Shown piece after piece: positions 1 to 39,479 of a DNA stretch of 39,479 nt (position 1 is the first letter of the stretch; each line of letters opens with the position of its first letter). The stretch is from a virus. Below the pieces are notes generated by a model. The model saw only the letters and a list, made by a program, of their open reading frames with translations. It made no database searches and was not told where the DNA came from. Location of the stretch: the IMG/VR virus record IMGVR_UViG_3300021960_000194, positions 1 to 39,479 of that record. One strand, given 5' to 3'. Both the position numbers and the translations under genes were made by a program.

Positions 1-30
1 CATAATCAAACTCTTTCATAGCTTTTCACT

Positions 31-417
31 TCAAGTACAACCAAACAATCCACCGCCAATGGCAGCACCTACAGGGATCGCCCAGTAACGTCCATCCTGT
101 CTAGATAGTGCAGCACCCACACCACCCCCTACAAGTGCGCCTAGAGCGGTGTGAGTGGGATCACATTGAGGTCTACGTCTAACGGGTTCTCTTGTATTTG
201 GCACATAGTTTACAACATCACCATCGCAAGGAACTTTATACGATTGTGTAGAAAGTCTCCCCTGTATATAATTACCGTTTCCATCATAATGTCCAGGAGT
301 ATAAACCTCACGATGTCTTGTGCAGGTTTGGAACTCATTTACCTGTTGGGCCTGTACTGGCACGGAAATACCATGAGCCATACCTAACAAGAGACCAGCA
401 ATGATTGCGTTTTTCAT
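31..417 (-). CDS. Secreted glycine-zipper protein
   Basis: A 128-aa protein of unknown function. Residues 1-23 form a signal peptide (Lys near the start, a hydrophobic core, then VQA before the likely cleavage site), so export to the periplasm or envelope is expected. The mature part has four cysteines. Its C-terminus is a two-part glycine-zipper hairpin (about residues 91-106 and 114-127, with GGGVGAAL and GAAIGGGLFG), resembling bacterial glycine-zipper 2TM lipoprotein-like proteins that sit in membranes. A role in envelope disruption, superinfection exclusion or virion-membrane interaction is possible but is inference. It lies just downstream of the zinc-ribbon gene on the same strand. Confidence 0.75.
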   Translation of the reverse strand: MKNAIIAGLLLGMAHGISVPVQAQQVNEFQTCTRHREVYTPGHYDGNGNYIQGRLSTQSYKVPCDGDVVNYVPNTREPVRRRPQCDPTHTALGALVGGGVGAALSRQDGRYWAIPVGAAIGGGLFGCT

Positions 418-469
418 GAGTTTGGAACGTTTGACGCCAGATTATCAGATATTTAGTGACTTGTCAAGA

Positions 470-745
470 CTACCACAAGGACATAGGACACTTAGCAGCT
501 TCAAATTTCCACTTCATTTCCATGTAACACCCACACATATAACATCTTTTATGTTCTTTATTAAATTGAGAACAACTTAAACAGGTTTCTTTTCTTTTAT
601 CCAACTTTTCTTGAGTGACAATAACTCCATTACCAGTTGCAGCCTGTTGGCCAACAGACTTCGCAAACTCCTTGAAGTCTTGCATTTGTTTGAAGAAATC
701 TGGATATTGTTTTGGATCTACAAAATCGGGAATTTGGTCACTCAT
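470..745 (-). CDS. Small zinc-ribbon-like protein
   Basis: A 91-aa protein, family not recognised. The N-terminal half is acidic and helical. The C-terminal half carries six cysteines, C55-x2-C58, C68-x2-C71, C73 and C86, in the layout of a zinc ribbon or knuckle. This suggests a metal-stabilised module that binds nucleic acid or protein. It is separated from the upstream small gene by a terminator and has its own late-promoter-like TATAGATA 18 bases before the start, so it may be expressed late as a separate unit, possibly with the glycine-zipper gene downstream. No enzymatic motif is visible. Confidence 0.75.
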   Translation of the reverse strand: MSDQIPDFVDPKQYPDFFKQMQDFKEFAKSVGQQAATGNGVIVTQEKLDKRKETCLSCSQFNKEHKRCYMCGCYMEMKWKFEAAKCPMSLW

Positions 746-762
746 TTTAGAAACAAATAATT

Positions 763-770
763 TATCTATA
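763..770 (-). promoter_or_regulatory. Candidate T4-type late promoter (TATAGATA)
   Basis: The minus strand reads TATAGATA, one base from the T4 late consensus TATAAATA, 18 bases before the start of the zinc-ribbon gene. The same variant sits at 24760-24767 before another structural gene. Confidence 0.4.
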
Positions 771-773
771 AAC

Positions 774-806
774 TAAAAAGAGGCATTTGTCAAGATTGAC
801 AAAGCC
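774..806 (-). terminator. Rho-independent terminator
   Basis: On the minus strand a stem GGC-TTTGTC / GACAAA-(T)-GCC with a 6-base loop and one bulged base is followed by TCTTTTT. It lies directly after the 54-aa coiled-coil gene and would end the transcript of the giant fibre protein and that small gene. Confidence 0.7.
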
Positions 807-839
807 CCCTTATTATCTTTATAATAACTCTGTCAGGGT

Positions 840-1004
840 TCAAGATTCAGAAGCCATTTGCTGAATAGCTTCTAATGCTCCCTGAATTTTAAAGAATTCT
901 TCTTTTTTAAGATTGAACTGTTTTTCGTGTTCAATAAGTTCTTCACGAATTGCTTCTGCTTTTGCAGTCAACTCAGATGCATATTCTTTCATTTTTTCAT
1001 TCAT
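840..1004 (-). CDS. Small coiled-coil protein, possible tail-fibre chaperone (gp57A-like)
   Basis: A 54-aa, highly charged and almost fully helical protein (heptad pattern across most of its length, rich in Lys and Glu), directly downstream of the 2185-aa fibre-like protein and ahead of a terminator. A short stretch, KIQGALEAI near residues 39-47, resembles the ILQGTLAEIA stretch I recall in T4 gp57A, the chaperone for trimerisation of the long and short tail fibres. Size, coiled-coil character and position fit such a role, but the likeness is short and recalled from memory. The ATG at 1004 is preceded by an ACTAAATA late-promoter-like site rather than a strong Shine-Dalgarno. Confidence 0.65.
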   Translation of the reverse strand: MNEKMKEYASELTAKAEAIREELIEHEKQFNLKKEEFFKIQGALEAIQQMASES

Positions 1005-1033
1005 AAGTTTCAAAGTTGTTTAACTCTAACGAT

Positions 1034-4000
1034 TTATTTAGTACCTTTTAGTTCATCTAGTTCTGCACGAAGATCTTGAATTAGAACTTGTTGTTCTTTT
1101 ACAGCTTCAATTAGAACTGCAACCAAGTTTCCATAAGCAACGGACTTCATTCCTTCTTCATTTGTGTGAACAACATCAGGAACAATTTTTTCAACTTCTT
1201 GTGCAATTACACCAATTTGATGTGCATCTTTGTCAACACGATCGAACTCAACACCACGAAGTTTAAGAACTTTATCAAGGCCATTTTCAATAGTCTTGAT
1301 ATTTGTCTTAAGTCTTACATCAGAACTTGCAGTGACTTCACCATCTACAGATAGATTTCCACTGTTGTTCAGTGTCATTCTTTCTGTGTTGGCAGTTCCT
1401 CTCCACTCGTGTATACCATCTGCATTATTACCATAGATGGTTTTTCCATTAGTTGTAAAGTATAGTCTATTCTTACCATCATCACTATTTTGCCATACAT
1501 TATTTGCACCTCTGAGGAATTGAGTTTCAGTTCTACCGTCAAGTAAATCAGCGTTTAGATTAGTACACTTGGTTGTTGAAGAAACAACGATTGGTGCAGT
1601 TCCTGTAGGAACTTGTGATCTGAACAGAGCAGCAGTGACAACACCAATTGGATTACTTCCGCCTCCACCACAGTTGATAAAGGTTAGTTTGTTTGCTACT
1701 CCGAAGTTGGTAATAATACCTGCATTAGCATAAATGCCATCTCCAGATCCACTTCCACTTACCCACAGTTTTCCTCCAATTTGACCGTTTAGATACTTAA
1801 GTGTTCCACCAGTTGCACCACTTGCATTTCCATTTAGAGTTGTAATAATACCAGAGTTTACATAAGCAGTTGGAGCACCCATCCAACCAGTAACAACAGC
1901 AGTTGTTGTGAATCCAGTATTAACATAAGCAATTGGAGCACCCATCCAACCATTAGATGCAACTACTAAAGTTGTTGTGAATCCAGTGTTTGTGTATGAG
2001 TTTACAAGTGTTGCTGTGGTACTCTTGAAGTTGGTAATGATACCAGTGTTTACTGCAGCAAACGGAGTTGCAAAGTTAGTGTTAGCTCTCAGTCCAGTAA
2101 TAAATGCAGTAGTAGCATTCATTGTGGTGATAGTAGAAGCAGTACCAGTCAGAGAGGTTACAACACCGACGTTAAACATCGCAGTTGCAATAGTTTGACC
2201 AACACCAGCATTTCCGAATCCACCAATATATTGAGTGCGAATCGCAGTCATAATGCCAGATTGGATGAAGGCATTATTTACTGAGAGTGTGTCAACATTA
2301 TTCTTTGTGACAATAATTTCATTTGCAGTAATAACACCAACAGGATCTGTCTTGAGATACTTAACATCTAAAGTACCTGCAATAGTGGATACACCAGTAT
2401 AAACAGAGTTGAATGAGTTTTCAAATCTTATTGTTGGATTTGTGAATGTTACTGCATAACCAATAACCTCTAAGTTTTGGAACTGTGCAATACTGTTTGC
2501 ATTTTCAGTAATTACAGTGTAGTTGGTTCCAATACCCTTGTAAGTAAGAGTCTTATTGATGTCAATCTCATCAAATGCTGCACTACCAATAGCCTGAGAA
2601 CCAGAGAATGTAACAGCGCCACCAACATAAAGGTTCTTGACTTTTACAGTTCCATTAACTTCTACAGCATCACTAAAGTCATAGATTCCTGAACTTTGAC
2701 CTACACCGATCTTATCTAATTTCAAGAAATCACTATTCTTTTCTTGAGAAATCATTCCCCAACGACGCCAGTCGCCATCAACATAAACATGTCCAATATA
2801 TCCAGCTGGATCTGGGTTTGCGATGAATGAAATATCACCAACTTTTTTAGCGTCTGTTGGGGTTGAAATGCCAACAGTCATCTGTTTTGGCTGAGATGCA
2901 ACACCCTTGAGATAGAAGTCAATAGTTTCTAGACCATCTTCAGAAGTGTTAGTAACTTTCTGGGAGAAGTTGACTGGACCATAGAACTGTGAAGTCTGGT
3001 TGTTATTCTCACCACCTTCAACAGTGATTCTTTCTTTAACAACAAGGTCATCAAAGACACCACTGTTTGCCTTAATAGTACCCTCAATGTCGTCACCGAA
3101 GAAGGAAATAACTGGTGCTTCGATTGTTTCTTCTTCACCAGTAGCACCGTTAATCTTAGTAGCACCAGAGTAGAATTCACCTCTGTCGTTCATACCAGTA
3201 TAAACAACAGTACCACCATCCTGTTCTCTAGCTTGAGAAACTAGAATTTCTTCATCACTTAAAATTCTATCCTGTTTTACAGGTAAACCAGTTGAATAGT
3301 TACCAGGACCATAACCAAGATACTCAAACGTGTGACCAGATGCACGAAGAATAGATGGTCTACGAATTTCTGTTGGAATAACATAGACTTTTCTTACTAC
3401 TGATCCGATGGCATTTGCGTCCGCAACTGTAGAGAATTGTCCTCTTAGAACATCAAATGTGTCTCCAGCTGGATCATTCGTAAGTCTAAGAATCTCTGCA
3501 TTTATGGAAACATAATCACCCTTCTTAAATCCACCAGCATTTGTTAATACTATCTGGGTATCAGTTGAAGTAATTGGTGTTGATAATGTGGTAGAAATAC
3601 CAGCATACATGAAGTTGCCTCTTCCACCGAGGTTCTCTTCACCAAGACCTAGAGCTCTTCCGTTTGCAGCAATAGCAGTCTTCTGGAGGGTTAGATTTCC
3701 AAAAGTTACTGCATCATAATTCCAAACTTGTGCAACCGTTGAAATTCCTGAAGTAAATGTAAATGAAGTTATTCCTAGAACTTCATCAACTAGGAACTTT
3801 TCTTGATAATATGTATTGCCAGATCCTACGATAACAAAAGTATTTCCAGGAAGTAATCCGTGACCTTCTTTACAAACAACTGTTGTAATACCAGTTTCAA
3901 TAGTAAGATTGAGAGTACTTATACCAACTGCCTTAGAACCATGATAAGCGATAGGAGTTCTCTCATCATTTCTAGATCTAGGTTGATTGACACCTCTTTC

Positions 4001-7000
4001 TGCATATACTGTAATAACATTAGGTGCAGGAACTTCTACAAGTCTGAATGTTCCATTCATGGTTGGTTCCATGAATCCACTCAATTCAATAGAATCATAT
4101 GTGCTATCGTGAATTTCAGTAACTTGAACGTAAGAATACGTAGATGGAGCAGCAGCTGGGAACTCGGAAACAACCATGGTGTTTCCTACGCCATAAGCAC
4201 TACCACCATTAACAATACTTACGGATGAAATTGTATTTGCAATCGAAACATTCGCTTTTACGGTTGCATTTCTTCCAAGTATAGCATTATTAATCAATTC
4301 AGCAGAATAAATGGTACTTGTAATACCAGCACTGTTATTATAACCAGCACCACCTTCTTGTAAGGTTATGGTCTTAATGGGGTTTAGATTGTGAGCAACG
4401 TCCGTATAGAGGGTAATAGTTGTATTACCAGCACCAGTAACCGTTACTCCAGTTACAGCATATCCTACTCCAGTATTTTCAAGTAGATAGTTTAGAGCTT
4501 CTTTCGTCAAAGAAGCTCTCTTTTCGCTTGTTCTAACGACACCAGCTGGAGACAATTCGGCATGACTCAAAGTTGGAGCTGGGTCAGAATTGTAGTTATC
4601 TCTATCAACTTGTGGATAGAGATTCTTTACGTCCTGGTTAAAGTTTCTTTCACTTAATCCATATCCAATAGAAGATGTTGGTTTAATACTACCAGATAGA
4701 GCGATAAGGTTGTAGATACCGTCTTGTCCACCAGCACCAGGAATCAGAGGCTTAAGTTCTTGACTTCTATAGATGTATAGACTATCTTTAGCTTTTGACT
4801 TTTCTACTCTTGGTAGATTTTCAACTTGTTGTTGTGTGGATCTTAGGTTTACTTGGTTTTGGAATGCTCCAGGACTTGAGGTGAATCCACTAATTGCAAA
4901 CTCTCTAGGAGTAACTACCTCGATAACTTCCCAAGAACCGTTATATGTATAGGTTGGTGAATTGGCACTAACTACATTAGAAATTTTTGCAATATCTCCT
5001 ACAAGTAACTGGTGAGGTAGTTCTGTCTTAACGTAAGCAGTTCCACCAGAATACTCAATATGAGAAATGATCTTTGGATTTCTTAATTGAGTTGTATCTG
5101 CAAGAGGATTGGTTAATATTGATGAACTGGTAATACCAGTTGTCTTTGATTCCTGTAGAACAAATCCATCAGTTGGTGGACGAGCATTAACAAATTCTTT
5201 CGGAATAACATAACGTAGTTTATAGATTCTATCATCAAGACCTCTATTATCAACTCTTCTAGTGATAAATGTAGAACCTGTTTGAGCACCTAGGATAGTA
5301 GCTCCGATACCAACAATACCCGTGTAAATTTGGTTGAAGAATGTAACAGGTGTACTTTGGATATACCATTGATTTTCTGTGGTATCATACTGAATTGGGT
5401 GGCCAGCATCTCCTGGGTTCTTATCGGCAACATAACTAATTACTTCTAATCTTCCACCACCATTTGAAATACCAGTGATTGTATTGCCAGCATTAGCATC
5501 GTTTAAAGTTGTGGATAGTTTAACTTGATCCGCTGTTAATCCAGTCGTGGAAACATAATATACTTTATCAGCAGATAAGTTTTCTGGAAGACTTCCAGTG
5601 TCACTAGATACTCTGACTTTTTCTCCATTAAAGAAAGTGTGTGGAGAAGTTAGAGTTATAATATTTGAAGTAATACTGTTAATACCAGCTTCTCTACCTA
5701 CGACAAAGACTTTCTTAGATGAAGTTGTGATACCAGCAGGACCAGGCATCAAGATAGGCGACTGATAGTTACTCTGAGTCGCACCAATAATTACGGATAA
5801 GTTAAGTACTTCACCCTGTTTTGCACCAATTCTAAACGAGTCAATCTGTGAAGGTGGTTGAACGTCAGCACTCTTATATCCAGCAATGTAGAGTCTTTCA
5901 GTATTAGCAGCAGAAATAATCTTATCTACGTCTAGAGGCAACCAAGTTACGTTAGTGTCTCTGGCTACTAATTCTCTTGGTGGAATAATGTGTGTAATAT
6001 AACCAACATCATCTCTATCAAAAGATTCTGGTCTAAATCCAACAGATTCTAGTGATACTGCACCAAAGTTAGAGTTAGAGTTGGTGATTGACATATCACC
6101 ACCACTCTCAGCAACGAAGTGACGTGCAAAACCAATAGCGAAGACAGAAACGCACTGAATAATTGAGTTTTCTGTTGCTTTAATATGTACGTTTTCCCAA
6201 TTAGGTTTATAAACAGATCTTGAATTGGTGTGTAGAGGTTTCTCGGATTCAGAAACAGTTAGATTATCATTATAAATTCCAGTCGTAGTATCATAAAGAA
6301 TGAAAGCATTATCGTCTTTTTGTAGTGAAATACCAGTGAACTGTGCAGTCAACATGGACTTGAATCCAGTTGCTTTTGAACCATCAGCCCACATTCCATT
6401 CATACCATAAACAGATCTCAATGTACATGAGAAAATATATGGAGATGCAGATGATACTGAGTCTGACTCAACAATTGTTCTTGCATTAAGAATTTGGGCA
6501 GAAGCTGGTAGAGCAACTGATGGTGTTGATGGAGCTTCAAACTTAAACTCTGTTGGACTTGTTACGTCACTTACCAAGAATGATCCATTATATGATTCGA
6601 TGCTCGTCGTAATTCCGCTAATAAGAACGGGAGTATCTTTATAAAGACCGTGCTCGGTAAGAGTAGTTACTGTAATGGTAGTTGTTGGTACTAGACCATT
6701 ACCAGATCTGATACTTGTAATACCGATTGCATCTGCACGAAGATCACCAACAATTCTATATTCATCAATAGATGGTTCGAAATCTGAAACATTATTTACT
6801 GGATAGTTTGGTATTCCTCTTCCAGATGTATCACCATAAGCGTATGTAACTTTATAGTAATACATTTCTAGGTCGGTTAGACCCGATCTTTCTGATCCTA
6901 GAACAACTTCATTAACACCATCAGCATATTCAAAACAAGTTAGTTTGTGGTGTGAATAATTAGGTACAACTTTTCTTAAGCTAGAATCCTTATAACAAGC

Positions 7001-7591
7001 CCTTTGTGGATCTGCGTCAAAAAGTGTAAATGCAGTGAAGTAACAAGTACCAGTTACTTTAAAGATCGAACCAGCAGGTACAGAATCATTTTGTGGATCT
7101 GGTACATATAGTGGACGAATCTTGGTCTTACGGAGATCCAAACCAACAATAGAAGTACCTCTTGGCAGGATTACACCACCGCTTGTTGAGTTGTACTTGA
7201 ATAGATCATTATCCTCATCGAGGATATCAAAATTGGAGTTCTCTGTAAATTCTGTTAGTGTTGCTCCAGATGTAGTCCAATTTCCATCTAGAAGTCTCTT
7301 AAATTCTGCGATTCCACCCTGATTTGTAATAGAATGTCCTGGTCTATTGTCAATGTAGTGGACACCAGGATATACTAGAATTGTGGTTGAGTCAATCTTA
7401 TCGTTATTTCTTCCTTCTACATACGAAAATCTTGAGGATTCTAGTACGGCCCTCTGAATAGTTCTAAAGGGTCTTGTTAGGGAGTTACCTCTATTTTCAA
7501 TACTATCAGTAGCGTCAAAGTCTGATGGGTTTACATAAAGGATATTACCTTCAGCATTTTTTAGGAAATTCTCTAATCTACTTAGGGGCAT
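1034..7591 (-). CDS. Giant fibre-like virion protein with C-terminal S74 intramolecular chaperone
   Basis: A 2185-aa structural protein. The N-terminus (NILYVNPSDFDATDS, then a pectate-lyase-like start RPFRTIQRAV and TILVYPGVHY around residues 40-90) suggests a right-handed beta-helix or attachment region as in phage fibres. The long middle is rich in Thr, Gly and Ile with recurring GIST and GITT motifs. The last 97 residues form a peptidase S74 (endosialidase-type) chaperone: SSDVRLKTNI at residues 2089-2098 with the expected Ser and Lys for self-cleavage, then IGVIAQEVE and a C-terminal coiled coil. By analogy the domain trimerises the fibre and is then released. It is probably a tail-fibre or side-fibre protein that contacts the host; which T4 protein it replaces is unclear. 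A TCTAAATA site lies 36 bases upstream. Confidence 0.9.
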   Translation of the reverse strand: MPLSRLENFLKNAEGNILYVNPSDFDATDSIENRGNSLTRPFRTIQRAVLESSRFSYVEGRNNDKIDSTTILVYPGVHYIDNRPGHSITNQGGIAEFKRLLDGNWTTSGATLTEFTENSNFDILDEDNDLFKYNSTSGGVILPRGTSIVGLDLRKTKIRPLYVPDPQNDSVPAGSIFKVTGTCYFTAFTLFDADPQRACYKDSSLRKVVPNYSHHKLTCFEYADGVNEVVLGSERSGLTDLEMYYYKVTYAYGDTSGRGIPNYPVNNVSDFEPSIDEYRIVGDLRADAIGITSIRSGNGLVPTTTITVTTLTEHGLYKDTPVLISGITTSIESYNGSFLVSDVTSPTEFKFEAPSTPSVALPASAQILNARTIVESDSVSSASPYIFSCTLRSVYGMNGMWADGSKATGFKSMLTAQFTGISLQKDDNAFILYDTTTGIYNDNLTVSESEKPLHTNSRSVYKPNWENVHIKATENSIIQCVSVFAIGFARHFVAESGGDMSITNSNSNFGAVSLESVGFRPESFDRDDVGYITHIIPPRELVARDTNVTWLPLDVDKIISAANTERLYIAGYKSADVQPPSQIDSFRIGAKQGEVLNLSVIIGATQSNYQSPILMPGPAGITTSSKKVFVVGREAGINSITSNIITLTSPHTFFNGEKVRVSSDTGSLPENLSADKVYYVSTTGLTADQVKLSTTLNDANAGNTITGISNGGGRLEVISYVADKNPGDAGHPIQYDTTENQWYIQSTPVTFFNQIYTGIVGIGATILGAQTGSTFITRRVDNRGLDDRIYKLRYVIPKEFVNARPPTDGFVLQESKTTGITSSSILTNPLADTTQLRNPKIISHIEYSGGTAYVKTELPHQLLVGDIAKISNVVSANSPTYTYNGSWEVIEVVTPREFAISGFTSSPGAFQNQVNLRSTQQQVENLPRVEKSKAKDSLYIYRSQELKPLIPGAGGQDGIYNLIALSGSIKPTSSIGYGLSERNFNQDVKNLYPQVDRDNYNSDPAPTLSHAELSPAGVVRTSEKRASLTKEALNYLLENTGVGYAVTGVTVTGAGNTTITLYTDVAHNLNPIKTITLQEGGAGYNNSAGITSTIYSAELINNAILGRNATVKANVSIANTISSVSIVNGGSAYGVGNTMVVSEFPAAAPSTYSYVQVTEIHDSTYDSIELSGFMEPTMNGTFRLVEVPAPNVITVYAERGVNQPRSRNDERTPIAYHGSKAVGISTLNLTIETGITTVVCKEGHGLLPGNTFVIVGSGNTYYQEKFLVDEVLGITSFTFTSGISTVAQVWNYDAVTFGNLTLQKTAIAANGRALGLGEENLGGRGNFMYAGISTTLSTPITSTDTQIVLTNAGGFKKGDYVSINAEILRLTNDPAGDTFDVLRGQFSTVADANAIGSVVRKVYVIPTEIRRPSILRASGHTFEYLGYGPGNYSTGLPVKQDRILSDEEILVSQAREQDGGTVVYTGMNDRGEFYSGATKINGATGEEETIEAPVISFFGDDIEGTIKANSGVFDDLVVKERITVEGGENNNQTSQFYGPVNFSQKVTNTSEDGLETIDFYLKGVASQPKQMTVGISTPTDAKKVGDISFIANPDPAGYIGHVYVDGDWRRWGMISQEKNSDFLKLDKIGVGQSSGIYDFSDAVEVNGTVKVKNLYVGGAVTFSGSQAIGSAAFDEIDINKTLTYKGIGTNYTVITENANSIAQFQNLEVIGYAVTFTNPTIRFENSFNSVYTGVSTIAGTLDVKYLKTDPVGVITANEIIVTKNNVDTLSVNNAFIQSGIMTAIRTQYIGGFGNAGVGQTIATAMFNVGVVTSLTGTASTITTMNATTAFITGLRANTNFATPFAAVNTGIITNFKSTTATLVNSYTNTGFTTTLVVASNGWMGAPIAYVNTGFTTTAVVTGWMGAPTAYVNSGIITTLNGNASGATGGTLKYLNGQIGGKLWVSGSGSGDGIYANAGIITNFGVANKLTFINCGGGGSNPIGVVTAALFRSQVPTGTAPIVVSSTTKCTNLNADLLDGRTETQFLRGANNVWQNSDDGKNRLYFTTNGKTIYGNNADGIHEWRGTANTERMTLNNSGNLSVDGEVTASSDVRLKTNIKTIENGLDKVLKLRGVEFDRVDKDAHQIGVIAQEVEKIVPDVVHTNEEGMKSVAYGNLVAVLIEAVKEQQVLIQDLRAELDELKGTK
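1035..1042 (-). promoter_or_regulatory. Candidate late promoter (ACTAAATA)
   Basis: ACTAAATA on the minus strand, overlapping the last codons of the giant fibre gene and 31 bases before the 54-aa coiled-coil gene. It shares the TAAATA core with other late-type sites here. Confidence 0.3.
1861..1987. repeat. Imperfect tandem repeat within the fibre gene
   Basis: A 28-bp block at 1861-1888 recurs at 1924-1951 with one difference (63-bp period). An 18-bp block at 1901-1918 recurs at 1970-1987. In protein this gives two consecutive copies of a GWMGAP / AYVN / TGFTTT unit, about 21-23 residues each, ahead of the S74 domain. It points to recent internal duplication in the shaft of the fibre. Confidence 0.8.
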
Positions 7592-7626
7592 CTTGTTTTC
7601 CTACAGTGACAAATCTATTCTTTTAG

Positions 7627-7634
7627 TATTTAGA
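7627..7634 (-). promoter_or_regulatory. Candidate late promoter (TCTAAATA)
   Basis: TCTAAATA on the minus strand, one base from the T4 late consensus, 36 bases before the ATG of the giant fibre gene. The same octamer precedes gp26 (23767-23774). Confidence 0.45.
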
Positions 7635-7638
7635 CACT

Positions 7639-7667
7639 AAAAAACCTCCCCATCAAGGGAAGGTTTT
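7639..7667 (-). terminator. Rho-independent terminator
   Basis: On the minus strand AAAACCTTCCC pairs with GGGGAGGTTTT (11 bp including one G-U pair) around a short loop and runs into TTTTTTAG. It ends the island transcript after the Mom-like gene and insulates the late fibre gene downstream. Confidence 0.8.
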
Positions 7668-7693
7668 AATAGCCACACGGAAGGGATTTGTCG

Positions 7694-7714
7694 CTGGTGT
7701 ATTAGTATCACCAG
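7694..7714 (-). other. Hairpin just after the Mom-like gene
   Basis: CTGGTG and CACCAG form a perfect 6-bp stem with a 9-base loop, 9 bases past the stop codon and ahead of the stronger terminator. There is no T-tract, so a transcript-stabilising 3' hairpin is more likely than a second terminator. Confidence 0.4.
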
Positions 7715-7722
7715 TTATTATA

Positions 7723-8334
7723 TTACCACTTTACTTCTTTCCAGGCAAGTCTTTCCTTTAACTCCTTTTGAAAAACCATAAGATAACGATGTTTACGAGA
7801 GCGATCCCTCCACTCACCGTCAATGCCGCTGACACTACCTCTAGAATGTTTGGTTCCATCTGCGTAATAGAAATCTTTTTTGGGGTCTGTTAGACCGTAG
7901 TAAGTAAAATTACAAGCTCTGTATATAGTTCCAACGTGGTGACTAGAGTCAGCATAACTAAGAATAGCACGAACTGCGGCATCTTTTCTAAATCTCTTAA
8001 TACATTTACTCACAAACCATGAAGTGATATTATATTCTTCTTTCTGAACTTCTGGGTCTACGCATAAACGAGAGAGTTCAAACAAGCCATCTTGTTCATC
8101 TCTTTGCAGACCAAATGCACCTACGGCTATTTCTGGGACTGGGAGACCAGTAAAAATGCAAGCAGCAAGGCACTTGCCAATTCTAAGAGGACATTCCCAC
8201 TCAGTACGCTTAAAAAGTCCATAATTATACCCAGATTTAAAATCTTTGGACTCATCTTTTAGATAGTGATGAGTATAAAGAAGATCTTTGATTTCTTCCT
8301 TACTAACTCTATCTATGTAAAAATCATTCTTCAC
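7723..8334 (-). CDS. Mom-like GNAT-fold DNA-modification protein
   Basis: A 203-aa protein that reads like phage Mu Mom, the GNAT-fold enzyme that modifies adenine in DNA (reported product N6-methylcarbamoyladenine) and protects phage DNA from restriction. Matching landmarks are HHYLKD at residues 22-27, FELSRL at 85-90 (Mom has a similar E-L-N-R segment) and SYADSSHHVGTIYRACNF at 126-143. These cover the His-Tyr, Asp and Tyr positions that I recall as important in Mom. The gene starts with GTG at 8334; the nearby ATG is out of frame. It is the last gene of the early-type island, directly before the terminator. Some Mom relatives may act on substrates other than DNA, so the family is clearer than the substrate. 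Confidence 0.75.
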   Translation of the reverse strand: MKNDFYIDRVSKEEIKDLLYTHHYLKDESKDFKSGYNYGLFKRTEWECPLRIGKCLAACIFTGLPVPEIAVGAFGLQRDEQDGLFELSRLCVDPEVQKEEYNITSWFVSKCIKRFRKDAAVRAILSYADSSHHVGTIYRACNFTYYGLTDPKKDFYYADGTKHSRGSVSGIDGEWRDRSRKHRYLMVFQKELKERLAWKEVKW

Positions 8335-8347
8335 TGGGTATAATTAC

Positions 8348-8512
8348 TTACTTTTGTCTGTGTTTCACGATATATTCTACTGTATTTGCTACATCATTCA
8401 TAGCTTCTCTTAAATCACTCTGTCCACCTGCATGTTGATCCATTGTTGAAGGATCTGTGAGAGTCCATCTCCACTGATCCATACCTTTATTGTGCCAGAG
8501 ATTAATGATCAT
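8348..8512 (-). CDS. Small conserved-type hypothetical protein
   Basis: A 54-aa protein of unknown function with a Trp-rich N-terminus (DQWRWTLTD) and a helical C-terminus (LREAMNDVANTVEYIVK). A longer reading frame begins at 8548, but that start lies inside tRNA-Thr, so the ATG at 8512 is chosen. It sits between tRNA-Thr and the Mom-like gene and is probably co-transcribed with both. No catalytic motif, membrane segment or metal-binding cluster is visible. Confidence 0.65.
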   Translation of the reverse strand: MIINLWHNKGMDQWRWTLTDPSTMDQHAGGQSDLREAMNDVANTVEYIVKHRQK

Positions 8513-8523
8513 GGTTTTAATTT

Positions 8524-8531
8524 TATTTAGT
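8524..8531 (-). promoter_or_regulatory. Candidate late promoter (ACTAAATA)
   Basis: ACTAAATA on the minus strand lies between tRNA-Thr and the 54-aa gene, 12 bases before its ATG. It could allow late expression of the small gene and the Mom-like gene apart from the early island transcript. Confidence 0.3.
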
Positions 8532-8536
8532 TTTGA

Positions 8537-8610
8537 AGCCCCCGACAAGACTTGAACTTGCGACCTGAGCTTTACAAAAGCCCTGCTCTATCCAACTGAG
8601 CTACGGAGGC
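8537..8610 (-). tRNA. tRNA-Thr(UGU)
   Basis: A complete cloverleaf of 74 nt without an encoded CCA. The acceptor stem GCCTCCG / CGGGGGC has one G-U pair. The D-arm GCTC...GAGC, anticodon stem GGGCT/AGCTC with loop TTTGTAA (anticodon TGT at 8574-8576) and T-arm with TTCAAGT all fold. It would read ACA codons, which A/T-rich phage genes use often. It lies between cpeT and a small gene. Confidence 0.93.
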
Positions 8611-8622
8611 GAAAAAATCGGA

Positions 8623-9105
8623 TTATTTCCGATCAAACTGGAACATTCCATGGAATGAACCCCAAAGTTGTTCATTAGTTTCTGGAGATAGACCTTTATC
8701 CATTACATGATAATATCCATTACCTAAGATGGCTTCTGTCATTAGATATGATGTCTTACCATTTTTTTCTATAAAACATTGATTGCAGTTGTTCCTTCCA
8801 TGAAATTCGTCTTTTGTATTATCATACACGAATTCGATGTCACATCCTTCAAGGTGAATATGTTTTTTACCTTCTTTTTTATAAGATTTTAGAACAACTT
8901 TTTGGTCATCTTGAGTAATTTCAACAATAGAATCCCTGTATGGATTTGTATCAATAATATACTTTTGTGTAACCGTAAATTTATTAGATGAAAGTTTTCT
9001 ATGGTTTACTTCAATTAAAGCAAATTCTCTTGGCATGTGAAATGCCTGTCTTTGATTATCAAAGTAACCTTCAAAATAAGAAATAAATTTAGATTTCAGT
9101 GTCAT
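8623..9105 (-). CDS. cpeT: CpeT/CpcT-type phycobiliprotein lyase
   Basis: A 160-aa protein with the CpeT family layout: SKFISYFEGYFDNQRQAF at the N-terminus, NPYRDSIVEI in the middle, a cysteine-containing GCDIEFVY segment, FHGRNNCNQC, and WGSFHGMFQF near the end. Host CpeT/CpcT proteins attach or handle phycoerythrobilin on phycobiliproteins. The phage copy is expected to help maintain or retune light harvesting during infection. It is shorter than host CpeT (roughly 200 aa), as in other cyanophages. I chose the ATG at 9105 rather than a TTG three codons upstream. Neighbours are a 2OG oxygenase upstream and tRNA-Thr downstream. Confidence 0.85.
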   Translation of the reverse strand: MTLKSKFISYFEGYFDNQRQAFHMPREFALIEVNHRKLSSNKFTVTQKYIIDTNPYRDSIVEITQDDQKVVLKSYKKEGKKHIHLEGCDIEFVYDNTKDEFHGRNNCNQCFIEKNGKTSYLMTEAILGNGYYHVMDKGLSPETNEQLWGSFHGMFQFDRK

Positions 9106-9124
9106 CACAATCAATGATTTGATT

Positions 9125-9132
9125 TATTTATT
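9125..9132 (-). promoter_or_regulatory. Weak candidate late promoter (AATAAATA)
   Basis: AATAAATA on the minus strand at the end of the oxygenase gene, 20 bases before the cpeT ATG. The region is A/T-rich, so a chance match is plausible. Confidence 0.25.
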
Positions 9133-9683
9133 CAGGTTTCTTCTACAACAATATCATAAACAATTGACATTCTTTCTTTGTTTGATGGTAATGCACAATG
9201 CGGAAGAATAGAATTAAAAATAATTAACGATCCAGTTTTAACTTCAATATTCCAAGAACTACTATTGTATTCGTTGTATTCTAAAGCATGGTGTACTGGA
9301 ACATGGGACAAAAAAGAATCTGCAAATGGAACATAAAAATGTATTCTTCCATCTTCGGACTTGGGATAATAAACTACAGAAAGAAAGCTATCCCTATGTG
9401 CGTGAGTAACAGAAATATCTTTATTTAAATTATGATTTACCCATACTCTTTTTATTTTTGTTTTTAGGTTATTAACGTTTGGATTTGAAATAATTTTGTC
9501 TAGTATTTTTTGAGTTTGTTCTAGAACTATAGAGTTTAGACAAGATAATTCTACATCAGTTTTTTGTACTTGTCTATCTTTGTTGTTAACATTTTGTTTT
9601 ACATATTCACACAAAGGATCATTATCCATTCCCTTTAATTTTAGGGTTGACACACCAATAGAAAATAAAGTTCTAGTGAACAT
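9132..9683 (-). CDS. 2OG-Fe(II) oxygenase-like protein
   Basis: A 183-aa protein with the pattern of the short phage and marine bacterial 2-oxoglutarate/Fe(II) oxygenases (TIGR02466-like): VTHAHRDSFLSVVYYP at residues 92-107 supplies the first metal ligands (H94, H96), a beta-rich middle follows, and GSLIIFNSILPH at 151-162 gives the distal His (H162), with R171 placed to bind 2-oxoglutarate. The substrate is unknown; such enzymes hydroxylate proteins, nucleobases or small molecules. It lies between tRNA-Leu and cpeT in the island. Its A/T-rich sequence contrasts with the more G/C-rich small genes just upstream, suggesting separate acquisition. Confidence 0.72.
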   Translation of the reverse strand: MFTRTLFSIGVSTLKLKGMDNDPLCEYVKQNVNNKDRQVQKTDVELSCLNSIVLEQTQKILDKIISNPNVNNLKTKIKRVWVNHNLNKDISVTHAHRDSFLSVVYYPKSEDGRIHFYVPFADSFLSHVPVHHALEYNEYNSSSWNIEVKTGSLIIFNSILPHCALPSNKERMSIVYDIVVEET

Positions 9684-9703
9684 AATTGATTTTTTTTATT
9701 TTA

Positions 9704-9787
9704 TAGGACGAGGGGGACTTGAACCCCCACGGGAATACTCCCAACAGATTTTAAGTCTGGTGCGTCTACCACTTCCGCCACCGTCCC
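9704..9787 (-). tRNA. tRNA-Leu(UAA)
   Basis: An 84-nt class II tRNA with a long variable arm. Acceptor GGGACGG pairs with TCGTCCT (G-U at the ends) and the discriminator is A. The D-region has GGTAGACGC, the anticodon loop CTTAAAA gives anticodon TAA (9751-9753), and the T-arm is GGGGG-TTCAAGT-CCCCC. CCA is not encoded. It reads UUA, a common leucine codon in A/T-rich phage genes. Confidence 0.93.
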
Positions 9788-9791
9788 ATAA

Positions 9792-9807
9792 AAACCTATT
9801 CAGGTTT
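9792..9807 (-). other. Hairpin before tRNA-Leu
   Basis: On the minus strand AAACCT-GAAT-AGGTTT is followed by TTA, overlapping the stop of the 51-aa gene and ending 5 bases before the tRNA. It may be a weak terminator or a processing signal for the tRNA 5' end. Confidence 0.4.
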
Positions 9808-9951
9808 ATAAGTGGGTTTGTGAAAATTACAATACTCATTAAAAGTAATTTTCATCTCTTTGTTAGACAGACCGCAATGTTGTGCAGCTTTAGGAAGATT
9901 CCACTTTGCAGTGAATAACATTTCCATTGCTTCTCGTGTTTCTGGTCGCAT
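9796..9951 (-). CDS. Small hypothetical protein (possible HTH-like)
   Basis: A 51-aa protein starting at ATG 9951. The segment WNLPKAAQHCGLSNKEMKI resembles a short helix-turn-helix of the kind that reads as 'plan ahead, recognise, bind' in small phage regulators, but it is too short to assign. It is the last of nine small genes, 1 base after the 49-aa gene upstream and just before tRNA-Leu. The island promoter about 2 kb upstream probably drives it. Confidence 0.6.
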   Translation of the reverse strand: MRPETREAMEMLFTAKWNLPKAAQHCGLSNKEMKITFNEYCNFHKPTYKPE

Positions 9952-9952
9952 A

Positions 9953-10102
9953 TTAGAATGGTACGATTTGAAGTTCTTGTGCGTTTAGTTCGTATTTAAC
10001 GTAGGATTCCCACCTCATTGCGTCTTCTATATTGTAGAAGACGACTTCATGTTTGGCAAGACCTTTCTTTTTGGGTTTGAGGTATTGAACTTTATACTTC
10101 AT
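9953..10102 (-). CDS. Small basic hypothetical protein
   Basis: A 49-aa protein with a basic N-terminus (KPKKKG) and a core HEVVFYNIEDAMRWESYV that could form one beta-strand and one helix. Function unknown. Its ATG overlaps the stop of the upstream gene (ATGA), implying coupled translation. A perfect 9-bp hairpin lies inside its coding sequence. Confidence 0.65.
   Translation of the reverse strand: MKYKVQYLKPKKKGLAKHEVVFYNIEDAMRWESYVKYELNAQELQIVPF
10021..10043 (-). other. Perfect intragenic hairpin
   Basis: CGTCTTCTA and TAGAAGACG form a perfect 9-bp stem around the 5-base loop TATTG (CAATA in the minus-strand transcript), inside the 49-aa gene at 9953-10102. There is no T-tract. It could affect mRNA stability or be a by-product of codon choice. 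Confidence 0.5.
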
Positions 10103-10248
10103 TGTTTTTTAAAAGTCTTGAGGTAGTTTTCAATTGCATTGATGAAGTCTTCTTCCTTCCAGTTGTTGAACATTCTTTCTTGTGGGTCGTTTTCGTCCCA
10201 CTCGATTGTGAACTTGTTCTCGCAATCTTGGGTTACTTTAATAGTCAT
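10099..10248 (-). CDS. Small acidic hypothetical protein
   Basis: A 49-aa acidic protein with a beta-like start (MTIKVTQD, FTIEWDENDP) and a helical end (WKEEDFINAIENYLK). Not recognised; proteins of this size and shape are common in cyanophage early regions. The start ATG at 10248 overlaps the upstream stop (TGATG), and its own stop overlaps the next start (ATGA), so the three genes look translationally coupled. Confidence 0.68.
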   Translation of the reverse strand: MTIKVTQDCENKFTIEWDENDPQERMFNNWKEEDFINAIENYLKTFKKQ

Positions 10249-10634
10249 CATTCATCAGTAAGATGATCGGCACAAGCAAGTGTATCACAAGGAGGACACT
10301 CATTCTTATATTGTAACTCATAAGGTGTGAGTGCTTCGTTCAATGCCTCCAGCACATTCTCCTTGAATGTACGATACGGAATGAAGATATCATCTTCATC
10401 AGTCTTATAATCCTGATGAGTTTCTTTGAACTGACGATCTACATCATACAGGAGATTCTGTACGATGTCATTGATGACTTCCATGTGTCCAGACGTGAGT
10501 CCGTTCCAGGATGTATTGGGGAAAAGATCATCCTTGACACGATTCAGCAGTGCTCGCTTACAATGCCACTGACTATCAAAGATTTGGGTAAATGCTTCCC
10601 AGTCGTGGTTGCTTTTGAAATGGGGGATACTCAT
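10248..10634 (-). CDS. Hypothetical early protein
   Basis: A 128-aa, mostly helical, acidic protein of unknown function. It has a DWEAF start, an extended middle with DIVQNLLYDVD, and two cysteine pairs near the end (CPPC and C at about 114-121), which could bind metal or form a redox pair. It is co-directional with, and overlaps, its neighbours by a few bases in the island operon. Confidence 0.7.
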   Translation of the reverse strand: MSIPHFKSNHDWEAFTQIFDSQWHCKRALLNRVKDDLFPNTSWNGLTSGHMEVINDIVQNLLYDVDRQFKETHQDYKTDEDDIFIPYRTFKENVLEALNEALTPYELQYKNECPPCDTLACADHLTDE

Positions 10635-10873
10635 TTGTTATTCTCACAATAAAGGAAATACTTGTACTCTGCTACTTGGTGTGGCGCGTATCTAATTATA
10701 TCACACTCTTTGTACTTATCAACCACCTCAAATGATGCAGAGTTGATTGGTTTATCACCTGAAGCAACTTTTGCTAGTACAAGCATAATAATGATGAAGA
10801 CAGCAGAGGCACCAAGAAATACACCAACACCACGGAGCAACTCTTTAAGAGCATACTTATCTTCTTCAGTCAC
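10631..10873 (-). CDS. Small single-pass membrane protein
   Basis: An 80-aa protein with a charged helical start (about 15 residues), one transmembrane helix at about residues 16-37 (GVFLGASAVFIIIMLVLAKV) and a C-terminal hydrophilic domain with two cysteines. A place in the host inner or thylakoid membrane is predicted. Function unknown. It overlaps its upstream neighbour by 8 bases and its downstream neighbour by 4. Confidence 0.72.
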   Translation of the reverse strand: MTEEDKYALKELLRGVGVFLGASAVFIIIMLVLAKVASGDKPINSASFEVVDKYKECDIIRYAPHQVAEYKYFLYCENNK

Positions 10874-11150
10874 CTTTCAACTCCATGTAATCTCTTGAGG
10901 CATAAAACAACTCATCACGCCAGTTACGGCCAGCAATATCAAATGTAAATCCCAACTTACCAAGAGAGAATAGGAATGAGAATAGTTTACCATATCCCAT
11001 AGAGATTTGAAGGTATGGAAACTCAATCCAATTACCATACTCACCAACATCAAATGACACCTGAAGTAGAGAATATTTCTTTGTAGTAAGGATCGTCATA
11101 TAATACTCCTTACCATAATCTTCACGGATGCCGAATTGAATCAGTTTCAC
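10866..11150 (-). CDS. Hypothetical early protein
   Basis: A 94-aa protein with a beta-rich core and many aromatic residues (YLQISMGYGKLFSFLF, LGFTFDI). No known motif. The repeated aromatic-glycine pattern suggests a small beta-barrel or a surface that packs against a partner. Its start overlaps the stop of the upstream 147-aa gene by one base. Confidence 0.68.
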   Translation of the reverse strand: MKLIQFGIREDYGKEYYMTILTTKKYSLLQVSFDVGEYGNWIEFPYLQISMGYGKLFSFLFSLGKLGFTFDIAGRNWRDELFYASRDYMELKGD

Positions 11151-11593
11151 TATACTACTCCGTTTGCGCTATCAAATGCATCAGAAATGTGTCCGAATTC
11201 TTCTTTGGTATAATCACCAAAGTTCTTCTCATAATGAGCATTCATCTTTGCCCATTGAGCATCACGCTCTTTGAACTCCTGGTATTTCTTGTCCAGGTCT
11301 TCATCCATGGTTAATTCATACTCTTTGCACACCTTACGTTGATCTTCCTCACGCACACAGTCATTGAATACCAATGACATAGCAGCAGAGCGAATAGATG
11401 CGGGATCCATGCCTACACATAGCATGAATTTCTCAAATAACTTGAAATACTGCTTGCAGTTAAGATCAGCAGCAGGTGCAGTGATCAGGTAATGCTCTTC
11501 AGGAATGTAATCATCATCAGTCCAAGATGATGTCCCATAGGTGGGGGTGAAGGTTGCATCGAACTTGAATTGAACTTCTGCTTCGTAGGTCAT
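11150..11593 (-). CDS. Hypothetical early protein
   Basis: A 147-aa protein. The N-terminus is beta-like (VQFKFDATFTPTYGT), the middle is helical with three cysteines (NCKQYFKLFEKFMLC, NDC), and the C-terminal part is charged and helical, probably a coiled coil (DEDLDKKYQEFKERD). No family recognised. It overlaps the upstream gene by 4 bases. Confidence 0.68.
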   Translation of the reverse strand: MTYEAEVQFKFDATFTPTYGTSSWTDDDYIPEEHYLITAPAADLNCKQYFKLFEKFMLCVGMDPASIRSAAMSLVFNDCVREEDQRKVCKEYELTMDEDLDKKYQEFKERDAQWAKMNAHYEKNFGDYTKEEFGHISDAFDSANGVV

Positions 11594-11778
11594 TTTCCCT
11601 CGTAAAATTCTATTTTAAGTTGCCAGATAAGATCGTCGAATCGTTGTTCAATCTTGGACAATCGTTCTTCAATCAAATCCATACGATATTCTTCAATGGC
11701 TTGGCGTTTAACTGAGTATGGATCAATAGTAGCCATTGTGCCTTGAAGAGAATTTAGTAGAGGTCCATCAAACATCAT
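11590..11778 (-). CDS. Small hypothetical protein with C-terminal coiled coil
   Basis: A 62-aa protein starting at tandem ATGs (11778 and 11775). The longer frame starting at 11823 is less likely because it runs deep into the upstream gene. The C-terminal 40 residues (RMDLIEERLSKIEQRFDDL) form a heptad-patterned coiled coil, suggesting oligomerisation. It overlaps the upstream gene by 11 bases. Function unknown. Confidence 0.62.
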   Translation of the reverse strand: MMFDGPLLNSLQGTMATIDPYSVKRQAIEEYRMDLIEERLSKIEQRFDDLIWQLKIEFYEGK

Positions 11779-11944
11779 CGGAATCAATCTCCCCACGAAT
11801 CTCTGCGAGTTTTGCAGTTGCAAAACACTCTACCATAGTCCAGTAGAGTTCACCACTCATAGGGAAGTTATCATCACAAAAATACTCTGCGGTGTCTTCA
11901 TGGAGTTCCCAGAGAGACTTGATGGTTTCGCGGTCAGTGATCAT
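11768..11944 (-). CDS. Small acidic hypothetical protein, first gene of the island
   Basis: A 58-aa acidic protein starting at ATG 11944, 24 bases past the -10 box of a strong sigma70-type promoter. It is the first gene of the accessory transcription unit. It is mainly helical (ETIKSLWELHEDTAEYF; LYWTMVECFATAKLAEI). Not recognised. First genes of such phage units often encode host-takeover factors, but nothing in the sequence proves this. Confidence 0.65.
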   Translation of the reverse strand: MITDRETIKSLWELHEDTAEYFCDDNFPMSGELYWTMVECFATAKLAEIRGEIDSDDV

Positions 11945-11967
11945 GGTGCGTCTTTGATTACATGGCT

Positions 11968-11996
11968 ATAATATCAAGACCCAATGGACTCGTCAA
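11968..11996 (-). promoter_or_regulatory. Strong sigma70-type (early) promoter
   Basis: On the minus strand TTGACG (11991-11996) and TATTAT (11968-11973) are separated by exactly 17 bases; each box differs from consensus by one base. It faces the nine-gene cluster and has no T4 late motif, so host RNA polymerase should read the island early. A CAATGG direct repeat flanks the -35 region. Confidence 0.75.
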
Positions 11997-12023
11997 TGGG
12001 GCTTGTGACACTTTTCCACTGTC

Positions 12024-13745
12024 CTACTCGAATTCAGATAAATCAAATCCTTCCAGTGTCGAACTATTTGTTTCCAACTCTTTTATTTCATTGTTTATTG
12101 CACCTCTACCTCTTCTGTAAGACCAAGCAGTGCTTTGTTTCCCATCTCTTATTGATCTTAGAGCTGCTGATTTAGAAATGTAATCATTAATCTTTGCCAA
12201 ATTTGTATTTTTTGTTGAATTTAATGCAGATTCTGCGGAGGAAATAGTAGAATCTGCGGAGGAACAAGTACCTCCACTTGGAGCTAAAGCACTGGATGAA
12301 GCATATGCAATACCAGCAGATACTGTGGTAACACCAGTTCCAACAATTGTTGTATATGTGTCTCCTTCACTTGCATAACTAAATGTATATCCAGTGATAC
12401 TAGTTCCTCCGATACCACCATATACTGGGATATTTAATCCAGGCCAAGACTCATTTCCTTCATAATAGAAAGCAAAACCAGCACCAACTGAGGGTTCTGG
12501 ATCTACATCTTCAATATAAGTCTTAGTTACATCAGGACTTCCATTATTAATCAAACTGATTACATGTCCATATCCAGTTTTATTGCTGTTTTTAACTAAG
12601 CCCACTTCTACAGGATTTTCTCCACTTGTGGTTGGATCAAAATTCTCTGTTGATCCAGTTTGTCTGACTACAAAGAAGTTATCATCCACAGTTCCACTTG
12701 AAGAGGTATCACTGATAAAGATCGTTGGATATGAAGTATAAATTCCAACATTAAAAATTGATTGAGATGTTGATGCTACAGCAGGCTTACTCAAAATAAT
12801 TGAAGTTGTGTCTATCTCAAAAGTAACTGCACCTCCATCAGTTCCAACACCTGAAACGGATACAGTTGTTGTACCAAATCCAACGACAACACTATCTGTA
12901 GATGTAATTCCAGTTCTCCATATAGTATCTCCAGTAGTTATACCTGAGGTTGTATTAACTCCTGTAAATGCAAGGATAGTGGATCCAAAAGCAATACTTG
13001 CACCAAAGGTTGTACTTATTCCAAGTAAAGCTGTAGATCCAAATCCTACTACTTCTGGCAATGATCCAATAGTAAAGATCGTTGGTGATTCAATGTCATC
13101 AGTTATTGTATCACCAGTTTGAATTCCAGATAAGATAGAGAATCCGTTCGCAGTAGTAGTTGGGTCTAAAACTACCATATAAGTACTTCCAATACCTACA
13201 GAAGCACTAGGAAGTTCTTTTACTGCACTTGTACCATAGTCACGATCTTTCGGTCTCTTATAATACTTTGCACCATAATAATTGATTGTTCTATACTCTG
13301 AAGCAATCTTCTCAACTTTATATGTGTTATATGTTTTACTATAAGGATTTCCGAGAGTATCGATTCCACTAACAGTTTGAGTTGAATTTAAAACCCAATG
13401 TAAATCGTTTTTGCATCCTATACTAACTCTATCTCTATAAGCATCTTGAACAGCAGTGATCTTGGTGTTAATTTCATTAATTAGTGGTGGAATTTTCTCG
13501 TCAATATTAACTACTAACTCATCATACATATCCAAATCAACATCAAGTAATAATAACAGGTCGTTGATTTGAGTGTATTGTTCCCTCTTTGATTCTAACT
13601 CTTTTTTTAATGAATCAATAATTTTTGTGGACTTTGAACTAGATCTTGATGTGCTTATTCCAAGAGCAAGTTTTAAATTATCCCCTGCACCAGAAACAAC
13701 ACCAGTTCTGGATGATTGTGCAGTAGTTCCTATTCCTGTAGCCAT
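12024..13745 (-). CDS. Virion structural protein with terminal coiled coils
   Basis: A 573-aa protein. Residues about 40-110 form a long charged coiled coil (KKELESKREQYTQI and on). The middle is a Thr/Gly/Ser-rich beta region with recurring GIST, GFGST and VGIGST motifs, typical of cyanophage fibre-like and baseplate proteins. The last 80 residues return to coiled coil. This helix-beta-helix plan fits an elongated oligomeric virion part. It is the last gene of the minus-strand tail operon and overlaps the previous stop by one base. The exact T4 counterpart is not clear. Confidence 0.75.
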   Translation of the reverse strand: MATGIGTTAQSSRTGVVSGAGDNLKLALGISTSRSSSKSTKIIDSLKKELESKREQYTQINDLLLLLDVDLDMYDELVVNIDEKIPPLINEINTKITAVQDAYRDRVSIGCKNDLHWVLNSTQTVSGIDTLGNPYSKTYNTYKVEKIASEYRTINYYGAKYYKRPKDRDYGTSAVKELPSASVGIGSTYMVVLDPTTTANGFSILSGIQTGDTITDDIESPTIFTIGSLPEVVGFGSTALLGISTTFGASIAFGSTILAFTGVNTTSGITTGDTIWRTGITSTDSVVVGFGTTTVSVSGVGTDGGAVTFEIDTTSIILSKPAVASTSQSIFNVGIYTSYPTIFISDTSSSGTVDDNFFVVRQTGSTENFDPTTSGENPVEVGLVKNSNKTGYGHVISLINNGSPDVTKTYIEDVDPEPSVGAGFAFYYEGNESWPGLNIPVYGGIGGTSITGYTFSYASEGDTYTTIVGTGVTTVSAGIAYASSSALAPSGGTCSSADSTISSAESALNSTKNTNLAKINDYISKSAALRSIRDGKQSTAWSYRRGRGAINNEIKELETNSSTLEGFDLSEFE

Positions 13746-14602
13746 TACTTATTCAACCCCAAATAATCTTGTCCTGGATAATCTTTGGCGGTTTCGCCTT
13801 CATACTCTACTATTAATTTATCTAAGTCTTTTCTTTCTGCATTAACAGTATAATAACAATTAATTGCACTACCCTCTCTATTTTTAATGATAATTTTTCT
13901 ACCCCACTCAATTTTCTCAACGAATAATTCTTGATAGGATCCAAATGGAGTCAATTGAACAGTTATAGTTTCTAAATCTACCAATTCACTCCAATAATCT
14001 GGTACATTAATAACATTACTATTTTCAAGTTTTCCGCGAAAATAGACCCCAATTTCTGGTCCCTCTAAAGATACATAACGTAAACGATAACCTTCCTTAC
14101 TTGGATGTTTAATATCAAACGATTTTGCGGGTAGAGCTTTTGCCTGAGTAATTTCTGCTCTAGTTTCGGGATTTATTCCAGTGGTTGTAGTAATATCACC
14201 AATAAATTTTGCTGCAGTACAAGTTGTGTCAACTGTAACTGTCTTAAAAACATTTACTGCAGAACCAGCATTCAATGCGGCTTTAAGATTGACACCACTA
14301 GTTGAACTTAATGCATTTCTAATTGTTGCACCATTCTTTAGTGAAAGACCCGTATAATTTCCGATCGCAGCTACATTTAGAATGCCAGTATAATTTGCAA
14401 TACCTGTTACTTGTAGAGAAATTGGACTTAATCCTGGACCTATCATGCAGTTTGCAATAGGAGTTGGTGGAAAAGCACCAATCCAAACAGGACCACCAAG
14501 AACTGTTGTTCCTGGTAATGAAGGAACTGCCGGTAAAAATGAATAATCTATTGGACCAACTACAAGTTTATCTCCAACATATGCTACTGGCGTTGCGGGC
14601 AT
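13745..14602 (-). CDS. Virion structural protein (fibre- or appendage-like)
   Basis: A 285-aa protein. The N-terminal half is Gly/Ala/Thr-rich with repeated ANYTG, GNYTG and similar motifs, resembling shaft segments. The C-terminal 130 residues form a compact beta domain (EGYRLRYVSLEGPEIGVYF, LVDLETITVQLTPFGSYQ, then IIIKN and YYTVNAERKD), which occurs as a conserved tip-like module in cyanophage structural proteins. A clear Shine-Dalgarno GGAGGTGA precedes the ATG at 14602. It lies in the hub and spike operon and is probably an appendage of the baseplate. Confidence 0.75.
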   Translation of the reverse strand: MPATPVAYVGDKLVVGPIDYSFLPAVPSLPGTTVLGGPVWIGAFPPTPIANCMIGPGLSPISLQVTGIANYTGILNVAAIGNYTGLSLKNGATIRNALSSTSGVNLKAALNAGSAVNVFKTVTVDTTCTAAKFIGDITTTTGINPETRAEITQAKALPAKSFDIKHPSKEGYRLRYVSLEGPEIGVYFRGKLENSNVINVPDYWSELVDLETITVQLTPFGSYQELFVEKIEWGRKIIIKNREGSAINCYYTVNAERKDLDKLIVEYEGETAKDYPGQDYLGLNK

Positions 14603-14616
14603 AATTCACCTCCAAA

Positions 14617-15177
14617 TTAATCAAAGAAACTCTTAAACTTTTTAACAACTCCCAATACCTGACTTAATAGTGAAGATTGTTTTTCTTCAGCAGCATTGTT
14701 AGCTGCGTTCTGAATATTTCCAGTCGATTCTACAGTTTGAGCACCAAGAGAAAAACTATTTGACATTACTGTATTCATATTTGTTCCCTTAAAACTCTGA
14801 ATCGGAGCATTAATAGAAACATGTTTTCCAGAAGTAATTGTTACCTCCGAATTTCCATCCAGTCCAACAATTCTGATGTTATTTGCTTTAATGACAATAT
14901 CACCATCTAAAGCTTCGATTTGAATATCACCCTTCTTTGCTCTTATCACTTTTGCATAATCATTCTTATCCATATTTGGATCTGTGCCAGAAAGATCATA
15001 AGAAGTTTTTAAACAGTGTTGTTTATGATCTCCATTCTCATTGAAGATTATTCCTTGTCCGTGATCAGTAAAAACGGCGTAATCAATGCCTTGTCCCGTT
15101 ATATCTTTCACACCACCAGATTTAATTATAAAACCTGGTTTTTTGTCAACATATTCTTTTTTTGGTTCGTCTGCCAT
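14617..15177 (-). CDS. Spike-like beta-helix structural protein
   Basis: A 186-aa protein directly downstream of gp5. Residues about 75-125 show regularly alternating beta-strands (IQIEALDGDIVIKANNIRI, then NSEVTITSGKHVSINAP), the pattern of the triple-stranded beta-helix of T4 gp5C and VgrG spikes. The final part is helical and charged. In T4 this helix is the C-terminus of gp5; here it may be a separate chain forming or capping the membrane-piercing spike. The role is inferred from pattern and position. Confidence 0.65.
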   Translation of the reverse strand: MADEPKKEYVDKKPGFIIKSGGVKDITGQGIDYAVFTDHGQGIIFNENGDHKQHCLKTSYDLSGTDPNMDKNDYAKVIRAKKGDIQIEALDGDIVIKANNIRIVGLDGNSEVTITSGKHVSINAPIQSFKGTNMNTVMSNSFSLGAQTVESTGNIQNAANNAAEEKQSSLLSQVLGVVKKFKSFFD

Positions 15178-15180
15178 TAG

Positions 15181-17433
15181 TTACACACAATCTACGACAT
15201 TTATAACAGAAGTTATTCCAGCAATATTAGCATTATTAAAGAGATCTGGATTGTCCTCTATGAACTGAGGCTTGAACTGTAAGACTGGATAAATTACAGC
15301 GCCTTGACCCGTCGTTGTATTTATGTTCACTTCTGGACGAGTCTTGAATTCTTGTGGACAATTTGCAGACTTGAATGAAATGATATTTCCATTAGGAGTA
15401 ACAATTGGAGTATAGATGCAATTTCCAACCTGTATAGTATCTCCAGAGGTGTATCCAACCCCTGGATTCTGTATCACCAAATTCGTATTAATTCCAGATA
15501 CACCATTGGACAATCTTCTTTGACCAACATCTATACATGGTGGTGTTGTTGAACCTACACCTACTCCACCGGTACCTATTCCTGGAGAAGTTTCTTCTGA
15601 TAGATTGGTCTGACAATATCCACTTCCAGTATTTACAATATAGATTGATTCAATTCTTCCATTTGATATTGTTGTTCTTGCTTGTGCTCCTCGTCCATAG
15701 TTCGTATTGTCAACAACTTTTATCTGTGGTGGGTTTGTATATCCAGAACCAGCATCACATAGTACAAACGTTACAATAGATCCGTCTATTTCGGATACAA
15801 CAGCTTTTGCTCTGCCACCAGTACCATCGCCATATATTTTAACTTCTGGTGGAATACACTTATAAAATCTGGTTCCGATTGGAACTGGGGATATATCACC
15901 CTGATTTTGTGGATTAACAGCAATTTTCCTACAATCCGAAAAAGGAGTGTCTGAAGAACCAAATACTGATAGGTATCCTAAAGCTTCATTCGCACCTCCA
16001 AGTCCACTAAGAATGTCCATGTTACTGACAACATTAGCCCAACTGTCTATATTGGGGAAATTCAATCCGTCAAATGGATCCCATTCTTTTGTGCTCTTAC
16101 AAGATAATGAGTCACACTCTAAGAAACTTAGAATTTGACTGATAATGTTTAATGCACCAGAAAGTGTACCAAAAATATCACTGATTCCACTTGCCAACCA
16201 ATCTAAACCAGACATGACTGCAGCTAGTGCATCCTGTATCATATCTGCAATTTTATTGATCAATGAACCAGTGATTTCTTCTGCGGCGCATCTTGGGATA
16301 TTTGGTGTCTTTCCAAGCAGACCATTCAAAAGACCCATAATAAAGTCCATGAGAGGACCAAAGAGTTTTTCAAATATACAGAAGATTATATTTAAAATAT
16401 TTTTTGTAGCTTCTGAAATTGGTAATTGTAGAGGTGATGGAATTGTAATTCCAAGAACTTTGAATAATTTACCTATCAATTTAAAGATATTATCTCTCAT
16501 TGCATTGATAGTAAACTTCATGAGAGTTGCAATTAGTCTAGCAACACTACTGACAGTTGATTGAATATCAACAATAATATTTCTAACTGGGTCTATAAAA
16601 CCTAATGCTGTTTGTTGTAACCCATTAACCGTTTGGATAAATGTCTCTAAAGCATTTTTTATTTGGGCTAATATATTATCTCCACATCCGTTATCTCCCG
16701 TGACTTTACCAGTCTTCTTGAATTCATTTAAGAATAAAGCCTCGGCTCTGTCACCATAAAAAAGTCTGTCTCGAAACTTGACATTAGCTGCGAGATTCCA
16801 AGCAGAACCTGCAAGATCTGATCCATCAGAAGTTATTGGCGCAAATCCTGCATCTAAATCTAAAGTTCCCTCTGCATCTATACCAAAATTTGCATTTTGG
16901 AACATAGTAAATTGAGATCCTTCTCCCAATTTTTCTGGAACTTCTTTAGTTGTTCCGTCTGTGGTTGCACGTTCTCTTGTAGCTTGTGGCGAATTTCCCG
17001 ATGCAAATGGACCTTTAAATCCAGTAAAGGGTTCAAATGGATTTGGATTATCAATATTTTCAACCATGGGACTTCTGTGAAAAGTTCCCATCACAACTGG
17101 TTGTTGAGCTTCCTCTCCATCTAGGAAGAATCCAACAACAGATTCTCCACCAATCAATAAAGGAGTTTTACCAAATCCACCCTGGCCAGGCGCACCATCA
17201 GAAGCTGACGTTAAAATGTGCGCCCAAGGTAAATCCTTATCGTCTAATTCGTTTCTATCAAAACTATGATATCCAATAATCCTTACTTTACATCTATAAC
17301 TCCAGGCACCTTCTTCATTGTTTATGTTGACTTTTTCATTACGCCAAACAGATGGATCGGCAACTTGGCCGATCCACCAAATGAATCCGTCTCTACCTAG
17401 AAAATTAGATTTTATAAAGGATTCATCAATCAT
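15181..17433 (-). CDS. gp5: Baseplate hub protein gp5 (OB-domain, no lysozyme)
   Basis: A 750-aa hub protein. Residues about 12-125 match the gp5 OB-fold (WWIGQVADP, YRCKVRIIGYH, PLLIGGESVVGFFLDGEE, PVVMGTFHRSP). In T4 this domain joins the gp27 torus to the spike. No muramidase motif is present. The middle (about 250-470) is a hydrophobic helical region with repeated FxxLxGLLGK-like segments, and the C-terminal third carries Gly-Tyr repeats (AGSGYTNPPQI, TGSGYCQT, PGVGYTSGD). At 750 aa it is longer than T4 gp5 (575 aa). Its first 8 bases overlap the end of the CP12 gene. Confidence 0.85.
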   Translation of the reverse strand: MIDESFIKSNFLGRDGFIWWIGQVADPSVWRNEKVNINNEEGAWSYRCKVRIIGYHSFDRNELDDKDLPWAHILTSASDGAPGQGGFGKTPLLIGGESVVGFFLDGEEAQQPVVMGTFHRSPMVENIDNPNPFEPFTGFKGPFASGNSPQATRERATTDGTTKEVPEKLGEGSQFTMFQNANFGIDAEGTLDLDAGFAPITSDGSDLAGSAWNLAANVKFRDRLFYGDRAEALFLNEFKKTGKVTGDNGCGDNILAQIKNALETFIQTVNGLQQTALGFIDPVRNIIVDIQSTVSSVARLIATLMKFTINAMRDNIFKLIGKLFKVLGITIPSPLQLPISEATKNILNIIFCIFEKLFGPLMDFIMGLLNGLLGKTPNIPRCAAEEITGSLINKIADMIQDALAAVMSGLDWLASGISDIFGTLSGALNIISQILSFLECDSLSCKSTKEWDPFDGLNFPNIDSWANVVSNMDILSGLGGANEALGYLSVFGSSDTPFSDCRKIAVNPQNQGDISPVPIGTRFYKCIPPEVKIYGDGTGGRAKAVVSEIDGSIVTFVLCDAGSGYTNPPQIKVVDNTNYGRGAQARTTISNGRIESIYIVNTGSGYCQTNLSEETSPGIGTGGVGVGSTTPPCIDVGQRRLSNGVSGINTNLVIQNPGVGYTSGDTIQVGNCIYTPIVTPNGNIISFKSANCPQEFKTRPEVNINTTTGQGAVIYPVLQFKPQFIEDNPDLFNNANIAGITSVINVVDCV

Positions 17434-17653
17434 CGTATACTAGACACTCTGGTGAACTTGGATTTGCATCACAATATAGTTCAAGTGCGGTTGGATCGTG
17501 GTGATCTCCTGCAGCAATTTCTTCTTTGTGGTTTTCTGCGTATGCTTCTAACGCAGCAAGTTCTTCTTCTGTGTGTCTGCGTGCTTGTGGAGATGTTTGT
17601 GGATTGTCCAAAATCTCCTTATCATGTTGAATGTGTGTTTCGATGTCTCTCAT
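17426..17653 (-). CDS. cp12: CP12-like Calvin-cycle regulator
   Basis: A 75-aa protein whose last 24 residues match the CP12 C-terminal module: HDPTALELYCDANPSSPEC then LVYDD, with the redox pair C61-x8-C70. In hosts CP12 binds GAPDH and phosphoribulokinase and shuts the Calvin cycle in the dark; cyanophage CP12 is thought to divert carbon to the pentose phosphate pathway and so to nucleotides. The helical N-terminus (RRHTEEELAALEAY) takes the place of the PRK-contacting region. It lacks the N-terminal cysteine pair, as in marine host CP12. It is placed in the tail operon, overlapping gp5 by 8 bases and the gp27-like gene by 4. Confidence 0.85.
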   Translation of the reverse strand: MRDIETHIQHDKEILDNPQTSPQARRHTEEELAALEAYAENHKEEIAAGDHHDPTALELYCDANPSSPECLVYDD

Positions 17654-18942
17654 TGTTTTGCTCCATAAAGTCCGTAGGAATCTCTGACTAACTTTAATGC
17701 AGTAATCATCTGACCCCCTTCGAAGTGATGTCTCACTTCTTTAATTAAATAGTTGCCGCTTTGTTCTGGGTCAACTTCACCTGATTTTCCTGCATCAACT
17801 TGATTAAATTGTGCATAAAGAATGTTTCCCGCTTTTAATTCAATATTCATCGGTACTGTCATATTTAGTGCCTGAGTGAACAGCAAATTATAACGAGCGA
17901 AAGATTTAGCCATATCGGTGTTGTCTCTACCAGAATCTGCAACATCTCCAGTAGAGTCTAACATACCTACGTCAGAAGATCTAAACAGGATTCTAGATGG
18001 CCTATTACCAAAATCTTTCGGGAATGGTAACTTAGAACCACCTAGTTTTGATTTAACTTCAGAATTTAAACTGTATGTTATTCCATCTACTTTATTTTGA
18101 TATAAGTCATAAAAATAGGTTATGTTTGCATACATACCGACTCTCAGAGATTTCATCAAGTCTATGTTCTTTTCTAAGTTATAGTTTATGATGTTGAAGT
18201 CATTGGATTGATCGTTAGCTGAATTAGTTCCTGGACTATATTTGTACTTTGGAATGTCTTCTTTTGATGTACTTCCACTCTGGGTCTTTGTTTGGGAAAC
18301 TAAACTATCAATACTTCTGAAATGATATCCATCTCTGTTTTCGTAAAAAACAAATCCAGCGACACCTTTAGCCGTTTTTCCATTATTTCCTGACGATGAT
18401 GAAGATGGGACACCCTTTGGGCCCAACCAAGTAAGAATATGGAATGGTTTCTTTAGTGTTCCTATAAAACTATATGAGTTGGACGTTCTCTCTATATTTT
18501 GTGACTTAAACTTTTTCGTCTGTAGAACATCTTTCAGAATAGACTCTACGTGTTCGTTGATTGGTTTTTTCTGATATTTCTTCTGGACTCTTGCAGTTTC
18601 GTTTGTAAGTCCTTCTCTGGAACATAGATGAAGAGTGAAAAACTCAGACGTACCATCCGAAGACACTCCACTGACTTTATAAACATACATGGCATAATCA
18701 CCAGTAAGTTTAAAATTGCCACTTGAAGTTTCAATATCTACATCTACTCGTTCTCCTCCACGAATAGGTAGTCCATTATAGATTGAGTATGACGAAGCAC
18801 ATTGTATCGTCATCATTACTGATGGAGACAACAGATCTTCATAATAATCGCAAAAAATTGTAGAACTTGTTAAGTCAATCTGTTTTCCCGCTGCAGACTG
18901 AATAGTAATTGAATTAAACTTTAAGGTTGTTACTGCTGACAT
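17650..18942 (-). CDS. gp27: Baseplate hub protein, gp27-like
   Basis: A 430-aa protein next to gp5, sized like T4 gp27 (391 aa). It has the all-beta, VgrG/gpD-type hub appearance: an N-terminal barrel (MTIQCASSYSIYNG, GGERVDVDIETSSG, EFFTLHLCSREGLTNE), a central region with PFHILTWLGPKG, and a C-terminal barrel (LKAGNILYAQFNQ, SGNYLIKEVRHHFEGGQM, ALKLVRDS). gp27 forms the torus that links tail tube to spike. The name rests on fold pattern and position rather than clear identity. It is preceded by the M23-peptidase gene with a 1-base gap. Confidence 0.75.
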   Translation of the reverse strand: MSAVTTLKFNSITIQSAAGKQIDLTSSTIFCDYYEDLLSPSVMMTIQCASSYSIYNGLPIRGGERVDVDIETSSGNFKLTGDYAMYVYKVSGVSSDGTSEFFTLHLCSREGLTNETARVQKKYQKKPINEHVESILKDVLQTKKFKSQNIERTSNSYSFIGTLKKPFHILTWLGPKGVPSSSSSGNNGKTAKGVAGFVFYENRDGYHFRSIDSLVSQTKTQSGSTSKEDIPKYKYSPGTNSANDQSNDFNIINYNLEKNIDLMKSLRVGMYANITYFYDLYQNKVDGITYSLNSEVKSKLGGSKLPFPKDFGNRPSRILFRSSDVGMLDSTGDVADSGRDNTDMAKSFARYNLLFTQALNMTVPMNIELKAGNILYAQFNQVDAGKSGEVDPEQSGNYLIKEVRHHFEGGQMITALKLVRDSYGLYGAKQ

Positions 18943-18943
18943 A

Positions 18944-21046
18944 TTACGTTCCAGATAAATTCGTTAATAAAGCAGTGGTGAATAAACTATTTAACATCTG
19001 ATTTTTGGAGACTGAAGGCATGATTGTAGCACTACTCCCGTCACTGGATGAAATTACTACAGGCCTTTGTTGAGGTCCTCCACCAGGAGATCCCATCATC
19101 ATTGGCACCACTGTTACGTTTTGAGTTGGCATACTATAAGAAGGATATTGTTGTACCTGTTGTGGTTGTACTGGTTGTTGTGAAGTCGCTTGAACTTGTG
19201 GTTGAGGCGGTGCAGGTTGTACCGCAGGGCCTGCGGAAGATATCTGTTGATTTATCATACCAGCAATAGTTGAAGCACTTTGGCTGGGGGCAGCTATCTT
19301 TGCACCAGGAATTAACTGGGCATTACTATCACCAACAAATGTAGCTCCCTTATAATCTCTTGCAATTGCGTCTGCGGAAGCCTGAGTCAAATGTGCATAT
19401 CCGATTGCTCCAGAATTATCTGTTGGTTTATATTGACCCTTTCTCACAGTTGCTCCCATTTGTGTAGCAACCTCTTGTACTTGTTTGGAAACTTCTGCTG
19501 TTTGTCCAACTTCTGATGGTGGAACTACTACAACATGGAATCCTTTGTCTTGTAGATTTTTGATTGCTTGTTTGACTCCAAGAGCACCCTTAGAAGGATC
19601 TCCGTAATCATTGGTTCCTGCCATCAATACAGCAGTTGGTTTTCCACCTGTACCCATAACTCCACTTTGAGCAGTTACCTTTGATTTTTCCGATTCTGCT
19701 TTTGCCTTTTCTGGTGACAGTGGAGATGAAATCTTTTGAGCAGCTGAAATGTACCCATTTGGATCTGTGTGAGAACCATTTTTCCATACCTCAAAATGTA
19801 AATGTTCTGGGTATGCTTTTGCAGCAAACAATGAAGCAATCTGTTGTCCTCCATATACTACTGTCCCTGGAGCAACGGTTGGTACAACGTGTTTATATAC
19901 AGATTGTTCACCATTACCATGATCTATTGTTATGATGGTATCTCCAGGTTCAACTGATCCACTATATCTAACTTTTCCTGTTTTCCAAGCGACTACAGGA
20001 GATCCTGGGGGAAGGCCTCCAATGTCTTGTCCACTATGGCCACCATAATTTCTAGGAGCACCATACTCTCCACCCTGAACTCCAACGGAACGATTAGATA
20101 CAATTCCTCTTGGTAATGGGAAAAATGTATCTTTACTAATTGGTCCATCATATGGTTCTGAAGGAGTACTTGGAGCACCTCCAGAACCTTCATTACTATT
20201 TTCATCAAAGTCTAGACCTTCTAGATCTTCTGAAGTTCCAGAAGCTGAACTAGACCCAAATAAACCTCGAGCAGCAGCGACTTCAAATTCATAAACAACA
20301 GTGTCAAACTTGTCCAATACTCCTGGGAAAGTTTTTTCGGATATAGATGCAGCCGCTGATGCTTTCTGTTGTGCTTCTAACTGTGCTAATTTTTGTTCCT
20401 GTTTTTGCTCTACATTATTTGTACCACCAGTGCCAGTAGCTGCCTCATGTGCTCTGTCTCCTAAGTATCCACCAAGGAAGTTTCCGGCCATACTTCCTAC
20501 TACTAATCCCAAACCAGGAATAGGAATCAAAGCCTGTCCTATTGCACCACCAATTAGAGAACCAGCAAGAGCACCACCAGCACCAGCAGCTGCTTTTCCT
20601 ACACTCTCTCCTTCAGCGAGACCAGTAGCAAAATCTAAACCTGCAAATGCAGCATTAGCAATTCCTAATGCTTTGACTCCTCCTATTCGGAAACCTTTGT
20701 TCTTTGGTATTGGAGCTCCAGGTTTACCACTTGGTTTTCTTCCACCAAACATGTTTCCTATAAATCCAGCAACATCCAGAGCACCAGAAGCTAAAGAAGA
20801 TAACAAACTTCCAGGTGTACCAAATGTTGATGCAACATTAATATTTGCTAGTTTTGATATCTTCTTTTCCCTTGGAAGTTTTATTGATTCTATATTCTTG
20901 ACTTCCACCTGCATGAATCTCATGAAATCATCATAAGAATTCTTCGTAGATCTCATCTGAAATTGAGATCTTTTTGTATTTACAATGTTATTGAAAGCAC
21001 TTACAAGCGGTGAACTTATTGCTTCTTGTTTAGATGGTGGTGCCAT
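18944..21046 (-). CDS. Tail hub protein with M23 peptidase and SGNH-like domains
   Basis: A 700-aa multidomain protein. Residues 122-200 form a Gly/Ala-rich hydrophobic stretch of the kind found in tape-measure and membrane-inserting tail proteins. Residues about 310-430 are an M23 (LytM-type) zinc endopeptidase: HSGQD with H337 and D341, H386, and HLHFEVW with H415 and H417. Residues about 468-575 look like an SGNH hydrolase (AVLMAGTND at 472-480 as the GxND block, and YAHLT near 550). A Pro/Gln-rich linker (600-650) and a hydrophobic tail follow. It probably cuts peptidoglycan crosslinks during DNA delivery. The SGNH assignment is weaker than M23. Confidence 0.82.
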   Translation of the reverse strand: MAPPSKQEAISSPLVSAFNNIVNTKRSQFQMRSTKNSYDDFMRFMQVEVKNIESIKLPREKKISKLANINVASTFGTPGSLLSSLASGALDVAGFIGNMFGGRKPSGKPGAPIPKNKGFRIGGVKALGIANAAFAGLDFATGLAEGESVGKAAAGAGGALAGSLIGGAIGQALIPIPGLGLVVGSMAGNFLGGYLGDRAHEAATGTGGTNNVEQKQEQKLAQLEAQQKASAAASISEKTFPGVLDKFDTVVYEFEVAAARGLFGSSSASGTSEDLEGLDFDENSNEGSGGAPSTPSEPYDGPISKDTFFPLPRGIVSNRSVGVQGGEYGAPRNYGGHSGQDIGGLPPGSPVVAWKTGKVRYSGSVEPGDTIITIDHGNGEQSVYKHVVPTVAPGTVVYGGQQIASLFAAKAYPEHLHFEVWKNGSHTDPNGYISAAQKISSPLSPEKAKAESEKSKVTAQSGVMGTGGKPTAVLMAGTNDYGDPSKGALGVKQAIKNLQDKGFHVVVVPPSEVGQTAEVSKQVQEVATQMGATVRKGQYKPTDNSGAIGYAHLTQASADAIARDYKGATFVGDSNAQLIPGAKIAAPSQSASTIAGMINQQISSAGPAVQPAPPQPQVQATSQQPVQPQQVQQYPSYSMPTQNVTVVPMMMGSPGGGPQQRPVVISSSDGSSATIMPSVSKNQMLNSLFTTALLTNLSGT

Positions 21047-21050
21047 AATA

Positions 21051-22835
21051 TTATCCGTCTATGATGTTATAAACTAATCTAGAATATAATGAAAGATAGT
21101 TATCATCATTACTAGAAGTGAAAAATGGAACCGTTACACCACCGCTCTGCATATTTGGTGGTGGTATAGTCTTAGGTGATGAGGAACTCTGAGTTTGTGG
21201 ACTACTTGCATTAATAGGAGAAGCAACAGTAACTTGTGATTGTTGTTGTTGAACAGGAGGTTGAGCAACAGACTGTGCAGCTTTTTGTTGCATTTGGGCC
21301 TGACTTGTGTCTGGGGTTACCGTTGGTGGTGCCGTAACTTTTGCAGCACCTTGGGTTTGAAGTCTGGACTGGAATACTTTAGTCAGTTGCTGTTGTTTTT
21401 TAACTGGTTGTCCATATGCACTGACTCCTGCAGCTGTTGGGAAAGATGCCCACTCTGGCGCCAAAGCCGCTTGAATTCTTGGACTTAATCCTTCTTTTTG
21501 TAAAAGAGATTCCAACTCATTTTCATTATTAACTCGTATTCCAGCAGCATTTAATCTTCGTATTGTTAATACAACTGCTTGTTTATCCTGATTTTCTGGA
21601 CTAAAGTCAAATCCACCTTGTCGTTTGGTTTTACCACCAAGATTTTCCCAAGTATCAGGCATAAACTGATAACGACCAGCGGCCGCACTAGAATATTTAC
21701 CACCATGAATTACTTGGTCTGGATGACTTTCATAACCTTGGAATTGTCCGCCACCAAATTGAATGTTATATCCTCTATCTCCTTTACCCTCAGTTCCTTC
21801 TGCAAAAGCAATAGTGTCTAGTAGTGCTCGTGTTGCAGCACCCTGAGGTCCAGCAGCTCCTGCTCCAGGAGGCGCTGATGGTGTTGCTCCAGCACCAGGT
21901 CCAGAAGGTCCAGAACCAGGATCTCCACTTGCATCTGCACCAGATCCAGAACTAGGCATGGAGGATGATTGTGTCTGTCTTCCACCTCCACCACCACCGA
22001 GAGAACTTATTGCTCTAGAAAATCTCTCTAAAATACTATCAAATTTATCCAACAATGTTCCTGGTATTGTACCTTCAGATGTTGGTGCGGCACTGACATC
22101 TCCACCACCAGGGTTCATCATACCACTGACTACAGCTGTACCCAATCCACCAGCAAGAGCAGCACCACCCAACATTAAACCAGGACGACGCCTCATCATC
22201 CTCATGAGTCCATTGGGAGCACTTCTTCTTAGTGGTCCTCCAGGAACACTAACATCAAGATTAATTCCTCCTGGGCCAGTAGAGGCTTGAGGTAAACTTG
22301 AAAGTTGTTTTACTATTTTTACGATAGTACGTCTAACTAGTTTTGCAACGTTAAACGTTTCAGCAAATACGTTTTGTAAAGCTTTTAAGTTATCTCCGAG
22401 AGTCTTTACATTCTTCCTATTACCTAAGAACTGAATATAACCAATCGCTTCTCTGTATAAACTTAAGAAGTTATTTAAAATTGAATTCGGTCTAGCAGCA
22501 TCAATCTGGTTCAACCTTGATTTATAATCATCCCCAAATCCTTTGAGGTTGTTATTAACCAGTTGAGTTACGTTTTGATTGATTGATTGTACTCTATTTT
22601 CTACATTGGTTAAAATGTTAGAAGATAGTGTTTGAATAATACTCTGAAGATCTGGTGGTTTTGCAGCAACTCCCGCTGCTGCACCTCTCTGGAATCCCAC
22701 AATTTTGTTTGCAGCAGAAGCAACAACTCCAGTTCCAAGGGGACTGCCACCAGTGATGAAATTCTGAGCAGCTGCAGCCGTTGGTTGTTTCTCTTTTACA
22801 ATAGTAGCTGGATTAAGTGGGGAACTAACTGCCAC
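21051..22835 (-). CDS. Tail hub protein with GH104 lysozyme domain
   Basis: A 594-aa protein. The N-terminal 180 residues are helical and charged (structural or tape-measure-like). Residues 220-240 are a short hydrophobic Gly/Ala stretch, followed by Gly/Pro/Ser linkers. Residues about 335-490 match the GH104 lysozyme/transglycosylase family of phage lambda R: AFAEGTEGKGDRGYN with the likely catalytic E346, and SAAAGRYQFMPDTWE at 383-397. This muramidase activity is part of gp5 in T4. The segment PGTLLDKFDSILERF near 258-272 resembles PGVLDKFDTVVYEF in the M23 protein. Neighbour spacing is 4 bases to that gene and an 11-base overlap with the small upstream gene. Confidence 0.82.
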   Translation of the reverse strand: MAVSSPLNPATIVKEKQPTAAAAQNFITGGSPLGTGVVASAANKIVGFQRGAAAGVAAKPPDLQSIIQTLSSNILTNVENRVQSINQNVTQLVNNNLKGFGDDYKSRLNQIDAARPNSILNNFLSLYREAIGYIQFLGNRKNVKTLGDNLKALQNVFAETFNVAKLVRRTIVKIVKQLSSLPQASTGPGGINLDVSVPGGPLRRSAPNGLMRMMRRRPGLMLGGAALAGGLGTAVVSGMMNPGGGDVSAAPTSEGTIPGTLLDKFDSILERFSRAISSLGGGGGGRQTQSSSMPSSGSGADASGDPGSGPSGPGAGATPSAPPGAGAAGPQGAATRALLDTIAFAEGTEGKGDRGYNIQFGGGQFQGYESHPDQVIHGGKYSSAAAGRYQFMPDTWENLGGKTKRQGGFDFSPENQDKQAVVLTIRRLNAAGIRVNNENELESLLQKEGLSPRIQAALAPEWASFPTAAGVSAYGQPVKKQQQLTKVFQSRLQTQGAAKVTAPPTVTPDTSQAQMQQKAAQSVAQPPVQQQQSQVTVASPINASSPQTQSSSSPKTIPPPNMQSGGVTVPFFTSSNDDNYLSLYSRLVYNIIDG

Positions 22836-23010
22836 GGTTTGCCGCCTGTTGTACCTTTAGGTTTTCTTCTTCAATATGTATTTTCAATAGAGTGAGATAA
22901 ATGTCTCTCTCCCAAGGCATCATGTTCTCAATCTCAGTCAAAGAGTATTTATGGAACTGCATGAGAGCGAAATTAATTCGAAAATATGACTCAAGATCAA
23001 TATGAGCCAT
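22825..23010 (-). CDS. Small tail-assembly protein
   Basis: A 61-aa helical protein beginning at ATG 23010, 2 bases past the gp26 stop; a TTG six bases further up is not preferred. The core IENMMPWERDIYLTLLKI recalls the WER-x-I-Y motif of small phage tail-assembly proteins translated after a chaperone gene. Together with gp26 it may act as an assembly chaperone for the large hub proteins downstream. This is inference from motif and position. Confidence 0.6.
   Translation of the reverse strand: MAHIDLESYFRINFALMQFHKYSLTEIENMMPWERDIYLTLLKIHIEEENLKVQQAANRGS
22946..22953 (-). promoter_or_regulatory. Candidate late promoter (CATAAATA)
   Basis: CATAAATA on the minus strand inside the small tail-assembly gene, 111 bases before the GH104 protein start. 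It fits the NATAAATA late motif of T4-like phages. Confidence 0.35.
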
Positions 23011-23012
23011 AA

Positions 23013-23741
23013 TCAACCGAAAAAACTCGTTAATCCCTCCAGAGTTACAGTATTTTTAGCTTTTGTATTTGGATTAGTCACATCAAAAGTATGTGAGAGT
23101 TTAGGCATAGTTTCAAAGAACTTTTCAATCTTTTTGAATTGTTCCGTATTCATGCTTTCGATAAACTCGATTAACTCTTTCTTAGTACAGTCTGAAGCAG
23201 CCCATGCTTCCTCTGCGGTGAAGATGGATTCAATACACGAAGTAATAATATCAAATGATTTTTCAATCGTTGATAACGATTCGTTGGAAGAAAAATCAAA
23301 ATTGTTTTTGATAAACTGATCCAATGAAGGATACTTCATTTTAATAACAATATCATCATCAACTTTGATTTCTGTGGAGTGGTCTGGATCTTTTTGAACA
23401 TGTACTTCATCAACATATACTTTTACAGGAACTTCAGTAGTTCCATCATCAGAACAAGTGATGATAAGATCAATAGATTCTCCTACTGATTTTCCACGAA
23501 CATTGAGGAAAATATATTCAATGTCAAAAGAAGGCAAATCTTCTACTTTGATTCCTTTAGTTAAAATGCAATCCTTTAGAACAGATTTGATTGCAAGAGT
23601 AATTTGTTTTACATCTTGACTTTCTAGAGCTAGGATTAGAACTTTTTCTTCTTTGACTAAGAAAGGTCTATATTTTATCGTTTTTCCTGTAGATGGCAAC
23701 TCAAGTTCATAAGTTGGAGTCGCAATTTTGGGTAATGGCAT
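23013..23741 (-). CDS. gp26: Baseplate hub/assembly protein gp26
   Basis: A 242-aa protein of the T4 gp26 (T4 baseplate) family. It begins PKIATPTYELELPSTG and continues YRPFLVKEEKVLILALES, both hallmarks of this family in cyanophages. The C-terminal half is helical and charged, with three cysteines spread out. gp26 is needed to assemble the hub in T4, though its presence in the finished baseplate is doubtful, so a chaperone role is possible. It has its own TCTAAATA site 26 bases upstream, within the end of the gp54-like gene. Confidence 0.88.
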   Translation of the reverse strand: MPLPKIATPTYELELPSTGKTIKYRPFLVKEEKVLILALESQDVKQITLAIKSVLKDCILTKGIKVEDLPSFDIEYIFLNVRGKSVGESIDLIITCSDDGTTEVPVKVYVDEVHVQKDPDHSTEIKVDDDIVIKMKYPSLDQFIKNNFDFSSNESLSTIEKSFDIITSCIESIFTAEEAWAASDCTKKELIEFIESMNTEQFKKIEKFFETMPKLSHTFDVTNPNTKAKNTVTLEGLTSFFG

Positions 23742-23766
23742 AGAGAATTATGTAATCAGTTAAACG

Positions 23767-23774
23767 TATTTAGA
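23767..23774 (-). promoter_or_regulatory. Candidate late promoter (TCTAAATA)
   Basis: TCTAAATA on the minus strand, 26 bases before the gp26 ATG and overlapping the gp54 stop region. It is identical, including the following AC, to the site before the giant fibre gene. Confidence 0.45.
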
Positions 23775-24741
23775 GTGGTTTGAAGTCGGGAGAAACGTCA
23801 ATTCCAGAGTTGACTCCAAATGTTGGATAGGAGGTTAAATTACTTGTATTGTTATTTGCCCAGGAAACTGATGGGTTAGCAAGACCTATAGTATCTCCAT
23901 TAGCAGTAGTATTTGGATTTCCATAATTATTTACACCAGTTCCAAAATGATTTAGAATTACATATCTATCATACTGAAAAGTTACTGTTGTTTTTGTGAT
24001 AGTACTTCCTTCATAAGTTACTGGCAATGCCGTTAAGTTCGTAGGCATAGCATTGATAAACTTATAAGTTAACATTGAAGGAGTTCTTTCAACATTTCTG
24101 GTAGCGGGGTCTATGTAAATATCTCTTTCAAACTTGGTAATGGCTACATCTCTTTTATATGTTTTTGGATATCTAAATCTATAGAATTGTGAATCATCAA
24201 ACTGACCAACACCACCCCTAGGATTTCCAGGTACTTTACCTTGTGTGTTGTAAAGGGGATTGATAAAGTTCAACCACTCTTCAAATAGACGAATAATTCC
24301 ATATTCTGCATCCACATAGAAAGTCATGGTAATTTCTGGAAAGTCTCTCCTTACGGGAAATCTTTCAACAATTCCCTGTCTACTTCCCGTCTCTTCTGCC
24401 ATAGCCATGGATACACCAGGAAGAGCAGTTTCATTGCACATGAATTCATAACGAAGAGAATTCAAAGCAGATCTTCCACCATTGAATAAATTAGATCCCA
24501 ATACACCACAAGACACCAACCAAGAATTAATATCAGTATCTGCATCCTCATCTGATACAGTATCTCCCAAATATAAAGTTACTTTGAATTGACTTGTGAC
24601 TGATAATTCACCAAACAATTCACGAACACCAGGAAAACTTGAACGACCATCGTTCGTGTTTCTTGGTAGAGTCATCCTAGCGTAAATAGGATCTACTCTA
24701 TACTCGTTTGATGGGAAGTCCGGCCTAAATGGTTCAGCCAT
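23770..24741 (-). CDS. gp54: Baseplate-tail tube initiator gp54-like
   Basis: A 323-aa protein close in length to T4 gp54 (320 aa). It has the tail-tube-like pattern: YEFMCNETALPGVSMAMAE (like the VKMPENRLSYE region of gp54), then ITMTFYVDAEYGIIRLFEEW followed by NFINP (matching the MDSEACNYRAMQDWVNSVQDP region), and a C-terminal strand TVTFQYDRYVIL. gp54 sits on the baseplate and starts tail-tube polymerisation. It is the first gene of the minus-strand tail operon and is divergent from gp4, with 34 bases between start codons. Confidence 0.72.
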   Translation of the reverse strand: MAEPFRPDFPSNEYRVDPIYARMTLPRNTNDGRSSFPGVRELFGELSVTSQFKVTLYLGDTVSDEDADTDINSWLVSCGVLGSNLFNGGRSALNSLRYEFMCNETALPGVSMAMAEETGSRQGIVERFPVRRDFPEITMTFYVDAEYGIIRLFEEWLNFINPLYNTQGKVPGNPRGGVGQFDDSQFYRFRYPKTYKRDVAITKFERDIYIDPATRNVERTPSMLTYKFINAMPTNLTALPVTYEGSTITKTTVTFQYDRYVILNHFGTGVNNYGNPNTTANGDTIGLANPSVSWANNNTSNLTSYPTFGVNSGIDVSPDFKPL

Positions 24742-24742
24742 C

Positions 24743-24750
24743 TATAAATA
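24743..24750 (+). promoter_or_regulatory. T4-type late promoter (TATAAATA)
   Basis: A perfect TATAAATA on the plus strand, 25 bases before the gp4 ATG chosen here. It would drive gp4, the 175-aa gene, gp48 and gp53 when the phage late factors (gp33 and gp55 type) act. Confidence 0.75.
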
Positions 24751-24759
24751 TTTCTTAAG

Positions 24760-24767
24760 TATCTATA
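24760..24767 (-). promoter_or_regulatory. Candidate late promoter (TATAGATA), divergent
   Basis: TATAGATA on the minus strand, 18 bases before the gp54 ATG. It lies between the plus-strand late promoter and gp4, giving a compact divergent arrangement. Confidence 0.45.
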
Positions 24768-24775
24768 GTATGTAT

Positions 24776-25213
24776 ATGAGTTATAAGGGGAAATACAAAC
24801 CATCAAATCCAAAAAAATATAAAGGCGATCCAACTAACATCATATATCGTTCTCTCTGGGAGAGAAAATTCATGCGATATTGTGATTTGACTGAAAGTGT
24901 TGATCAATGGGCGTCAGAAGAATTTTGGATTCCATATCGTTCCCCTCTTGACAATAGAGTTCACAGATACTTTCCAGACTTCTTTATTAAATATAAAGAT
25001 AAAAATGGAAGTATACGAACAGTCATAGTAGAAATTAAACCAAAAAATCAAGTACAAATGCCCGAACAAAATCCAAAAAGACGAACAAAGTCATGGGCTT
25101 ATAAAGTTCAGACTTGGGTAGTAAATCAAGCAAAGTGGGAAGCAGCAAAAGAATTCTGTGCAGACCGTAACTATGAGTTCAGAATTATGACAGAAGAGGA
25201 TCTAGGAATATGA
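24776..25213 (+). CDS. gp4: Head completion protein gp4
   Basis: A 145-aa protein, close to T4 gp4 (150 aa). It shows the gp4 pattern YRSLWERKFMRYCD, then WIPYRSPLDNRVHRYFPDFF and VIVEIKPKNQV. The PDF...EIK series looks like a nuclease fold of the VSR/TnsA type, which is consistent with proposals that gp4 trims or handles DNA ends before the head is sealed. I prefer the ATG at 24776; another in-frame ATG is at 24770. It is the first gene of the plus-strand late operon and overlaps the next gene by 4 bases. Confidence 0.9.
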   Translation: MSYKGKYKPSNPKKYKGDPTNIIYRSLWERKFMRYCDLTESVDQWASEEFWIPYRSPLDNRVHRYFPDFFIKYKDKNGSIRTVIVEIKPKNQVQMPEQNPKRRTKSWAYKVQTWVVNQAKWEAAKEFCADRNYEFRIMTEEDLGI

Positions 25214-25737
25214 GTTTCGATGGTATATTCCAACCTGGAGAAGGTTTCGGATACGATCTGGTCAAAAAACTTAAAGGAAAAAATGTAAAAAGTGATACCT
25301 ACACTGGAGAGCTTAGACAGTATCTTGGTGAACTTGAACAATTTGACGTTAACGAAATTGATACTGGTGGTATAGAAGTTGGTAGATTATATTTCTTCAT
25401 TTATGGAGCACAAACTCCTGGACTTAAATTTTATGATACTCAACCATTAGCATATATTACTGAAGTGAATTACAACGCAGGGTATTTCATCGGAACAAAC
25501 CTACACTATCTTAATAGAAAAGTAAGGGAGGGTGTTGCGAAAAGCCTGATAAATAATCACAGTACCGTGGGTGTACCTCGAAATACTATACATCGTTATT
25601 TCTTTTCTGGAGTTAGTGGGGGATTTTTGAGAGTTCCAGAAAAAGATTGGCCGTCTGTTGCATTATTGCCCACTGAGAAATTTGTTGATGATAGAGGACA
25701 ACCTTTCCCCAATCATAGAGCTTGGAGCAAACCCTAA
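25210..25737 (+). CDS. Conserved T4-like structural protein, function unknown
   Basis: A 175-aa protein between gp4 and gp48. The recognisable core is VGRLYFFIYGAQTPGLKFYD, then PLAYITEVN and YFIGTNLHYL, a motif set seen in many T4-like phages near tail and head-completion genes, where a short beta-barrel presents F-x-Y and NLHYL. No catalytic residues are evident. It may be a minor baseplate or neck component. It overlaps gp4 by 4 bases and ends immediately before the GTG of gp48. Confidence 0.72.
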   Translation: MSFDGIFQPGEGFGYDLVKKLKGKNVKSDTYTGELRQYLGELEQFDVNEIDTGGIEVGRLYFFIYGAQTPGLKFYDTQPLAYITEVNYNAGYFIGTNLHYLNRKVREGVAKSLINNHSTVGVPRNTIHRYFFSGVSGGFLRVPEKDWPSVALLPTEKFVDDRGQPFPNHRAWSKP

Positions 25738-27219
25738 GTGGCATTTACAACAGTCAATAAAGGATTCACTCAGAAAAATGGCGTAACGTATGATTTACAA
25801 TACAATACGCAGACTGGTGATGTCCAGATTATCCAACAAAATGCGCCACCAGGAACTAAGCCAATATACCAAGATGGAAAATGGCTTTCTACCCCTGCTG
25901 CATCTTCTTTTAATGCAACAGAACAAACCCAAATTCATTCACAAGCAATAGTATCAATTCAATCCGCATATAATGCTATTGGTGGGAAAAACTCTGGAGC
26001 AAATATACCTCAATGGGCTTCTAAAAACTTTACGAATGGTCAACCTGGTCAAACTTCTGTAACCCCAAATTCAGCAGCTTCTGGAACTCAAGGTTCAACT
26101 TCTAATGGGGGGTCTGGTAATATATTCTCATCCATTTTAAATCCTGGACAAACTTTATCAAATATTGCGGTTAATGGGGGTCAGTTTGGAGTTGGTAATG
26201 AAGAACAATTGTTTGGTGGAACAACAAACATGAAATATCCTGATGACTTGATGACAAGTCTACAGGATCACTTCGTTATCTCGATGTTTTCATACAAACC
26301 CTCATCACAAGCGCAGTTGTTTAAGGGTGGTACTCAAGGTGCTCTTTCAATTCTTAAATCTGGACTTCAAAATTCAGGCAATCTAGAAAAAAGAATCGGA
26401 ACAGTTTATCTACCGATGCCTCAAAGTGTTTCTGATAGTAACAATGTCAGTTGGGGTGGCGAAAATATGGGCAACATAGCGGCAGCAGTGGCAGCAGATA
26501 CTATGGGAAATGTTGGCAAAAAGGGTATGCAAGCCCTCGCTGGAGCAATGGTTGGCGGTGTTCTTGGTACAGGAATGAAAGCGACGGCATCAAAATTCAT
26601 GCAAGGTGCAAACCTAATTGGTTTACTTAATAATGGAGCTCAAAATAACGATTCTCTAAAGACATTAGTAACATCAGATGTAACTTCAAAATTAGTAAAA
26701 GCTCAAGGATTCGCAGTTGAATCCGAGTCAATTCTTGCAAGAGGTGCAGGTATTGTTCCAAACTCAAACCTGGAGTTATTATTCAATTCACCGACTTTGA
26801 GATCCTTTACATTTACTTATAGACTTTCTCCAAGAAGTGAAGAAGAAGCAAAGACAGTCAGAAGAATCATTAGATTCTTTAAACAAGGTATGGCAGTCAA
26901 AAAACTCAGTGGTAAATCTGGTCAAGCCTCATTCTTCTTAGGCACTCCAAACGTGTTTAAGTTGGAATATCGGAATGGAACAAGACAAATTGATGGTGTG
27001 AATAAATTTAAATCCTGTGCATTGACTTCCTTTAGTTGTAATTTTACACCAGAAGGTGTGTGGGCTGCATATGAAGCAGGACAACCAATTTCTACGGTGA
27101 TTTCAATGAAATTTGATGAACTCGAACCAATCTTCGATACAGATTATCAAGAAAATAACATCTTTGCTGGTTTAGGAGAAAGTCTATCTTCCGTAAATTC
27201 AAATTCAGTGGGGTATTAA
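25738..27219 (+). CDS. gp48: Baseplate tail-tube cap protein gp48
   Basis: A 493-aa protein, longer than T4 gp48 (364 aa) owing to an N-terminal addition of about 150 low-complexity residues. The conserved part has IGTVYLPMPQSVSD, an Ala/Gly helical stretch, then NLELLFNSPTLRSFTFTYRL and IIRFFKQGMA, ending with FKSCALTSFSCNFTPEG. gp48 caps the baseplate hub and begins the tail tube with gp54. It starts with GTG immediately after the previous stop, suggesting coupled translation. Confidence 0.85.
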   Translation: MAFTTVNKGFTQKNGVTYDLQYNTQTGDVQIIQQNAPPGTKPIYQDGKWLSTPAASSFNATEQTQIHSQAIVSIQSAYNAIGGKNSGANIPQWASKNFTNGQPGQTSVTPNSAASGTQGSTSNGGSGNIFSSILNPGQTLSNIAVNGGQFGVGNEEQLFGGTTNMKYPDDLMTSLQDHFVISMFSYKPSSQAQLFKGGTQGALSILKSGLQNSGNLEKRIGTVYLPMPQSVSDSNNVSWGGENMGNIAAAVAADTMGNVGKKGMQALAGAMVGGVLGTGMKATASKFMQGANLIGLLNNGAQNNDSLKTLVTSDVTSKLVKAQGFAVESESILARGAGIVPNSNLELLFNSPTLRSFTFTYRLSPRSEEEAKTVRRIIRFFKQGMAVKKLSGKSGQASFFLGTPNVFKLEYRNGTRQIDGVNKFKSCALTSFSCNFTPEGVWAAYEAGQPISTVISMKFDELEPIFDTDYQENNIFAGLGESLSSVNSNSVGY

Positions 27220-27222
27220 GAA

Positions 27223-29556
27223 ATGGGATATTTTAACGAACTTCCAAATCTACAAGTACTAAACAGGACAAAAAATCAAATCTCTAATGATGAAACATTA
27301 GAAATCAAAAACATCTTTAAAAGAGCAAAACTCAGAGAAGATATTGGTTCTGTTGCAACTGCTTTTGAATATTACATGATTACTGAAGATGAAAGACCGG
27401 ATCAAGTTGCAGAGAAAATTTATGGTGATCCAGAATTAGACTGGGTAATCTTAACTACTAATAATATTACAAATATACAAGATGAGTGGCCATTGAATGT
27501 GGATTCTTTCAACAAATACATGTTGGACAAGTATGGATCTGAAGAAGCATATACAAATATTCACCATTACGAAACAATCTCTCTAAAAGATAGTTTTGGC
27601 AGAGAAGTTTTTCCAGGCGGACTCATTGTTGATGAGGCATTCTACAATTCACCAGAGTATAGAACAGTTACAGACCCTCCATTGGGAGTAATTTTTCCTT
27701 CAATTTATATTCCAGGAACTCAGGCAGTTTTAACTCCAGTAGTTTCTGGAATTGCAAATTCAATTACAAATGTTCAGATTGTAACAGGTGGATTGGGTTA
27801 CCAAAAAGTACCCACAGTCAATATAACACCACCACCAGTCACAGCGAATGCTTCAGCATCCGCAGAAATAACAGATTTCAGAGTTTCTGGAATTACAACT
27901 TTAAATGGTGGCCAAGGTTTTAACTTCGCACCAGCAGTAATCTTCTCCGATCCTATTGAATCTGTACAAGCAACAGCAAGTTGTGAACTGGGTGAAGGGA
28001 TTGAAATTGATCAAGTAACCACAGCATCAATTAGTGAAGGCGGAATAGGATATGGATTAACTGCACCAACAGTAACTTTTGGTTATTCTCCTAGAGTTGT
28101 TTATGGTGTTTATAATAACCAATCAAGTAACTCAGTGGGAAATGATGTAGAGGGATTTTATTTCAGAGAAGATGGAACAAAACTTTATACAGCAAGTTTT
28201 ACTGGATCAGATCAAATTAAACAATATGATCTAAGTGAGGGTTGGAAAGTATCCACGACATCACTTACTTATGAATTGGATGTAAGTAGTGATTTTGGTT
28301 TTACAACAGGTGTGGAATTCAAACCAGATGGAACACTAATGTATGTTACCGGTGGTACTGGAAGTAACTACAAGATTGTTACCTATGAGTTAGGCACTGC
28401 ATGGGATCTTTCTACTGCATCTGCAACGAATTCAATTACTCTGGCTTCCCCTGGTGGAATTAGATTTAAGTCTGATGGAACGTCCATGTTTGTGTTGGAT
28501 TTTACCAATCCAGACACTATTAAAGAGTATTCTCTGTCGTCTGCGTGGGATATTACTTCAAGAAGTGGATCTACAATTCGCACAGTTGTTCTTGCAAATC
28601 CATCTGGGGACAATGGTATTTTGGGATTTAGTTTTAACTCTGATGGAACAAAAATATTTGCCACAAGTGAAGGTACATCAAGTATCTATGAATATGACAT
28701 GGATACTTGGGAGATTGATACAGCAGTCTTTACATATTCTTTCTATGTTGGTGACAGAGTTCAAGCTCCCTCTGACATATTCATCAAACCAGATAGAGAA
28801 AAATTTGTAACAGCAGGTGGTACTAGTGATAAACTTTTTGAATATAACATTACTTCTACCGCAAAAGGAATCACAGAAGTTACAAACGGATCTTTAAGTA
28901 ATATTGTTATAACCAACCCAGGAGTAGGATATACAGAAGCTCCAACAGTGACAATTGGAAGTCCATATCCCAGAGAAACTGCAACTGGGACAGCAAACAT
29001 AACGTCCGGTGTGGTAACATCAATTACAATCACAAACTCTGGATTTGGTTATACAGTAGCTCCAACTATAACTATCGCAGATGCTCCGATATCTAGAAAT
29101 GCAATTATAGCTGTTGAACTATCAAATACTGGTATATCAACATTTACTATATTTGATGGTGGTTCAAATTACGTCAACAGTCCAGTAATCAGATTAGATG
29201 CTCCTGATGAAATATTAAATGTTGACATTGATGATGAATATTTGCAAGATACAAGAACTTGGAAGTGGAATGGAACTGTTTGGCAAGAAAAAATTACAGA
29301 AGAATTTCAATATTTTGATCCAACTCAAAGTCAAGTTCTTAGAGTTCCTGGAACAACTTTGTCAAAACCAGTTACAAATTTTGAATATGAATCGAATTTA
29401 AATGATTTAAAGAGAAGAATTTACATCCTACAACCATCATACTTATCTACGATAATAACCGATCTTAGAAACATTATGACCTATGATGATGAAGATCCTA
29501 ATTACCTCAATGATAAACTGAAGAAGACGTATAACGAGAAGATTATGGGCATATAA
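27223..29556 (+). CDS. gp53: Baseplate wedge protein gp53 with inserted beta-propeller and Gly-Tyr repeats
   Basis: A 777-aa protein, about four times T4 gp53 (196 aa). The N-terminus holds the gp53 signature: QVAEKIYGDPELDWVILTTN at 61-80 (compare ELANAIYGNPQLYWVLL in T4). Residues 185-290 and 560-660 carry Gly-Tyr beta repeats (GGLGYQKVPTVNI, NPGVGYTEAPTVTI). Residues about 311-545 hold five repeats of F-x-x-DGT...Y...I-x-x-Y-x-L...W-D (starting near 312, 364, 413, 469 and 519), which looks like a beta-propeller. The last 110 residues return to a gp53-like helical end (NLNDLKRRIYIL). gp53 joins wedge to hub in T4; the insert may project outward as a binding domain. Confidence 0.85.
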   Translation: MGYFNELPNLQVLNRTKNQISNDETLEIKNIFKRAKLREDIGSVATAFEYYMITEDERPDQVAEKIYGDPELDWVILTTNNITNIQDEWPLNVDSFNKYMLDKYGSEEAYTNIHHYETISLKDSFGREVFPGGLIVDEAFYNSPEYRTVTDPPLGVIFPSIYIPGTQAVLTPVVSGIANSITNVQIVTGGLGYQKVPTVNITPPPVTANASASAEITDFRVSGITTLNGGQGFNFAPAVIFSDPIESVQATASCELGEGIEIDQVTTASISEGGIGYGLTAPTVTFGYSPRVVYGVYNNQSSNSVGNDVEGFYFREDGTKLYTASFTGSDQIKQYDLSEGWKVSTTSLTYELDVSSDFGFTTGVEFKPDGTLMYVTGGTGSNYKIVTYELGTAWDLSTASATNSITLASPGGIRFKSDGTSMFVLDFTNPDTIKEYSLSSAWDITSRSGSTIRTVVLANPSGDNGILGFSFNSDGTKIFATSEGTSSIYEYDMDTWEIDTAVFTYSFYVGDRVQAPSDIFIKPDREKFVTAGGTSDKLFEYNITSTAKGITEVTNGSLSNIVITNPGVGYTEAPTVTIGSPYPRETATGTANITSGVVTSITITNSGFGYTVAPTITIADAPISRNAIIAVELSNTGISTFTIFDGGSNYVNSPVIRLDAPDEILNVDIDDEYLQDTRTWKWNGTVWQEKITEEFQYFDPTQSQVLRVPGTTLSKPVTNFEYESNLNDLKRRIYILQPSYLSTIITDLRNIMTYDDEDPNYLNDKLKKTYNEKIMGI

Positions 29557-29579
29557 AAAAGGGGATCCCTAAGATCCCC
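29555..29579 (-). terminator. Rho-independent terminator between convergent operons
   Basis: A perfect 7-bp stem GGGGATC/GATCCCC with a 5-base loop. On the minus strand it is followed by TTTTTT, so it ends the gp32 transcript. The plus strand side has only GAAAAGTTT, so termination there would be weaker. Confidence 0.8.
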
Positions 29580-29646
29580 CGAAAAGTTTAATATATGCGG
29601 CAATAACTAAGAGAGTTAAACAAAATCTCTCGTATGTCCACTTCAT
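29569..29646 (-). CDS. 25-codon membrane peptide after gp32
   Basis: An ATG 3 bases after the gp32 stop opens a 25-codon frame. Its centre (RFCLTLLVIAAYIKLF) is a single hydrophobic helix flanked by Lys and Arg, as expected of a small membrane peptide. The frame ends inside the terminator. Close spacing to gp32 suggests translation by reinitiation. Function unknown; a phage-encoded small membrane protein is possible, but the frame could be fortuitous. Confidence 0.5.
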   Translation of the reverse strand: MKWTYERFCLTLLVIAAYIKLFGGS

Positions 29647-29649
29647 CAA

Positions 29650-30579
29650 TCAACTCTCAGCGAGTCGTTGGAAGTAACTCAGGGCATCATCTGCATCTTC
29701 ATCATCTTCCTCAACACGAGCAGCAGGCTTAGAGATCTCGAAGGAAGGAACAGAACGCTTCGGAGAGGGTTCCCCACGACGTTCGGCTTCCCACTCTTCC
29801 TCTTCTGCGACTACTTCTGGATCCTGAGTCTTAGGCGTGCCACGGACTCCCAGAACGTAGTCTAGGCGCTTCTTCAGATCTTCATAGGACTTGAAGTTCT
29901 TAGCATCACTGAACTCATTGAGATCGTTCAGGTTGTTATAGATCTTCTCCAGTTTATCATCATCATCCATCAGAGGTTCGACACGATCGAACTCAGACTT
30001 GTCATAGTTCCAGTAACCTTCAACCTTACGAATCTTCAGTTTGAAGTTAGCACCAGCCCAGAAGTCAAAGGGGTTGATGGCTTCTTCATCTGCAAACTGA
30101 GGTTGCATCGCTTCGGTGATCTTATCAAAGATCTTCTTACCGAACTTGTACAGGAACACACGACCCTCGTTCTCGGGGTGTGCAGGGTCAGCAACAACGT
30201 AGATGTTTGCGTAGTAAGACAGTTTACGTTTCTGTTTACGAGCAGTCTCCTTATCACGATCAGAACCACTGTTCCACAGAACACGATTGTGTTCGGACAC
30301 AGGATCCTTCTGACCCATCGTGGTCAGGGAGTTCTCGATATACCAACCACCAGGGCCTTGGAACGCATGGCTCCAGACTTGTGCCCAGGGAAGTTCACAT
30401 CCCTCAGGTGCAGGAAGGAATCGGATCACTGCATAACCGTTACCAGCCTTATCGACTTCGGGTTTCCAGAAGCGGTCATCAGCACCACCTTCTCCACTAT
30501 TCAGTTTTTCTACTTTCTTGATCAGTTTATCAGTCAACGAACCAGCACGGGACTGTTTCTTGAGATCAGCAAAAGACAT
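29650..30579 (-). CDS. gp32: Single-stranded DNA-binding protein gp32
   Basis: A 309-aa T4 gp32 homologue that coats single-stranded DNA in replication and recombination and organises the replisome. The N-terminus has MSFADLKKQSR, the core KLSYYANIYVVADPAHPENE and VFLYKFGKKIFDKI, and the C-terminus is an acidic tail for protein contacts (EEDDEDADDAL). At residues 92-98 the sequence is DPVSEHN, where T4 has CPVC of its zinc site, so zinc binding is probably lost. It is visibly more G/C-rich than the late genes. It has its own sigma70-type promoter and a GGAG Shine-Dalgarno 9 bases before the ATG. Confidence 0.93.
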   Translation of the reverse strand: MSFADLKKQSRAGSLTDKLIKKVEKLNSGEGGADDRFWKPEVDKAGNGYAVIRFLPAPEGCELPWAQVWSHAFQGPGGWYIENSLTTMGQKDPVSEHNRVLWNSGSDRDKETARKQKRKLSYYANIYVVADPAHPENEGRVFLYKFGKKIFDKITEAMQPQFADEEAINPFDFWAGANFKLKIRKVEGYWNYDKSEFDRVEPLMDDDDKLEKIYNNLNDLNEFSDAKNFKSYEDLKKRLDYVLGVRGTPKTQDPEVVAEEEEWEAERRGEPSPKRSVPSFEISKPAARVEEDDEDADDALSYFQRLAES

Positions 30580-30626
30580 GTTTGTATTCTCCGTATTTGT
30601 TGGGATTTGGCCTTTGGGACGACTTT

Positions 30627-30655
30627 ATCTTACAAGGTGCAAGAAGGGATGTCAA
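30627..30655 (-). promoter_or_regulatory. Sigma70-type promoter for gp32
   Basis: On the minus strand a consensus TTGACA (30650-30655) and TAAGAT (30627-30632) are separated by exactly 17 bases, 48 bases before the gp32 ATG. It is right after the stop of the upstream gene, allowing strong separate expression of gp32. Confidence 0.75.
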
Positions 30656-30658
30656 GCC

Positions 30659-30928
30659 CTAGTCTCGTGGCATTTCCTCTGGATTTGCCAGTTCCATCTC
30701 GAATAAAAGTGGATGGCACTCTTCGTCAATCAAATAGTTTGACCAACGATACATGTCATCCGTTGTATAAGACTCGTTATTATACGCCTCGCACTGAACA
30801 TATGGATCATCTTGCATTACTAGAGGAATATCATCAAAAGTAAATGGTATTCCATTTATAAAAAACATATCTACAATTTCACCATTGTGGTAACAATAAG
30901 AAGAAGTGATCTTGTAGTGTGATGTCAT
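30659..30928 (-). CDS. Hypothetical protein
   Basis: An 89-aa acidic protein starting at ATG 30928 (a TTG three codons upstream is less likely). N-terminal beta-like section (SHYKITSSYCYHNGEIV, IPFTFDDIPLV) and an acidic C-terminus rich in Glu and Asp. No known motif. It begins 1 base after the DUF1825 stop (TAA-A-ATG) and ends just before the gp32 promoter, in the replication gene cluster. Confidence 0.65.
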   Translation of the reverse strand: MTSHYKITSSYCYHNGEIVDMFFINGIPFTFDDIPLVMQDDPYVQCEAYNNESYTTDDMYRWSNYLIDEECHPLLFEMELANPEEMPRD

Positions 30929-30929
30929 T

Positions 30930-31262
30930 TTACTCAATCTCTGCGATTTTATCTAAACGATCTAAGGTGTTCTCCATTTCGGAGAATAGTTCATTAATGT
31001 TGTTGCCTTCAAATCCAAGGAACTCTGCAGCATCTTGGATTCTTTGTTTCATTTCTAATGCTTCTGGATCATCTGATAGAGAAACTCGGAAATACAAGTT
31101 CTTTTGTTTCTCAAGAAAAGTTCTCATCAATTCAACATGTTCTTTTTTCTGCTCCTTGTCCATCATAGGAGCTTTAAAAGTTTCTTCTATGATTTGTTGT
31201 TGCAGTTGTTCCATCTCTTTGATGGCTTCTCTTACGATCTCGGATTGAAAAAATCCACTCAC
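30930..31262 (-). CDS. DUF1825-family protein
   Basis: A 110-aa helical protein resembling DUF1825, a family found mainly in cyanobacteria: GFFQSEIVREAIKEMEQLQQ at the start (hosts have GFFDSEIV...), then EHVELMRTFLEKQKNLYFR and the end INELFSEMENTLDRLDKIA. Its role is unknown in hosts and phage. Presence between gp59 and gp32 suggests a link to replication or late transcription, or mimicry of a host partner. It overlaps gp59 by 4 bases (ATGA). Confidence 0.78.
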   Translation of the reverse strand: MSGFFQSEIVREAIKEMEQLQQQIIEETFKAPMMDKEQKKEHVELMRTFLEKQKNLYFRVSLSDDPEALEMKQRIQDAAEFLGFEGNNINELFSEMENTLDRLDKIAEIE

Positions 31263-31849
31263 AATACGATCTCCTTTAGTGTCTGAGTATACTTTTCTTT
31301 ATCAATATTTAGGAAGGATTTGTATTTTTTGATGCGTAAACTGACGGATTCCCACACTGGATCTAAGAGTTTCTTATCAAAGTTCTTTGAAAACATTAGG
31401 ATCATATCCATTATAACAAAGGTTTCTATGGATATACCTTTTTGTAAATATTTTTTAAGGATTTCTGGGTGCGATGAACCCTTAACTGCAAATAGATCTT
31501 CAAAAGTATCTTTATGCACAAAGACTTCAGCTTCAGTCTTGAACATATAGTAGAGACTTTGGGATCTCTTTAACCAGTTCTGATAATTCTGTTCACCTGA
31601 CTCAATAATTTCACCGATCCATAGTTTAGAGGGATCATCACATTCTACAAAATTTGCCAGGAAGTATTGTTTAATCTCGTCATCAGATTTCTGACGAGAC
31701 ATTCGTTCGAAGAAGTAACGATCTTTCCTCTTGTTGAACGATTCTTTTGAAGCTCTAGACTTCCCGCAATATTGAAAGTAGTCGTAATTTGGTTTAGTGA
31801 AATGATTCTTGAATGCCAGGTACGTTTTGTATACCTCTATTGGCGTCAT
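31259..31849 (-). CDS. gp59: Helicase loader gp59
   Basis: A 196-aa T4 gp59 homologue (217 aa in T4), which loads the gp41 replicative helicase on gp32-coated forks. Signature pieces: YDYFQYCGKSRASKESFNKR, KDRYFFERMS (T4 KDKYFFQKLS), ISIETFVIMDMIL (T4 ISFETFILLDSFL) and LRIKKYKSFLNID (T4 IKLKAYRKILNID). Order gp59 then gp33 upstream and gp32 downstream repeats the T4 59-33-32 cluster. It overlaps the DUF1825 gene by 4 bases. Confidence 0.9.
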   Translation of the reverse strand: MTPIEVYKTYLAFKNHFTKPNYDYFQYCGKSRASKESFNKRKDRYFFERMSRQKSDDEIKQYFLANFVECDDPSKLWIGEIIESGEQNYQNWLKRSQSLYYMFKTEAEVFVHKDTFEDLFAVKGSSHPEILKKYLQKGISIETFVIMDMILMFSKNFDKKLLDPVWESVSLRIKKYKSFLNIDKEKYTQTLKEIVL

Positions 31850-31852
31850 AAA

Positions 31853-32116
31853 TCAAAATGTCAAACGAGCACGACTTGTTTTTTTGAGAAAGTTGAGTTG
31901 AGTTGCTTCACTCTTAAGTTTCTCTTTTAGTGGTTTCGAGATCAGTTTAGAGACTGATTCAAATTCAATACCATTTTCTTCACAATATGTGACGATGGCT
32001 TCGATGTAATTGATCTTGGAAGTCATTACAAGATATTCGATGTCTTGGGCAAACTTAGACTGACAGAGGAACTTTTCTTTGATTAGATTGTTTACATCTT
32101 CAGTGCTGTTCTGCAT
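31853..32116 (-). CDS. gp33: Late transcription coactivator gp33
   Basis: An 87-aa protein with the cyanophage gp33 pattern: STEDVNNLIKEKFL, EYLVMTSKINYIEAIVTYCE and LKSEATQLNFLKKT. In T4 gp33 bridges RNA polymerase and the gp45 sliding clamp for late transcription, working with gp55. I start at ATG 32116; a longer frame to 32218 lies inside the nuclease gene. The C-terminus ends in hydrophobic LTF, consistent with a clamp-contact tail, but lacks the acidic residues of T4. It overlaps the nuclease gene by 17 bases. Confidence 0.82.
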   Translation of the reverse strand: MQNSTEDVNNLIKEKFLCQSKFAQDIEYLVMTSKINYIEAIVTYCEENGIEFESVSKLISKPLKEKLKSEATQLNFLKKTSRARLTF

Positions 32117-32792
32117 AGGTTTCTTGTGTGTGATGAGAGACGAACTCTCTGATGTACTTGGTAAGAAGTTTAATATAGTAATCCTTGTTACGTTTTTCAT
32201 AGACAAAACATTCTCCATTTTCAGCTACCATTATGGTAATCAATTTTTTAACCGAAATACCGGTCATTTCATAATACATGCAAGCATAGGCTACTTCTTG
32301 GACAAAGTAGTTTTCAATCCACTCTTCTGGTTTGATTTTCTTTGAGGTCTTAAAGTCAATGATTGCGAGTTCTCCTTCGTATTCCGCGATGCAATCTACG
32401 CGACCCGCAAGACCAAGATAGTCACTGTATAGTGACTTTTCTAAAGCATGTATGTTATTTATACGATCTAGATAAGGTTTGGCTGCGAGAAAGAGAAACT
32501 TTGTAGACGGAAGTGGATTATAGTCATCCACGTTTTCATTGAGCATATACTTTTCTACAAGATCATGAAACTTAGTTCCACGATCTGTAGCAATTCTAGT
32601 GATACGATTCGCTTCCTCATCACCGACTTTTTTGCGCCACTCAATAAACTTTTCTCTACCATAAAAACTGGTAACAGAAGTGATAGAAGGATACAACTTA
32701 CCAGAAGGAACCCTGTAGAAACGGGTTCCTTCGATACTCTGTGCTTCTAGATCAACTTCTTCTTTGAGATAATCTAGGTGTTTGAACTTCAT
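32100..32792 (-). CDS. PD-(D/E)XK (RecB-like) exonuclease
   Basis: A 230-aa nuclease of the PD-(D/E)XK superfamily. Ordered motifs: RGTKFHDLVEKY at 71-82, Glu near 118, GRVDCIAEY at 130-138 (D133), AIIDFKTSKK at 143-152 (D146, K148) and VQEVAYACMYYEM from 164. This is the RecB/Cas4-like core that cuts DNA with metal ions. In cyanophages it sits next to gp33/gp59 and may degrade host DNA or act in recombination. A strong hairpin lies within its first 90 bases. It overlaps the upstream oxygenase by 41 bases. Confidence 0.87.
   Translation of the reverse strand: MKFKHLDYLKEEVDLEAQSIEGTRFYRVPSGKLYPSITSVTSFYGREKFIEWRKKVGDEEANRITRIATDRGTKFHDLVEKYMLNENVDDYNPLPSTKFLFLAAKPYLDRINNIHALEKSLYSDYLGLAGRVDCIAEYEGELAIIDFKTSKKIKPEEWIENYFVQEVAYACMYYEMTGISVKKLITIMVAENGECFVYEKRNKDYYIKLLTKYIREFVSHHTQETYAEQH
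32704..32732 (-). other. Perfect 10-bp hairpin in the nuclease 5' coding region
   Basis: GAAGGAACCC and GGGTTCCTTC form a perfect 10-bp stem with a 9-base loop. It lies 20 bases past the stop of the oxygenase gene and about 60 bases into the nuclease gene. No T-tract follows, so it may stabilise or attenuate the mRNA. Confidence 0.6.
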
Positions 32793-33471
32793 AATTATGC
32801 ATTCTGTTGAGTGGTGGATTTTCAGTATTAAGCTCTTTTATAAAAAATACTTGAGTTAATCTAGGTTCGTTGGGATTGCAGAAAAAATTATTTTCTCTAT
32901 GAAATATTTTTGAATCATAACATATCAATCTGTTATATTGATTTTTCACTTCCAATGTTTCTTGAAATGAATTGTTGTGTATTGATATTTGTTTTCTGTA
33001 TGATTCTATATCAATGTCATCAAGATTGTTATTTTTATATAGATTATGTCTCATATCCGTAGATAGATTATAGTCTATTTCTGGACTATCGTCAATAAAG
33101 GCGCCAAACATAGTTCCGGAATCTGGATTTGGAGATGGAGTAAGATATATTACCCCTGCAGCCAGAGTACAGTCGGAATCTGAATGAAACCACCCATTAT
33201 TTAAAAGATCTTTTACATTCTCAGAAAATGGATATATTTTTTGAAAAAAAGATATCACTCTAAAGTTAACATCTTCATGTCTATAGTTATAAAAAAGAGA
33301 AAGAACCTTCAAAGTAAACTGAACATTAAATTTATTGTCTATTTCAAATAATGGTTCGGTTCTTTCTCCTGGATAAATTCCTTCTATTTTGCTATATTTT
33401 AAAGAAAGAGCAAAATCTCTAATTTGATCCGGATTACTATAGAAATTATCAACACATGTTATAGGAAACAT
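32752..33471 (-). CDS. 2OG-Fe(II) oxygenase-like protein (DUF6445-like)
   Basis: A 239-aa protein with ATG at 33471; a longer frame would run into phoH. It carries GWFHSDSD (H96, D98) and YDSKIFHREN (H191) as the HxD...H facial triad, with R204 in the NEPRLTQVFF strand for 2-oxoglutarate. This layout fits DUF6445-type oxygenases. The substrate is unknown; neighbours are glycosyl- and carbamoyltransferases, so a sugar, surface or nucleobase target is possible. It overlaps the nuclease gene by 41 bases and starts 1 base past the phoH stop. It reads strongly A/T-rich compared with phoH. Confidence 0.72.
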   Translation of the reverse strand: MFPITCVDNFYSNPDQIRDFALSLKYSKIEGIYPGERTEPLFEIDNKFNVQFTLKVLSLFYNYRHEDVNFRVISFFQKIYPFSENVKDLLNNGWFHSDSDCTLAAGVIYLTPSPNPDSGTMFGAFIDDSPEIDYNLSTDMRHNLYKNNNLDDIDIESYRKQISIHNNSFQETLEVKNQYNRLICYDSKIFHRENNFFCNPNEPRLTQVFFIKELNTENPPLNRMHNYEVQTPRLSQRRS

Positions 33472-33472
33472 T

Positions 33473-34231
33473 TTACATACCCATAGCCAATTTAGTGACA
33501 ATGTAGTTCTTGACAAGTCCAGAACGAACGATATCCTCAACACCAAATTCTACTGAAGAGAAATCATATTCCATTGCATTGATGATCTTCATGAAATCTA
33601 GAATACCATTCTTTTCATGAGTCTTAACAAGATCGGATTGTGTAGCATCACCACAGAACATGATCTTACTATTTTCACCAATACGTGTAATTATACTGTC
33701 AAGTTCATGAAAGTTCAAGTTTTGCATTTCATCAACAAGTACGATTGCATTGTCAAGAGTTGTTCCACGAATGAAACTTGTAGACCAGAATGAAATCGTT
33801 TCCTGAGACTTCAGGTTACCATAGAGCATTTCAAAGTCAGAATCAGAAGCAAGTTCAAACATGTACTTAACCATGTTCTTATAAGGAATCTGATACAGTG
33901 CGGCTTTATCTTCGTGATCTCCTGGAAGGAAACCAATCTCACGAGTAGATACAAGTGACCTTACGATGTAAACTTTTTCGTAAGGAGTTCTTTCATCAAG
34001 AACGTCTTTCAGTGCATGGTATAGAGCAATGAAAGTTTTACCTGTACCAGCAGCACCATAAGCAAATAAGTTTTTCCCTTTTTTATATTCGTCAAAAAAC
34101 TTAGTTTGATTATCCGTTAACGGTTCAATATTAACCATTAAGTCTGAGTTGATCGGCTTCTTGCGGCGCATCTGTTTTGCGCTCATACCAATTCCAATGT
34201 TACTGTTGGAGGTCTTTCTTTGTCTTGCCAT
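33473..34231 (-). CDS. phoH: PhoH-like P-loop ATPase
   Basis: A 252-aa PhoH-family ATPase. Walker A GAAGTGKT at 59-66, Walker B AIVLVDEMQN at 162-171, and PhoH signature residues IVRSLVSTREIGFLPGD at 89-105 and MFCGDATQSDLV near 191. PhoH is one of the commonest marine phage genes and is linked by tradition to phosphate stress, though its biochemical role (possibly RNA or DNA unwinding or binding) is not settled. It is preceded by the carbamoyltransferase N-domain gene with a 25-base gap. Confidence 0.93.
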   Translation of the reverse strand: MARQRKTSNSNIGIGMSAKQMRRKKPINSDLMVNIEPLTDNQTKFFDEYKKGKNLFAYGAAGTGKTFIALYHALKDVLDERTPYEKVYIVRSLVSTREIGFLPGDHEDKAALYQIPYKNMVKYMFELASDSDFEMLYGNLKSQETISFWSTSFIRGTTLDNAIVLVDEMQNLNFHELDSIITRIGENSKIMFCGDATQSDLVKTHEKNGILDFMKIINAMEYDFSSVEFGVEDIVRSGLVKNYIVTKLAMGM

Positions 34232-34256
34232 AAGTTTCTATACTGGTAATTTGGTA

Positions 34257-35351
34257 TCAACCACCCAGGAAGAGTGTTTGAAGTGGATGTTTTGTTTTAT
34301 TATTTAACAAGTGATGCCAAACATATTTTGCGGCACCAATTGCAGTCCCACCATCATGAGCTGTGGGATCAATAAAAAAGTTTATTTCTGGAAATTCTTT
34401 AATGTACTCATAATTATTGACACAATTTAAGAAATAACCACCGGACAATACAACATTTTTCGTTCCCGTTTTTTGGATCAATTCTTTTATCAGTTTTATC
34501 GTATGTTTTTTAGTTTCTTCTTGCAACTTTTTTGAAAGATTAGCGGCTAAGTTAAATATAAAATCCGAATCTTCAGGTAACTTATATTTGGACTTATGTT
34601 TACCATAATATTCTTCTAGATACTGAAAAATAGTTTTATTGTCCGATAACCAACTATCGGTATAACTGTCATAAGAAAACCACTCTTCTTCTCCAACTTC
34701 ATCTATATTTCCATAGGGCGATAGTCCCATTGTCTTTCCAGGGGATTGAGTATCGGTGAAACAACATACTTTATTAAACAATGCACCACAACTAAGAGTT
34801 GTTGTCCACAATTTATTCTTAGAAAGTCTAATAGAAAAATTATCTGTTTTATTAAGATTCAAATAATCATACACTTTTTTTATTTCATCGTACTTTCCAA
34901 TTTCTGGAAAATAATACATCGACTCGACTTCTCTAGAATCATCATTGTCTAGAAGATAAACTCCGCCTCCATCCAAAATTAAAGCAGCTGCTTCATCAAA
35001 TCCAGAAGAATAAAAGGCAGTGCAGGCATGATACAAATGATGTTCCCAATTCCAATGATCTTTATCGTATGTTATTTGAAATTCGCCAAGACGTTTTTTT
35101 ACAAGATCTATGATGTTTTGGTCTGAAATATCATAATAAGATTTATCCCTACCGTAAGAAGCAAAAATGATATGATCTAAATGATTAGTATATTTAAGTA
35201 TGTCTTTTAAACATAAAATATCACTATCTAAAACCCATTCTTGTTCTTTTTTTCTACTTATCCTGTCATCTTCAAGATAAAATAACAATTCCCCATCCTT
35301 TAGAAGAGCGATGGAAGCATGGTGAGAAATGTTAATACCTAAAATATACAT
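34257..35351 (-). CDS. Carbamoyltransferase, N-terminal (Kae1-like) domain as a separate gene
   Basis: A 364-aa protein matching the N-domain of NodU/CmcH/TobZ-type O-carbamoyltransferases: MYILGINISHHASIALLKDG at the start, HHLYHACTAFYSSGF with the metal-binding His cluster at 104-108, LILDGGG at 124-130, KTMGLSPYG, VVLSGGYFLNC and AHDGGTAIGAA. This domain transfers carbamoyl from carbamoyl-adenylate to a hydroxyl. It lacks the C-terminal YrdC-like half, which is encoded by the gene transcribed just before it. Both chains would have to associate. The order C-domain gene then N-domain gene is the reverse of the usual single protein. Confidence 0.86.
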   Translation of the reverse strand: MYILGINISHHASIALLKDGELLFYLEDDRISRKKEQEWVLDSDILCLKDILKYTNHLDHIIFASYGRDKSYYDISDQNIIDLVKKRLGEFQITYDKDHWNWEHHLYHACTAFYSSGFDEAAALILDGGGVYLLDNDDSREVESMYYFPEIGKYDEIKKVYDYLNLNKTDNFSIRLSKNKLWTTTLSCGALFNKVCCFTDTQSPGKTMGLSPYGNIDEVGEEEWFSYDSYTDSWLSDNKTIFQYLEEYYGKHKSKYKLPEDSDFIFNLAANLSKKLQEETKKHTIKLIKELIQKTGTKNVVLSGGYFLNCVNNYEYIKEFPEINFFIDPTAHDGGTAIGAAKYVWHHLLNNKTKHPLQTLFLGG

Positions 35352-35353
35352 GA

Positions 35354-35938
35354 TTAACTATTTGGAACTACTACTAATTTGTTTTCCTCTGGAAGATAAA
35401 GATACTCAATTTTACTATTTTCAAGTGTCCAGTATGCATGATCAATAGTGTGACAAATAACTTGGCCTCCCAAATTAAAAGAAGTATTAAACAACATCGG
35501 AACAGTTGTTTTTTGATAAAAACACTTAATTAAATTGTAATAGTGATAGTTCTGTTCTTCTGTTACAGTTTGAATTCTACAAGTATCATCTACATGAAGA
35601 ACTCCCGGTATCAATTCTTTTTTATCTTGTTTTACTGGAATAGCATACATCATATAAGGAGATTCCTTTAGAGTCAACATCTCAAACCAATCATGAGCAT
35701 GTTCCAACAAAACACTGGCAGCAAATGGTCTCCACCATTCTCTTTTCTTTATTGAATTTACTGTATTTCTAGCATTTGGATCTCTTGGGTCATAAAGTAT
35801 TGACCTATTTCCCAAAGCCCTAGGACCACCCTCGGTTTTTCCTTGGAATATAGATACAACTTTCTGTTTTTCCAGCAATTCAACAACGTCTGAATAATGA
35901 ACGTCATTAAATTCCATTGTATTTTTTGACGTTTGCAT
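35354..35938 (-). CDS. Carbamoyltransferase, C-terminal domain as a separate gene
   Basis: A 194-aa protein equal to the C-terminal domain of NodU/TobZ-type carbamoyltransferases: FQGKTEGGPRALGNRSIL at 31-48, WWRPFAASV, DDTCRIQTV, and MLFNTSFNLGGQVICH. This domain builds carbamoyl-adenylate or completes the active site. It ends 2 bases before the ATG of the N-domain gene, so the pair is probably co-translated. It begins 2 bases after the upstream 82-aa gene. Confidence 0.86.
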   Translation of the reverse strand: MQTSKNTMEFNDVHYSDVVELLEKQKVVSIFQGKTEGGPRALGNRSILYDPRDPNARNTVNSIKKREWWRPFAASVLLEHAHDWFEMLTLKESPYMMYAIPVKQDKKELIPGVLHVDDTCRIQTVTEEQNYHYYNLIKCFYQKTTVPMLFNTSFNLGGQVICHTIDHAYWTLENSKIEYLYLPEENKLVVVPNS

Positions 35939-35940
35939 GT

Positions 35941-36189
35941 TTAAATTTTCTTCACCGTTGAACCAGGAGCTTTTGAAGCCTTGTGCAATACATCATTCCA
36001 TCCAGGATTACGATTGACCAATTTATCCCTCCATTCACCAACTTCTCCGGGTGAGGGACATGTAGAAGGATCAGACCAATCACGAGTCCATTCAGGGTTA
36101 TCTTTCTTCCACTGATCCCAGTCGTGAACGCTCAGTACCACTTCTTTCTGTTCACCAGTAGCAGTATTAATAACAGGATAAGTCGCCAT
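35941..36189 (-). CDS. Conserved T4-like phage protein, function unknown
   Basis: An 82-aa acidic protein: ATYPVINTATGEQKEVVLS, then WDQWKKDNPEW, and the end NPGWNDVLHKASKAPGS. This plan (short beta start, DNPEW-like middle, F/W-x-DVL...PGST end) recurs in conserved small phage proteins, some called FmdB-like; the zinc-binding cysteines of FmdB are absent. Four or more Trp residues are notable. An AATAAATA late-type site lies 22 bases upstream, so it and the carbamoyltransferase pair may be expressed late. Confidence 0.7.
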   Translation of the reverse strand: MATYPVINTATGEQKEVVLSVHDWDQWKKDNPEWTRDWSDPSTCPSPGEVGEWRDKLVNRNPGWNDVLHKASKAPGSTVKKI

Positions 36190-36210
36190 AGTTATAAAGT
36201 CAATATAAGT

Positions 36211-36218
36211 TATTTATT
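36211..36218 (-). promoter_or_regulatory. Candidate late promoter (AATAAATA)
   Basis: AATAAATA on the minus strand, 22 bases before the ATG of the 82-aa gene and across the stop of the second glycosyltransferase. It fits the NATAAATA late motif. Confidence 0.4.
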
Positions 36219-37068
36219 GGTCAATTTTATGAGCAACATAGTGTTGGTCGGACACTTGTTGTATATCCCATTTTACCACAGGTTGTACATAATAACTACT
36301 ATCTTCTTTAAGTTTAAATTTACTATGGTTCTTTCTATTAAATTTTTCTAGAACTAGTTTATGTACGATGTTATCATCCTCAACATTATTATATGTTTTG
36401 ATATGATTTCTGATAGCTTCAATTAAACCAGGGTTCTCATGATATGCTCTGAAATTTTCTACTCTTTTCTTTGCTTCATGTGGTAGAGAAAATAAAGTCT
36501 TCTCAGCAAATTTGATCTCCACATGTTTAAGACCAAGACGTAATAATCTTTCATACAACTCGGTATCTTCCCAGGCAGTGAAGTTGTCTATGTTCTCATT
36601 ATAACCACCGATCTTAAAATAATTTTCTCTGGTGATGTATAGTGTTCCCCAGAGAGCTTTGAAGTACAAGTAATGTTGAAACTTGAACATCTTTGACTGA
36701 TTATTCTCATCATAAAAACTCCATGACTCATCAGTTCCAGTCAAGAATGAACTGTTATCAATAGTATGGTGTTCAAAGAAATTAAAGTATGGATTCAATA
36801 CTGTATCGGAATCTAATTTTAGAATACGATCACTAGTAGTCAGAGAAGCAGCAAGATTCAGTGGTTGTGGTTGATTGAAATAAGGTTCATTTGGAACTGT
36901 GATTATTTTAATTCTACTATCCAAGTCCGACAAATAGGATATTGGATCCTTGGAGTTCCAATCAGTTACTATTATTTCATCTATCTCATCAAACTGTATC
37001 CACGAAGATATGGATACAGCAAGAGCCTGACCTCTATTCCCACATGCAGATATTACAGAAACACTCAT
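36214..37068 (-). CDS. GT2-family glycosyltransferase (copy 2)
   Basis: A 284-aa GT-A fold glycosyltransferase. Start MSVSVISACGNRGQALAVSI, sugar-nucleotide strand EIIVTDWNSK, and DSD at 86-88 as the DxD metal site in RILKLDSDTVL. The GGYNEN, TAWEDTELYERLL stretch gives the acceptor-side ED motif. A C-terminal region with KWDIQQVSDQHYV recurs in its neighbour. Donor and acceptor unknown; targets may be phage virion proteins, DNA or host lipopolysaccharide. It overlaps copy 1 by 4 bases. Confidence 0.85.
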   Translation of the reverse strand: MSVSVISACGNRGQALAVSISSWIQFDEIDEIIVTDWNSKDPISYLSDLDSRIKIITVPNEPYFNQPQPLNLAASLTTSDRILKLDSDTVLNPYFNFFEHHTIDNSSFLTGTDESWSFYDENNQSKMFKFQHYLYFKALWGTLYITRENYFKIGGYNENIDNFTAWEDTELYERLLRLGLKHVEIKFAEKTLFSLPHEAKKRVENFRAYHENPGLIEAIRNHIKTYNNVEDDNIVHKLVLEKFNRKNHSKFKLKEDSSYYVQPVVKWDIQQVSDQHYVAHKIDQ

Positions 37069-37931
37069 ACCTTCACAGCTTCATAAGTTTGATCAGTTAA
37101 TTGATTTAGTTCCCATTTGTAAATTGGTTCTCGATACCAATCAACTTTCATAAGAGATTCAAAACTACCTACAGATAAATTTCCGGACTCTTTTACTTCA
37201 TCGAACATCTTCATCATTTTGGAGAGCATGGGCATAGTTTGATGATTTTTACCTTTACATAACTCAGTCATGTATTTGTAAAACTTGTCATCATCCAAAT
37301 CTTTCTTTGTTTTACTTAGAAAATCTTTTATACCTTCAAATGACTCGAAGTTTTCCACTCGATGTTTATCTGTGTGTGCGATATGTAGAGCAGTCAATCT
37401 TTGAACATCAATGTTCTTTGGTTTGAGCCCATAAGACATTAGTCTCATACACAACTCATCATCTTCTACTGCATAATACTTACCCATATTTTCATTATAT
37501 CCACCAACTTCTTTGAAAATATCGGTTTTTACATACAACATTCCCCAAAGAGGATATAAGAAATAAGCATCCATACCCTTCTGATCAACACTATTACATC
37601 CAGATATAAAAACATCTTCCTCAATCTTGTGAAGATCGAAGAAGTTCCAATATGGATTTAAGATGTGATCGCAATCCAACTTCAAAAGATACTCACTCTT
37701 GACCAAAGATGCAGCAAGATTGAGTGGTTGGGGTTGATTAAAGTAAGGTTCGTTTTTTACAGAAATTATTTTTACTTTCTTACTTAATTTCGTTAGATGA
37801 GTTAGGGACTCATCAGAGTCCCAATCAGTTATTATAACCTCATCTACTTCATCAAACTGTATCCAGGAGGATACAGATATTGACAAAGGCTTTTTACGAT
37901 TCTTACATGCAGTTATAATCGAAACACTCAT
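37065..37931 (-). CDS. GT2-family glycosyltransferase (copy 1)
   Basis: A 288-aa paralogue of the neighbour at 36214-37068. DCD occupies the DxD site at 86-88, the same residue numbers as in its neighbour. Block NEPYFNQPQPLNLAASL at 60-76 is identical in both, and the end YKWELNQLTDQTYEAVKV matches the neighbour's tail. The acceptor motif YAVEDDELCMRLM is kept. Tandem duplication with later divergence is clear; the pair may add two successive sugars. Overlaps its neighbours by 4 bases each side. Confidence 0.85.
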   Translation of the reverse strand: MSVSIITACKNRKKPLSISVSSWIQFDEVDEVIITDWDSDESLTHLTKLSKKVKIISVKNEPYFNQPQPLNLAASLVKSEYLLKLDCDHILNPYWNFFDLHKIEEDVFISGCNSVDQKGMDAYFLYPLWGMLYVKTDIFKEVGGYNENMGKYYAVEDDELCMRLMSYGLKPKNIDVQRLTALHIAHTDKHRVENFESFEGIKDFLSKTKKDLDDDKFYKYMTELCKGKNHQTMPMLSKMMKMFDEVKESGNLSVGSFESLMKVDWYREPIYKWELNQLTDQTYEAVKV

Positions 37932-38113
37932 TGACTAATATCAAGTTCAGAATATTCTAGTTTTTGAAGTTCTTCTGGATTAATTTTTTTAGTTTTGAAT
38001 TCTCCATTAGAATCACTATATTCAATGATATACTTATTGTCTTCGGTTGTTCCAACGATTGTACACGCTGTTGGTGCATTATCCTTTGATAGGACTTCAG
38101 TTTGGTAATACAT
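37928..38113 (-). CDS. Small hypothetical protein (SH3-like)
   Basis: A 61-aa acidic protein with a strand pattern (ACTIVGTTEDNKYIIEYSDS, FKTKKINPEEL) like a small Tudor or SH3-type barrel. No conserved residues allow assignment. It is 30 bases downstream of thyX and overlaps the first GT2 gene by 4 bases, so it is probably translated with the glycosyltransferases. Confidence 0.65.
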   Translation of the reverse strand: MYYQTEVLSKDNAPTACTIVGTTEDNKYIIEYSDSNGEFKTKKINPEELQKLEYSELDISQ

Positions 38114-38143
38114 GTTACACTTTTACGAAGTACATTGTATATA

Positions 38144-38776
38144 TCACCATTCCAAAGCCTCTGCAACAACAGGGAACTGTTCTTTGAATACTTCCTTACA
38201 AGCATTCGCAATGTCCATATGTTCCTTCTGAGTTCCATTAGCAGAACGCAGATTGATATAATGAATCCATGAACGACATGAACCACTCATGTAGATACGA
38301 GTCGGCGTGCAGAGAGGCAACACATTGCGAGCACATTCCTTTGCGATACCTTCATCCAACATCTCTTTATACAAATCCATAGACTGTGTAAAGAGATGTT
38401 GCATCTTCATCTCGAACTTCTGTTGGACGAAAGCATCAATGTCGTCAATAGAATTCTGACGATTCTTGGTATCTTGACGACGAAGTTCTGGGAGCGGGAT
38501 CGTCTCTGCGAGTAGGGAAGAATCAGCATAACGTTGCGAAAATTCTTGGTATGTAAATGAACGGTGACGCAAAATCTGGGCCGCGATTGCACGAGTAGTC
38601 TCAATCTCTAGAGTCATGAACGACTGTTCAAAGACACTCCAGTGGTTGTGTTTGATGCAATACTTTAGAAGACCCGCAACGTTAGGATTCTCTTGGTTTG
38701 CGGGATTACTGACACGAGCAACGTATCCCATCGTCGCTTCAGCATCTGGGGTAATAGAAACAAGTTTAACAGTCAT
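38144..38776 (-). CDS. thyX: FAD-dependent thymidylate synthase ThyX
   Basis: A 210-aa ThyX, which makes dTMP from dUMP using methylene-tetrahydrofolate, FAD and NADPH. It carries the ThyX motif RHRSFTYQEFSQRY at 70-83, HNHWSVFEQ near 43-51, and LPLCTPTRIYMSGSCRSW with the dUMP/flavin-binding residues at about 153-170. Phage ThyX raises dTTP supply during replication and is common in cyanophages. Base usage is more G/C-rich than the nearby glycosyltransferases. It starts 7 bases after a 51-aa gene. Confidence 0.96.
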   Translation of the reverse strand: MTVKLVSITPDAEATMGYVARVSNPANQENPNVAGLLKYCIKHNHWSVFEQSFMTLEIETTRAIAAQILRHRSFTYQEFSQRYADSSLLAETIPLPELRRQDTKNRQNSIDDIDAFVQQKFEMKMQHLFTQSMDLYKEMLDEGIAKECARNVLPLCTPTRIYMSGSCRSWIHYINLRSANGTQKEHMDIANACKEVFKEQFPVVAEALEW

Positions 38777-38783
38777 TTAATTC

Positions 38784-38939
38784 TCAGTCAGGGTAGCCGT
38801 CGTCGTCTTCAAAAATTTCATCATAATCATGTAGAGATGGATCCAAATATCTCTGGGTATCAGAGTAAACTTCAGATTCCAAAACTTCTACAAGAGATTT
38901 GAGATTTTTTACAATAAGTTTGAGTTTTTCTTTGTCCAT
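38784..38939 (-). CDS. Small acidic hypothetical protein
   Basis: A 51-aa protein with a helical basic N-terminus (DKEKLKLIVKNLKSLVEVL) and a very acidic C-terminus (HDYDEIFEDDDGYPD). ATG at 38939 follows a candidate sigma70-type promoter by about 22 bases, making it the first gene of the thyX unit. No family recognised. Such acidic tails can contact DNA-binding proteins. Confidence 0.65.
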   Translation of the reverse strand: MDKEKLKLIVKNLKSLVEVLESEVYSDTQRYLDPSLHDYDEIFEDDDGYPD

Positions 38940-38960
38940 ACTTATGTGTATTCTCTGTTC

Positions 38961-38989
38961 ATTTTAACACAAAAAAAGGAAGGGATCAA
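38961..38989 (-). promoter_or_regulatory. Candidate sigma70-type promoter for the thyX unit
   Basis: On the minus strand TTGATC (38984-38989) and TAAAAT (38961-38966) are spaced by exactly 17 bases, 22 bases before the 51-aa gene. The -35 box is inside the terminator hairpin, so termination upstream and initiation downstream overlap. Confidence 0.5.
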
Positions 38990-38996
38990 CCCTTCC
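38971..38996 (-). terminator. Rho-independent terminator
   Basis: A perfect 7-bp stem GGAAGGG/CCCTTCC with a 5-base loop, then TTTTTTT on the minus strand. It begins within the last codons of the 56-aa gene and separates the three small genes from the thyX unit. Confidence 0.85.
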
Positions 38997-39156
38997 TGTT
39001 AAATATTGGTTGAAAAGACATCATCTTTTCAAACCAATCTCTTAAATGTATACGATAGCAAGACCAATACTTGCAACCTCTATATGTTAATTGATAGCAA
39101 GCAGGTGGTCTATTTTCTTTATCCATGTCATCGTGGTGATAGACATAGTTATCCAT
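38986..39156 (-). CDS. Small hypothetical protein with YRG motif
   Basis: A 56-aa protein starting at ATG 39156, chosen over a longer frame (to 39252) because GAGGTG lies 8 bases upstream. It contains YQLTYRGCKYWSCYR near its centre, a tyrosine-arginine-glycine motif like DUF4278 found in cyanobacteria and their phages. It ends inside the terminator. Role unknown. Confidence 0.68.
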   Translation of the reverse strand: MDNYVYHHDDMDKENRPPACYQLTYRGCKYWSCYRIHLRDWFEKMMSFQPIFNRKG

Positions 39157-39158
39157 TT

Positions 39159-39275
39159 TCACCTCTTTGTTGTACAGTGACCTGCCATACAAAGTTGCGC
39201 TTGGTGTAGTTTTTGTTCCTTGACTTGTTTTGCCTTGATGACAGAGAGCCAATTTTCTCTAACTACATTCTTCAT
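39159..39275 (-). CDS. Small basic hypothetical protein
   Basis: A 38-aa basic protein. The ATG at 39275 follows a strong Shine-Dalgarno GGAGG at the expected distance and overlaps the previous stop (ATGA). Mostly helical (WLSVIKAKQVKEQKLHQAQ) with two cysteines near the end. The strong ribosome site argues that it is real despite its size. Function unknown. Confidence 0.62.
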   Translation of the reverse strand: MKNVVRENWLSVIKAKQVKEQKLHQAQLCMAGHCTTKR

Positions 39276-39418
39276 TTTGTAACCTCCACTTTTTCCTCAT
39301 GCTTGCAACCACGATAGGTTTCAAGAACGGTGTGGGTTTCGACTTCTCTCTTAGCATGGGGATCGTAAGATACACCACGATAAGAAGTATCGTTGCTGTA
39401 AAGGTTAAGAAGATTCAT
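39272..39418 (-). CDS. Small DUF4278-like protein
   Basis: A 48-aa protein with ATG at 39418 preceded by AGGAG. It shows SNDTSYRGVSYDP and TYRGCKHEE, two copies of the YRG motif of DUF4278 proteins, which occur in cyanobacteria and cyanophages. Function unknown. It is the first of three coupled small genes; its stop overlaps the next start. The promoter lies beyond the window edge. Confidence 0.68.
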   Translation of the reverse strand: MNLLNLYSNDTSYRGVSYDPHAKREVETHTVLETYRGCKHEEKVEVTK

Positions 39419-39479
39419 CGGTTTACTCCTAAAGAAATGAGATGTGTTAAGATCCCGTTCCTTCAGTCGTTTGCGTCCT

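Follow-up and report, generated by a model that had tools for sequence, protein, structure and literature searches.

A predicted Mom-family DNA modification enzyme encoded in an accessory slot of T4-like cyanophages

By computational analysis of a 39,479-base viral sequence (IMG/VR record IMGVR_UViG_3300021960_000194; the whole stretch is referred to here as the window), we identified a protein which, judged by its sequence and its modeled fold, is a genuine member of the Mom family with an intact active site. We consider it probable that this enzyme, whose gene occupies an accessory slot of the phage genome, carries out a Mu-like modification of DNA, most likely at adenine N6, with an anti-restriction benefit. 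Its aquatic branch of the family appears to be undescribed; in the open-license literature we found no paper on a Mom-like protein in a cyanophage, and papers may exist elsewhere. The Mom family itself is already known and has been annotated elsewhere in cyanophages.

Results

The gene is an uninterrupted open reading frame (ORF) of 203 amino acids that begins with GTG and spans exactly positions 7723 to 8334 on the minus strand. Its product matched the Pfam Mom profile (PF25680; E value, 1.2e-21) over its full length (profile positions 1 to 196 of 202) with a score of 77.7 bits, which is 50 bits higher than the curated cut-off of 27.1, and it also matched PHROG 1384, "Mom-like DNA modification protein" (E value, 2e-29); a search of NCBIfam with the protein gave no match. 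When the single sequence was searched against the PDB, no relative was found; a profile of 54 environmental homologues recovered phage Mu Mom (8BV8; E value, 3.3e-24) and, beyond this structure, no match below 0.1. In a Foldseek search with an AF2 model of the protein (pLDDT, 91.1; pTM, 0.86), the crystal structure of Mu Mom ranked first (E value, 1.2e-10; TM, about 0.68), five orders ahead of the next GNAT, the best-matching N-acetyltransferase (E value, 2.4e-5). A first-pass annotation of this sequence had called the protein a Mom-like enzyme and had named structure prediction against Mu Mom as the comparison in which it might prove to be an ordinary acetyltransferase; the best match was Mu Mom itself, by profile and by fold, and the call stands together with the Pfam and PHROG assignments.

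The stretches HHYLKD (residues 22 to 27), FELSRL (residues 85 to 90), and SYADSSHHVGTIYRACNF (residues 126 to 143), which had been put forward as the Mom core, were all present at those residues and align with HYSRR (residues 48 to 52), MELNRM, and SFADERCGRAGVVYQASNF of Mu Mom, respectively. The spacing of the core Asp-Tyr pair was close to that of Mu, as had been claimed (9 residues from D129 to Y138 versus 10 from D139 to Y149), and the overall correspondence is far beyond chance. We drew the invariant residues of the family from Mu Mom and its phage homologues (Listeria, Bacillus, Mycobacterium, Vibrio, Enterococcus, Salmonella, halovirus, and cyanophages), and every one of them is kept. 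With the Mu residues and the minus-strand codon positions in parentheses, these are H23 and Y24 (H48 and Y49; 8263 to 8268); E86, L87, and R89 (E98, L99, and R101; 8068 to 8079, a stretch that includes S88, opposite N100 of Mu); S126, A128, and D129 (S136, A138, and D139; 7948 to 7959, reading S-Y-A-D against S-F-A-D in Mu); G135 (G146); Y138 (Y149; 7921 to 7923); A140 (A151); N142 (N153); and G147 (G158). Residue S105 (codon at 8020 to 8022, minus strand) aligns with S114 of the AF083977 translation of Mu Mom. The title of 8BV8 specifies an inactive S124A mutant, and the chain differs from Mu Mom in that translation only at S114; the mutated serine therefore aligns with S105, and the serine marked by the PDB title as needed for activity is kept. 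By sequence comparison, the active site is complete and conserved.

The window comes from a T4-like Synechococcus phage, in agreement with the earlier assignment to a cyanophage. Its gp32 is 82% identical to that of S-SCSM2R, and it also carries CpeT, PhoH, a gp33-like late regulator, and tail tube and baseplate genes. Elsewhere in the window (34257 to 35938), the N- and C-terminal domains of a Nol-like carbamoyltransferase are encoded by two separate ORFs whose order is swapped, the gene for the C-terminal domain coming first and that for the N-terminal domain second. The mom gene has a tRNA-Thr/Leu cluster on one side and, as its direct 3′ neighbor, a giant tail-fiber gene (2185 amino acids; 1034 to 7591). 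On its 5′ side are a small ORF (8348 to 8512) of unknown function that matches phrog_2818 and in most relatives immediately precedes mom, and tRNA-Thr (TGT; 8537 to 8610). Between mom and the fiber gene there is an intrinsic-terminator-like hairpin (7645 to 7662), in a region conserved in the Mom-less S-SCSM2R, followed by the late-type box CTAAATA (7627 to 7633), which is the box of the fiber gene and not of mom; all of these features are on the minus strand. An inverted repeat, GACAAATC/GATTTGTC (window positions 7560 to 7722), flanks the terminator and the late box and is also conserved in S-SCSM2R.

This arrangement is widely shared. Among the loci with a gene present downstream of mom, the same giant tail-fiber gene follows directly in 70 of 77, and 62 of 76 loci have a tRNA gene (mostly Thr and/or Leu) no more than 800 nucleotides 5′ of mom; in L021, mom is away from the fiber gene. 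A few relatives have an extra ORF of 250 to 280 amino acids which overlaps the end of mom and is inserted before the fiber gene (L009, 5578 to 6423; L116, 1383 to 2141; L057, 5585 to 6388). The ORFs of L009 and L116 are homologous (43%), and that of L057 encodes a different protein, for which a weak 4Fe-4S match was found. S-SCSM2R, the closest isolate, has the same locus order (tRNA-Leu, CpcT, tRNA-Thr, small ORF, and fiber) without mom; its flanks and those of the window align across the gap, and a search of its whole 244-kb genome gave no Mom, making it a natural knockout for this gene. Of the fiber relatives that were 76% or more identical and had sufficient upstream sequence, 18 had mom and 9 lacked it; at 65 to 71% identity, mom was found in 2. 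mom is thus an accessory gene that is exchanged at a fixed site and has been gained or lost between close relatives.

Matches to this Mom branch were found in 598 stretches of IMG/VR, and nearly all of the best 80 of the 598 lie at the cyanophage fiber locus. In the tree, the window protein falls in an 83-row clade (support, 100) consisting mainly of fiber-locus cyanophage loci, nested in a 104-row aquatic clade (support, 100) that includes roseophage CRP-212; individual rows on long branches, Mu Mom among them, are not securely placed. The Moms of cyanophages S-SSM7 and DSL-LC03 fall with those of Vibrio and Enterococcus phages in the opposite half of the tree, so that two or more lineages of Mom exist within the Kyanoviridae. 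Exactly one Mom was found per contig in 18 of 18 Mom-bearing contigs (first large-contig set), and purifying selection acts on the gene (median dN/dS among relatives, 0.135). A cellular origin was considered and rejected, the genome scan having returned one match, in a MAG contig.

The first-pass annotation had placed mom in an early island, under an early-type promoter, and had suggested that a nearby 2OG oxygenase could take part in the modification. Our data do not bear this out. Sigma70-like sites were no more common around mom than in shuffled sequence (9 versus 10.8), and the sequence upstream of Mom showed no enrichment of them across 80 relatives; an early promoter was rejected for want of any such excess. 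The neighborhood is made up of tail genes, tRNAs, and the tail fiber, a setting that fits mid-to-late expression of mom better than early expression. This phage does have genuine late boxes (10 just 5′ of starts versus 0.85 expected; 0 of 2,000 shifts), and one lies within 60 nucleotides ahead of the fiber gene in 75 of 75 relatives. The late box at 8524 to 8530, ahead of the small ORF, is kept in 1 of 71 relatives (background, 3%), and a late promoter for mom based on this nonconserved box was dropped. As for the 2OG oxygenase, it occurs near 15 of 82 Mom-bearing loci versus 24 of 49 Mom-less loci (P = 3e-4); since it is rarer beside Mom, it is not the partner of Mom.

Regulation of mom by Com has been described for Mu (PMC6483171). 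We found no Com zinc-finger translational activator beside the window mom. The small upstream ORF was considered as a Com analogue and rejected, because it has no Cys and hence is not a Com-like zinc finger, and because its presence in Mom-less phages means that it is not a dedicated partner of Mom. Nor is there at this locus a fused or adjacent restriction endonuclease with which mom would form a momylation restriction-modification pair.

One further pattern was pursued as a possible footprint of Mom, on the premise that phages whose DNA is protected by Mom might show weaker avoidance of restriction sites. The ratio of observed to expected CCGG sites was below 0.25 in 15 of 17 Mom-less contigs versus 0 of 19 Mom-bearing contigs, a contrast seen in two fiber subclades. 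Relaxed CCGG avoidance as a consequence of Mom was nevertheless abandoned: the freshwater, Mom-less S-CRM01 has 73 sites versus 64 expected and shows no avoidance, S-SSM7 and DSL-LC03, which bear the other type of Mom, still avoid CCGG, and the motif contains no adenine. Because S-CRM01 behaves like the Mom-bearing phages, habitat or host is no less good an explanation of the pattern. Across the sequences compared (L313-L332, L333-L352, and L373-L377), most of those from T4-like cyanophages without Mom, which are mainly marine, have next to no CCGG, with no sites found in examples where 55 and 79 were expected and none in S-PM2, where 25 were expected. Host restriction as the cause of this avoidance in Mom-less phages is a guess on our part.

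Discussion

The product of Mu Mom is N6-carbamoylmethyl-deoxyadenosine. DNA modification is most likely also the function of the window protein, given its sequence and modeled fold, and by analogy with Mu it is likely that DNA would be the substrate, adenine N6 the site, a carbamoylmethyl group the product, and protection against restriction the benefit. We propose that this Mom-family GNAT enzyme, predicted from its residues to be catalytically complete, would modify the phage's own DNA, most likely by adding a small acyl-derived group to adenine N6, as Mu Mom does. DNA modified in this way would be cut less by those host restriction enzymes whose recognition sites contain adenine, in line with the protection from restriction that Mu Mom gives phage DNA (PMC6483171). 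In T4-like cyanophages, mom is an accessory gene whose place is a fixed recombination slot, with the tRNA cluster on one side and the tail-fiber gene on the other.

It is possible, if somewhat unlikely, that the protein is a base-modifying relative of Mom whose transferred group, target base, or motif is unlike that of Mu Mom. The aquatic clade sits on a long, separate stem (2.13 changes per site), and the window protein is about 25% identical to Moms of other branches; the transferred group or the target motif may for these reasons differ from that of Mu. The clade also has conserved stretches that are absent from Mu Mom (for example, PVPE..GAFGL and HSRG) and an insertion around residues 43 to 52. 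Against this, none of the family-invariant residues is altered, nor is the serine that is essential in Mu Mom. A role other than anti-restriction is also possible, since Mom-like domains are found joined to homing and restriction endonucleases as well (PMC7824862). More speculatively, and in our opinion doubtfully, the aquatic branch might be a distinct Mom subfamily making a base modification unlike that of Mu in many uncultured T4-like cyanophages, with carriage of the gene helping to decide which cyanobacterial hosts they can use.

The strict placement of mom beside a giant fiber gene and 3′ of tRNA genes could instead suggest a Mom-fold enzyme that acts on something other than phage DNA, such as the adjacent tail fiber, tRNA, or host DNA. 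We regard this as improbable, in that the homology of the family points to DNA and the mom of L021 lies away from the fiber. Moreover, Mom distances and fiber N-terminal distances show hardly any correlation (Mantel r, 0.14) and there are fiber relatives without Mom, so that the two are not co-adapted, and we discarded co-adaptation as a candidate. That an ordinary GNAT acetyltransferase was mistaken for Mom is very improbable indeed, for although the fold is that of a GNAT and many N-acetyltransferases match it at E values of 1e-5 to 1e-3, the lead of Mu Mom over all of them, its profile match, and the score above the Pfam cut-off refute this as far as comparisons of sequence and fold can.

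Mom is among the least understood of DNA modification enzymes, and its chemistry is based largely on one phage. A Mom branch that is common in uncultured viruses, together with a close Mom-less isolate with an otherwise identical locus, provides a natural test pair, which would allow the action of Mom to be tested outside E. coli. In the cultured Synechococcus phage S-B43, there is chemical proof of a cytosine modification, the initial step of which blocks HhaI in vitro (PMC12783734); if our reading as a Mu-like adenine-N6 enzyme is true, adenine modification would join this recently proven cytosine modification.

Among known systems, jumbo phages encode Mom-family enzymes that are often fused to nucleases of the REase fold (PMC7824862), whereas the window protein stands alone with no adjacent nuclease. 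An example of the family in a Bacillus podophage has 21-bp flanking repeats (PMC9965433). The Mom-like proteins annotated in RefSeq/GenBank for S-SSM7 and DSL-LC03 place the family in Kyanoviridae, and that of S-SSM7 also adjoins tRNA-Thr and tRNA-Leu genes; both differ from the window protein in sequence (28 to 31% identity) and in locus. In Synechococcus phage DSL-LC03, moreover, the Mom gene is preceded by a gene annotated as a type II restriction endonuclease; the two genes overlap (L085, 3334 to 4504) and have the appearance of a Mom-based restriction pair carried by the phage. The nearest cultured relative that we found, a protein of Roseobacter phage CRP-212 (10348 to 10932; 50.5% identity), belongs to the same aquatic clade but comes from a roseophage, lies beside MazG and ribonucleotide reductase genes, and has no Mom annotation. 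Mu Mom itself (8BV8; AF083977 Mu_53) belongs to a different subfamily, is 16 to 18% identical in the fold alignment, and comes from a transposable phage rather than a T4-like cyanophage, and the window gene lacks a com gene beside it; the two nonetheless share the same fold, homology over their full length, all of the family-invariant residues, and a GTG start.
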